From positions 1-45,437 of the forward strand of contig RDXI01000029.1 in assembly GCA_004292795.1 (NCBI GenBank): a DNA stretch of 45,437 nt. The letters are read 5' to 3'. The translations under genes and the position numbers were made by a program. Positions 1 through 45,437 of this stretch are shown in pieces (positions within the stretch are counted from its first letter, which is position 1; every line of letters begins with the position of its first letter). Source of the stretch: Bacteroidota bacterium (lineage in GTDB: Bacteria > Bacteroidota > Bacteroidia > Cytophagales > Microscillaceae). Under the pieces are notes generated by a model, which was not told where the DNA came from, made no database searches, and was given only the letters and a program-made list of their open reading frames with translations.

Positions 1-22
1 TGCTGACGAAAAAGCTTAATAT

Positions 23-153
23 AACGTCCCTGTGCAAACAGGGACGTTTTTTTTCTATCGCCCTGTGCAAACAGGGACGTTTTTTTTCTATCGCCCTGTG
101 CAAACAGGGACGTTTTTTTTCTATCGCCCTGTGCAAACAGGAACGTTTTTTTT
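23..153 (+). repeat. Tandem array of four terminator-like hairpins (33-bp unit)
   Basis: Units start at 28, 61, 94 and 127. Each has a CCCTGT stem arm, a GCAA tetraloop, an ACAGGG arm, then ACG and eight T residues. The first copy extends to an 11-bp perfect stem (23-33 with 38-48). The fourth copy has one G-to-A change in the stem. A GC-rich stem, GNRA-type loop and T tract together are the anatomy of an intrinsic terminator, repeated four times head to tail on the + strand. Presumably it ends transcription arriving from the left of the window. The 11-residue periodic peptide it would encode is an artefact. Confidence 0.85.
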
Positions 154-195
154 GTGCCTACTCCTAAAATACCGCCTCCGCATGATATTTTTGTA

Positions 196-203
196 TATCT
201 TTG
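196..203 (+). promoter_or_regulatory. Bacteroidota -7 promoter element
   Basis: TATCTTTG matches the TAnnTTTG consensus and ends 24 bases before the ATG at 228. It overlaps a possible upstream TTG start at 201, which supports the downstream start. Confidence 0.6.
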
Positions 204-227
204 CTCAAACAAAAATATTCCAATCTT

Positions 228-689
228 ATGCGTACTTCATTTTTACTACTCGTGGCACTCTTTCTTGCCTTGCCTGCTGTGGCTCAAAAGAAAAAAGAAA
301 AGGACAAAACGCCTGATTTCAAAGCCTTTTGGACAAACTTTCAGGCGCAAGTAAAGGCGCAGGATAAGAAGAAATTGGCGGACTTGTGCGAGTTCGAATT
401 ATACTACATCATCAAGTCCAAGAGTGTTACTGTGCCTGATGAGAAAATAGAAATCACGCGCAACAAGTTCTTGAAAGAACAATTTGAATTGCTGTTCAAT
501 ACTATGGTGCGCAAAAATATTGGCACTACCAAAGCCGAGAACGTAGGCGAGGATATGCAAGACAAACTCAAGCGCGTGGCTGTGATTGCTTGCACGAACA
601 AAGCAGGCAAGCCTGCCCGCCGTAGGTTTTTCTTCGAAATAGACAAAGACATGTATCAACTTGTGATGGTTGATGAAGAACAATTATAG
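228..689 (+). CDS. Small secreted protein of unknown function
   Basis: The 153-residue product starts with a clear Sec signal peptide (MRTSF, a leucine-rich core, then AVAQ) followed by a very lysine-rich stretch (KKKEKDK). It is therefore probably periplasmic or exported. The mature part is mixed alpha/beta and ends in a basic ARRR patch followed by an acidic strand. I recognise no family and no catalytic motif. The start at 228 is preferred because the signal peptide begins there and the promoter element lies just upstream. The gene stands alone between the hairpin array and a convergent gene. Confidence 0.75.
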   Translation: MRTSFLLLVALFLALPAVAQKKKEKDKTPDFKAFWTNFQAQVKAQDKKKLADLCEFELYYIIKSKSVTVPDEKIEITRNKFLKEQFELLFNTMVRKNIGTTKAENVGEDMQDKLKRVAVIACTNKAGKPARRRFFFEIDKDMYQLVMVDEEQL

Positions 690-839
690 GCAAGGCGGGT
701 AGTGATTGTTTTGATACCGTTTGTCGAGTTGGGACTGTGCTATTCTTAAAAAGGAAAGATTGGATAGTCTTCGACATTGACAACAGCTTTGCCTTGCCTA
801 CCAAAACAGGCAAGACTCACGCCTCGCCTGCCTAAAAGC

Positions 840-869
840 AAAAAAACTTGCCTACAAAGCGTAGGCAAG
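840..869 (-). terminator. Intrinsic terminator built from an inverted CTTGCCTAC pair
   Basis: CTTGCCTAC (847-855) and GTAGGCAAG (861-869) form a perfect 9-bp stem with a 5-base loop. Read on the minus strand it is followed by seven T residues (840-846 on the map). It lies 35 bases beyond the stop of the lipoxygenase-like gene and probably ends that transcript. The rest of 690-903 holds further single copies of the same word and no gene. Confidence 0.75.
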
Positions 870-903
870 GGAAGTAGCATCATTTGGCTAAAGCCTGTTT
901 ATC

Positions 904-2781
904 CTATGTTTCGATGTTCAAATCCCATTGATGGATTTGCGGTTCGTGATTATAAACCCCTGTAGCACGCGCAATGTATGCTCTGATAAATTCCTCTAAC
1001 CCATTACGAAAATCTACCAATGCTTTGTTTTTGGGGTCTGTAATGGGCAAATCCTTCCAGAACAGCGTAGAGTCATTGCCAAAGAGAGGCAAGGCAGATT
1101 CATAAGGGGCAGTGAAAGCAAATTCATAATAAAAATTGACCATCTCGCCTATTACTTCCGTATTGGGTAGGTAAGATAGTAGTTGTTCGGTGCTTATGGT
1201 AGCATCAGGCGAGGGCAATTCCGCGCTTTGTAGGCAAGGCGGGAAGTTGGGAACATACGCCATGAAAGGATTGGCTACTTCGGGCATACGTGCCGCACCG
1301 TGCATATTGATACGATACAAGATGCTGGTTATCACACGCTTAAGATTTGCCTTAGAGTCCATCTTGGGCAAGCCTTGTATATTGCCTACTTCCAAAATAT
1401 CCAAAATATGTAACCAAGAATCAGTCTTGCCTGCCTCTTTTATCCAATTTTGGAGTTCTTTGTCTGTTGCCACTTGCGTATCATCAGCATAGAGGTTGTC
1501 TATTACTTTTTCGGTGTACGTTTGTGTCAGATTCCAAATTTTGAGCATATCAGCCACGATAGGAAACATATCCCAAGGCGTATTTACCGTAAAGTCTTCT
1601 TCCACGATGCCCATATTTGCCAATTCAACCAAGGGGTCATCATCAAAAAACTTTCTGTCTTTGGCATAAGTGCGCAATAGGTCTGCAAACTCAAAGCCTG
1701 AATTGATAGACGTAGGCGGGGCGGCTTGCTTCCATGTGAGCAACAGCAATAAATCAAAGGGTATTAAATAATTGCTTTGTGGTTCAAGGAATTGGTAAAG
1801 TTTATGATTGCTCGAGAGGTTGTTGTACATACACATCTGCATAGATGCCGTAACAATGTGCCAATGATACACATGACCAATCCAAATGCCATATACTGTA
1901 GCTGATGCTTTAGCGGCTTGAAGTGCGCAGAGCCAAGCCGAGTCTGTGCATTGTTTGTAGCGATAATTGGTATATTCATCATTGCTTTCAGGCTTCACAA
2001 CCGACACAGCAATAGGTTTGATTTCTTTTGTGTTGCTGTCTTGTTGCAAGAGCGTCATGGTCGCAGGTGTATAGCGCGGATAACCCTTTACCTCTTTTTG
2101 CACTTTGCATACGCTGAAGAAGCGTAAATCGATGCAAAACAATTTTTTCTCTTGGTAAAGGTTTTCCAAATCAGTGTCCCAAGTTTGGGCAAAAGCAGTG
2201 CGCACAGCTTCTATATTTTTATCACTCACTTTTTGTAAAATGAGCAAGTTGTAGGCTATGCCATACCGCGCCATCGTGTTCCAAAACTGTGTGTTGGCTT
2301 CTTCTACGTCTGTAAGGCTTTTTGCCCACGTATCCAAATACGTTTCGGTGGCTTCTCTATGAAAATTGCTCATAGTAGTCCACGACATAGCGAATTGTTT
2401 GGGTTCTTCCAAAAACATAGCACCTTGGTGTGCTTTTGCTTCTGGTTCTGTAGCCTTGAATAAGTCTTGAAACTTATTGGCTATCCATGGAACAACATTG
2501 ACACCTGTTGCCACTTTGAAGGTTTTACGCAGTTCGTTTAGTGCATCTTTGCGTAGAGAGGCTTGCGTTTTTTCGCTGTCATTGCCATACAAAAAAAAGT
2601 AGGCAGGCGCAGTTTTACCTCGTACTGTGTAGGGTACGGAGAGGGCGTTGCGGGCTTGTTGGCTCTCAGACGACCGTTTCAGAAGAAGCACTACATTCTT
2701 GGCTATCTCCTCCAAACTGGTAGGACAAGGCAAAGACGGAATGCCATTTGAAACAATGGGAATCCTAAAATATTTGTTCAT
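904..2781 (-). CDS. Divergent lipoxygenase-like protein
   Basis: The 625-residue product has the lipoxygenase iron-binding layout: His303, four residues, His308, seventeen residues, His326, with LSSNH matching the family LSxxHP segment. A second block, MHGAARM then VPNFPP (His494 to about 515), matches the family HAAVN...PNxPP region. In the family, two of the first histidines, the second-block histidine, an Asn/His/Ser four residues on, and the C-terminal Ile bind iron. Here the +4 residue is Arg498 and the protein ends in Thr, so two ligands are not canonical. No signal peptide or PLAT domain is evident, and the length fits compact bacterial enzymes. It may oxygenate fatty acids, act differently, or be inactive. 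It is monocistronic, with its own terminator. Confidence 0.75.
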   Translation of the reverse strand: MNKYFRIPIVSNGIPSLPCPTSLEEIAKNVVLLLKRSSESQQARNALSVPYTVRGKTAPAYFFLYGNDSEKTQASLRKDALNELRKTFKVATGVNVVPWIANKFQDLFKATEPEAKAHQGAMFLEEPKQFAMSWTTMSNFHREATETYLDTWAKSLTDVEEANTQFWNTMARYGIAYNLLILQKVSDKNIEAVRTAFAQTWDTDLENLYQEKKLFCIDLRFFSVCKVQKEVKGYPRYTPATMTLLQQDSNTKEIKPIAVSVVKPESNDEYTNYRYKQCTDSAWLCALQAAKASATVYGIWIGHVYHWHIVTASMQMCMYNNLSSNHKLYQFLEPQSNYLIPFDLLLLLTWKQAAPPTSINSGFEFADLLRTYAKDRKFFDDDPLVELANMGIVEEDFTVNTPWDMFPIVADMLKIWNLTQTYTEKVIDNLYADDTQVATDKELQNWIKEAGKTDSWLHILDILEVGNIQGLPKMDSKANLKRVITSILYRINMHGAARMPEVANPFMAYVPNFPPCLQSAELPSPDATISTEQLLSYLPNTEVIGEMVNFYYEFAFTAPYESALPLFGNDSTLFWKDLPITDPKNKALVDFRNGLEEFIRAYIARATGVYNHEPQIHQWDLNIET

Positions 2782-2933
2782 AAGTTAATAAATTTTTTCA
2801 AATTAAATAATTTGATGTCGCAAAATCAAAAAAAAAGGCTTTGTTTTTCAAAAAAAAAACGCTATGTGTGCCAAACGTATGCAGTCTTTTGATACATTAT
2901 GAGTAATGCTCAAAAATCAGTGGAATTGCGAAA

Positions 2934-2965
2934 CAAAAAAACGCAAAGTCACGAAAGACCTTGCG
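2934..2965 (-). terminator. Intrinsic terminator of the T9SS surface-protein gene
   Basis: On the minus strand, CGCAAGGTC and GACTTTGCG form a 9-bp stem with one G-T wobble (map 2942-2950 with 2957-2965) and a 6-base loop, followed by seven T residues. It lies about 30 bases past the stop at 2994. Confidence 0.85.
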
Positions 2966-2993
2966 GGTTTTGTTTTAAAAAAAGCAAACCAAC

Positions 2994-4904
2994 TTACCTG
3001 ACCAACGTAACACTTCCCGTTTTGCGCAAAAACTTGTTCGGATACAAGGGCGTGGCGTAGTCGGCTTGCCACGCATATACACCCGCAGGGGCAGGCGAGC
3101 CGTTGAGCGTGCCATTCCACGCTTCTTGTTTTTGACGCATGATGTGGACACACTCACCCCAACGATTGAAAATCTTAAGCTCGAACTTGGCTACATCTTG
3201 CGTAAATACCTCTAATACATCATTGAGTGCGTCTTGGTTAGGCGTAAAAGCGGTGGGGACTTCAAAAACAGGGGTACAATCTACCTCGATATTGATTTTT
3301 TTTTGACGCACCAAACAGCCACTTACAGCATCAAACACTTCGCAAACATACAAACCGTTTTCTTTCAGACTTCTGACTGTTAGCACATTGTTCGTTACGC
3401 CTTGTGTGTTCGACCATTGATAGTTCAGAACGCGCCCTTGCCTACGCAGTTCTGCCTCCTCTTCTTCTGTGAAAATGCCAAAAGAGCGAGGCGGAAACGG
3501 GCAAAGCTTGGTTTGTACGGCTATGCTGTCCGTTTCTATGGGTATCACTTCTACAGATTGCACGAAGGTACAACCGCCTATAGTGAGCGTAAGTATGTAC
3601 GTGGCTTGTTGCTCGCCTGCCCTGATGCGCTTGCAATCTGCATCAAGACAAGTAAAAGAACCATTGGAAACTGTCCAAACATAGTCCTTGCCTGAATAAG
3701 ACTCCAGAATGGTCGTTGTGCCTTCGCATTGATACACTTTTTCCTTGCCTGCAGGCAAGTTGCTTAGTGGTTTGAAGTCGTTTACTTCTAAAATATTCGC
3801 GGTAGCTTCGTCTATTTTCTCAAAATTGCACCCATATTCCAAATGCAACGTGAGTGCTTCCGTATTTTCTTGCAACGCATCTGCTTTCGGCACGAGCAAA
3901 AAGGACTTTTTCAATACACCCGCTTCCATATTGAAAGTAAACGGCAGTGCTAAAATCTTATTCCCTTCGAAAAAGAGGTCATAGTCTTGCAAGAAACTTG
4001 CCTGCCCTATGGCATTGAGGCGCATGGTTTCAAAAACGCTGTTTCTGGAACGCTCCACCGTAAAAGCGCGTTGGTCGCACCCTTCTATCAAACCGCCATA
4101 TTCTGTAACAAAGTTGGCATTAAAAGCAGGCAAGGGGCTTGTGATTGCCTCAATAAAAACGCCTGAGTCTAATTCTGCATCTTCCACATCAGCAATTTTG
4201 AGTTCCAATCTGTAGGTAGCACAAGGTACAACATCAATCTCCACTATCAAATCTTTGGTATAGCCATCATATTGAATAAGCTCGAAAGTAGGATTGTTCA
4301 AGAGCGTATTGTCGTGATAATAGGCACTGTTCAGGTTGTTGTTGATGGCTTTGATGCTAACAGGCGTGTTCGTATTGGGTACGAGAGCAATGTTTTTCTT
4401 GGTATAATTACCTCCTGCGGGGTTTTGCCCTGTGATAAAAAAGCCAAATACATCATTGAAAATATCCGACACATATTCGTTGTATTCTTCCGAAGCGAAG
4501 GTATAGCGGAAGGTAAGTTTCTTGCCTGCGGGCTTGATGTCAAAGGCAATCACACAAGCGTCTAAGGTCGCGCCTGTTACGATACCTGCCAAATCCGCAT
4601 CTCCTGCCGATTCCCAAGCTTTACTTATATTTTGCGAGTCGTTTTTTCCTTGTGCATTGGTGGCTAAGCCTGTGGTAATGAGCATACCTTTTTCCATAGG
4701 CAAGCTACCGCCTGTTCTTTCATACACGCCAAAGGCTTCGTTTCTGCCTGTAAGCGTTACGTTGCTGATGACTACGCCCTTGCCTACCAACTGATTGAGG
4801 ACAGTGGCAACATCTGCGCCTTGTGTTACTTGGATTTGTGCAGACGCACAAGCGCATAGCAGGCAAGTTACACAAAAGAACGATAAAATAAATTTTCGAA
4901 ACAT
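2994..4904 (-). CDS. T9SS-exported surface protein (choice-of-anchor L-like domain, type B sorting domain)
   Basis: The 636-residue product has a signal peptide (MFRKFILSFFC ... ASAQ). An N-terminal region of about 250 residues carries GMLITTGLATNAQG and FASEEYNEY...DVFGFF, which are hallmarks of the choice-of-anchor L family. A beta-rich middle follows, with several cysteines. The last ~90 residues are a gliding-motility-associated C-terminal (type B) domain: FTPNQDALNDVLEV, then IFNRWGE, then WNGTLNGSPAPAGVYAW. Such domains direct export by the type IX system and anchoring on the cell surface. The start at 4904 is chosen over 4928 because the promoter element at 4926-4933 overlaps the upstream candidate. 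It is a likely adhesin or surface-matrix protein; the substrate is unknown. Confidence 0.88.
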   Translation of the reverse strand: MFRKFILSFFCVTCLLCACASAQIQVTQGADVATVLNQLVGKGVVISNVTLTGRNEAFGVYERTGGSLPMEKGMLITTGLATNAQGKNDSQNISKAWESAGDADLAGIVTGATLDACVIAFDIKPAGKKLTFRYTFASEEYNEYVSDIFNDVFGFFITGQNPAGGNYTKKNIALVPNTNTPVSIKAINNNLNSAYYHDNTLLNNPTFELIQYDGYTKDLIVEIDVVPCATYRLELKIADVEDAELDSGVFIEAITSPLPAFNANFVTEYGGLIEGCDQRAFTVERSRNSVFETMRLNAIGQASFLQDYDLFFEGNKILALPFTFNMEAGVLKKSFLLVPKADALQENTEALTLHLEYGCNFEKIDEATANILEVNDFKPLSNLPAGKEKVYQCEGTTTILESYSGKDYVWTVSNGSFTCLDADCKRIRAGEQQATYILTLTIGGCTFVQSVEVIPIETDSIAVQTKLCPFPPRSFGIFTEEEEAELRRQGRVLNYQWSNTQGVTNNVLTVRSLKENGLYVCEVFDAVSGCLVRQKKINIEVDCTPVFEVPTAFTPNQDALNDVLEVFTQDVAKFELKIFNRWGECVHIMRQKQEAWNGTLNGSPAPAGVYAWQADYATPLYPNKFLRKTGSVTLVR

Positions 4905-4925
4905 GATTGAGCTGGTTTTGAAATG

Positions 4926-4933
4926 CAAAAGTA
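4926..4933 (-). promoter_or_regulatory. -7 promoter element for the T9SS surface protein
   Basis: Minus-strand TACTTTTG matches TAnnTTTG, 21 bases upstream of the ATG at 4904. It rules out the ATG at 4928 as the main start. Confidence 0.6.
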
Positions 4934-4988
4934 CATAAAACTGACTTTAAAAACGATTATTACTAACCGAAAAAATCTAAATATTCCC

Positions 4989-4996
4989 TACATTTG
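4989..4996 (+). promoter_or_regulatory. -7 promoter element for the hybrid kinase
   Basis: TACATTTG matches TAnnTTTG and ends 14 bases before the ATG at 5011, so the leader would be only about 10 bases. It is divergent from the promoter at 4926-4933. Confidence 0.6.
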
Positions 4997-5010
4997 CAAA
5001 AACGCGTGTT

Positions 5011-8000
5011 ATGTCTGATAAAAAGCTCCAAGAAGAAAATAAATTTCTCAAACAACGCATAGCCGAGCTTGAGAAACAGCTCTACATACCCCAAACAGGC
5101 TTGGAGGAGTATTTCCGAAAAGCCATTGCGCAAGTCCCCTTGTTTGGCATCATTGTTAGTCCTACAGGCAAGATTGTATATTGCAACAATTACGGGCTGA
5201 AGTTGGTAGGTTGGGAGGCAAGCGACTTGTTGGGGCAAGATTATTTTGATGTGTTCGTACCCAAAACCGACCAAACGGGGCGCAGGCAAGACTATGAAAA
5301 GGCTATCAAACGCGAAGGCTATTGGGAAGAAAATATGCGGGCTGTGATGACGCGGGCAGGCGAGTTGCGTTACCTGAACTTTAGTGCAGTGGTGCTGAAA
5401 GACGACAAGGGCAAGATTACAGGGCTTGCCAAGATAGGCGCGGACATTACCGAACAAGTGCGTACTTCTGATGCTTTGCAACAAAGCAATGAAGCCCTGC
5501 AAGACCTTTTCAATAATTCCAATGACTTGATTTTTATTTGTGGTATGACAGGCGATTTTTTGTTTGCCAATCGTACTTTTATGCAAAAAATAGGCTACGA
5601 AGCAGACGAATTGCGCTACTTGAATATCCGAAAATTGCTACACTCCAAAACCAAATACACCACTTACCGCAATCTCATTCGCATCATTCAGGGGCAGGGA
5701 AATTTCAAATTCGAAACAAGCTTGGTTACCAAACAAGGCAGACGCTTGTACCTCGAGGGCAATGTGAGTTGTAGATTTGAAAATAATCAGCCCATAGCCG
5801 TTAGAGGAATTTTGTATGACATCACCGATAAAATACGCGCCGAAAAAGCGCAAACACTTTACTATAGCATAGCCAACCTTGCCGTTCAGAGCCGAGATTT
5901 GCAAGAATTGTATCAGAGTATTCACCACGAATTGGGCAAAGTGATAGAAGTAAATAATTTCTACATCAAACTCTACAGCGACAACAAGCAAGAAATTCTA
6001 TTCCCTTACTACGTTGATGAAGAGCGCGTACACCTGCCTCGCCTACCCAAAAGACCGCTTGGCAAAGGGCTAACGGATTATGTGATGCAGTTGAAACGCC
6101 CCGCTTTTTTTTATGAAGAGGAAATTTTGGAACTGAACGTGCATAGCCAAATAGAAATGGTAGGCAAGGTGCCGAAAGTGTGGATTGGTGTTCCGTTGTG
6201 GTTTGAGAACGAAGTTATCGGGCTTATTTCTGTGAAATCGTACAAAAGCCGAGCAACCTACAACCACGCAGACCTCGAGCTGTTGGACTTCATTTCGGGG
6301 CAGGTGGCATTGGCTATCAGCCGAAAGAGAACAGAACTTGGCATGATAGCAAGCGAGAAAAAATTTAGAAATATCTTCGAGTCCTTCCAAGATATTTATT
6401 ATCACGCAGATTTGAACGGCAAAATTATTTTGGTTAGTCCTTCGGTAGAAGAAATAACGGGCTATACGCCTGATGAAATCATAGGAAAAAGCTTGGCTAC
6501 TTTTACCACAGCAGGCGAGCGACTTGTGGACTTTTTGCAAGAGATTTTTGTGCAAACCAAAATCAAAAACTACGAAACGGGCTTGCGCACCAAAACAGGG
6601 CGCATTGTGCAGTCTATCTCCAATGTGAAACTTACCTACGACGAAGAAGGGCAACCCATCGGGCTTGAGGGCGTGGTGCGCGACATCACAGAGCTAAAAC
6701 GCGCCACAGAAGAAACCCTGAAAGCCAAAGAATTGGCGGAACAGTCCTTGCGCGTGAAGGAGAGTTTTTTGGCAAACATGAGCCACGAAATTCGTACCCC
6801 GATGAATGGCGTAATTGGTATGATTGACTTGATGCTCACGACTTCGTTGAATGAAACACAGCAAGGTTATATGCAAACCGTCAAAAAATCTTCGGAAACA
6901 TTGATGGACATTCTGAACAATATCCTCGACCTCTCGAAGATTGAGGCAGGCAAGATGAAACTGCACAAGCGCGTTACGGACTTTCACACTGCGATTGAGA
7001 AAATACAACACCTTTTCGCCCAACAAGCCGAAGTAAAAAACAACAAAATTTTGCTCGAAATTGCCGAAGATGTACCTCGATACCTGATGGCAGACGAAAC
7101 GCGCCTCTTGCAAATCATGGCGAACCTTACCTCCAATGCCGTTAAATTTACTTCGCAAGGTATTATTACTTTGAGCGCGACAGTCTTGGAAAAACAGGGC
7201 AGGAAATGCCATATCAAAGTGGCAGTCCGCGACACAGGCATAGGCATAGCCAAAAAAGACATCAAACTGCTGTTCGATATTTTCAGCCAAGTCGACAACT
7301 CCTTCGCCAAAGCCCAAAGCGGAACGGGCTTAGGATTGGCTATTTCCAAAGAGCTTACGCGCCTGATGGAAGGCGAGATAAACGTAGAATCCACGCCCCA
7401 ACAAGGCAGTACATTCTGGTTTACGTTCAAGGCAAACATCACTTCGCGCACTGTAGGCGAGCAAGACACGCAAACGAAACAAAACGAAGTGTGGAAAACC
7501 AACCTCGAAACCTACGAACCGCACATACTCATCACAGACGACAACGAAATAAACAGGCGCGTAGCTTCCGAAATTCTGAAAAAAGTAGGGTGTAAAGTCG
7601 ACCTTGCCGACTCGGGCTGGGCGTGCATAGACAAAGCCCAAAAAACCCGCTACGACTTGATTTTGATGGATATTCAAATGCCCGAACTCGATGGCGTGGC
7701 AACTACACAACATTTGCGCGGGTTGGGCATTGACTTGCCTCCCATTATTGCCATGACTGCCTACGCCATGCGCCAAGACCGCAAAAAATTCTTGAGCAAA
7801 GGGCTTGATGACTACATAGCCAAGCCTATCAATGCGCAAGAGTTGATTTCGAAAGTGGAGGGCTATATCAAAGGCAAAAGCCTTGCCTACCCAACGGAGC
7901 AAGCAGGCGAGCCTGAAGCCTTGCCTACACAAGGGCTGATTGACTACGAAAAAATAGGGCAGTTGCTCAAATATGGAGGCAAGGAACTTGTGCAAGAAAC

Positions 8001-8277
8001 GTGGGAGGAATTTATCACCGAGTCCGACTCTTTCCTACAAGCCATCGAGAACGCCTTAGCCACTGAAAATTATGCGCAAATCGCCTCGCCTTTGCACACT
8101 TTGAAGGGCAATGCTGGCACATTGGGCATCATGCAAGTCTATGAAAATGCCCTCGCTATGGAAACGCAATATAGGCAAGAAGACTACAACCTCGCCTCCG
8201 TATGGGACGCGCTGAAGCAAAATTTTAGCGCGTTTCAGGCAAGTTACAAAACGCTGTTGGAAAACATCGAAGGGTAG
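5011..8277 (+). CDS. Hybrid sensor histidine kinase (PAS-PAS-GAF-PAS-HisKA-HATPase-REC-HPt)
   Basis: This 1088-residue cytoplasmic phosphorelay protein has no membrane segment or signal peptide. Order: N-terminal coiled coil (1-30), PAS (about 35-150, ending GADITEQ), PAS (about 155-275, ending DITDK), GAF (about 285-430), PAS (about 445-560, ending DITELKRA). The HisKA H-box SHEIRTPMNG follows with phospho-His592, then HATPase motifs (NLTSNAVKF, DTGIGI, GTGLGLAIS). The receiver carries the phospho-acceptor Asp887 in LILMDIQMPELDG and the conserved Lys in AKPIN. The C-terminal HPt domain has His1029 in LHTLKGNAG. All relay residues are present, so a full His-Asp-His relay is possible and output would go to a separate response regulator, which is not encoded nearby. 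The GAF and PAS domains point to a cytosolic ligand or redox signal. Part of its HPt-coding end is duplicated at 9731-9840. Confidence 0.95.
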   Translation: MSDKKLQEENKFLKQRIAELEKQLYIPQTGLEEYFRKAIAQVPLFGIIVSPTGKIVYCNNYGLKLVGWEASDLLGQDYFDVFVPKTDQTGRRQDYEKAIKREGYWEENMRAVMTRAGELRYLNFSAVVLKDDKGKITGLAKIGADITEQVRTSDALQQSNEALQDLFNNSNDLIFICGMTGDFLFANRTFMQKIGYEADELRYLNIRKLLHSKTKYTTYRNLIRIIQGQGNFKFETSLVTKQGRRLYLEGNVSCRFENNQPIAVRGILYDITDKIRAEKAQTLYYSIANLAVQSRDLQELYQSIHHELGKVIEVNNFYIKLYSDNKQEILFPYYVDEERVHLPRLPKRPLGKGLTDYVMQLKRPAFFYEEEILELNVHSQIEMVGKVPKVWIGVPLWFENEVIGLISVKSYKSRATYNHADLELLDFISGQVALAISRKRTELGMIASEKKFRNIFESFQDIYYHADLNGKIILVSPSVEEITGYTPDEIIGKSLATFTTAGERLVDFLQEIFVQTKIKNYETGLRTKTGRIVQSISNVKLTYDEEGQPIGLEGVVRDITELKRATEETLKAKELAEQSLRVKESFLANMSHEIRTPMNGVIGMIDLMLTTSLNETQQGYMQTVKKSSETLMDILNNILDLSKIEAGKMKLHKRVTDFHTAIEKIQHLFAQQAEVKNNKILLEIAEDVPRYLMADETRLLQIMANLTSNAVKFTSQGIITLSATVLEKQGRKCHIKVAVRDTGIGIAKKDIKLLFDIFSQVDNSFAKAQSGTGLGLAISKELTRLMEGEINVESTPQQGSTFWFTFKANITSRTVGEQDTQTKQNEVWKTNLETYEPHILITDDNEINRRVASEILKKVGCKVDLADSGWACIDKAQKTRYDLILMDIQMPELDGVATTQHLRGLGIDLPPIIAMTAYAMRQDRKKFLSKGLDDYIAKPINAQELISKVEGYIKGKSLAYPTEQAGEPEALPTQGLIDYEKIGQLLKYGGKELVQETWEEFITESDSFLQAIENALATENYAQIASPLHTLKGNAGTLGIMQVYENALAMETQYRQEDYNLASVWDALKQNFSAFQASYKTLLENIEG

Positions 8278-8311
8278 GGCAATGAGGTGTACAAGCTGTG
8301 TAAAAAAGTAT

Positions 8312-8319
8312 TATTTTTG
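8312..8319 (+). promoter_or_regulatory. -7 promoter element for the lipoprotein gene
   Basis: TATTTTTG matches TAnnTTTG and ends 14 bases before the ATG at 8334. Confidence 0.6.
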
Positions 8320-8333
8320 TAAAAAAAGACGAT

Positions 8334-9071
8334 ATGAAAAAAAATCTTTGCTTTGCTATGATTCTTTTCTTGTGTGCTTGCCAGAAAGACAAGAACGCAC
8401 AAGAAACCCCCTCGCCTGAAGTGGTGCTTACTGCCGTAAATACCATTACAGACAAACAAAACCATGTCTATCGAGTGGGTTATGACCAAGTTACCTCTAT
8501 CAACCAAGATGCGTATGTAGAAAAGAAGAACGCAAGCGGGCAGGTAATATGGCGATTGAATTATGAGAACACAGCCCCAGATGGTCGCGGTGTTTGGATA
8601 GCACTTGACGAAAACGACACGCCTTGGGTAATATTTAGCATAGATGGCGGGAGTGGCGAAGCAGGCTATATAACACGTAAGGAAGTAGAAGGCACGCCGT
8701 TTAGCAGTTCGTTTTTGAGCGGTTATGGCAAAGGTGGAGGCGCGAAGGTGGCTGTATTGGCACGCCTCAACCCTGCTACAGGCAAGATAGTAAAAGCTAC
8801 TTTTTTAGTGTCGCGCACCAACGAAGGCAACCACAATGCTGTCGATAAAACGAATAGTTTAGAAGTTACCAAATTTGGGGTAGCCAACGGAAAGGTAGTA
8901 TTGGAAGCCAACTCGTGGTTCAAACCATTCTCCAACCAAGCTACAGAAGGCAATTATAAATTTCACCCCGAAGCTACTGACAACAACAAACATGGAGCAT
9001 ATTGGAAAATGCGTGTTACTTTGCCTACGTCCTTAGCCAAGATAGATGAAAGTTTGATAATCAAACCTTGA
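8334..9071 (+). CDS. Lipoprotein of unknown function
   Basis: The 245-residue product has a lipoprotein signal peptide with lipobox LCAC, so Cys16 would be acylated. The next residues are QKDKNAQE. In Bacteroidota a polar or acidic stretch after the Cys can send the protein to the cell surface. The mature part reads as repeated short beta strands (WIALDENDTPWVIFSIDG, YITRKEVEG, RLNPATGKIVKATFLV), resembling beta-propeller or SBBP-type blades, but I cannot assign a family. It is monocistronic with its own promoter, and convergent with the hemoglobin gene across a shared terminator. Confidence 0.8.
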   Translation: MKKNLCFAMILFLCACQKDKNAQETPSPEVVLTAVNTITDKQNHVYRVGYDQVTSINQDAYVEKKNASGQVIWRLNYENTAPDGRGVWIALDENDTPWVIFSIDGGSGEAGYITRKEVEGTPFSSSFLSGYGKGGGAKVAVLARLNPATGKIVKATFLVSRTNEGNHNAVDKTNSLEVTKFGVANGKVVLEANSWFKPFSNQATEGNYKFHPEATDNNKHGAYWKMRVTLPTSLAKIDESLIIKP

Positions 9072-9191
9072 CCAACACAACGACTTGCCTACCACCGCAG
9101 TAGTAGTGGGGAAATTATGAGGTCAATAAAGGCGTTTTGAGAGCTTAGAAGTAAATATTTACTTGCTTATTGCCACTATCAAGAAAGCAGA

Positions 9192-9228
9192 AAAACCCTT
9201 GCCTACCGTTGTGGCAGGCAAGGGTTTT
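9192..9228. terminator. Bidirectional intrinsic terminator between convergent genes
   Basis: AACCCTTGCCT (9194-9204) pairs with AGGCAAGGGTT (9216-9226) over 11 bases, extended by two inner C-G pairs. A runs on the left and T on the right let it work on both strands. It contains an inverted pair of the window-wide word CTTGCCTRC. Confidence 0.8.
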
Positions 9229-9248
9229 ATAGCTGAAATTTTGTGTCG

Positions 9249-9629
9249 TTATGCTATCACGATATCGGCTTTTGTGCTATTGACAATCGCAGCCAATTCT
9301 GTTTGTTCCGCTTGTGGGACACCAAATTTGTTCAGCGTTGTATGAAAGTCCTCCATAAAACTTTCCCACTCTTGCGCTGTAATTTTAAGGTGTGCGTGGG
9401 AGTCCTGCATACTACGACCAGAGTATTTTTGAGGACCACCTGTTGCCCAACCTACCATTTCCGTTACCAAATATTTGAAGCCTGCACGCGACACGCGGTG
9501 ATGCGCTTCATCTACCAACGGATTGGAATTCAAACGAGGGTCTTCCATGACTCTATCAATAAAATCATCAACAACTGCGGCAATAGCGTAGATACCGCCT
9601 AATCTTTCATACAAAGATTTATTTTCCAT
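9249..9629 (-). CDS. glbN: Group I truncated hemoglobin
   Basis: The 126-residue product matches group I (N) truncated hemoglobins. The N-terminal YERLGGIYAIAAVVDDFIDRV helix, the GGPQKYSGRSM turn and SHAHLKIT, with proximal heme His78, are all present. Family members bind O2 or NO and often detoxify NO or supply oxygen. The length is typical, with no fusion and no signal peptide, so it should be a cytosolic monomer or dimer. It is a single-gene unit; a minus-strand promoter element lies 70 bases upstream of the start. The group assignment is secure; the physiological role is inferred. Confidence 0.93.
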   Translation of the reverse strand: MENKSLYERLGGIYAIAAVVDDFIDRVMEDPRLNSNPLVDEAHHRVSRAGFKYLVTEMVGWATGGPQKYSGRSMQDSHAHLKITAQEWESFMEDFHTTLNKFGVPQAEQTELAAIVNSTKADIVIA

Positions 9630-9698
9630 ATTTTTGAAAGGGGGTTAAGAAATTGCGTATGGGTTACAAGGTACTATTTTTACGTTTTTTTGAAGGCG

Positions 9699-9706
9699 CA
9701 AAGTTA
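9699..9706 (-). promoter_or_regulatory. -7 promoter element for truncated hemoglobin
   Basis: Minus-strand TAACTTTG matches TAnnTTTG, giving a leader of about 65 bases before the ATG at 9629. Confidence 0.45.
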
Positions 9707-9730
9707 GCATATCTTGTTCTATTTGCAAAA

Positions 9731-9840
9731 AAGCCTTGCCTACCCAAGGCATCATAGATTACAAAAATAGGGCAGTTGCTCAAATATGGAGGCAAGGAAC
9801 GTGGGAAGAGTTTATTGCTGAGTCCGACTCTTTCCTACAC
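9731..9840 (+). pseudogene. Decayed duplicate of the hybrid kinase HPt-coding region
   Basis: This stretch aligns with 7917-8041 inside the hybrid kinase. Long blocks are identical (ATAGGGCAGTTGCTCAAATA; GAGTCCGACTCTTTCCTACA) apart from a 2-base and a 13-base deletion. Translation keeps PTQG-IDY and TWEEFIAESDSF, with a shifted segment between the deletions. It stops before the phospho-accepting LHTLKGNAG motif, so it cannot act as an HPt domain. No other kinase sequence is present. It is best read as a scar of duplication or unequal recombination in front of recO. Confidence 0.8.
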
Positions 9841-9941
9841 AGTCCTCAAATGGGTTTGGGTAGGCAAGATTTTTCGTGGCGGGTGTTTTGTATATGCACA
9901 GTTTTTTGTAACATTGCAAAGGTTATGCGCCCTATATCAGT

Positions 9942-10640
9942 ATGCTACACAAAACACGCGGGATAGTCTTGCATTATATACGTTATGGCGATAGTTCGGT
10001 TATTGTCAAAATATACACCGAGCAGTTGGGTTTACAATCCTATATTGTGAATGGAGTGCGCAGTGCGAAGTCCAAAAGTAGCAAAATCGCGCTGTATCAA
10101 CCGCTTACGCTCTTGGATTTGGTGGTGTATTACGAACCCGAAAAACAAAAATTGTTCAGAATAAGCGAAGTACGTTGCGCTGTCCCTTATCAAACCATTC
10201 CTTTCGATATTCGGAAAACCACAGTCGCGCTCTTTTTGGCAGAGGTCTTGACCAAAACATTGAAAGAAGAAAGCGCGAACTTAGCACTGTATCAATTCAT
10301 CGAGCAGTCTTTCCTGCATTTCGACCAAGTACAAGGACATTTCGAGGATTTTCACTATCATTTTTTGTTGCAATTAGCGGTGTTTTTGGGTTTCGCGCCC
10401 TCAAGTGCAGGCGAGCTTGCCTCCCAACTCCGCGAAGCGGGGCGTTGGCGTGTGCCTGCGCAACACGAAGAAGCCGTACAAGCATGGTTGGAAAATACGC
10501 TCCAAATGAATAATCCCACTCCCCTCTCGCCTGCGTGGCGCGGCGAGTTGTTGGACGCGCTGATAGACTTTTATGGCTTGCATATTGAGGGTATGCAACA
10601 ACTGAAATCTTTGGAGGTTTTGCGTGAAGTAGGCAAGTAA
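9942..10640 (+). CDS. recO: DNA repair protein RecO
   Basis: The 232-residue product has the RecO N-terminal OB-fold (TRGIVLHYIRYGDSSVIVKIYTE ... LGLQSYIVNGVRS) and the helical C-terminal half. RecO works with RecF and RecR to load RecA onto SSB-coated single-stranded DNA and to anneal strands. The four-cysteine zinc motif of some RecO proteins is absent, as usual in Bacteroidota. The ATG at 9942 gives the family N-terminus (LHKTRGIVLH). The gene stands alone between the HPt remnant and a GGTTTGTT repeat tract; no clear promoter was found. Confidence 0.92.
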   Translation: MLHKTRGIVLHYIRYGDSSVIVKIYTEQLGLQSYIVNGVRSAKSKSSKIALYQPLTLLDLVVYYEPEKQKLFRISEVRCAVPYQTIPFDIRKTTVALFLAEVLTKTLKEESANLALYQFIEQSFLHFDQVQGHFEDFHYHFLLQLAVFLGFAPSSAGELASQLREAGRWRVPAQHEEAVQAWLENTLQMNNPTPLSPAWRGELLDALIDFYGLHIEGMQQLKSLEVLREVGK

Positions 10641-10645
10641 AGAAT

Positions 10646-10691
10646 TTTGTTGGTTTGTTGGTTTGTTGGTTTGTTGGTTTGTTGGTTTGTT
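10646..10691 (+). repeat. Tandem 8-bp repeat TTTGTTGG
   Basis: Five perfect copies (10646-10685) and a partial sixth follow the recO stop codon directly. Such tracts vary by replication slippage. It is intergenic, between the ends of two convergent genes. Confidence 0.95.
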
Positions 10692-10719
10692 TAAAAGTTT
10701 TTTCAATAAGAACTCACAT

Positions 10720-11250
10720 CTAATTACCATACGACAAATCCTTGAAAACGTCTGTTAATTCCAAGAAACCTTGCGTAGTGCGGTAGCTTCGGATAAGGGC
10801 GTGAAAAGTGTCGTGGTAGCTCTCGGCGAGGGCTTCCATAATCTTTGCCTGCACTGCGGGCTTGCGCTCAAAGATACTTTGTATATTCACTTGTGGAATA
10901 ACGTACAGTTGTGCAAAAGGCGACTGCACGAAGGCGTTGTAGGTGCGTTTTGTGTAGCGCAACAAGGCACTATTGCCAAACGAACTCCCCTTGCCTACCT
11001 GCGACAAAGGCTCGAACTTATCTGAAATATCAATCTCAATGGATATTTTGCCCTCTTTCACCAAGTACAGGGCTTGTGCGGGGTCATTCCTAAAAAATAT
11101 CACTTCGCTTTGTTTGTATTGGCGCAAATGTAGGTAAGGCAAAAACAGGTCTAACTCGCTCTCATTCAGGCGAGCAAATAACTTGCTGGTTTTCAAAAAT
11201 TCAAAGATAGCGACTTGTTCAGGCGAGAAAGTACGTTTAAAGAGGTTCAT
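10720..11250 (-). CDS. Cyclic nucleotide-binding domain protein without a DNA-binding domain
   Basis: The 176-residue product is one cNMP-binding (Crp-type) beta-roll, about residues 20-135: LFARLNESELDLFLPYLHLRQY, then SEVIFFRNDPAQALYLVKEGKISIEI. The phosphate-cassette region GKGSSFGNSALL is degenerate compared with the usual FGE(L/I)AL...R. A short helical tail follows and no helix-turn-helix is visible, so it is not a Crp-like regulator as it stands. It may sense a nucleotide and act through a partner, or be a structural relic. An adenylate cyclase is encoded 6 kb away. Transcription probably starts at 11372-11379, giving a leader of about 115 bases that contains G-rich simple repeats. Confidence 0.8.
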   Translation of the reverse strand: MNLFKRTFSPEQVAIFEFLKTSKLFARLNESELDLFLPYLHLRQYKQSEVIFFRNDPAQALYLVKEGKISIEIDISDKFEPLSQVGKGSSFGNSALLRYTKRTYNAFVQSPFAQLYVIPQVNIQSIFERKPAVQAKIMEALAESYHDTFHALIRSYRTTQGFLELTDVFKDLSYGN

Positions 11251-11358
11251 GGGTGGAAAGGTAGAAGGGTGGAGAGGTGGAAGGGTGGAGGGGTAGAAAG
11301 GTGGAAGGGTTAAATGTTAAATGATAAATGTTCCCTGTTAAATGATAAATGATAAATG
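11251..11358. repeat. G-rich GGTGGAAGG and AT-rich TAAATGATAAATG simple repeats
   Basis: 11251-11310 is an irregular array of GGTGGAAGG/GGTAGAAGG words. 11311-11358 repeats TTAAATGATAAATG. Related G-rich text occurs at 20799-20852 and 23538-23607. It occupies the leader of the cNMP-binding gene. Confidence 0.85.
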
Positions 11359-11371
11359 TTTCCTGACTATG

Positions 11372-11379
11372 CAAAGGTA
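11372..11379 (-). promoter_or_regulatory. -7 promoter element for the cNMP-binding protein
   Basis: Minus-strand TACCTTTG matches TAnnTTTG. It is back to back with the ccmC promoter. Confidence 0.5.
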
Positions 11380-11400
11380 TGAATTTTTAAACTTATGGCT

Positions 11401-11408
11401 TATCTTTG
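11401..11408 (+). promoter_or_regulatory. -7 promoter element for ccmC
   Basis: TATCTTTG matches TAnnTTTG, 22 bases before the ATG at 11431. It lies downstream of the in-frame ATG at 11395, so 11431 is the true start. Confidence 0.7.
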
Positions 11409-11430
11409 CAGACATAAAATTTTTGAAGCT

Positions 11431-12078
11431 ATGAAAAATTGGTGGAAAGGTTTAACTATCTTTTTGTTGTTCTATACCTTGTTTATGGGCTTTTTGGGCA
11501 AAGCCCCGCGCCTCGATATTGTAAACGAAAGTATCCGCAATTTGTATTTTCACGTGCCTATGTGGTTTGGAATGACCATTATTTTGCTCGTGTCGGTTAT
11601 TTATGCTATCCGCTACCTTCGCTATCGCAACCCTGTTGATGATTTGTATGCTGTGGAATGTGCCAATGCGGGCATCTTGTTGGGTGTGTTGGGCTTGGTT
11701 ACAGGTATGGTATGGGCGCAATATACCTGGGGGACGTATTGGCACGGAGACCCGAAACAAAACGCTTCGGCTATTGGCTTGTTGATGTATTTGGCATACA
11801 GTATTTTGCGTGGTTCGCTCAAAGACGAACAGCAACGCGCCACGATTAGCTCGGTTTACAATATCTTTGCTTATGCGGCTTTGATTCCTTTGTTGTTTAT
11901 TTTGCCTCGCCTCACGGCAAGTATGCACCCGGGCAATGGCGGAAACCCTGGGTTTAATTCTTATGATTTGGATAGCAATATGCGCCTTGTGTTCTATCCT
12001 TCTATCATCGCTTGGACGCTCTTGGCGTGGTGGATTGTAACGCTTCGAGTGCGCCTTAGAAAATTAGCTCTTCGATAA
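11431..12078 (+). CDS. ccmC: Heme handling protein CcmC for cytochrome c maturation
   Basis: The 215-residue integral membrane protein has six predicted helices. The tryptophan-rich heme-binding loop is WAQYTWGTYWHGDPKQ, matching the WGxxW core of the CcmC/CcsA family. Flanking candidate heme-axial histidines sit in YFHVPMW and ASMHPGNGG. CcmC presents heme at the outer face of the inner membrane for attachment to CcmE. The size (about 215-240 residues) fits CcmC rather than the longer CcsA. No ccmB, ccmD or ccmE adjoins it, so the system is probably scattered. The start is fixed by the promoter element at 11401. Confidence 0.9.
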   Translation: MKNWWKGLTIFLLFYTLFMGFLGKAPRLDIVNESIRNLYFHVPMWFGMTIILLVSVIYAIRYLRYRNPVDDLYAVECANAGILLGVLGLVTGMVWAQYTWGTYWHGDPKQNASAIGLLMYLAYSILRGSLKDEQQRATISSVYNIFAYAALIPLLFILPRLTASMHPGNGGNPGFNSYDLDSNMRLVFYPSIIAWTLLAWWIVTLRVRLRKLALR

Positions 12079-12152
12079 TATGCCCTCCTCTATTCGTGGT
12101 TTGTGAAGACACAAACTACAGCAGAGCGAAAATTTATAAACTTTGTATTGAT

Positions 12153-12461
12153 ATGAGAAAACTACATGATTTTTTGGCACCAGGTACGCCTCAAATGGCA
12201 GGTGCTTTGGCTATGTTGCCCGACATATTGCAAGATGATGAAGTAGTTATCGCTTGCTACACGCATTATGAAGGGGAAATTGTGGTAGCAGGGTATTATG
12301 TGTGGAAAGGATTTTATGATGGACACATAGCCCGACCTGATGGCTTCAGGGGCGATATTTCCGTTGCAAGCTCTCGCTATTCGGAAAAAGCAAGGGAAGT
12401 TTGCGGTTTAGACGATTGTTGGGCGGGTGGTGATACAGGCGGATTTTACTATGAGTTCTAA
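12153..12461 (+). CDS. Small hypothetical protein
   Basis: This 102-residue acidic soluble protein (MRKLHDFLAPG ...) has an aromatic strand region, CYTHYEGEIVVAGYYVWKGFYDG, and a C-terminal CGLDDCWAGGDTGGFYYEF. The two close cysteines could be redox-active or bind metal, but this is speculation. No signal peptide and no recognised family. The ATG at 12153 is chosen because the residues encoded upstream look random. It sits 20 bases before thrC and may be co-transcribed with it. Confidence 0.6.
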   Translation: MRKLHDFLAPGTPQMAGALAMLPDILQDDEVVIACYTHYEGEIVVAGYYVWKGFYDGHIARPDGFRGDISVASSRYSEKAREVCGLDDCWAGGDTGGFYYEF

Positions 12462-12481
12462 GCAGAAAAAGTTATTTGATT

Positions 12482-13831
12482 ATGCCCTCCAAAATTTTAT
12501 ACTATAGCACCAATCGTTCTTTTTCGGCTAAGTCCTTTTTGCACGACTTTCCTACAGCGTTGCTACAGGGACTCGCGCCTGATAATGGCTTGTATATGCC
12601 TAATGCCTTGCCTACCCTCTCCCCTACCGAGCTACAAACCTTGCGAGGCAAAAGCTATGCCGAAGTAGCGTGTGCAGTTTTGTATAAGTTTTTGGAAGGC
12701 GAGCTACCACGCGAAACCCTGCTCGAAATGTGCCAAAAGGCATATAACTTTCCTATTCCTTTGGAGCGTTTGGGCGAAAATATCACGATTGCACGCCTTG
12801 ACCAAGGCATTACGGCTTCTTTCAAGGACTTCGCGGCGCAAATGATGGCGCAATGGATTCAATATTTCAAGCCACAAGACCAACAAAGCGTTATCTTGGT
12901 GGCTACTTCAGGCGACACAGGCAGTGCGGTAGGCGAGGCTTTCAAACATTTGCCCCACACAAGCGTCATTGTGCTGTATCCTGCGCAAGAAGTGAGTGCC
13001 ATTCAGCGTCATCAATTAGACAGTATGGGAGGCAATACACAGGCTATCGCCTTGGCAGGCAAGTTTGATGATTGTCAAGCCTTCGTAAAGCGGGCTTTTG
13101 CAGATGCTGACCTTGCCTACCTGAACCTTAGTTCTGCCAATTCTATCAACATTGGGCGCGTCTTGCCTCAAATCGTGTATTATGTGTATATTTGGTTGCA
13201 ACTTGCTGAAAATGAACACGAAACGCTCAACTTCTGCGTGCCTTCAGGCAATCTCGGCAACTCGCTTGGCTGTGAGATAGCGCGAAGAATGGGCTTGCCT
13301 GTAGGCAAGTTGGTTATCGCTACGAACCAAAATGATGCTTTCCACCAATTTTTGCAAACGGGCATTTACCAAAAAATAGAGCCTTCCATCGAGAGCGTTT
13401 CGAATGCTATGAATGTGGGCAATCCAAGCAATTTAGCGCGTTATTTTGACTTGTATGGCGGTTGCATAGACAAACATGGCACAGTGCGTAGCTTGCCTGC
13501 CCTTGCCGAAATGCGCCAAAACCTTTTATCTTTTGCTGTAACAGACGCAGAAACTTTGCAAAACATAGCCCAAACTTACGAAAAATTGGGCGTATTGCTC
13601 GAACCGCATGGCGCAGTAGCAGTAGAGGCTGTTCAGCGTTTGGGTTTGGTAGGCAAGACTGTTTGCTTAGAAACGGCACACCCCGCGAAGTTTGCGGACA
13701 TTGTGCAGAAGGTCTTGCCTATTGAGGTAGAAAAGAGCGAAGCCCTGAAGCAAATAGAAAAAAGAGTAGGCAAGGCTATCTCGATGCCCAACGACTACCA
13801 AGTTTTCAAAGATTTTTTAGTAGGTTTGTAA
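12482..13831 (+). CDS. thrC: Threonine synthase
   Basis: The 449-residue PLP-dependent enzyme converts O-phosphohomoserine to threonine. The N-terminal family signature (YYSTNRSFSAKSFLHDFPTALLQGLAPDNGLYMP) is visible in parts, as are ASFKDFAAQ with Schiff-base Lys115, VATSGDTGSAVGEAF for phosphate binding, and NPSNLARY. The length matches the E. coli-type (class 1) enzyme. ATG at 12482 is preferred to the upstream TTG. thrB follows 19 bases later, so they form an operon. The order thrC-thrB without thrA differs from the common thrABC arrangement. Confidence 0.96.
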   Translation: MPSKILYYSTNRSFSAKSFLHDFPTALLQGLAPDNGLYMPNALPTLSPTELQTLRGKSYAEVACAVLYKFLEGELPRETLLEMCQKAYNFPIPLERLGENITIARLDQGITASFKDFAAQMMAQWIQYFKPQDQQSVILVATSGDTGSAVGEAFKHLPHTSVIVLYPAQEVSAIQRHQLDSMGGNTQAIALAGKFDDCQAFVKRAFADADLAYLNLSSANSINIGRVLPQIVYYVYIWLQLAENEHETLNFCVPSGNLGNSLGCEIARRMGLPVGKLVIATNQNDAFHQFLQTGIYQKIEPSIESVSNAMNVGNPSNLARYFDLYGGCIDKHGTVRSLPALAEMRQNLLSFAVTDAETLQNIAQTYEKLGVLLEPHGAVAVEAVQRLGLVGKTVCLETAHPAKFADIVQKVLPIEVEKSEALKQIEKRVGKAISMPNDYQVFKDFLVGL

Positions 13832-13850
13832 AAATTATTCTCCGAACAAC

Positions 13851-14780
13851 ATGGAATGGATACGAGTTTTCTCGCCTGCCACTATAGGCAATGTGGGACC
13901 AGGATTTGATGTATTGGGCTTGTCAGTCAAACACATAGGCGACATTGTAGAAGCACGCAAAATTGACGAGGGCGTTGTCACCACAGAGATAGACTCGCCC
14001 ATGCCTCTCTCGACTGATGCGAACAAAAACACCGCAGGCATAGCGGCACAGGAAGTTTTGAAGCTCTTGCGCATCAAAGGAGGCGTAGAACTGAAAATAA
14101 AGAAAGGTATGCCTTCGGGTTCGGGCTTGGGTTCGAGTGCGGCTTCGGCTTGTGCGGCGGCGTATGCCACGAACTATTTGTATGGCAATATTTTGACTAA
14201 AGAAGAACTTGTCTTGCCTGCCACCAAAGCGGAGGAGCAAATTTCAGGTGCTTTTTTTGCAGATAATACTGCCCCTTGTATGTTGGGCGGTGCCACGCTT
14301 ACGCGGTCTTGCCTGCCCTTAGATGTTACAAAAATAGGTTCTATTTCGAATTTGGTCATTGTGTTGGTAACGCCTGATATAGTAGTTTTGACAAAAGATG
14401 CCCGCGACATTTTGCCAAAACAAGTATCGATGCAAAATTTTATTTTCAATATGGCGAACTCTTGCCTCATTACTGCCGCATTTGCCAAAGATGATTATAG
14501 CCTCTTTGCGCGAAGCCTGCATGATGCGGTCATAGAGCCTGTTCGTTCCAGTCTTATCAAAGGTTTTGATGATGTGAAAACCAATGCCTTGAAAGCGGGT
14601 GCAGATGGTATGACTATTTCGGGTTCGGGACCTACGGTTTTTGCCATTACTGACGATTTGAAAAAGGCGCGTTTTATCGAAGATGCTATGTTGCGCTCTT
14701 TCCTACTGCATGGCGTGCAAGCCAAAAGCATCATCACAGAGGTTGATAATGAAGGGACTCGTGTGATATTGGAGAGCTGA
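13851..14780 (+). CDS. thrB: Homoserine kinase
   Basis: The 309-residue GHMP kinase phosphorylates homoserine, the substrate step before ThrC. It has the N-terminal PATIGNVGPGFDVLGL strand, the ATP-binding loop PSGSGLGSSAAS (about residues 88-99), and the C-terminal GHMP motif GMTISGSGPTVFA. The length is normal. It is translated just behind thrC in the same operon. Confidence 0.96.
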   Translation: MEWIRVFSPATIGNVGPGFDVLGLSVKHIGDIVEARKIDEGVVTTEIDSPMPLSTDANKNTAGIAAQEVLKLLRIKGGVELKIKKGMPSGSGLGSSAASACAAAYATNYLYGNILTKEELVLPATKAEEQISGAFFADNTAPCMLGGATLTRSCLPLDVTKIGSISNLVIVLVTPDIVVLTKDARDILPKQVSMQNFIFNMANSCLITAAFAKDDYSLFARSLHDAVIEPVRSSLIKGFDDVKTNALKAGADGMTISGSGPTVFAITDDLKKARFIEDAMLRSFLLHGVQAKSIITEVDNEGTRVILES

Positions 14781-14843
14781 AGGTTGGGGTGTTTATTCCA
14801 AAATCAAAACTTGCCTACGAAAATCGATAGTCAAGATTTCATT

Positions 14844-15146
14844 TTACTTTTTCAATGTACCTACCAAACGTTTCTTTTTGCCTTGCATGGAAGGCGTGAG
14901 TTCGCCTGTATAGTTTGTGAAATAGCGTGCATGGCTATTTTGGGCATAAAAACTTTCTATAGTTTTAGCAGAAAAGGCTGTAAAGGCTTTTTTGTCTGCA
15001 AGCGCGTACAGCACATTGCCTTTGCGCGTGTCTTTAGGCAAGGTTGCTTCGCTTTCGGGTATGCCTACCATTACCCACATATTGGGATACTTGGCGCACA
15101 TTTCAGCCCAAGTAAGCAATTCATTATCCATTGATAGCGTTTCCAT
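14844..15146 (-). CDS. Small conserved-looking hypothetical protein
   Basis: This 100-residue protein has a patterned N-terminus (LLTWAEMCAKYPNMWVMVGIPE), a central KGNVLYALADKKAFTAF and a basic tail. I recall similar short Bacteroidota proteins with a W-x-E-x-C-x-KYP-x-x-WV core, but have no function for them. The opposite-strand reading frame (14784-15134) looks like random residues, so the minus strand is chosen. Start may be 15146 or 15131. Possibly linked to the toxin/antitoxin pair just upstream on the same strand. Confidence 0.6.
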   Translation of the reverse strand: METLSMDNELLTWAEMCAKYPNMWVMVGIPESEATLPKDTRKGNVLYALADKKAFTAFSAKTIESFYAQNSHARYFTNYTGELTPSMQGKKKRLVGTLKK

Positions 15147-15235
15147 AGAATCAAAACGAAAAACTTGCCTACCTATTCAAATGCGGGGTGTTTTTTTGGG
15201 TTATTTTGAAGGGCAAGGATAAAGGAAGTTTAGCG

Positions 15236-15592
15236 TTATTTCTCCTCCAATTCGTCTTGAATATCCTGCACTAAGTCATCGAGAATATGGTCAGGTATGT
15301 TTTCCAAATCTGATTTATCATAAACAGAAACCAAGAAAATCCTGCACAAATCTTCAGAAACAAATTCCACATGGTACGTGATTATGCGCAAACCACCACT
15401 TTTGCCCTTTCCTTTGCTCTCTACAGCTAACCTATGTTTGTAGGTATTTTCCTTGATAAGTGTTCCCATTTCAGGGTTTTCTTTGACTTCTTCTGTAAAG
15501 GAGGCAAGTTCGCCTTTCAAAGATTTGTACTTTTTAAGCAATGGCTTTGCTTCTCTTTGAAAGTTTTTGGTTGGGATAACTTCAACACTCAT
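15236..15592 (-). CDS. RelE/HigB-type toxin of a type II toxin-antitoxin pair
   Basis: The 118-residue basic protein has the RelE-like fold signature: FQREAKPLLKKYKSLKGELA, then KHRLAVESKGKGKSGGLRII, then IFLVSVYDKSDLENI. This subgroup is thought to cleave mRNA on the ribosome; the KGKGKSGG-R core is typical. Its start overlaps the end of the antitoxin gene by 11 bases, which indicates translational coupling. An acidic C-terminal extension (DDLVQDIQDELEEK) is present. Family confidence is high; activity is untested. Confidence 0.88.
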   Translation of the reverse strand: MSVEVIPTKNFQREAKPLLKKYKSLKGELASFTEEVKENPEMGTLIKENTYKHRLAVESKGKGKSGGLRIITYHVEFVSEDLCRIFLVSVYDKSDLENIPDHILDDLVQDIQDELEEK

Positions 15593-15794
15593 TCAAAAAA
15601 TCCTCCATTGTGATATAGTCTGTCTTGCCTGCCTGAATGTCGCGTATTTCTTGAAAAGCCTCTTTCAAGCCATTGCGCCACTCGAACAAATGTTCAAGCA
15701 TTTGGTGTTGCTTCAAAAAATTTTCCCACTCCGCACTGTTGATAAAAACGCCATGCTCTTGATTGTGGGTAATAGGTACAATTTTAGGTAACAT
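15582..15794 (-). CDS. Antitoxin of the RelE-type pair
   Basis: The 70-residue acidic protein (MLPKIVPITHNQEHGVFINSAEWENFL ... AGKTDYITMEDFLNEC) has the shape of a small antitoxin: an N-terminal strand, central helices and a C-terminal peptide that would wrap the toxin. It precedes and overlaps the toxin gene, the usual order for type II systems. No promoter element was recognised in the 130 bases upstream. Confidence 0.8.
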   Translation of the reverse strand: MLPKIVPITHNQEHGVFINSAEWENFLKQHQMLEHLFEWRNGLKEAFQEIRDIQAGKTDYITMEDFLNEC

Positions 15795-15917
15795 AAAAAC
15801 ACTTTTTCATATAAACGCACCAACCCGCGCTAAAGTTTGTAGGCAAGGACAAAATCGGCAAAACGCCTCTGTTTATGGAGAAAAAATAGGAAAGGCTTTC
15901 ATTCTGCAAGATTTTTG

Positions 15918-15925
15918 TATCTTTG
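15918..15925 (+). promoter_or_regulatory. -7 promoter element for the YbbR-domain gene
   Basis: TATCTTTG matches TAnnTTTG. The ATG at 15928 would lie at or before the start of transcription, so 15955 is the preferred start codon. Confidence 0.65.
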
Positions 15926-15954
15926 CAATGACGTTACAACTATTGTCGGCTACT

Positions 15955-16923
15955 ATGCTCCCAACCCTTAGGCGCGTGATGTATCAGGTGGGCTACCTTG
16001 TCCAACACCTCAATACCAAAAACTTGAAAACGTTTTTGGTGTGTGCCTTTGTAGCTACGTGCCTATGGCTGTTCAATGCCTTGCGCAAAGAGCATACAGA
16101 AACCATTTATTACCCCATTCAATTTGACTTCAACAGCGAAAAGTACATGATTACGGGCAAAATGCCTACAGATGTGCCTGTGTTGGTCAAAGGGAGCGGT
16201 TGGCAAATCTTGCGCAAAATGTTTCACTTGCGCATCGCGCCCATCAAGTACGAACTCTCGCCTGAATACCAAATGAAACGCCCTTACCTGCTTCGTACCG
16301 AGCTTTTCCGCGAAACAGAAAAGGTAATAGAAAATGTGCGCCTCGAAGATGTGTTGAAAGATACGCTAAACTTGAGCATGGATTATAGATACAAGCGCGT
16401 TTTGCGCATAGGCATAGACAGCACAAAATTAAGCCTCAAAAAAGACTATCGTGTGGTTAGTCCTGTGAAAGTACAGCCCGCGCTTGTGGCTGTGGTGGGT
16501 CCTAAAAAAATGCTTAAGTCCTTGCCTAATCCGTACCTATTGGATATGCGAGATGTTACGATACGCGAAGACCATTTTAGCAAAACGTTTCAAATAGAAA
16601 TACATGGCGTACCTCCTCACCTATTGACGCAAGACGAACAGCGCGTGCATATTTCCTTTGATGTGGAGCGTTTTGTGCAAAAAAATATCAATGTACCTAT
16701 AGTAATAGGCAGTGGCAAAAATCAAAAAACATTGTCCTTGCCTGTGAACTACAGTGTGCGCGAGTCGCAAGCCAATAATGTCAATCCCAAAGATTTTGTG
16801 TTTGAGGCAGACTGGACAGAATATAAAAAAGAGGAGGGTACTATCAGTGTACGCCTCCGCAGATTTCCTTCGCAGGTTTTGAAAGATGATATTTTCTTCA
16901 TCAAACGCCTCAAAGTGGAGTAG
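15955..16923 (+). CDS. YbbR-like domain protein (CdaR family)
   Basis: The 322-residue product has one N-terminal membrane anchor (FLVCAFVATCLWLFNAL) and an extracytoplasmic region with YbbR-type repeats. One shows VVSPVKVQPALVAVVGPKKML, matching the family V-P-x-x-V-x-V-x-G-P pattern. In Firmicutes the homologue CdaR regulates the c-di-AMP cyclase CdaA. Bacteroidota keep YbbR proteins, but the role is less clear. Its 3' end overlaps the convergent kptA by 14 bases. Confidence 0.8.
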   Translation: MLPTLRRVMYQVGYLVQHLNTKNLKTFLVCAFVATCLWLFNALRKEHTETIYYPIQFDFNSEKYMITGKMPTDVPVLVKGSGWQILRKMFHLRIAPIKYELSPEYQMKRPYLLRTELFRETEKVIENVRLEDVLKDTLNLSMDYRYKRVLRIGIDSTKLSLKKDYRVVSPVKVQPALVAVVGPKKMLKSLPNPYLLDMRDVTIREDHFSKTFQIEIHGVPPHLLTQDEQRVHISFDVERFVQKNINVPIVIGSGKNQKTLSLPVNYSVRESQANNVNPKDFVFEADWTEYKKEEGTISVRLRRFPSQVLKDDIFFIKRLKVE

Positions 16924-17455
16924 GAAAGTCTATATAGGCAGTAGGCACGTGGTCGGTAAGCCAAACGCCATTTTCAGAAATATAAAACGCAAAACCCGCT
17001 TGGTGCATCTCGCCTGCCCTCACCACAAGGATAACGGGCTTGCCATGCCTCCCTCCTACTTGCGTAGCAGTGTCTTTGTTTGTCGAAAGATGAACATGCT
17101 GACGCGATTGTTTTTGCAAGCCTTCTTTTCGGATAGCTTCTATGTTTTGTGTAGCAGTGCCATGATACAACGTAGCGGGTGGCTCTGAAGCAGGCAAGGC
17201 AAGGTCGACTTCTATAGAATGTCCTTGGTTAGCGCGAATGAGCGTGCCTGTTTCATCGAAGGCAAAACGTTTTTTGTTGTTCTCGGCTACTATCTGCTCT
17301 AACTTGGCGCGGTCTATCGGGTGTTTGCGGTCGTTCAATGCCTGCAAAAGCGTATCAACAGCCACCCACCCTTGCGCGTCAAGGGTGATGCCTATTTCTT
17401 CAGGTTTGTGCCTAAGTACAAGACTTAGGAAACGACTCAAATCTTTGTCTTTCAT
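16910..17455 (-). CDS. kptA: RNA 2'-phosphotransferase (Tpt1/KptA)
   Basis: The 181-residue product is full length for the family. It has RFLSLVLRHKPEEIGI, then IRANQGHS, LYHGT and HVHLS, which hold the Arg-His-Arg-Arg catalytic and NAD+-binding residues. Tpt1 removes an internal 2'-phosphate from spliced tRNA in eukaryotes using NAD+. The bacterial substrate is uncertain: 2'-phosphorylated RNA from ligase repair or ADP-ribosylation chemistry. Its ATG overlaps the stop of the upstream adenylate cyclase by 4 bases, so the two are translationally coupled, an unusual pairing. Confidence 0.93.
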   Translation of the reverse strand: MKDKDLSRFLSLVLRHKPEEIGITLDAQGWVAVDTLLQALNDRKHPIDRAKLEQIVAENNKKRFAFDETGTLIRANQGHSIEVDLALPASEPPATLYHGTATQNIEAIRKEGLQKQSRQHVHLSTNKDTATQVGGRHGKPVILVVRAGEMHQAGFAFYISENGVWLTDHVPTAYIDFPTPL

Positions 17456-19272
17456 GGTTTTTCTGTTGCAAGTAGGTTTTGTACACTTTGGAATAGCGAG
17501 GACTTATTTTCTACAAAATACATATCTATCTCGCCTTTGTTTTTTGCCATTACTTTGCCCCTGTGCGTGCAGTTGAAGTACGATTTCACATACTCGTAGG
17601 TAGCTCCCGAAATATTCACCTTGCCTGTTTCGCCACTGCTTTCCATACGGCTCGCCACGTTCACGGTATCGCCCCAGATGTCATACGCAAATTTTTTCTT
17701 GCCTACCACACCCGCCACTACGGGACCCGTATGAATACCCAAACGAAGTTCCCAAACGGGTTCGCCTTTGGCTTCTTTCTCTACTTTGAGCTTTTGCATA
17801 AATTCCTGCATTGCCAAGCCCGCCCGCACTGCATCAATGGGGTTTGTTTTGTTCGAGATGGGCAAGCCACCTGCACACATATAGCCATCGCCTATGGTTT
17901 TGATTTTTTCCATCTCAAACCTTTCGAGGATTTCATCAAATGCCAAGAAACACCTATCCAATTCTGCTACGATTTGTTCAGGCGTGAGTTTTTCGGCTAT
18001 TTTCGTGAAGCCTTTGAAGTCCGTAAACATAACCGTAACCATGTCGTAAGAGTGTGGCGTGGCTTTTCCTGTGGTTTTCAGTTCGTCAGCTACGGCTTCA
18101 GGCAAGATATTGAGTAGCAAATGGTTTGACTCATCACGTTGTTTTTCAATCTCTACCTTGTGTTTTTCGAGGAGTTGGTGTTGCAATTCGAGGTTGTCGC
18201 GTTGGGCTTTTATCTCCTCCGTTTGTTGTTGGAGCATCGTATTTTGTTGGCTGATGTTTTCGCTTTGTGCCACTATTTCCTCTTGTTGCTGTTTGATTTC
18301 GGCATTTTGCGCTACAAGCGTATCGCGTTGTTTGGATATTTTTTCGGAGGCTTTGCGCTGTTGAATGAGCGCGCTCACAATAACAATCAACAAGACAATA
18401 CCCAACACACCACCTATACCCATAAGCATCAAGAACCAACCTTGCCTGTCCAAGTCCGCTTTTTGTTTGAGTTTGTCTTTTTCCGAAACGGCTTGCGCTT
18501 TTTCGGCTTGTGCTTGTTTCATTTTGGCTTCTGCGGCGGCTTTTTCCTGCTCTTGTAGCATTACTTGCTGGTCGTAGAGGCTGTCTATGAGATGCAAGGC
18601 TTGTTGTTCTTTGTCCGAAAGCGAGTTCGAGAGTTTGCTTCTTTCAGCTATGAGCGTTACTTCGTTCATCTTTTTTTGTTGTAAGATTTCGGAAGTAGTC
18701 GCTATTTTTTTATCTTTTTCTTTGAGTGTTTTATCTTTTTCTTCTATTTTTTTCTCTTTGTCTTGCACTTCTTTTTGCTTGGCTTCGAGGTCGCGCCTCA
18801 TAACGGTAGCTATGGAGGCGAGGTCGACAGCAAATTTGCCATTGAGCATTTCATAATTTTGAATAGCTTTTTTGTAACGCTTTTTCTTCGACTCCACGCC
18901 CTTCACATACTTGTAAGTAGGGATAGCCTCCTCGTTCAAGAAATGATAAAAAGAGTCATTGTCCAAATATCCTTTGGTGTGGAGTTGTTTGTAGAGCGCG
19001 TATGCCTTTTCGTGGGCTTCGTAGGCAAGGTCAGGTCTATCAAAATGATAGGCTTGCAAATAGCCCAAGACAGCATAGGAGTCTGCTAATCCTCTATCAT
19101 TTGCCCCTTGTTTTGCCAATTTCTCGGCTTGTTCGGCATATTTCCGCGCTTCATCGGGGTTGATGTCTTTCAGTTCATTCGCTTTGATGAGAGCATCTTG
19201 GAGTTGTGCTTGGACGCTTGATGCAAAGACAAGGAAGCAAAAAATAAGACAGAAACGATATACAATAGTCAT
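17452..19272 (-). CDS. Membrane-bound class III adenylate cyclase with TPR-like sensor and coiled coil
   Basis: The 606-residue product has a signal peptide (MTIVYRFCLIFCFLVF ... VQAQ), periplasmic TPR-like helices (about 25-150), a long Glu/Lys coiled coil, one membrane helix (about 280-305, MLMGIGGVLGIVLLIVIVSAL) and a second coiled coil. The C-terminal cyclase domain is about residues 385-590. Metal-binding Asp418 (FTDFKGF) and Asp462 (IGDGY), the purine-specifying Lys458 and the Asp of YDIWGDTVN, and the catalytic Asn/Arg of NVASRM are all present. A Lys/Asp pair predicts ATP, so the product should be cAMP. Coupled downstream to kptA. Confidence 0.92.
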   Translation of the reverse strand: MTIVYRFCLIFCFLVFASSVQAQLQDALIKANELKDINPDEARKYAEQAEKLAKQGANDRGLADSYAVLGYLQAYHFDRPDLAYEAHEKAYALYKQLHTKGYLDNDSFYHFLNEEAIPTYKYVKGVESKKKRYKKAIQNYEMLNGKFAVDLASIATVMRRDLEAKQKEVQDKEKKIEEKDKTLKEKDKKIATTSEILQQKKMNEVTLIAERSKLSNSLSDKEQQALHLIDSLYDQQVMLQEQEKAAAEAKMKQAQAEKAQAVSEKDKLKQKADLDRQGWFLMLMGIGGVLGIVLLIVIVSALIQQRKASEKISKQRDTLVAQNAEIKQQQEEIVAQSENISQQNTMLQQQTEEIKAQRDNLELQHQLLEKHKVEIEKQRDESNHLLLNILPEAVADELKTTGKATPHSYDMVTVMFTDFKGFTKIAEKLTPEQIVAELDRCFLAFDEILERFEMEKIKTIGDGYMCAGGLPISNKTNPIDAVRAGLAMQEFMQKLKVEKEAKGEPVWELRLGIHTGPVVAGVVGKKKFAYDIWGDTVNVASRMESSGETGKVNISGATYEYVKSYFNCTHRGKVMAKNKGEIDMYFVENKSSLFQSVQNLLATEKP

Positions 19273-19309
19273 TGATGTTGAGAGGAAAGTGGAGCAAATA
19301 TTAGTTCCG

Positions 19310-19317
19310 CAAAATTA
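19310..19317 (-). promoter_or_regulatory. -7 promoter element for the adenylate cyclase-kptA operon
   Basis: Minus-strand TAATTTTG matches TAnnTTTG, 37 bases upstream of the ATG at 19272. Confidence 0.5.
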
Positions 19318-19354
19318 AAACCAAAAAGAACTTGCAAAGGTTAATAATTTTCTC

Positions 19355-19879
19355 CTAATTTTCAAAAAAAAGTGGACAATACATCAGCCAATCCTCATAT
19401 TCTTTTTCCAAAACCTTGAAAGGCATCAAACCTATGTGCTGAAAACCTTGCTTTTCATAAAACTGCACAGCTTTTTTGTTTTGCTCCCATACGATAAGCC
19501 AAAGGCTATCATAGCCCTGTTGCCACGCAAACGCCTTGCAATGCGCCATGAGCAACTTGCCTGCCCCCCTACCATGTACGGATTGCAAGAGGTAAATACG
19601 TTTGATTTGCAAAGCCTGCTTGCCTGCCAGTTGGGTAGGCAAGGTTTCCGAGTCAAGGTTGGCAAAGCCCACTAAACTTGCTTGCTCGAAAAGCAAGAAA
19701 ATAGTCTGATGCGGATTTTCCCAAGCCTCGCGCCACTTTGTTTCGTTTAGCATTGCCTGCACGTAGGCAAGATTGTTGTCGCGTTCCTCCTCGTCTGTGT
19801 AGGTTTCCATGAAAGTCTTGCCTGCTATGCGGGCTAAAGTAGGCAAGTCTTCTGCTTGCGCCAATCGGATAGAAAACAT
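19355..19879 (-). CDS. GNAT-family N-acetyltransferase
   Basis: The 174-residue single GNAT domain begins [18 protein letters not shown]. The acetyl-CoA pyrophosphate loop is SVHGRGAGKLL (Q/R-x-x-G-x-G/A pattern). The C-terminal NKKAVQFYEKQGF is the classic late-strand motif. The substrate is unknown; such proteins acetylate small amines or protein N-termini. Its ATG overlaps the stop of the upstream barrel protein gene by one base (ATGA arrangement), so the two are co-expressed. Confidence 0.9.
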   Translation of the reverse strand: MFSIRLAQAEDLPTLARIAGKTFMETYTDEEERDNNLAYVQAMLNETKWREAWENPHQTIFLLFEQASLVGFANLDSETLPTQLAGKQALQIKRIYLLQSVHGRGAGKLLMAHCKAFAWQQGYDSLWLIVWEQNKKAVQFYEKQGFQHIGLMPFKVLEKEYEDWLMYCPLFFEN

Positions 19880-20532
19880 CAGTTGATACCTAACAAGAAC
19901 GTAAACATAGCATCACCCCATAACTGCTTGACATTCAACGTAGTGCCAAGCGTAACGCCAAAAGCAAACTCCCGCCCTATGATGAAAAAGGCTTGAGTGC
20001 GCAAAGGCACACCGATTGACCAAAAACGCTCTGTTGTGTAAAACGGCACATTGCTTTGCGTTTGTCGCAAACCGCGTGCAGGCGGGCTTGTGATGTTGCC
20101 TTGCTTATCTAACCAACGATTGCCCCACAAAAAACTTAGCCCACCCGAAACAGTTGCCATAAAATGATAATTTCGATATACCTTGCCATACATCGGGGCT
20201 ATCTCGCGTATGTACGAGGTAGGCGAGCCTGCATAGCTACGGCTGTAGGAAAGGCGCATTCGAAACGTATAAACATCATTTTTCTTTTTGGGGATAAAGT
20301 TTGTTTCATCTGAAACCCGCACAAAGTCAGGATTATAGATGCCCAGACTTACGCCTGTCCAAAAAAAGTTGCGTGTTGCTTGCCTATCCACCCAATATTT
20401 GCGCATAGAATCATGGGTAATTTTATAAGCTGGTTCATAATATCGCGTGGGCTTTTCATCAATTTGCGCCTGTAAATAGGATATTTGCAAGAAATATAGC
20501 CCTATTAGGCAAGACTTTCGGAAAAAAACCAT
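19879..20532 (-). CDS. Outer-membrane beta-barrel-like secreted protein
   Basis: The 217-residue product has a signal peptide ending near YLQAQ and a mature part made of alternating amphipathic strands ([55 protein letters not shown]). It ends in a strand, FTFLLGIN. This fits an 8-stranded small outer-membrane barrel, but no specific family was identified. It is the first gene of a unit with the GNAT gene and diverges from rpmI. Confidence 0.7.
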
Positions 20533-20562
20533 AAAAGTTTTGGGTTTTCAAAGAAGTATAGT

Positions 20563-20570
20563 TACTTTTG
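20563..20570 (+). promoter_or_regulatory. -7 promoter element for rpmI
   Basis: TACTTTTG matches TAnnTTTG and ends 29 bases before the rpmI ATG. Upstream in-frame start candidates would precede it. Confidence 0.6.
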
Positions 20571-20599
20571 CGCCTCCAAATTGCAAAAAAAAAATCACA

Positions 20600-20794
20600 A
20601 TGCCAAAAGTAAAACCCAACTCAGGCGCCTCTAAACGTTTCAAGGTTACAGGCTCAGGCAAAATTAAGCGCAAGCACGCTTACAAACGCCACATCTTAAC
20701 CAAAAAAACGACTAAGCAAAAGCGCAGACTGACTCATGCAGGTCTTGTACACGAGTCAGACATGAACAACGTGAAAGCGTTGCTCAAAATTTGA
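20600..20794 (+). CDS. rpmI: 50S ribosomal protein bL35
   Basis: The 64-residue basic protein ([20 protein letters not shown], then [20 protein letters not shown]) is standard bL35, a component of the large ribosomal subunit. ATG at 20600 gives the conserved N-terminus. infC, its usual upstream partner, is not here; the unit begins at rpmI with its own promoter. Confidence 0.97.
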
Positions 20795-20798
20795 TAAC

Positions 20799-20925
20799 GG
20801 TGGAAAAGGTAGAAGGGTGGAAGGGTTGAAAGGTTAAAGGGTAACAGGTGAACAAGTAAAAACTCACTCATTCACTCCCCTACTCACTCTCTCGTTCACT
20901 CATTCACTCACTCTCTTTTTTCACT
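20799..20925. repeat. G-rich GGTGGAAGG tract and ACTCACTC/ATTCACTC tract between rpmI and rplT
   Basis: 20799-20852 repeats GGTGGAAGG-like words. 20871-20925 repeats ACTCACTC/ATTCACTC words. The same pair of text types recurs at 23110-23148 (complement) and 23538-23607. It widens the usually short rpmI-rplT gap to about 200 bases. Confidence 0.85.
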
Positions 20926-21000
20926 TCCATCTGATTCTCGGCTATCAAGTATTGCTCAAGGGAGCAATCGCCGCTCATCGATTATTTTTCTTTTTTTTCA

Positions 21001-21345
21001 ATGCCACGTTCCGTCAATCACGTAGCCTCGCGTCAAAGACGCAAAAATGTTCTCAAGCTCGCTAAGGGCTATTTTGGTCGCCGCAAAAATGTGTGGACTG
21101 TAGCCAAAAATGCCGTAGAAAAAGGCTTGGGCTATGCCTACCGCGACCGCCGTCAGAAAAGACGACATTTCCGCCGTCTTTGGATTCAGCGTATCAACGC
21201 TGCAGCGCGTTTGCAAGGGCTTACTTACTCTCAATTCATCTACAAATTGAACAAAGCAGGTGTAGAGCTAAACCGCAAAGTGTTGGCTGACCTTGCTATG
21301 AATCACCCTCAAGCATTTGAGGCTGTGGTAAACAAAGTAAAATAG
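21001..21345 (+). CDS. rplT: 50S ribosomal protein bL20
   Basis: The 114-residue basic protein ([26 protein letters not shown] in parts, then [19 protein letters not shown]) is full-length bL20. It binds 23S rRNA early in assembly, and in other bacteria represses its own operon through rRNA-like mRNA structure. Here the leader is replaced by simple repeats, so that control may be absent. Confidence 0.97.
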
Positions 21346-21367
21346 GCTTACTGCATTTTGTAAACAA

Positions 21368-21403
21368 AAATACCTTTCTGCTACGGCAAAAAGGTATTTT
21401 TTT
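21368..21403 (+). terminator. Intrinsic terminator of rpmI-rplT
   Basis: AAATACCTTT (21368-21377) pairs with AAAGGTATTT (21390-21399), with a 12-base loop, ending in seven T residues. It lies 22 bases after the rplT stop. Confidence 0.88.
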
Positions 21404-21477
21404 GTTTATGTAAATCGCACCAAAAAGCTGTTTTTCAAGATTTTATACCAAAATAAAATTTAAAATGCGCCAAAAAC

Positions 21478-21541
21478 TTAACACGGAGATACAGAGAAGC
21501 ACTAAGAAACACTGAGTTCTTTGTGTAGCTCTGTGGTTGCC
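21478..21541. repeat. Imperfect palindrome of CACGGAG/CACAGAG type
   Basis: The left arm (AACACGGAGATACAGAGAA) and right arm (TTCTTTGTGTAGCTCTGTGG) are imperfect reverse complements flanking a short centre. Similar CACGGAG...CACAGAG text occurs dispersed in many bacterial genomes. No gene overlaps it; it lies past the end of the convergent membrane-protein gene. Confidence 0.55.
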
Positions 21542-21581
21542 ACAGGCTGGACAAGTGGGACATTTGCGCTAGTTGGGCAAT

Positions 21582-22220
21582 TTATTGAAAAATACTATCT
21601 TCATCATTCTCAAAATGCGCTTGTCGTATGTGTTCCTCACGCGCTGTTGCTACTTGGGCATCAGTCAATTCAAAATAAGCTACCAAAAGCACAATACCCC
21701 CTAAAAACATGACAATTACCCCCACACCGAATAAAAATATCAAAGGTATGCCTATCAATACAGTCAAAGACCCGCTATCAAAACCTTGCACTCCAGAGCT
21801 TCTACTCAACTCCAAATGCGCATAACGAAAAAAGTAGAAAGCCGCAATCCATAGCACAAAACCAAAAATGGTGGTAGCAATCACAATCGGATTAGTGAAC
21901 ATAGCCACCATATATTCTTGTAAAATACGGGGGTCTTGTAGTGCTTCAGCTGGTATTGGTGGCAAAAATAAGCCTACTACAGAAGGAAACAAAAGATTTA
22001 TTACCAATATTATAAAACTATTTCGCTCATAAATAAATAGTTTGGGATTATTGTAGGCAAGGCTGAATTGCTTGAAGCAGTAAAGTAGTACAGCTGATGG
22101 TGCAAATTGTAGGATAAATTGGAATATTCCATTCTGTATTCCCAAGATATAGAAAAGAACAGATAAAATTAACGGCGCAAGAATGGCTATACGCGCCAAT
22201 AAAACGGGTTGGTTTAGCAT
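21582..22220 (-). CDS. Multi-pass membrane protein of unknown function
   Basis: The 212-residue product has about five membrane helices (IAILAPLILSVLFYILGI; LQFAPSAVLLYCF; SFIILVINLLFPSVVGLFL; IVIATTIFGFVLWIAAFYFF; and a long Gly-rich LIFLFGVGVIVMFLGGIVLLVAYF). The C-terminal cytosolic tail is acidic. No family recognised. ATG at 22220 is preferred to an upstream candidate at 22265, because 22265 would add a hydrophilic Lys/Cys stretch. Lies downstream of tpiA, separated from it by a terminator. Confidence 0.7.
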   Translation of the reverse strand: MLNQPVLLARIAILAPLILSVLFYILGIQNGIFQFILQFAPSAVLLYCFKQFSLAYNNPKLFIYERNSFIILVINLLFPSVVGLFLPPIPAEALQDPRILQEYMVAMFTNPIVIATTIFGFVLWIAAFYFFRYAHLELSRSSGVQGFDSGSLTVLIGIPLIFLFGVGVIVMFLGGIVLLVAYFELTDAQVATAREEHIRQAHFENDEDSIFQ

Positions 22221-22279
22221 AAGCGTTTTTTTGGGGCAATTTATCGTTTTTTTTGATAATAACAAAAATTGGTAAGATA

Positions 22280-22308
22280 AAAAAATTCCTGAAAAGCATG
22301 TTTTCAGG
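22280..22308 (-). terminator. Intrinsic terminator of tpiA
   Basis: CCTGAAAA and TTTTCAGG (22288-22295, 22301-22308) form an 8-bp stem with a 5-base loop. On the minus strand a run of T residues follows. Confidence 0.8.
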
Positions 22309-22333
22309 AAAGTTAGTTTTTTTATGCTTTGTC

Positions 22334-23101
22334 TTAAAACGACTTAGCAATTTCTATAAAATCGCGGGCTTTGAGCGAAGCCCCACCAATCAATCCGCCA
22401 TCAACATCTGCACAAGCAAACAATTCACGAGCATTGGAAGGGTTGCAACTGCCTCCGTATAGGATAGAAATTTCATTTGCCACGTCTTGCCCATACTTGC
22501 CTGCCAAGTGTTGGCGCAAATGTGCGTGCATTTCTTGCGCTTGTGCCGAGCTTGCAGTCTTGCCTGTGCCAATAGCCCAAATAGGCTCATACGCAATAAC
22601 CACTTTTTGCAAATCTTCTGCCGAAAGGTGGAAAAGACTTTCCGTGATTTGTTGCGCTACGTAGGCAAGATGTGTTTCTGCCTCGCGGATAGGCAAGGCT
22701 TCGCCACAACAAAAAATGGGCGTGATGCCATTTGCAAGAAGCAAGTTCAGTTTTTCGGCAATCAGGGCGTTAGTTTCGCCAAAATATTCCCTGCGCTCGC
22801 TGTGTCCTATGATAGTATAATCTACAGGCAAGCTCTTCAGCATTTCTACTGAAATCTCGCCTGTGAACGCGCCACTTGCTTTGTGGTGGCAGTTTTGCGC
22901 ACCCAAGAATACGTGCTTGCCTGCGGGAATGAGCTTGCGCACCGAAGCCAAATGCACAAAAGACGGGTTCAAGACTATAGTAACGCCTGCACTTGGCGTT
23001 ATTTCATCAACGGCAATGTTGATGACCTCCGAAGCAAGGCTCAAGCCTTCTTCGAGGTTTTTGTTCATTTTCCAGTTTCCTGCTACTATTTTTTTACGCA
23101 T
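22334..23101 (-). CDS. tpiA: Triosephosphate isomerase
   Basis: The 255-residue TIM barrel interconverts dihydroxyacetone phosphate and glyceraldehyde 3-phosphate in glycolysis and gluconeogenesis. Catalytic residues are Lys11 (GNWKMN), His100 (IIGHSERR) and Glu172 ([10 protein letters not shown], also the mobile loop). The phosphate-binding ILYGGS and GGLIGGASL are present. The length is standard. A single-gene unit with terminators on both sides. Confidence 0.97.
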
Positions 23102-23109
23102 ATATCAGA

Positions 23110-23148
23110 GTGAATGAATGAGAAAGTGAATGAGTGAGAGAGTGGGAA
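23110..23148. repeat. GAATGAATGAG/AGTGAGAG simple repeat
   Basis: It repeats GTGAATGA/GAGTGAGA words, the complement of the ACTCACTC tract at 20871-20925. It lies just upstream of tpiA. Confidence 0.8.
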
Positions 23149-23152
23149 CATG

Positions 23153-23191
23153 AAAAAATGGTTAGTGGGTTGTAGTCCGCTAACCATTTTT
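23153..23191. terminator. Strong bidirectional hairpin downstream of the SCP2 gene
   Basis: AAAAATGGTTAG (23154-23165) pairs perfectly with CTAACCATTTTT (23180-23191), 12 bp, loop of 14. On the minus strand it ends the SCP2-domain transcript. Confidence 0.85.
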
Positions 23192-23207
23192 GTTAAAAAG
23201 CAAGAAA

Positions 23208-23504
23208 TTAACTAAACAAGGCTTGCAACTTCATAGCTGTACCCATGTTGCCTTCAATCTGCATCTTGCCTTCCATGAAAGCTGACATAGGATTAAGTTC
23301 GCCATGGAGCATAGACAATAGGTCTTCAAGGGCAAGTTTTACAGTACATTCAGCCTCTTTGTCTTCGTTGCTTACAGCGTTGCCATTGAAACCATCTACG
23401 TGGATAACTCCGCCTTCGTGGAAAGCGAATTTTACTGTAGCGTCAATAGGTGCCGCGTTGGTTGCTTTTTCGGTTGCTTTTTGGGTTGCGAGGTCTAAGC
23501 TCAT
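23208..23504 (-). CDS. SCP2 sterol/lipid-binding domain protein
   Basis: This 98-residue single SCP2 domain shows AAPIDATVKFAFHEGGVIHVDG, then AECTVKLALEDLLSMLHGELNPMSAFMEGKMQIEG (in parts), and a C-terminal helix. SCP2 domains bind fatty acids, acyl-CoA or other lipids in a hydrophobic tunnel. The LNPMSAFMEGKMQIEGNMG segment is diagnostic. The ligand is unknown in Bacteroidota. Stand-alone gene with a strong terminator. Confidence 0.88.
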   Translation of the reverse strand: MSLDLATQKATEKATNAAPIDATVKFAFHEGGVIHVDGFNGNAVSNEDKEAECTVKLALEDLLSMLHGELNPMSAFMEGKMQIEGNMGTAMKLQALFS

Positions 23505-23537
23505 TTATATATAGGGGGGAAATGGGTTTTATTTTTT

Positions 23538-23607
23538 TGGGTGGAAGGGTATTATCTGTAAAGCTGTTTGCCCTTCTACCTTTTAGTCCTTTTACCTTTC
23601 CACCCTA
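23538..23607. repeat. GGGTGGAAGGG ... CCTTTCCACCC imperfect inverted repeat
   Basis: The G-rich word family of 11251 and 20799 appears here in both orientations (GGGTGGAAGGGT at 23539, complement near 23600), so it could fold. It lies just beyond the end of the GreA-like gene, whose last codons it touches. Confidence 0.65.
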
Positions 23608-24072
23608 AAACACTTCAAGAATTTGAATTGTTTTGTCGCGGAACGAAAAAGAGTCGCCTACGCGCTTGCCTATCATGTCTTTGACGATAGGAGCTTCGAG
23701 AGAAACAGCGAAATATGTTTCATTGTCCATTTTGATTTGCCCAATGTTGATGGACAAAAACAGTTTTTGCGCAGAGGTAATAACCACTGTGCCAAGAGCT
23801 ACCGTATTCATTTCGCGGTCAAGCTCTATTTTGTGCAAGGTATTCAAGCCATCACGCGCCTCGCTGAGTTGTTTGTTGAACATATCGCGGTCTGCCTGCA
23901 TTTGTGTACGGAAGCCTTCGTATTTTTCCTCCGCGCTTGTGTCTTCTTGCGTAGCCATTTCTGCCGCGTCTTCTACAGCCTTCTCTGCTGTTTGCACGCG
24001 CCCATATTGCTGTTGTAAGCAGTATTCAAGTAACTTTTTCTTTAATCCGTTTTTAGTTAGTTGATCGCTCAT
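23605..24072 (-). CDS. GreA/GreB-like protein
   Basis: The 155-residue product has an N-terminal helical hairpin (about 5-85) and a C-terminal FKBP-like domain of GreA/GreB type (VALGTVVITSAQKLF, then SLEAPIVKDMIGKRVGDSFSF). Gre factors enter the RNA polymerase secondary channel and stimulate cleavage of backtracked RNA through acidic residues at the coiled-coil tip. The tip here (ATQEDTSAEEKYEG) has acidic residues but not a clear canonical pair. It may be a Gre paralogue with another role on polymerase. Start at 24072 (MSDQL) is preferred over 24084. Confidence 0.75.
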   Translation of the reverse strand: MSDQLTKNGLKKKLLEYCLQQQYGRVQTAEKAVEDAAEMATQEDTSAEEKYEGFRTQMQADRDMFNKQLSEARDGLNTLHKIELDREMNTVALGTVVITSAQKLFLSINIGQIKMDNETYFAVSLEAPIVKDMIGKRVGDSFSFRDKTIQILEVF

Positions 24073-24595
24073 ATCCAAAGTCAAAAAAGATAATTTTGAA
24101 ATAAAGTATTAAACGCAATAGTTTGCAAAAGGTTTGCACAAAGCCGACAAAAATATCCCTGCCTGCCTGTGGGGGGCAAAATTAGAGAAAAAAAATGTTT
24201 ACCACAACATTTCCTTGGATATTATTGCTATAAAATTTCCCTATTCAGCTTGTTGTTGGTAAATTACTTGTAAGCATTTGATTATCAATGGCTTGTAGGC
24301 ATATTTTTTTACGAAAGACATTCAGAAAAATAGCTAAAAATGAGCCATTCCGCAAAAATTTCTATACCCACCTGCACAGTCAAATAATCGGCAGGCTAAA
24401 ATTTTCCCTAAAATGTGCCTTGTTTTTCAGCGTATTTGCGAAGAAATATCAGGACAATACATTGATATTCAATATTTTACAAGAAATAAAACATCAGCAG
24501 ATTAATTTAGAACCTCGTTTCAATCCAAAAATATAGCAAAAACGTATGTTGGTTGATTCTTTCTTTCATTCTTCAATCCTTATACATTTTTGTTT
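24073..24595. other. 523-base intergenic region without a confident gene
   Basis: AT-rich text between divergent genes. It holds an 82-codon reading frame (24288-24536) without promoter element or recognisable protein character, and a C/G-rich CCTGCCTGCCTGTGGGG stretch near 24160. No clear TAnnTTTG element for the + strand gene was found, only a weak TTATACATTTTTG near 24580. Confidence 0.6.
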
Positions 24596-25957
24596 ATGAT
24601 ACTTACTTCAACCTTTGTACATTTTATCAGTATTTCCATGACATTGGTTCTATTGGTAAAAACGAATGTGTGTGCGCAATGTACACCCAACACAAACCTA
24701 AGCGCGAGCTGTGGAGGAGGAAATGGGGCAGTGACCAACAACCAAAATATAAACGGTGGGCAAACGTATTGGTTTGCATCAGGGACTACCGCCACAAGAA
24801 GCGGTATCAACTTGAATGGAGGGATATTAAGAATTTGTGGCGATTTGACCATCACAAGCATCAACCTAAACAGCGGGACGATTGTGATTGAGAGCGGAGG
24901 AAGGCTCAACATTCCTGCTACAGGCACGATTTATTTGAATGGCAACATTACCATTATCAACTATGGCACGGTTGATTTGACAGCGAGCATTACCATGCAA
25001 AATAACAATAATTTGGTTGTAAATTATGGTACTTGGAATATGGGAGGGCAAACTTTGGAACTCAACAGTACGACCTCGCGCCTTATCAACAACGGCACAG
25101 CGAACATAGGCACGCTGTACTTGCAGTCTAATAACGGAGGCGTTTGTGTGGGTGCAAGCTCCAATATGACCGTGTCGAGTTTGGTAAACAATGGCTTGAA
25201 TGCCATTACTTCATCAGCCACTTTTCCCCAATTTGGGTGCGTCAAAATAGCGAATAGCGCGACTTTGAATCAGGATTTGAGCAATACAAATTCTTTGGCT
25301 ATTTGCAGAACTGCCACAACTTCTGTAATAGGAGGCGCAACCGTAAATACAGGAGGAGGTTTTGGGAGTGCATCAATAACACAAAATTGTACTTCTTGCG
25401 CAGGGGTTTTGCTTGCCTCGCCTGCCATAACCGCAAGGCAAAAAACAGTAGGCGAGAAAACGTTTTTGGTGTGGGAATACGCGCCTGAAAACACGGACAT
25501 CACACACTACATAATCCAAAAATGGGAAGCTAACCTTTATCAAGACATCACAAAAATAACCTGCCATTCGAGGCAAGTACACGAGTATGAAATCGCAGAG
25601 GCTATGTGTGAAGGGTATTTTCGCGTAGTGGCTATGCAAGACAGCAGGCAAGTAGTGTGTTCTGACCTAGTAAAAATAACGCCTGACAATCGAATAATGC
25701 TTGCTAATGTTGTTGTCGAAAAACACGCCAATCAATTCACAATTCACTTCCCAAAACTTGCCTGCACTGATATAGCCATACGCATTTGTATGTATGATAC
25801 TAAAGGCACTTTGCTACATACCCAAACAAAGACTTTACGCCAAACCGACAAAAAAATGGTGTGTGATGTGTCGAATATGACCGAAAGGCAATGCTATATT
25901 TTGCGCATCATGGACAACAAACATCAAATTATCAAAAAAGTGTTCTCGCCAAAATGA
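24596..25957 (+). CDS. Secreted beta-solenoid surface protein
   Basis: The 453-residue product has a signal peptide ending near NVCAQ; start could be 24596 or 24638. The N-terminal half is Asn/Gly/Thr-rich with short repeated strands (GINLNGGILRICGDLTITSINLNSGTI in parts), typical of a right-handed parallel beta-helix. A Cys-containing linker and a region resembling a fibronectin-type domain follow (KTFLVWEYAPENTDITHYIIQ). The last ~80 residues (VVVEKHANQFTIHFP ... CMYDTKGTLLHT ... CYILRIMDNKHQIIKKV) resemble a T9SS type A sorting domain but lack the usual PNP motif. Probably exported and surface-attached. Confidence 0.78.
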   Translation: MILTSTFVHFISISMTLVLLVKTNVCAQCTPNTNLSASCGGGNGAVTNNQNINGGQTYWFASGTTATRSGINLNGGILRICGDLTITSINLNSGTIVIESGGRLNIPATGTIYLNGNITIINYGTVDLTASITMQNNNNLVVNYGTWNMGGQTLELNSTTSRLINNGTANIGTLYLQSNNGGVCVGASSNMTVSSLVNNGLNAITSSATFPQFGCVKIANSATLNQDLSNTNSLAICRTATTSVIGGATVNTGGGFGSASITQNCTSCAGVLLASPAITARQKTVGEKTFLVWEYAPENTDITHYIIQKWEANLYQDITKITCHSRQVHEYEIAEAMCEGYFRVVAMQDSRQVVCSDLVKITPDNRIMLANVVVEKHANQFTIHFPKLACTDIAIRICMYDTKGTLLHTQTKTLRQTDKKMVCDVSNMTERQCYILRIMDNKHQIIKKVFSPK

Positions 25958-25986
25958 CACCTATCAATATCGCGGGAGATACAAAC

Positions 25987-26019
25987 AAATAGAGAAGCCA
26001 TTGTTTGACTTCTCTATTT
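25987..26019. terminator. Bidirectional terminator between convergent genes
   Basis: AAATAGAGAAG (25987-25997) pairs perfectly with CTTCTCTATTT (26009-26019), 11 bp, loop of 11, with T runs on both strands. It serves the beta-solenoid gene and the sigma/anti-sigma operon. Confidence 0.9.
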
Positions 26020-26020
26020 T

Positions 26021-26479
26021 TTATACCGCCATGCGTACACGTTGTACGATAGCCTTCATTTCTGTTTCGGGTGGCAACTGAACAGTGTGCAAAACAGGAG
26101 GCACTATCACAAAATCGCCTTCGCTGTGATGCGTTTGCTGTCCTTCGGCTATGAACGTACAAGAGCCTTCCAATATCAAAAAACTTTCCTGCATCTCTTG
26201 ATGCGCTTCCTCTTGGAGTGTGTCGTTCAGCCATACCAAAAATAACTCTTGGGCATCAGTCTGCACCAAAGGCACCATATACCATTTTTTGTAAAACTCT
26301 TTAGGCATATAATGTTTGGTAGCGTCTTTCCACCAACTAACTTCTCTATTGTCGGTCAATAGAGGAAAAACAGAACTTTGCACAATACTGTGCCAAATCT
26401 TGTCTTTGAGGGCAGGCGAGGGTTTGGTGGGAAATGCGTCCGCAAATAAATGCGCCATTCCCTCTTCAGAGGAGTTCAT
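26021..26479 (-). CDS. Cupin-domain protein, probable anti-sigma factor
   Basis: The 152-residue product has an N-terminal helical region (about 1-70) and a cupin barrel with metal-ligand pattern HQEMQESFLILEG ... GDFVIVPPVLHTV. The arrangement resembles ChrR-type anti-sigma factors, in which a cupin sensor controls an N-terminal sigma-binding domain. The N-terminal zinc motif of ChrR (HxxxCxxC) is not seen. Its ATG overlaps the sigma factor stop by 3 bases (ATGA), so the two are coupled and likely partners. What the cupin senses cannot be told. Confidence 0.75.
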   Translation of the reverse strand: MNSSEEGMAHLFADAFPTKPSPALKDKIWHSIVQSSVFPLLTDNREVSWWKDATKHYMPKEFYKKWYMVPLVQTDAQELFLVWLNDTLQEEAHQEMQESFLILEGSCTFIAEGQQTHHSEGDFVIVPPVLHTVQLPPETEMKAIVQRVRMAV

Positions 26480-27006
26480 AAGGCGTGATGAAAACAACGA
26501 AAATGGTTTTTTAGTTTTTTGAGTCCCAATTTAACACGTGATTTCAGTGTTCCAAGTGGAATACTAAGCACAACAGCGGCTTGTTCGTGTGTGTAGCCTT
26601 GAAAATACACCAAGTCAATGGCTTTGCTTTGTTTGACATCTAATAACTTCAAAATATCTTCAAAATCCATATACTCTATCCGAAACACACCGCTTTCTTC
26701 TATCTGCAAGTTGTCTATCTGAAGGTGTTTTTTCTGTTTTCGCAAATAGTCGATGCTCAAATTGCGGGCAATGTTCAACATCCAAGTGTAGAAAGTCCCT
26801 TTATGAGCATCATACAATTCAATGTTTTTCCAAACTCTGATGAAAGTGTCTTGCAAAATATCTTCCGCTACTTCTTTGCTTTTGGTAATGAAAGTAATGA
26901 GGCTTAGTAAGTTTGCACTGTAGTTGTCATAAAGTAGGCTAAAACCTTCTTCTGACTTCTGTTTCAAAAGCAAAACTATTTGTTGGCTTTCTACCTGACT
27001 TTTCAT
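26476..27006 (-). CDS. ECF-family RNA polymerase sigma factor
   Basis: The 176-residue product has sigma region 2 (FSLLYDNYSANLLSLITFITKS, then AEDILQDTFIRVWKNI, about residues 22-90) and region 4 with a helix-turn-helix (AIDLVYFQGYTHEQAAVVL, then IPLGTLKSRVKLGLKKL, about 120-168). It would redirect RNA polymerase to stress genes when released by its anti-sigma partner encoded next. The promoter element at 27019-27026 lies inside a cytochrome gene remnant. Confidence 0.93.
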   Translation of the reverse strand: MKSQVESQQIVLLLKQKSEEGFSLLYDNYSANLLSLITFITKSKEVAEDILQDTFIRVWKNIELYDAHKGTFYTWMLNIARNLSIDYLRKQKKHLQIDNLQIEESGVFRIEYMDFEDILKLLDVKQSKAIDLVYFQGYTHEQAAVVLSIPLGTLKSRVKLGLKKLKNHFRCFHHAL

Positions 27007-27015
27007 AGTGCAATA

Positions 27016-27137
27016 TTACAAAAATATAAAAATATATACAGTAGGGATTCCGCGAAAATGTATATAGCCTGCCCCCAATACCAACACGCTCACCAAAGCC
27101 CCGACCACATACAACCCAATTCGAAGTATTTTTTCAT
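27016..27137 (-). pseudogene. 5' remnant of a membrane-anchored cytochrome c-like gene
   Basis: From ATG 27137 the minus strand reads MKK. If one missing A is restored in the following A run, it continues ILRIGLYVVGALVSVLVLG, then AGYIHFRGIPT. This looks like the N-terminal anchor and xGIP motif that precede the heme domain in Bacteroidota cytochromes. After GIPT the sequence becomes unrelated AT-rich text with a stop at 27016-27018. No CxxCH motif is present. So both a frameshift and a 3' truncation are seen. Family assignment rests on memory of the motif. Confidence 0.45.
27019..27026 (-). promoter_or_regulatory. -7 promoter element for the ECF sigma operon
   Basis: Minus-strand TATTTTTG matches TAnnTTTG, 12 bases before the sigma ATG at 27006. 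No distinct ECF-type autoregulatory motif was recognised. Confidence 0.5.
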
Positions 27138-27268
27138 ACAGGATTAGCTTTTAGGTCGATATGTACGCAATTTTCCGCCTTTTGGATTACAAAAAAAAGA
27201 AAATAATTTATAATCCAAAAAAACTTCGCTAACGTAAGTGAGAGGCTAAACTAACCTACGCTTTTTCA

Positions 27269-27661
27269 AATGTTGGCTACCTTCATGAGGAAGATTGGGA
27301 AGTGTCTTTTGCGGGTGCAAAACGACCTTTGTATTATTTGCCACAAGGCTCGCAAGAATTAATGAAACTTGCAGGAACGCGCAAAACGATTGGCGGATTT
27401 GATAACATCAGCACAGCATTTGATGACGTGACGCTGTACTTGCCTGCCAACAGTGTGCTGTATCTTACCTCCGATGGATATGCAGACCAACACAACGTAC
27501 AACGCAAAAAATATTCGGGAAAGCATCTCATGCAATTTATAGAATCGAAGCAAAAACTATCCTTGCTTGCACAAAAAAGCAAGCTTGAAACTGAAATAAA
27601 AGACTATATGCGAGATACAGAACAACGTGATGATATTTTGATTTTGGGCGTAAAAATTTAA
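27269..27661 (+). pseudogene. 3' fragment of a SpoIIE-type phosphatase gene
   Basis: The reading frame (start ATG 27269 or GTG 27302) encodes only the C-terminal half of a PP2C/SpoIIE domain: SFAGAKRPLYYL, then VLYLTSDGYADQ, then DTEQRDDILILGVKI. The N-terminal half with the metal-binding DCTGHGVPGAFMS block is missing. It is a diverged paralogue of the intact gene starting 12 bases downstream, so may be a leftover of a tandem duplication. Without the first metal site it is unlikely to be active. The upstream 27138-27268 holds a 9-bp inverted repeat, TTTGGATTA/TAATCCAAA (27181-27219). Confidence 0.75.
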
Positions 27662-27672
27662 AAAATGACTTT

Positions 27673-29064
27673 ATGGCAAATAGCAAGGTTTGGAAGGAGG
27701 ATATACGGAACTTTGGCGACAAGTACCACATTTATACAACATGGCTCGCCATTGTGTTCAATCCTATTTTTGGCATTACGGATTATTTCAACATTCAGCA
27801 CGCTTGGAAACAGTTACTGCTCTTTCGATTGAGTATTACGGTGGTCTGTTTGTTGGCGTTGTTGGGGCGAAGGTACGTGCCTTACTCGACCAAAACATTG
27901 GTGTTTATTCCTTTCCTGCTTATTTCAATCCAAAATGCCTACACCTATAGCCTTATTGAAGTGAGCGATTTTACAGGGCATACCTTGAACTATATCGCGC
28001 TTTTTATTGGGGCGGGTATGTTCATTATGTGGAATTGGTATTATTCATTGGCTATCATTTTGTTATCTATGGTTGCCAATGCCATTTTTTTCAATATGAA
28101 CCACCGCTTAGACTTCGAACACGCCCTTGTGAATGGCGGTTTGCTCTTGATAGTGGTAAGTTTGTTTATGTTTTTGCTCATCGAAACGCGGAGAAGGCTC
28201 ACGATTGCTATGATAAAATCGAAGCATGCTTTGCTTCTGGCAAACGAAGCCTTAGAAGAACAGAAAAAAATAGTGGAGAAAAAGAACCAACACATCACAG
28301 ACAGCATCAACTACGCCAAACGAATTCAAACGGCAATTTTGCCCTTGCAAGAGCGGTTAGATAGAGCCTTGCCTACCCACTTCGTATTGCTGAAGCCCAA
28401 AGATATTGTGTCAGGCGATTTTTATTGGTTTGCCGAAAAGGAACGCAAGTGCATCATTGCCGCCATTGATTGTACGGGGCATGGCGTACCGGGCGCGTTT
28501 ATGAGTATGATTGGCGACTCTATTTTGAATAATATCGTGCATGACCGCGAAATTCACCAAGCTGATTTGATATTGAACGAAATGCACATAGCTGTCCGCA
28601 ATGCCTTGCAACAGTCCAACAACCAAAACAAAGATGGTATGGATTTGAGCCTTGTGGTGATAGACCACGAACACCAATGTTTGAAATATGCTGGCGCGAA
28701 AAACCCGCTCATTTATATCCAAAACAACGAACTCATTGAGATAAAAGGCGACAAAATGCCCATAGGTGGCGAGCAAAAGGAGGAAAGGCGCGTGTTCAAG
28801 CAACACATCATACCGTTGATAGATGAAGAAAAAGAGCGCGTAAAAACTACGTTTTATATTTTTTCAGATGGCTATCAAGACCAATTCGGAGGCGAGAACA
28901 AACAGAAATTTATGCTCTCGCGTATGCGAAAACTTTTGTTGGAAATACATCAACAACCCATGCAAACCCAAAAAAACTTTCTTGACGATACTTTTGAAAC
29001 GTGGAAAGAGGCAGGCAAGGAAACACAGATTGATGATGTATTGATAATAGGCGTACAAGTGTAG
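27673..29064 (+). CDS. Membrane-bound SpoIIE-family protein phosphatase
   Basis: The 463-residue product has an N-terminal membrane domain with about six helices (residues 20-175) and a coiled-coil linker containing DSINYAKRIQTAILP, typical of this Bacteroidota family. The C-terminal PP2C/SpoIIE domain has DIVSGDFYWF, DCTGHGVPGAFMS and FSDGYQDQFGG; the metal-binding Asp residues are present. Such enzymes dephosphorylate serine or threonine on anti-anti-sigma-like (STAS) regulators. No STAS protein or anti-sigma kinase is encoded nearby. The membrane domain is the probable sensor. Convergent with the cupin gene, 8 bases apart. Confidence 0.9.
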   Translation: MANSKVWKEDIRNFGDKYHIYTTWLAIVFNPIFGITDYFNIQHAWKQLLLFRLSITVVCLLALLGRRYVPYSTKTLVFIPFLLISIQNAYTYSLIEVSDFTGHTLNYIALFIGAGMFIMWNWYYSLAIILLSMVANAIFFNMNHRLDFEHALVNGGLLLIVVSLFMFLLIETRRRLTIAMIKSKHALLLANEALEEQKKIVEKKNQHITDSINYAKRIQTAILPLQERLDRALPTHFVLLKPKDIVSGDFYWFAEKERKCIIAAIDCTGHGVPGAFMSMIGDSILNNIVHDREIHQADLILNEMHIAVRNALQQSNNQNKDGMDLSLVVIDHEHQCLKYAGAKNPLIYIQNNELIEIKGDKMPIGGEQKEERRVFKQHIIPLIDEEKERVKTTFYIFSDGYQDQFGGENKQKFMLSRMRKLLLEIHQQPMQTQKNFLDDTFETWKEAGKETQIDDVLIIGVQV

Positions 29065-29072
29065 AGGCAAGT

Positions 29073-29618
29073 CTAAAACTTCACATATTTTTCGCGCAAA
29101 GTCTTGTCGACACCTTTTTTGATAGCCCTTCGAGCCAAAAAATGAATAAATGGCTCCATCAAAGACCGCCACCCCGTGAGATGCACCTCGCCACGCCACA
29201 CGAGATAGCCCAATACAAGACTGCTTTTAGGCAAGCCTGTAGCGGTCATTTCGCCATCATTCGCCAAACCATAGCCCATTTGCAGAACTTCCTCGAAGCC
29301 ACGAAAAGCGGGTTTCACAAGGCAACGAAAAACGCACCTTGCCTGCGTATCATTGAAAAAGCGATGTCGCTCGCCTGCCTCTGCTGTAGCGGTTTCGCCC
29401 ACTTTCAAGTGCCTAATTTCCTTGCCTATCTGCACACCCAAAACCCCTTCTACAACCTCGAAAGTTTCGGAATAATGTTTGTGATAATGCAGTCCTACGC
29501 CTCCCGAAGGAGCTAAATCTACCTGCAACAAGGTATGTTTAGCTTGCGTTTCATGCGACATTTCCAAAAAAGTAACATAATCTTTTTGGATAGGATTGTA
29601 TATTGTACGTTCTTGCAT
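29073..29618 (-). CDS. Cupin-domain protein
   Basis: The 181-residue product has a cupin core: GGVGLHYHKHYSETFEVVEG (motif 1, G-x5-H-x-H-x4-E-x6-G) and GETATAEAGERHRFFND (motif 2). Metal ligands His, His, Glu and His are all present, so it can hold a metal ion. A C-terminal helical stretch with tryptophans (YLVWRGEVHLTGWRSLMEPF) could associate with membranes. Function unknown: enzyme or small-molecule sensor. Single gene with a promoter element at 29660-29667. Confidence 0.82.
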   Translation of the reverse strand: MQERTIYNPIQKDYVTFLEMSHETQAKHTLLQVDLAPSGGVGLHYHKHYSETFEVVEGVLGVQIGKEIRHLKVGETATAEAGERHRFFNDTQARCVFRCLVKPAFRGFEEVLQMGYGLANDGEMTATGLPKSSLVLGYLVWRGEVHLTGWRSLMEPFIHFLARRAIKKGVDKTLREKYVKF

Positions 29619-29659
29619 AACAGATATACGTATTTTGGGTTATTTTGGATTTTTCTTTG

Positions 29660-29667
29660 CAAAATTA
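29660..29667 (-). promoter_or_regulatory. -7 promoter element for the cupin gene
   Basis: Minus-strand TAATTTTG matches TAnnTTTG, 41 bases upstream of the ATG at 29618. Confidence 0.5.
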
Positions 29668-29714
29668 GTATTTGAGAAGTTACGAATTAGACGATTTTTA
29701 CTTTTGCAAGCAGT

Positions 29715-31748
29715 CTATTCTATTTTCAACACCAAAGCTGTATAATCGTCATATTGGGGCGTACCTTGTGCGAAGGCTTCCCAATCGGTTTGCATTTTTT
29801 GGAGCAGAACAGTAGGCGAGTCTTGGGCATTTTGATGCACGCAGTCGTGCAAGCGTTCATAGCCATATTCGTCTTGTTCGGGGTTTCGCGCATCAATCAC
29901 GCCATCAGTGTATAACACAAAAATATCGCCTTTTTGATAGACAATGCTTTGTATATCAATGTGTTGTGAAAAACTATTGTTTCTCAAAATCCCAAAACCC
30001 AAGCCCTGTGCAGGCAAGTAGTAAGTGTGTTTGCGTTTGGCATCATAGCGCAAAATGGGGCAATGTCCTGCTTGTGCGATGTCTATCGTGTGTTCGTCTG
30101 TGTCTATTATCAAGATGCTTGCTGTGATGAAGGTATTTTTGGGCAAACAATTTCCCAAAGCGCGGTTTGTATATTGCAGGAACTCGCTCAATGAACAGTT
30201 TATTTGCGCCAACGTTTGGAAAATTCCTTTCATTTGCGCCATATAAAAAGCCGCGTTTGTACCTTTGCCCGATACATCACTGATAATCAACATCAAACGG
30301 GTAGGGCTGATGGGATACGTGTCGTAATAATCGCCTCCTACTTCGGAAGCAGGGCTATAGACCGCGCCTATTTTGATGCCTTCGGTAAAGCGTAAATTGG
30401 TAGGCAAGAGACTTTGCTGTATGTGTCGGGCTATTTTCGCCTCCTCTTTGTAGCGTTCTGTTTCGAGGGCGCGGTGAAAGAGGCGCAAGTTCTCGATAGA
30501 AATACTTGCCTGCCTTGTGAACGTAACCACCACTTGTTTTTGCTCATCGCCTAAAGTTTCGGGTTGTCGTTTCAGCAACACCAACGCGCCTATGTAGTTT
30601 TCGTTGTAGGTAAGGGCAACGTTGAGCATCGAGGCATACTCGCCTACCGTTACCGCCTCTTTGCTGTCGCGCACTTCGTTGTGTTGGAAGCGGTTGCGCG
30701 GAAGTTCGGTGCGGATTTGCTGTATTTGTTCTAAGGTAATGTTTTTATAAACGCTTATTTTTGTTTCGCCTGCTTCGTTTTGCACCTCCACCCACGCCGA
30801 GTCTGCCTCTACAGCTCGCATGGTGCTATCCAAAAGAGCCTCATAAATTTGTTCTTCTTTTTCGCCATTTTGTAATACCATAACCAATCGTTGAAAGCCT
30901 GTGATTTCCTCTAATTTTTGTTCGAAAACAGAAGACGTAGGCAAGTTGAACAAGATAACCAAAATAGAAAAAATGCCATAAAACAACACAAAAACCAAAA
31001 TAGCCAATACATACACACTGTGCATCAAATTGGTACTAAAATAAGGGCTTTCTGAATGTTGAACGACTGTATAGAAAAAGTAGTAAGAAAAAATGACAAT
31101 GAAAGAAAGAAAGAAAATACTTTGCCACTTTTCTTTGGAGTTCAGGTAAGCCACCCAACGCAAATAAAACGTAAGCGAAATGCCCATACCCAACACGCCC
31201 AACATAGCCAAGATAAAAGGCACGTCATCAATGCCAAATTCAAAGAAATTGAACAACAGGCTTATCAATAAAATGTACTCAAACCAATTCCATTGCTTGA
31301 CCAATTTTTCGGTTTTCGGTTGCAAAATCATGTGCTTCCAAAGCATATAGGCTTGCGTCAAAAATAGCATACCTGCCCCAATACTCACATGATACAGCAC
31401 TTCCACGAGTTGTTGATGGGCAGGAAAGCTCGAAAAACCTCGCAAATTGTTGATGCCTACTTGTGCCAAAAACGACACTACAGTCGTTACCAAACCCACC
31501 ACAAACAACCGCCCTAACCTCTCGACCAACCGCATTTTGTCCAATTCTTCAGCGCGAGCTTGATAGTAGAAATACAAGAACAACAAAAAGAAGTTGAGCA
31601 AAAGCCCCTTCAAATACAAGTTCCAATTATCGCCTGACGTTTCGACAAAGCCCGCCCATGCCAACAAGCGTATAGCGAGTAGCAAGAGCCAACTTATCAA
31701 ATTGACATAGAGAAAGATACGAATAGCTGTACCCCTTAGTCGAAACAT
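29715..31748 (-). CDS. Membrane-bound RsbU-type phosphatase with GAF domain
   Basis: The 677-residue product has about eight membrane helices in the first 270 residues, then a GAF-like domain (about 285-430, LVMVLQNGEKEEQIYEALL). The PP2C/SpoIIE domain (about 440-677) shows GGDYYDTYP, DVSGKGTNAAFYMAQMKG, YTDGVIDARNP and the final DDYTALVLKI. All metal-binding aspartates appear present. This is RsbU-like and probably acts on a partner-switching regulator in response to a membrane or cytosolic ligand. It is the second such phosphatase within 4 kb; the two are distinct subfamilies. Monocistronic. Confidence 0.9.
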   Translation of the reverse strand: MFRLRGTAIRIFLYVNLISWLLLLAIRLLAWAGFVETSGDNWNLYLKGLLLNFFLLFLYFYYQARAEELDKMRLVERLGRLFVVGLVTTVVSFLAQVGINNLRGFSSFPAHQQLVEVLYHVSIGAGMLFLTQAYMLWKHMILQPKTEKLVKQWNWFEYILLISLLFNFFEFGIDDVPFILAMLGVLGMGISLTFYLRWVAYLNSKEKWQSIFFLSFIVIFSYYFFYTVVQHSESPYFSTNLMHSVYVLAILVFVLFYGIFSILVILFNLPTSSVFEQKLEEITGFQRLVMVLQNGEKEEQIYEALLDSTMRAVEADSAWVEVQNEAGETKISVYKNITLEQIQQIRTELPRNRFQHNEVRDSKEAVTVGEYASMLNVALTYNENYIGALVLLKRQPETLGDEQKQVVVTFTRQASISIENLRLFHRALETERYKEEAKIARHIQQSLLPTNLRFTEGIKIGAVYSPASEVGGDYYDTYPISPTRLMLIISDVSGKGTNAAFYMAQMKGIFQTLAQINCSLSEFLQYTNRALGNCLPKNTFITASILIIDTDEHTIDIAQAGHCPILRYDAKRKHTYYLPAQGLGFGILRNNSFSQHIDIQSIVYQKGDIFVLYTDGVIDARNPEQDEYGYERLHDCVHQNAQDSPTVLLQKMQTDWEAFAQGTPQYDDYTALVLKIE

Positions 31749-31929
31749 TTTTATTTACAAAGACTTGATTTTCAGGTATTTAACACTTAATTTTAGCAAC
31801 AACACAACGATAGAATTTAATTTTTCACAAAATTCTTTTGCAAATTACAACTTTTTTTTGCTTATTTCGTATAAAGATATTTATTTTTTTGATAAATTAC
31901 AAAATAACGGAAAATTGCCATAAACTCCG

Positions 31930-31937
31930 TATTTTTG
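31930..31937 (+). promoter_or_regulatory. -7 promoter element for the porin gene
   Basis: TATTTTTG matches TAnnTTTG, 13 bases before the GTG start at 31951. The 200 bases between the two divergent genes are otherwise AT-rich and featureless. Confidence 0.55.
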
Positions 31938-31950
31938 CCCCAAAAACAGC

Positions 31951-33750
31951 GTGGAAAGAAAATTATTGTTGTCTATTGCCTTGTGGCTTCTTGTGTGCGC
32001 CCCTTTGACTGCTCAAATCCTTGATGACAGCACGGAGCAAGTGTATAGTGCCAAAACTACCCTTTACATACAAGAGAAGGATTTGAAGGAAAAAAATGTC
32101 GACACAACGCTCCAAAACTTTCACCACTACACCGCCACCCAACGCGGGGCGTATTTGTGGCAAGATTTGGGTATTTTTTGTATGCCTGCGCGTCCTCTTT
32201 TCTACCAAACGCCCACACGCATAGGCACAAGGCTTGGCATAGATGCCTATACGCCTTATACTTTTTCGTCTGAAGAAATGCGCTATTTCGACACGAAGTC
32301 GCCTTTCCTACAAGCGCACTACGTACAAGGCACAGCAGGCGACCAATCGATAGACGTACTTTTTACGCGAAGCCTCAAAAAGCAATGGAACTTTGCCCTG
32401 CATTATGCCCGCGAAAATGCCAACAAACAATACGGAGGCACGACAAACCGTGACCCTTTGGCGGATTTGATACGCTTTTCCGCGCCTGTGCGCTATGAGA
32501 GCAAGAAAAAACGCTACATTGCCTTGTTCCATTTCTCTAACCTCAATCATCAAGGATACGAAACAGGTGGAGCGCGTACCAATTCAGGCGAGCTGAACGA
32601 TAGCATTTACTTAGCGCGGTTTGCGCAGGCATGGCTTGGTGGCTCGGTGCGCTCTTGGCAAACCCAAAACACGCTCTACCTCTACCAACAATACCGCGTG
32701 GACAGTGCTTTTACCATTTTCACACGCTGGAAGGCAAATTGGCAACGTGATGTTTATACAGAACGCGACACAAGCAATTATGCGTTTTATCCCGTAACGC
32801 GCTATTTGCAAGGCGTGGGAGCTTTTTATGCGTTTGATGCAGATGCCGAAGGCACTTGGTACGCCAATTATGAGCAGGAAAGCGGTATAAAAGGTATTTG
32901 GAAAGGTTTTAGCTATGAGGCATTTGTGCGTTCTCGCTATGTTTCCTACCGTACAAGCCGCGACCAAGACGGCAAGCTCGCCTACCAAACCCGAAAGGGC
33001 TACGGCGTGAAACTGTTTGCCGAATATCAACCCGCAGGAGATTATCATTTGCAGGGCGAATTGGTAGGCAAGAATTTCAGGTTTTCGGGCAAAAGTATGT
33101 TGTACTCGCCTGCTTTTGTGCAAGAGCGTTTTGTGAGCAATTTTGTATTTTGGAACAAGGATTTGAAGCGCACTTTAGCCAATGACCTTGAAGGCGAGTT
33201 GCTTTTTCAAAACAAATGGTTGCGTTTTCAGCCCGCTTTTCGCTATGTCTTGTTGGCGAATTATATCTACAACGACTCGCTTACTGTGCAACAAAACAGT
33301 GGCATCATACAACTTTTGCAACCTTCTTTGCGCTTTGCTTTGCGCGTGAGGCGTATGCACCTAAACAGCCAAACGCACTACACAGTGCGCACAGGCGAGG
33401 ACGTTTTGCGCCAACCTGCCCTTTCGGGTTTTGGGCAACTGTATTGCGAAGACTGTTTTTTGCGCAAGAAAATGCAAATGCAGTTGGGCATCGAATGGCA
33501 CTACAAAACGGCTTACAAGGCTGATGGCTACGCGCCCTATTCGAAGCTATTTTATTTGCAAAATACGGTAGAAATTCCTGCTTATTTCGCTACAGATGTT
33601 TTTTTCAATTTTAGGATAAAAAACCTGCGTGCTTTCCTCAAACTCGGCTATGCTTCCCAACTGCCCAATCGTGGCTACTTGGTCGCGCCTGTCTATCCTG
33701 CTATGCGCCGTCAGTTTGTTTTTGGGTTCGATTGGATGTTTTTTGATTAA
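31951..33750 (+). CDS. Putative outer-membrane porin (Porin_10-like)
   Basis: The 599-residue product starts at GTG, giving a clean signal peptide (MERKLLLSIALWLLVC ... LTAQ). The mature N-terminus holds the family landmarks: FHHYTATQRGAYLWQDLG, then ARPLFYQTP, then MRYFDTKSPFLQAHYVQG. Regular amphipathic beta strands run to the C-terminus, which ends in an aromatic strand (QFVFGFDWMFFD). The landmarks and length fit the Bacteroidota putative porin family Pfam Porin_10; substrate unknown. Alone in its transcription unit. Confidence 0.85.
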   Translation: MERKLLLSIALWLLVCAPLTAQILDDSTEQVYSAKTTLYIQEKDLKEKNVDTTLQNFHHYTATQRGAYLWQDLGIFCMPARPLFYQTPTRIGTRLGIDAYTPYTFSSEEMRYFDTKSPFLQAHYVQGTAGDQSIDVLFTRSLKKQWNFALHYARENANKQYGGTTNRDPLADLIRFSAPVRYESKKKRYIALFHFSNLNHQGYETGGARTNSGELNDSIYLARFAQAWLGGSVRSWQTQNTLYLYQQYRVDSAFTIFTRWKANWQRDVYTERDTSNYAFYPVTRYLQGVGAFYAFDADAEGTWYANYEQESGIKGIWKGFSYEAFVRSRYVSYRTSRDQDGKLAYQTRKGYGVKLFAEYQPAGDYHLQGELVGKNFRFSGKSMLYSPAFVQERFVSNFVFWNKDLKRTLANDLEGELLFQNKWLRFQPAFRYVLLANYIYNDSLTVQQNSGIIQLLQPSLRFALRVRRMHLNSQTHYTVRTGEDVLRQPALSGFGQLYCEDCFLRKKMQMQLGIEWHYKTAYKADGYAPYSKLFYLQNTVEIPAYFATDVFFNFRIKNLRAFLKLGYASQLPNRGYLVAPVYPAMRRQFVFGFDWMFFD

Positions 33751-33834
33751 GGTTGTTTTGTTGGATTTATAAACGAAAATAGCGTATTTTGCGTTATAGT
33801 AGCATATTTACCTTAAAAAAACGTCCTCAAAAAA

Positions 33835-33993
33835 ATGAAAACCGTAACGGTAGAAGAAATATTAGTCGCAGGCGGTACAAAAGCATAGGCTAAAAAGAAT
33901 GACTATCACAATACAGGTAGCAAACTCGCAGGCAAGATAAAGCTAACACCCAAACAATGGCAAAAAACCACTGAACTATTGCTTCAAGACTAA
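33835..33993 (+). pseudogene. Small gene interrupted by an in-frame TAG
   Basis: ATG 33835 opens MKTVTVEEILVAGGTKA, then TAG at 33886-33888. The same frame continues AKKNDYHNTGSKLAGKIKL, then TPKQWQKTTELLLQD, and stops at 33991-33993. The two halves are similar in style and length to one ~52-residue protein, so a point nonsense mutation is likely. Family unknown; its place upstream of an antitoxin-like gene suggests an accessory cassette. Confidence 0.55.
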
Positions 33994-34050
33994 ATTGAAC
34001 TTGTGTGCATGGGGCAGGAATTTTGGAATTAAATTAAAATCAAGTATCTT

Positions 34051-34272
34051 ATGAAAGTAATCCTCGAAAATGCAACAGAACTCTTAGAAGCCTTTGAGCA
34101 GTTGCCATATTTGGAACAACAACAGTTTTTAGTTGCCCTACAGCGTTTGGTGGATAAAGCCACTGCCCAACGCGACTCTTCCCTCAATCCTGAAGACTTT
34201 TTTGGAATATGGGCAGGGCAAAACATAGATGCCACACAATTACGCAAAGAAGCATGGGGCGATAGGACTTAA
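34051..34272 (+). CDS. Antitoxin-like small protein without an evident toxin
   Basis: The 73-residue product has an N-terminal helical part (MKVILENATELLEAFEQLP) and a C-terminal FFGIWAGQNIDATQLRKEAWGDRT. That tail, with an FGIW core then a basic helix, resembles the toxin-binding tail of VapB-type antitoxins. No PIN-domain or RelE gene follows; the next gene is on the other strand. It is probably an orphan antitoxin or remnant of a module. Confidence 0.6.
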   Translation: MKVILENATELLEAFEQLPYLEQQQFLVALQRLVDKATAQRDSSLNPEDFFGIWAGQNIDATQLRKEAWGDRT

Positions 34273-34276
34273 AATA

Positions 34277-34462
34277 TTACCTTATAAAGTTTTTACCCCC
34301 CACCAACGCCTCTTTACTAAAAAAATGCTCTGTAAATTTGTTAGTAAAAGGATTGTAGAACATACATTTTACCTTTTCTTTTGATATTTCCCTGATAACC
34401 AAAGGTTTAAGCGGTGCATCTTTATTATCTCTTATTCCTTTTTTGTCATAGAGGATAGGCAT
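34277..34462 (-). CDS. Small hypothetical protein
   Basis: The 61-residue product (MPILYDKKGIRDNKDAPLKP, then VRCMFYNPF-like KCMFYNPFTNKFTEHFFSKEAL) looks protein-like, with balanced charge and a central aromatic strand. No family is known to me. The start codon at 34462 sits at the edge of a direct repeat, and no promoter element was found for it. It may be real or a fortuitous frame. Confidence 0.4.
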   Translation of the reverse strand: MPILYDKKGIRDNKDAPLKPLVIREISKEKVKCMFYNPFTNKFTEHFFSKEALVGGKNFIR

Positions 34463-34541
34463 TTTTTTGCTTATTCCTATCTTTTTAAAATACAATGTTT
34501 ATCTTTGTAGCAACTTAACAGAAAATTGTATGAAATACGCC
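34462..34541 (+). repeat. Direct repeat copy A (promoter plus first four codons of a restriction-modification gene)
   Basis: 80 bases identical to 35709-35789 except for one T. It contains the promoter element TATCTTTG (34500-34507) and ATG AAA TAC GCC. Together with copy B it brackets the leucine-rich-repeat gene. Confidence 0.95.
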
Positions 34542-34619
34542 AACATACGAGAAGAAGAACTTAAAAATAGATTGCTGTGCAACTCATTCTGATAGTAGGC
34601 AAAGACTTTCGACAAACAA
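34530..34619 (+). pseudogene. Decayed paralogue of the restriction-modification gene 5' end
   Basis: From ATG 34530 it encodes MKYANIREEELKNR, matching MKYAHVPEGELKGK of the gene at 35778. The text then jumps to a segment matching codons about 76-93 of that gene (VQLILIVGK, then after a frameshift TFDKQL, versus VQLILTIGKARTFDKLL), followed by stops. So it has a large internal deletion, a frameshift and a truncation. The sequence divergence says it is an allele-like paralogue rather than a recent copy, although its promoter region is nearly identical. Confidence 0.75.
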
Positions 34620-34649
34620 CTGTAGTTACATTCTATCAACTTGTTCAAT

Positions 34650-35696
34650 ATGAATACAGAATTTGACAATCTTTTGCGCCTACTCGCAAGCACAGATGAG
34701 CCAAATGTGCGTTTGGGACTGCTATTAGCGCGTAACTACACCACAAAGATAGAGGCGCATTTTGGCTATAGCTTGCAAGACTTGGAGGCTTTATTTGATT
34801 TTTTGATGCAATACGAGGCTTGGGATTCTAAAACGGCTTTTTGGGAGATAGAGGTGTTACATTTATCAAGAAAAAATCTTACAGCTTTGCCCAAAGCTAT
34901 TGGATATCTATCAAAATTAAAGTATTTATATTTAGACAATAACCAATTACAAATTATTCATTCTGAAGTAAGTCAATTACAAAATCTAACAAATTTGAAT
35001 TTGGGCAATAATCAACTACAAAGCTTGCCTCCTGAAATAGGGCAATTACAAAATCTAACAAATTTGAATTTGGGCAATAATCAACTACAAAGCTTGCCTC
35101 CTGAAATAGGATTATTACGAAATCTAACAAATTTGGATTTGGGCAATAATCAACTACAAAGCTTGCCCCCTAAAATAGGGCAATTAAGAAATTTAACAAG
35201 GGCATATTGGGCAAATAACGAGCTTCAAACCTTGCCTGCTGAAATAGGAAAACTACAGAAGTTGGCTACGTTAAATGTAGGATACAACAAATTAAAAACT
35301 TTTCCTATAGAAATATGTCAATTAAAAAACTTGTATAGACTTCTTATGTATGGCAATCAACTTAATTGCTTGCCTCCTGAAATAGGGCAATTAAAAAATT
35401 TAGACTATTTGAGTTTAGAGGGCAATCAACTTAAAACTTTGCCTGTTGAAATAGGTAAATTAAAAAAACTGGGTAAATTGTATTTAGAAAACAATGAACT
35501 TCAAACCTTGCCTGCTGAAATAGGGCGATTGAAAAATTTGAACTACTTGTATTTGAGCAACAACCCTTTACAGTCGTTGCCTAAAGAACTTTGTCGCCTC
35601 AAAAGTACAGGCATCTACATTGCTGATACACCTGAAAATATGTATATCCCTGAAAGATTAAAGCAAATGAATACCTTAAGTTATACTGAACGATAA
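34650..35696 (+). CDS. Leucine-rich-repeat protein
   Basis: The 348-residue product has an N-terminal helical region (about 1-65) followed by about eleven 23-residue repeats of the form NLTNLNLGNNQLQSLPPEIGQLQ (shown in part), typical of bacterial LRR domains that form a curved protein-binding surface. It lacks a signal peptide or kinase/ROC domain, so it is probably cytosolic. Neighbouring repeats are almost identical at the DNA level, meaning recent expansion. ATG 34650 is preferred to the TTG at 34641. It lies between two copies of a restriction-modification gene 5' end. Role unknown. Confidence 0.85.
   Translation: MNTEFDNLLRLLASTDEPNVRLGLLLARNYTTKIEAHFGYSLQDLEALFDFLMQYEAWDSKTAFWEIEVLHLSRKNLTALPKAIGYLSKLKYLYLDNNQLQIIHSEVSQLQNLTNLNLGNNQLQSLPPEIGQLQNLTNLNLGNNQLQSLPPEIGLLRNLTNLDLGNNQLQSLPPKIGQLRNLTRAYWANNELQTLPAEIGKLQKLATLNVGYNKLKTFPIEICQLKNLYRLLMYGNQLNCLPPEIGQLKNLDYLSLEGNQLKTLPVEIGKLKKLGKLYLENNELQTLPAEIGRLKNLNYLYLSNNPLQSLPKELCRLKSTGIYIADTPENMYIPERLKQMNTLSYTER
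34974..35180 (+). repeat. Three near-identical 69-bp tandem repeats inside the LRR gene
   Basis: Copies start at 34974, 35043 and 35112. Copies 1 and 2 are essentially identical; copy 3 differs at a few positions. The period equals one 23-residue LRR unit, so copy-number changes would stay in frame. Confidence 0.92.
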
Positions 35697-35708
35697 AAAG
35701 CAGGCAAG

Positions 35709-35789
35709 TTTTTTTGCTTATTCCTATCTTTTTTAAAATACAATGTTTATCTTTGTAGCAACTTAACAGAAAATTGTATGAAATACGCC
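35709..35789 (+). repeat. Direct repeat copy B
   Basis: Partner of 34462-34541. It holds the promoter and first codons of the nearly complete restriction-modification gene. Confidence 0.95.
35748..35755 (+). promoter_or_regulatory. -7 promoter element for the restriction-modification gene
   Basis: TATCTTTG matches TAnnTTTG, 22 bases before ATG 35778. It is duplicated at 34500-34507. Confidence 0.65.
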
Positions 35790-36314
35790 CATGTACCAGA
35801 AGGTGAACTAAAGGGTAAAGTAGCTAAAGACTACTTCGAAGGTTTTGATGCTACGAAAGAGTTAGGCAAAATAGACTTTTGTGTCTCCTTGCCTACCAAA
35901 ACACATACACCTGAAGGACTTCCTTTAGAGGAGGTTGTTGAAACGCAGTCTTTGCTTTGGGCAGAAGCAAAAAAAGGCATTGCGGACATTTATAGCCCTA
36001 TAGTCCAACTTATACTCACTATAGGCAAGGCACGAACTTTCGACAAACTATTGCCTCCCCCTTTTTTGGGCGTGTTTGATGCTGAAAAGATAGCTTTCCT
36101 GCCTTACAACGAAATACAAGAAATCTTTTATCAAAACGATTTTAATTGGAATGTAACGCCATCGAACCACGAAACAAAGGAATTTAAGCAGGTGTATGAC
36201 ATGACAAAAAGCACGATTGACACCTATTTATTGCTTTTTACCTTTGGAAAAGATGACAAAGAATACTTTTACTTAATATTATCTTCATTCGCCCCTATTT
36301 TATTATTAAGATGA
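35778..36314 (+). CDS. N-terminal part of a type IIG restriction-modification enzyme (probable nuclease domain)
   Basis: 178 residues before a TGA (36312-36314). LLWAEAKKG with Glu63-x-Lys65 fits the second half of a PD-(D/E)xK nuclease motif. SIVQLILTIGKARTFDKLLPP-like text (IVQLILTIGKARTFDKLLPP) matches what I recall of large single-chain type II enzymes of Bacteroidota and Helicobacter. After FGKDDKEYF the residues (YLILSSFAPILLLR) no longer look like the family. Reading frame continues unchanged into the methylase part after the TGA, so this is one gene broken by a stop, with an apparent loss of about 70 residues at the junction. Could be expressed as a short nuclease fragment or be dead. 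Confidence 0.75.
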   Translation: MKYAHVPEGELKGKVAKDYFEGFDATKELGKIDFCVSLPTKTHTPEGLPLEEVVETQSLLWAEAKKGIADIYSPIVQLILTIGKARTFDKLLPPPFLGVFDAEKIAFLPYNEIQEIFYQNDFNWNVTPSNHETKEFKQVYDMTKSTIDTYLLLFTFGKDDKEYFYLILSSFAPILLLR

Positions 36315-36323
36315 TTATTATAT

Positions 36324-38153
36324 TTGCTCTCGCATGAAAACGAAACGCTGAAAGACAAACTCTATGTACTTTTGCGCAAAAATGAGTACGAATTAGACCG
36401 AAAACTTGACGAAATGGGTATGTTCAACCCACGAAAAGCCTATTTTTTGGACAAACAAAAGGCGCATCAGCGATTTTGGAACAAATACGAAAGACCTCCG
36501 AAAGAGGAATATTGGGACTACATCGTGGGTAGGCGAGATTTGCTTGTGCCTCAAGACATACGAGAGCGCAAAGGGAGCTTTTTCACGCCTCAAATCTGGG
36601 TGGAACTTTCCCAAAAATATTTGGCTGATGTCTTGGGCGAAGATTGGCAAGATGAATACTACATTTGGGACTGTGCCGCAGGTACAGGCAATTTGCTTGC
36701 AGGGCTTACGAACAAGCGTAGAATTTGGGCTTCTACCCTCGACAGGCAAGACGTGGACGTGATGCATGACCGCATCAAAAACGGCGCGAACCTATTGGAA
36801 GACCGCGTTTTCCAATTTGACTTCTTGAATGACGATTTTTCTAAATTGCCTAAAAGTCTACAAAATATCATAAATGATACTGAAAAAAGAAAAAAACTTA
36901 TTATTTATATCAATCCACCTTATGCAGAGCATGGAAGCAGGGCTACCATAAACGCACAAGGAGAGCATAAAGCAAGCGTAGCAACTGCAAGCAAAGTTCA
37001 TGAGAACTTTCAAGGCATAGTAGGTACTGCGACTCGTGAACTCTTTGCTCAATTTTTCTTGCGTGTTTACAAAGACATACCAGAAGCCATATTAGCCTCC
37101 TTTAGCACTATGAAGTTTGTAAATTCTCAAAATTTTTTGAAATTTCGCCAATATTTTAAGGCAGACTACAAAAAAGGTTTTATTTGCAAAGCCAATAGCT
37201 TCGATAATGTAAAAGGGAAATTTCCTATAGCTTTTTCGATATGGGACTTGTCTAACAAAAAAGACATTGATAGCATTGAAACCGACATAGCTTTGAATAA
37301 CGTGAACCGTACTATGGCTTGGTTAGAAGGAAAAAAGGTATTTTATTCTTTTGGGGCAAATGATTTTATAAGTAGTTGGTTACGTTTGTTTTATGATAAA
37401 AAGAACGCTGAAATAGGCTATTTGATACTGCCAGGGGTTGATATGCAACAACAAAATGGAGTATATATAACTTCACGACCAACAGAAAGCGATATCGAGC
37501 AACACAAAACAACCACCATTACCCAAAATAACATTGTGCAAATGTTGATATATTTGTCTGTTAGGCATTGTGTAGAACCTGATTGGACAAATAACCGCGA
37601 CCAATTTTTATTCCCCAATGGAAACTGGGAAACTGACACAGAATTTCAAAGCGATTGTATCGCTTATGCACTATTTCATGGGCAAAACAAAATTAGCGCA
37701 AGCGAGGGTACAAATCATTGGATTCCTTTTACTGAAGATGAAGTAGATGCACGAGATAATTTTGATAGTAATTTTATGTCGGACTTCATAGCAGGCAAGC
37801 TCAAAAACGATAAAGATATAGCATTATTTGAAAAAGACAAACCCATGCGCCAAACGCCTTTAGTGTTCTCGCCTGAAGCACAAGCCGTATTTGAGGCAGG
37901 CAAGGCACTTTGGGCATATTATCACACTACCATTTACAACTTTCCGATTTTGGGCGGTCAAAAATGGACAGTCAATGCTTCCCTTTACGACATCAAAGAA
38001 TACTTTCAAGCCCGCAATGAAAAAGGCAAAATGAACAACAAGAGTGCAGACGAAACTTATACAGCTTTGATAGGCACTTTGCGCGAGAAACTGAAAGAGT
38101 TGGCAAAGAAAATAGAGCCAAAAGTGTATGAATATGGTTTTTTGAAGGCATAG
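36324..38153 (+). CDS. C-terminal methyltransferase part of the split type IIG restriction-modification enzyme
   Basis: 609 residues in the same frame as the preceding fragment, separated from it only by the TGA and three codons. Motif X KGSFFTP (83-89), SAM-binding motif I DCAAGTGNLL (116-125) and catalytic motif IV NPPY (197-200) mark an adenine-N6 DNA methyltransferase. The rest (EKDKPMRQTPLVFSPEAQAV ... and WTVNASLYDIKEYF) would be the target-recognition region. All catalytic motifs are intact. No good start codon exists near its beginning: TTG 36324 is weak, and the first ATG is near 36417, before motif X. It may be silent, made by reinitiation, or by stop-codon read-through. Confidence 0.85.
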   Translation: MLSHENETLKDKLYVLLRKNEYELDRKLDEMGMFNPRKAYFLDKQKAHQRFWNKYERPPKEEYWDYIVGRRDLLVPQDIRERKGSFFTPQIWVELSQKYLADVLGEDWQDEYYIWDCAAGTGNLLAGLTNKRRIWASTLDRQDVDVMHDRIKNGANLLEDRVFQFDFLNDDFSKLPKSLQNIINDTEKRKKLIIYINPPYAEHGSRATINAQGEHKASVATASKVHENFQGIVGTATRELFAQFFLRVYKDIPEAILASFSTMKFVNSQNFLKFRQYFKADYKKGFICKANSFDNVKGKFPIAFSIWDLSNKKDIDSIETDIALNNVNRTMAWLEGKKVFYSFGANDFISSWLRLFYDKKNAEIGYLILPGVDMQQQNGVYITSRPTESDIEQHKTTTITQNNIVQMLIYLSVRHCVEPDWTNNRDQFLFPNGNWETDTEFQSDCIAYALFHGQNKISASEGTNHWIPFTEDEVDARDNFDSNFMSDFIAGKLKNDKDIALFEKDKPMRQTPLVFSPEAQAVFEAGKALWAYYHTTIYNFPILGGQKWTVNASLYDIKEYFQARNEKGKMNNKSADETYTALIGTLREKLKELAKKIEPKVYEYGFLKA

Positions 38154-38175
38154 GAAAACGATTTTCTTGAAAACA

Positions 38176-38226
38176 ACAAAAAAAGACTTGCCTATGTAGG
38201 CAAGCCTTTTGCATTTTGGCATTTTT
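38176..38226 (+). terminator. Hairpin element copy 1 (inverted CTTGCCTA pair)
   Basis: GACTTGCCTA and TAGGCAAGCC fold with a short loop, followed by CCTTTTGCATTTTGGCATTTTTT. About 50 bases are shared with 38646-38697. It probably ends the methyltransferase transcript on the + strand, although the T tract is stronger in the reverse direction. Confidence 0.65.
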
Positions 38227-38313
38227 TGCGCCTTTAAAATTAGTTTTTGGTTGTGGGTAGGCAAGGCAATAAATTTTCTTTGGAGGCGTTTCGATAGAAA
38301 TATAGCTACATTT

Positions 38314-38556
38314 ATGAGTACCAACATTCTTGTTTTGAAAAATAACCTGCATACTTTGATAGATACTTTGGAAGATGGCGAAGTGCTATCAGAAGTTACG
38401 CTTATGTTAGAAAACTATCTACAGCATCAACATGGGTTATCCGATTGGGAGCAACAAAAAATACAAAAAGGCTTACAATCCCTTGAAAATGAACCTGTTG
38501 TATCACATCAAACTATACTCGAACAACTACATAAATATCCTCAACTTCTCATGTAA
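38314..38556 (+). CDS. Antitoxin-like small protein, apparently solitary
   Basis: The 80-residue product (MSTNILVLKNNLHTLIDTLE ... LSDWEQQKIQKGLQSLENEPVV ... ILEQLHKYPQLLM in parts) matches the layout of addiction-module antitoxins of RelE-type toxins: helical N-terminus, then an I-x-x-G-L-x-x-x-E-x-x-x-x-V-S-H pattern. ATG 38314 is chosen because the upstream residues are random and cross the terminator. No toxin frame follows before the hairpin at 38646. The gene is bracketed by the duplicated hairpin elements. Confidence 0.65.
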   Translation: MSTNILVLKNNLHTLIDTLEDGEVLSEVTLMLENYLQHQHGLSDWEQQKIQKGLQSLENEPVVSHQTILEQLHKYPQLLM

Positions 38557-38645
38557 GTCTATATTACAAAGTATTAGCATTGCAAATATTGTCAAAATCC
38601 AAATGCTTTGGAAACTAAAATTGAGTAAAACAACTTCAACACAAC

Positions 38646-38697
38646 CACAAAAAAGACTTGCCTACACAGGCAAGCCTTTTGCATTTTGGCATATTTT
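38646..38697 (-). terminator. Hairpin element copy 2, terminator of the DegP-type protease gene
   Basis: Near-identical to 38176-38226 (differences in the 4-base loop and the 3' T run). On the minus strand GGCTTGCCTGTGTAGGCAAGTC is followed by TTTTTT just past the degP stop. So the same module serves as terminator in the minus orientation. Confidence 0.8.
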
Positions 38698-38703
38698 TAA
38701 TTT

Positions 38704-40221
38704 TTATTGCATGAAGCCATACGAGAACTCGCCTTGCTCGTTGGGATACACACCCGAAATCACGACACTTCCTTTAGACTTATTCAATTTTTCTGTAAAA
38801 TCTTCTACTGATTTGATAGGTTCGTCATTGATAGACGTTATCACAAAACCCTCTTGCATACCTGTACGGCGAAGTTTGCCTTGTCCTAAGCGCGTTACTT
38901 TCACGCCACCACGCACACGAAGTTTGCCTTTTTCTTGTGCCGAGAGTTCAGCCAATTCCACACCCAAACCGCGCAAGGTTTCATTGTCTTTGCGAGCTGT
39001 AAGGTTCGTGCTTCCATCTTTTGCTTTGAGTGTAACCTCTACATTTCGGCGCGAGCCATTGCGATAAAGCTCCAATTTTACTTTGTCGTTGGGGCGGAAA
39101 CGCGCTACTTCTTCGAGCAATTCAGGTCCCGATTTAATGCGCTTGCCATTCATACCCACAATAACATCACCCGCTTGTACGCCAGCCAATTTTGCCCCGC
39201 CATCAGGCGTAACGTCCTGCACATACACGCCTTCGCTAATGCCTTCGATGCCTTTTTCGCTCGCTATTTTGCTGTTAAATTCTGGTAAGTAGCTAAGTCC
39301 CAAATAACCACGTTGGATAGAGCCGTATTCCATCAAGTCACGGATAACCTTCTTCACAATGTTCGAAGGCACTGCAAACGAATAGCCCGAAAAAGAGCCT
39401 GTTTGCGTAGCAATGGCAGTGTTGATGCCTATTAGCTCGCCTGCTGTGTTGATGAGTGCGCCTCCGCTGTTCCCTGGGTTTACAGCCGCGTCAGTTTGTA
39501 TAAATGCCTCTATAGCCTCGCCTGCCGAATTGCCACGCAAAAGGTCGATATTGCGTGCTTTCGCGCTTATGATGCCCGCCGTAACGGTGGACTCCAAGTT
39601 GAAAGGATTGCCTACAGCCAATACCCACTCGCCTACTTTCAGGTCGTCAGAATTGCCGAAAGGAATGGCAGGCAAGTTTTTTTCGTTTATTTTGATAACC
39701 GCAAGGTCTGTCGAGGGCGCAGTGCCTACTACTTCTGCCTTGTAAGAGCGTTTGTCGTTCAATACCACTTCTATCTCACTTGCGTTGTCTATCACGTGAT
39801 TGTTCGTTACGATATAGCCGTCTGCACTCACAATAACGCCTGAACCCGAACTTTGCGGAGCTTGGCGAGGCGCACCATTTCCGCCTCCTTGTTGCCAACC
39901 ATTGAAGTCATCGCCAAAAAATTCTTTGAACAAATCGGGAACGTCCCTGCGTTGATTGCGTTGTGTATTGCTTTGGCGCGTGCTTCCTTGCGTGGTCGTG
40001 ATGTGAACGACCATAGGCGTTGCTTTGCTTGCGGCTTCGGTGAAGTCAATGGGTGCGCCTGCTATTCCTTTTTTAGCGAATTGTGCAAGAGGTGTTTTTT
40101 TGCCATTGGCTTCTTGAAACACCACTTCCTTGCGGTCAAAGCCTGCCAAACGATACACGAAGATAGTGCTAAGGCTCGTAAAGAGCGCGACAAGCACCAA
40201 AGGAACATAATTTGTTTTCAT
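38704..40221 (-). CDS. degP: DegP/HtrA-family periplasmic serine protease
   Basis: The 505-residue product has an N-terminal membrane anchor or signal (YVPLVLVALFTSLSTIFVY), a trypsin-like domain with the triad His142 (TNNHVID), Asp172 (STDLAVIKI) and Ser252 (NPGNSGGAL), and two PDZ domains (about 300-400 and 410-500). It degrades or refolds damaged envelope proteins. A Gln/Gly/Asn-rich loop (about 78-125) corresponds to the LA loop. DegP versus DegQ cannot be settled. Monocistronic. Confidence 0.94.
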   Translation of the reverse strand: MKTNYVPLVLVALFTSLSTIFVYRLAGFDRKEVVFQEANGKKTPLAQFAKKGIAGAPIDFTEAASKATPMVVHITTTQGSTRQSNTQRNQRRDVPDLFKEFFGDDFNGWQQGGGNGAPRQAPQSSGSGVIVSADGYIVTNNHVIDNASEIEVVLNDKRSYKAEVVGTAPSTDLAVIKINEKNLPAIPFGNSDDLKVGEWVLAVGNPFNLESTVTAGIISAKARNIDLLRGNSAGEAIEAFIQTDAAVNPGNSGGALINTAGELIGINTAIATQTGSFSGYSFAVPSNIVKKVIRDLMEYGSIQRGYLGLSYLPEFNSKIASEKGIEGISEGVYVQDVTPDGGAKLAGVQAGDVIVGMNGKRIKSGPELLEEVARFRPNDKVKLELYRNGSRRNVEVTLKAKDGSTNLTARKDNETLRGLGVELAELSAQEKGKLRVRGGVKVTRLGQGKLRRTGMQEGFVITSINDEPIKSVEDFTEKLNKSKGSVVISGVYPNEQGEFSYGFMQ

Positions 40222-40413
40222 ATCTGGAATGATGTAATTACGTTATTTGTTTTGGTATATAAACAGCAAAAAGCCCTCACAAGTTGTATTCCAAACTGTT
40301 TTATGGCAGTTTTTTAACGAAAATTAACGAAAAACTGTCAAGTTGGCAGGCAAGGCTTGCCTACGCACTGAAGAAAAATCAGATACCACAATTTTTGTGT
40401 TGCAAAATTTGCG

Positions 40414-42288
40414 TTAGATATACAAAATGCCTTCCTCGCCTTCGAGTATCAGGGGCAAGACTTTGTAAGGCGTGTTCAGGTTGCGTTGTACCATACCCAA
40501 GTATTCTTTGAGTTGGGCAACTTCTTTCGTGAGGGTGGACTGTGTGATGCTGTCCATTTCGTTTTGCGCCCACGTTTGCAATGCTTCAGCATATTGTCCC
40601 GCAAAGGTAGGCAAGGTTTCCAACGAGTCGAAGCTCTCTTTGGTGCTTTTCACTTCGTTTTGGTATTGCTGAAAATAGTTTTCGTCTTGCCTTTTTTGTG
40701 CGTTTGTTTCATAAAAACTTTGCAAGATAGCACACTCTTTCCCCAACAAATGCACATAATATTTGGCGGTAGTTTTGTATTGGAGCAAGTAATGCACCAT
40801 TGTCCCAAAACTTATAAACGATTTTTTGGTTTTGAGCAACAGCACATGGCGCACTGCCTCAAGCAATTCTTCTTTGTCGCCTTCACTTCCCTCGATGCCT
40901 TCCAATAATGGAATATCCTCCACGCGCAAGGCATACAAGCACTGCATTTGCTTTTGATACACCACCACAATGGAATTGGGATAATGCCCCGTTATGGGTG
41001 CTATTTCCTTCTCCAATAAGCGCAAAATGTATTCTTCTATTTTTTCGGGTACGTTTTCGGTAATGCGCACTGTTTTCTTCTCTGCCTTTTTGTCGCGCAA
41101 AAGCTGTTCGTATTGTTGCACAAACATTTCTTGCCTGTAGCTTCGCTCTCGTTCATGGCTGTGTTCTTGCTCGTGTTGCTCTTCTTCTTTGCGCACAAAC
41201 CTATTCACATAGTACAAAAAAGAAAAAAACATCAACGGATAAAAGGCATAGCCCAATAGCCTGAACCACGAAAATTCTTCAGTGAAATATTGCGCCAAAA
41301 ACACAAACACAACAGACGAAACAAACATTTCTTGGCGCGTGAAGTCAAGAGCTACCAACCTTGCCAACCACGATTTGATGCTTAACTTGGCTATGCCTGC
41401 ACCGCCTTTCAGGGCAAACGAAATTTCGACAATGTTGGTCAGCGCGTTGTTGTTTTGGTAGTGCTTCAGGGCTATTTCCAAATCATGCGCCAGCAAAGAC
41501 TTGTTCATGGTTTGGAGCGTGTCAGCAACGGCTATTTCTTGGCTTTGGTAGGCAAGGTATTCGTATAGGTTAGGCGCAAATGCTGTCTGAAAAACAGGGA
41601 AGGCAAGCGGAGGCAAATCAAGGTCTTTCGGCGCGGGTTCGTCCTTGCCTATCTTCACTTCTACCCCCAAAAAACCTACAAAATACTCGATGTGATGGTT
41701 CAGTTTGGCTATTTGTTGCAAAATGCTTTGTACGTCCTTCACAAAATTTTGCATACTGTTTTGCAGGCGCATTTTGGCAATATATGCCACCGCCTCCACC
41801 GTTTCGCGCCTTTCTGCGTCTTGGTAGGCAAGCCTATGAAACCACGAAGAAGGGTGGCTCGTGAGGTGCGATATGCTCGCCTGAAATTTACTAAACAACT
41901 CAAAAACTTCTCGAATAGTAGGCTTTAGCGTAAAATGGCGCGTCAGGGCTAATTTATGTTTTTGGATATGGTCTTGTACCTCGTATGCAAAGAGTTCTAT
42001 CGCTTGGTCAGCAGGCAAGAACTTAGGCAAGACCGCCAAGATGTGGCGTAGGTGGTTTTTGGTTATTTTTTTATGTTCTTGTTGCATTGCCTCGAAGTTA
42101 TGAAGCAAGTCCTGATACACACCTTTGTTTTTGGTGTATAATTGCTTGAAAAAGGCAAAGAAAGCCTCTTTTTGCTCGCCTGCTAAGGACACAAAAAAGG
42201 CAACGGCTTTTTGCTCGGCTTCTTCACGATAATTGTGAATGGCAAGGTATGGGAGCGTAAGTTGGGTATAATCTTGATGTACGTCCAT
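40414..42288 (-). CDS. Large membrane protein of unknown function
   Basis: The 624-residue product is mostly helical. Residues 1-310 are soluble and start DVHQDYTQLTLPYLAIHNY. Two closely spaced membrane helices follow (MFVSSVVFVFLAQYF; LLGYAFYPLMFFSFLYYV), then a charged Glu/His coiled coil (RKEEEQHEQEHSHERERSYR) and a C-terminal helical domain ending in EGILYI. No signal peptide or known motif was found. The start at 42288 is supported by the promoter element at 42307-42314, which lies within the longer frame. The hairpin of AGGCAAG/CTTGCCT at 40341-40358 is a possible terminator. Confidence 0.7.
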   Translation of the reverse strand: MDVHQDYTQLTLPYLAIHNYREEAEQKAVAFFVSLAGEQKEAFFAFFKQLYTKNKGVYQDLLHNFEAMQQEHKKITKNHLRHILAVLPKFLPADQAIELFAYEVQDHIQKHKLALTRHFTLKPTIREVFELFSKFQASISHLTSHPSSWFHRLAYQDAERRETVEAVAYIAKMRLQNSMQNFVKDVQSILQQIAKLNHHIEYFVGFLGVEVKIGKDEPAPKDLDLPPLAFPVFQTAFAPNLYEYLAYQSQEIAVADTLQTMNKSLLAHDLEIALKHYQNNNALTNIVEISFALKGGAGIAKLSIKSWLARLVALDFTRQEMFVSSVVFVFLAQYFTEEFSWFRLLGYAFYPLMFFSFLYYVNRFVRKEEEQHEQEHSHERERSYRQEMFVQQYEQLLRDKKAEKKTVRITENVPEKIEEYILRLLEKEIAPITGHYPNSIVVVYQKQMQCLYALRVEDIPLLEGIEGSEGDKEELLEAVRHVLLLKTKKSFISFGTMVHYLLQYKTTAKYYVHLLGKECAILQSFYETNAQKRQDENYFQQYQNEVKSTKESFDSLETLPTFAGQYAEALQTWAQNEMDSITQSTLTKEVAQLKEYLGMVQRNLNTPYKVLPLILEGEEGILYI

Positions 42289-42306
42289 AATGATATTGCA
42301 AAGATG

Positions 42307-42314
42307 CAAATATA
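42307..42314 (-). promoter_or_regulatory. -7 promoter element for the large membrane protein
   Basis: Minus-strand TATATTTG matches TAnnTTTG, 18 bases before ATG 42288. Confidence 0.6.
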
Positions 42315-42483
42315 AATGCGTATCCCAAAATTTATATCACGCCCATTCTTTCATCAATTAGGGAGCGTTTAGGTAAGGTTAAAAAGACTACACGCAAGTT
42401 CTCATACAATTTCATATATATGTTAGAAAGATTGGCAAAAATGCAGGCAAGGCAAAGTGAATAGACATCAAATATAACTCATT

Positions 42484-42750
42484 TAATCTAATGTACTATT
42501 TCGTTAGGTCAATGTATCACTCTGTTAGGTCAATGTATTATTACGTTAGGTCAATGTATCACTTATTTTGCTCAAATTCATATACATTGGCTTAACGGAG
42601 TAGTACACTGGCTTAACGGAGTAGTACACTGGCTTAACGGAGTAGTACACTGGCTCAACGGAGTAGTACACTGGCTCAACGGAGTAGTACGCTGGCTCAA
42701 CGGAGTAGTACGCTGGCTTAACGAACTAGTACGCTGGCTTAAATAAGTGA
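42484..42750. repeat. Inverted array of 21-bp repeats (3-4 copies left, 8 copies right)
   Basis: Right arm: eight exact-period 21-bp units from 42583 (TACACTGGCTTAACGGAGTAG type). Left arm: three complete units at 42501, 42522 and 42543 plus a partial, whose reverse complement (TACATTGACCTAACGAAGTGA type) is the same motif with mostly transition changes. The arms face each other across about 19 AT-rich bases (42564-42582). No spacers, so not CRISPR. The exact 21-base period, two helical turns, would put each unit on the same DNA face. No other gene is seen in 42310-42876. Confidence 0.95.
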
Positions 42751-42856
42751 TATATTGATATAACTGCTATGTATTTACTTATATTTATCCTTGTCATTGC
42801 CCATTTTAAAGGATAAGAACAGGGTTCAAAAGCCTACCACGTGCATTTTATATATG

Positions 42857-42864
42857 TATCTTTG
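42857..42864 (+). promoter_or_regulatory. -7 promoter element for the methyltransferase
   Basis: TATCTTTG matches TAnnTTTG, 12 bases before ATG 42877. Confidence 0.6.
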
Positions 42865-42876
42865 TATTATGTGTAA

Positions 42877-43848
42877 ATGGGGCGTATATTATTCGCTTTT
42901 GCGCACAAAGTTTCCCAATTTTGCAACGTGAATACATTATCTCAAGACCTTTCGCTGTTGGCGCGTTTGTTTGACCTCACACGCATAGCCCAAGAAAAGC
43001 CCGATGCCCATGCAGTCGGGCAATATTACCATTGGACAAATTGGTTTTATCGCAAATTCCACTCGGCAGAGGGCGCGATGCACTTCCCTTTGTACTTGCC
43101 TAATGGCGCGACCAATCACTTCGAAGGTTTGGCTGTGCAGGCAAGTTTTGTGGCAGAACACGCACAGCAGGCAAGGCACATTGCCGAAATAGGGTGCGGT
43201 TCGGGGTTTAACCTTCGACAATTAGCTCGCCTACAGCCCACTGCTACCTATCAAGGCATAGATGCCACTGCCAAGCACGTCAGGCAGGCAAGGCGTTTTG
43301 CGCAAAAAGAAGGGCTAACGAACCTTACCTTCAGGCAAGGAACGTTTGATTCCTTGCCTACCGAGTCCGAAAGTTTGGATATGGTGTTTGCAGTGGAGAG
43401 CTTTTGCTACAGCCAAGACCTACGCCACGACCTCGCTGAAGTAGCGCGTGTTTTGCGCAAAGGAGGCAAGTTTATTATTTTTGATGTTTTCCTACAGCCT
43501 GACTTCGACAAAGCCTCGCCTTCCCTACAGCTTGCCTCCCAACTGACCGCTATAGGCTTCGCGGTGGCGCAATGGGACAAACTTACGGATTTGCAACAAA
43601 GTAGCCAAGACGCGGGTTTGCAACTATTGGCATGTACAGACTTGCACGCTACGTTGCTTCCCAATTTATCGCGCTTCCAACAAGACGCGAGGCGGTTGTT
43701 CGAATATGCGGTGTGGCTTCGCCCTTTGGTACGGCGTGGCATCTTGCCTGCTCCCCTGCTGAAGCACGCCATGACGGGTTTGCTCGCGCCCCACGCGATG
43801 CGCCCTGACGTACAAGGCTATTACAGCGTTGTACTGCAAAAGACATAA
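42877..43848 (+). CDS. SAM-dependent methyltransferase
   Basis: The 323-residue product is a class I methyltransferase. Motif I is AEIGCGSGFNLRQLA, post-I acidic residue in YQGIDAT, then SLDMVFAVESFCYSQDL (motif II region) and EVARVLRKGGKFIIFDVF (motif III). The general shape resembles small-molecule C/O-methyltransferases of the sterol/tocopherol/ubiquinone group (VESFCYSQD matches the family VESxxYxxD). The C-terminal third is probably the substrate lid. Substrate unknown. ATG 42877 is backed by the promoter; an internal GTG at 42928 is another option. It is followed 18 bases later by a CoA-transferase gene with its own promoter element. Confidence 0.85.
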   Translation: MGRILFAFAHKVSQFCNVNTLSQDLSLLARLFDLTRIAQEKPDAHAVGQYYHWTNWFYRKFHSAEGAMHFPLYLPNGATNHFEGLAVQASFVAEHAQQARHIAEIGCGSGFNLRQLARLQPTATYQGIDATAKHVRQARRFAQKEGLTNLTFRQGTFDSLPTESESLDMVFAVESFCYSQDLRHDLAEVARVLRKGGKFIIFDVFLQPDFDKASPSLQLASQLTAIGFAVAQWDKLTDLQQSSQDAGLQLLACTDLHATLLPNLSRFQQDARRLFEYAVWLRPLVRRGILPAPLLKHAMTGLLAPHAMRPDVQGYYSVVLQKT

Positions 43849-43854
43849 ATTGTC

Positions 43855-43862
43855 TAACTTTG
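43855..43862 (+). promoter_or_regulatory. -7 promoter element for the CoA-transferase, suggesting a leaderless mRNA
   Basis: TAACTTTG matches TAnnTTTG and ends only 4 bases before ATG 43867, so transcription would start about at the start codon. Confidence 0.5.
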
Positions 43863-43866
43863 CGCC

Positions 43867-45153
43867 ATGAACAATCACTACCGAGCTGTCAGTGCAGAAG
43901 AGGCGGTAAGCCTTGTGCAATCTCATCATAATATTTTTATTCATAGCGTAGCCGCGCCTCCGTTGTCGCTCATCGAGGCATTGGTAGCAAGGGCATGCGA
44001 GCTACAGGGCGTACATATTCATCATTTGCACGTAGAGGGCAATTTGCCCTATTTCGAAGAACAATATGCTTCGTCCTTTCGCGTAAACAACCTTTTCACA
44101 GGCGCGAATGCCCGCAAGGCAGTACAAGAAGGCAGGGCTGACTATGTGCCTATTTTCTTGAGCGAAGTTCCTAATTTGTTTCATAAAAAACTCATTCCGC
44201 TTGATGTTGCGTTTTTGCAACTCTCGCCTCCTGATAAACATGGCTATTGCAGTTTTGGCACTTCGGTTGATGTTTCTGTAGCCGCGTCCAAAAATGCCCG
44301 CTACATCATAGCCGAAATAAACCCCAAAATGCCCCGCACTTTGGGCGATGGCATTATTCATATCAGCCAAGTGCATAAGGTTGTGGAAGTAGATAGACCT
44401 TTGCCCCAACATATCTTGCCTGCCCCTACCGAAGTAGAGCGCAAAATAGGCGAGTTCGTGGCGGGTATAGTAGAAGATGGCGCGACCTTGCAAATGGGCA
44501 TTGGCGTTATTCCTGATGCGGTCTTGGCTTCGCTTACCTCCCACAAAGAACTTGGGATTCATACAGAAATGTTTGCTGATGGCTTGATTCCTTTGATAGA
44601 GCGAGGCATTGTTACCAACGAACACAAGGTAAAGCACAGAGGGCGCATTGTGAGTGGGTTCGTGATGGGTTCGCAATACTTGTACGACTACATAGACGAC
44701 AACCCTTTGATTCGAATGTTGGAAATTGACTATGTGAATGATGTGGACGTGATACGCCAAAATCCCAAAGTTACGGCTATCAACAGTGCAATAGAAGTGG
44801 ACTTGACGGGGCAAGTGTGCGCGGACTCGATAGGCACGAAGATTTATTCGGGTGTAGGCGGACAAATGGACTTCATTCGTGGCGCGAGCCTATCCGAAGG
44901 AGGCAAGCCGATAATTGCCTTGCCTTCCACGACCTCGAAGGGCGAAAGTCGCATCACGAGCATACTAAAACAAGGCGCAGGCGTTGTTACGACTCGCGCC
45001 CACGTGCATTATGTGGTTACAGAATATGGCGTAGCGTACTTATACGGAAAAAATTTGCGAGACCGCGCCAAACAACTGATAGAGATAGCGCACCCTGCCC
45101 ACCGCGAAAGGCTTGAACGCGAAGCAAAAGAAATATTGCATTATCATTGGTAG
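43867..45153 (+). CDS. Acetyl-CoA hydrolase/transferase family protein (4-hydroxybutyrate CoA-transferase-like)
   Basis: The 428-residue product belongs to the class I CoA-transferase fold (AcH/4-hydroxybutyrate group). Recognisable are VAAPPLSLIEALVARA near the N-terminus, LQLSPPDKHGYCSFGTSVD, LQMGIGVIPDAVLASL, and AINSAIEVDLTGQVCADSIG, which carries the catalytic Glu that forms the glutamyl-CoA intermediate. GGQMDFIRGA and TEYGVAYLYGK complete the pattern. It transfers CoA between acetyl-CoA and a carboxylic acid; acceptor unknown. The full length is present. Confidence 0.93.
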   Translation: MNNHYRAVSAEEAVSLVQSHHNIFIHSVAAPPLSLIEALVARACELQGVHIHHLHVEGNLPYFEEQYASSFRVNNLFTGANARKAVQEGRADYVPIFLSEVPNLFHKKLIPLDVAFLQLSPPDKHGYCSFGTSVDVSVAASKNARYIIAEINPKMPRTLGDGIIHISQVHKVVEVDRPLPQHILPAPTEVERKIGEFVAGIVEDGATLQMGIGVIPDAVLASLTSHKELGIHTEMFADGLIPLIERGIVTNEHKVKHRGRIVSGFVMGSQYLYDYIDDNPLIRMLEIDYVNDVDVIRQNPKVTAINSAIEVDLTGQVCADSIGTKIYSGVGGQMDFIRGASLSEGGKPIIALPSTTSKGESRITSILKQGAGVVTTRAHVHYVVTEYGVAYLYGKNLRDRAKQLIEIAHPAHRERLEREAKEILHYHW

Positions 45154-45215
45154 TCTTGATGCAATGTATGATTTCCTTAAATGCGCAGGTGTAATGGTTG
45201 AAGCAAGAAAACAAC

Positions 45216-45356
45216 TTATTTACCTAAAAATTCGGGCTTAGGCAAGCCTACTTTAGCCAGTGTTTCTTTGGCTTTTTTGACTTTTTCTGCTATAAAGGCA
45301 GGCAAGTCTTCTGTTTTTTGCGCTGTAGTGTTTGCCTGAATAACGTGAGTTCGGGA
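45216..45356 (-). pseudogene. C-terminal remnant of a gene truncated near the window edge
   Basis: The minus strand reads VIQANTTAQKTEDLPAF, then IAEKVKKAKETLAKVGLPKPE, then FLGK and stop (45216-45218). Lys/Glu-rich helical text. The open frame ends upstream at a stop (45357-45359), with no start codon near, where the DNA changes character. It is too short to name. Probably the tail of a gene cut by an insertion or rearrangement. Confidence 0.5.
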
Positions 45357-45380
45357 TTAAAAAGGACTTAAATAATTGTA

Positions 45381-45434
45381 AATGAATGGTTTATATTTCG
45401 TGTATCCGTAGGTTTGCACCTACGGCTATTCATT
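45381..45434. mobile_element. Hairpin that may be the end of an insertion sequence (partial, window edge)
   Basis: CCGTAGGT (45406-45413), loop TTGC, ACCTACGG (45418-45425) forms a perfect 8-bp hairpin. Outer AATGAAT (45381-45387) and ATTCATT (45428-45434) can also pair. It follows a truncated gene. This is what a mobile-element end would look like, but no transposase lies inside the window. Confidence 0.35.
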
Positions 45435-45437
45435 GTC

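Follow-up and report, generated by a model that had tools for sequence, protein, structure and literature searches.

The window, a stretch of 45,437 nucleotides (positions 1 to 45,437 of contig RDXI01000029.1, assembled from a bacterium of the Microscillaceae, Bacteroidota), carries near one end a gene whose product has the spaced histidines of a lipoxygenase together with Arg and Thr at positions where Asn and Ile would be expected. The locus therefore raises the question of whether such a protein is an ordinary lipoxygenase, an enzyme with a different chemistry or metal, or a descendant of the family that has given up catalysis.

A lipoxygenase-family gene and its relatives

The gene lies at 904-2781 on the minus strand and encodes 625 amino acids in a single open frame with an ATG start and a TAG stop at 904-906. 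The Pfam model Lipoxygenase (PF00305) matched residues 205-528 of the product at 61.3 bits (E = 8.6e-17) against a curated cut-off of 23.6 bits, and thus the lipoxygenase likeness recognized in the preliminary description is far above chance. Five relatives tested with the same model scored 36-57 bits, all above the cut-off. The window gene was the sole PF00305 match in its host genome, none of the 14 control genomes contained a match, and NCBIfam yielded no match. Among PDB sequences, the best match of the window protein was coral 8R-lipoxygenase (E = 1e-10, single-sequence HMMER), while a profile of the clade described below found 53 PDB sequences, all of them lipoxygenases and the best being human ALOX15B (2e-23). 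The same profile aligned with other bacterial lipoxygenases in HHalign at 99.8% (E = 1.6e-29).

Eleven full-length relatives, 38-44% identical to the window protein, were recovered from Bacteroidota and probably Planctomycetota (four by a scan of GTDB genomes, six by whole-genome searches and one by a plasmid scan), giving a clade of 12 proteins with the window included. One further hit, L007, from a genome belonging to the same family as the window, proved to be the relative L003 found again and was counted once. The probable planctomycetal member, L002, comes from a metagenome-assembled genome titled Candidatus Kuenenia stuttgartiensis (NCBI: Planctomycetota). The plasmid relative (WP_309942117.1) is encoded on pAT1 of Aureibacter tunicatorum, is 44% identical to the window protein, and is annotated as 'lipoxygenase family protein'; this gene comes from a named culture-collection strain (NBRC 107587). 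Lipoxygenases had been described as uncommon in Bacteroidota, and only 7 of 395 sampled genomes indeed exceeded the Pfam cut-off. Members of the clade itself were thinly spread: 1 of 395 sampled genomes of the window's class had one, as did 2 of 15 from its family, 4 of 199 from the family to which L004 (titled Saprospiraceae) belongs, 3 of 150 from that of L005 (titled Fluviicola) and 2 of 45 from the order that includes L002.

In a likelihood tree of the 12 members and 19 other bacterial lipoxygenase-family proteins, the 12 formed a single clade (support 100/100), separated by a branch 3.1 changes per site long. The point at which the clade joins L022 may reflect long-branch attraction, as a program warning indicated, and the clade itself is unaffected by this. 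A second Bacteroidota lipoxygenase family (L008-L013, one locus each) shares with the window's clade the phylum, matches to PF00305 and three His residues, but it differs in keeping Asn (His/His/His/Asn), in ending with -RTNI and in having open frames of about 730-760 amino acids; it groups apart in the tree, and its profile does not link directly to that of the window's clade (HHalign 5.6%). Pfam catches this second family weakly.

True lipoxygenases have been defined by a His/His and a His/Asn cluster (PMC6612559), and the P. aeruginosa enzyme has five published ligands, His377, His382, His555, Asn559 and Ile685 (PMC5712309). Scored against these five positions, the window protein agrees at three and differs at the Asn, and its chain end is a candidate for the carboxylate, which does not depend on residue type; we have therefore filed it as belonging to a variant lipoxygenase subfamily and not as a canonical lipoxygenase. 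Our literature search returned no paper that describes this subfamily or an Arg at the site, which is weak evidence of absence as subscription papers lay outside the search. Judged by its sequence and predicted fold, the window protein is a genuine lipoxygenase-fold protein, if an unusual bacterial one, and belongs to a rare, deeply separated subfamily. A phage or viral origin was rejected, no match being present in phage records or viral contigs, and a decaying or frameshifted gene was rejected on account of the open frame, the full-length relatives and the low dN/dS reported below.

Residues of the putative metal site

His303, His308, His326, His494, Arg498 and the terminal Thr were all found where the preliminary description had placed them, although not all of them have the role that it implied. 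Across the 12 proteins 77 of the 625 columns are invariant, and the only His residues among them are 303, 308 and 494. His303 (codon 1873-1875, minus strand), which aligns with the His that serves canonical lipoxygenases as first iron ligand, and His308 (codon 1858-1860, minus strand) form a His-x4-His pair and are the putative first and second metal ligands. Both sit in a segment, TVYGIWIGHVYHWHIVTASMQMCMYN (residues 295-320; 1822-1899, minus strand), that is predicted as a helix in both structural models, and residues 295-314 of this segment are the most conserved 20-residue stretch of the protein (87% against a mean of 56%). His326, by contrast, had been counted with this pair as part of the metal block, a role that does not hold since it is not a lipoxygenase metal ligand and is replaced by Asn in two relatives. 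The claim that the His block matches lipoxygenases closely is thus sound for the motif only, because over the whole protein identity stays below 20% in a structure-based alignment.

The putative third ligand is His494 (codon 1300-1302, minus strand; invariant in 12/12), whose register is uncertain by one residue. Single-sequence HMMER opens a gap of one residue just before it and so aligns it with the canonical third His, while MAFFT, HHalign and clade-profile HMMER against the PDB leave the helix ungapped, so that His494 falls one position N-terminal to the canonical His and is followed by additional residues; it is therefore probably one residue earlier in the helix than in canonical enzymes. 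Since it is the sole invariant His of the C-terminal half, His494 is almost certainly the ligand nonetheless. A single residue may have been lost from its helix, and with such an offset the geometry of the site could differ more than has been assumed.

Four residues after His494, where lipoxygenases have Asn, His or Ser, stands Arg498 (codon 1288-1290, minus strand). Arg is present in 11 of the 12 members, encoded by CGN codons in some and AGR codons in others, with Asn only in L003. In the ungapped register the canonical Asn instead falls at position 500, where only 6 of the 12 have Asn. By these alignments the usual Asn ligand is unconserved under either register, while the structural equivalence of position 498 to the Asn/His/Ser site is insecure because of the one-residue question. 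The chain ends in Glu624-Thr625 (907-912, minus strand), of which Glu624 is invariant and Thr625 is shared by 11 of 12 members, L003 ending in -Glu-Val. Both Arg498 and the terminal Thr recur in every member but L003 and are conserved traits of the subfamily, as the preliminary description had suspected. A pairing of R498 with T625 as covariation was considered and set aside, as it rests on the single exceptional sequence, L003. All 12 chains terminate at one alignment column even though the loop just before it varies in length, as is expected if the free terminal carboxylate, the presumed fourth protein ligand, binds the metal.

Of the 19 bacterial lipoxygenase-family proteins from outside the clade, 18 carry Asn at the fourth position after the third His, and a C-terminal Ile is found in most. 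The one that lacks this Asn, at 2143-3984 of L039 (a Nostoc cf. commune plasmid), has a Gly in its place and another at the C-terminus, a further non-canonical metal site. In addition, one genome (G1464) encodes two lipoxygenases, L031 ending in Thr and L034 ending in Val, both of which keep the Asn.

The differences of the clade extend beyond the ligand positions. Five and four residues before the first His, its members have Gly and Ile/Val where the nearest canonical bacterial group commonly has His and Glu/Gln, and what follows the third His is unlike other lipoxygenases throughout; we infer from these two changes that the surroundings of the metal have been remodelled as a set. dN/dS was at most about 0.06-0.19 (saturated dS set to 3), which indicates that selection on the gene is strongly purifying. 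Because the members use both CGN and AGR codons for this Arg under such low dN/dS, it is maintained by selection and not simply inherited unchanged. By the same evidence the window gene is neither decaying nor the carrier of a one-off mutation, since the helix of His303 and His308 is the most conserved part of the protein and selection is purifying.

Predicted fold and comparison with characterized lipoxygenases

Two AlphaFold2 models, of the whole protein and of the core, were built from five sequences and reached mean pLDDT values of 50.9 and 58.0, respectively. The top structural matches of both models were all lipoxygenases (Foldseek E = 3.5e-12; VIA-align Z = 23.2 for both models, with 355 residues aligned at an rmsd of 3.9 in one of the two comparisons), in agreement with the mainly helical catalytic fold, with its long central helices, anticipated from the sequence. 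His303 and His308 fall within a helix in both models, the mean pLDDT of which is only 51 and 58. Around Arg498 and the C-terminus (residues 494-571 and 606-625) pLDDT drops below 50, and the metal site is accordingly not visible in the models.

Compared with Pseudomonas aeruginosa LoxA and Cyanothece CspLOX2 (PF00305), the clade has in common the catalytic-domain fold, the His-x4-His helix, a third His, the D-x-x-L-Q-x-W and P-N motifs, a fixed chain end and the lack of an N-terminal PLAT match. It differs from them in having just 14-19% identity in structural alignment, Arg for Asn, Thr for Ile, a third His that is apparently one residue off, no RxxGxNP motif and, in many members, an N-terminal membrane anchor. 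Human ALOX15B, which has a PLAT domain, resembles the clade in having no Asn as fourth side-chain ligand; however, its Ser is a possible weak ligand, which Arg is not, and its third His is in the canonical register. The manganese lipoxygenases of Gaeumannomyces and Magnaporthe are secreted fungal enzymes of the same fold that provide a precedent for another metal. They keep the Asn ligand, and their C-terminal Val is a precedent for that of L003.

Probable mechanism and alternative explanations

A clear N-terminal hydrophobic anchor was found in 7 of the 12 members (19-residue mean hydropathy 2.6-3.2) and a borderline one in an eighth; the window protein, L002, L019 and L037 are without it. 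In the anchored members positively charged residues follow the anchor; under the positive-inside rule, their catalytic domain would face the cytoplasm.

We consider it most probable, at about 0.58, that the protein is an active lipoxygenase-fold metalloenzyme that oxidizes membrane lipid at a site made of three His and the C-terminal carboxylate without the Asn ligand. The metal, most likely non-haem iron, would be bound by His303, His308 and His494, with the main-chain carboxylate of Thr625 as a further ligand, and the canonical side-chain ligand (Asn, or His/Ser in animals) would be absent. As Arg498 is an implausible metal ligand, it would most likely belong to the second sphere, where it could pair with the C-terminal carboxylate or with Glu624, or hold a metal-bound oxygen species or the carboxylate of the substrate. 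An unsaturated lipid chain would be oxidized at the membrane, most relatives having an anchor and a predicted cytoplasmic catalytic domain, and the window copy lacking the anchor. The chemistry may differ from that of textbook lipoxygenases, and a tentative extension of this proposal is that the shifted third His, the dropped Asn and the Arg beside the 3-His/carboxylate site serve another reaction with another membrane lipid as its substrate at the cytoplasmic face, e.g., a polyene or some other non-PUFA chain that is cleaved or peroxidized.

It is also conceivable, if doubtful, that the protein is an ordinary lipoxygenase in function, forming hydroperoxides from polyunsaturated fatty acids, with Arg and Thr as substitutions that these variable sites tolerate. 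The Asn position does vary among known enzymes, being Ser in human ALOX15B in our profile alignment; the soybean mutants N694G and N694H folded sufficiently for crystallization (1y4k, 1fgm); L003 carries Asn at 498 from within the clade; and L031, an otherwise canonical bacterial lipoxygenase, combines that Asn with a C-terminal Thr, which by itself is therefore not special. Mere tolerance is nevertheless hard to reconcile with an Arg fixed in 11 of 12 members when most member pairs are only ~40-45% identical, or with the remodelling of the metal surroundings as a whole, in the Gly-Ile/Val before the first His as well as in the residues after the third. Furthermore, the PUFA synthase marker pfaD is missing from most member genomes: it exceeded its cut-off in 1 of the 11 searched whole (G1156), compared with 5 of 32 other genomes, and was not found in the Aureibacter plasmid record. 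Endogenous PUFA synthesis as the source of substrate was thus rejected for lack of association, and an endogenous polyunsaturated substrate supplied by a PUFA synthase is not evident, a point that also weighs against the favoured metalloenzyme.

A non-enzymatic descendant, in which catalysis has been lost and the protein now binds lipid or serves a structural role, had been raised in the preliminary description and appears improbable. A lost ligand position, an altered C-terminal residue and the long branch between the clade and other lipoxygenases could all have this appearance, yet none of the three ligand His varies within the clade, conservation peaks in the helix of His303 and His308, the C-terminus does not shift by even one residue and purifying selection is strong, while pseudoenzymes usually drop ligand residues in at least some members. 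There is only a slim chance that the metal is other than iron, for example manganese, since no feature of the clade specifically indicates manganese, although the fungal manganese lipoxygenase has the same fold (structural match Z = 19.8) and sequence does not fix the metal.

For the active metalloenzyme that we favour, the value of the clade lies in what it offers for comparison. The weak Asn ligand and the C-terminal residue of lipoxygenases have so far been studied through mutants, one enzyme each, and a natural lineage in which both positions are replaced, with the site under strong selection and with L003 carrying Asn and Val, provides natural test material. The lipoxygenase-fold enzymes of Bacteroidota and their neighbours are also more diverse than the canonical set.

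Gene context yields no function through an operon or pathway, because neighbouring genes do not recur around the members, except between the closest relatives L005 and L044. In the window the upstream neighbour (2994-4928, same minus strand) encodes a protein with a C-terminal type IX secretion signal domain (CHU_C). In the Pantoea ananatis plasmid, the lipoxygenase gene (L038, 2434-4709) lies immediately upstream of genes annotated as lysozyme and lysis protein. Elsewhere in the window, a 33-bp tandem repeat of 3.8 near-perfect copies occupies the extreme end of the contig (28-153), two adjacent arrays of 21-bp tandem repeats lie at 42490-42742, and an array of 69-bp tandem repeats at 34963-35554 possibly encodes the repeats of a repeat protein.
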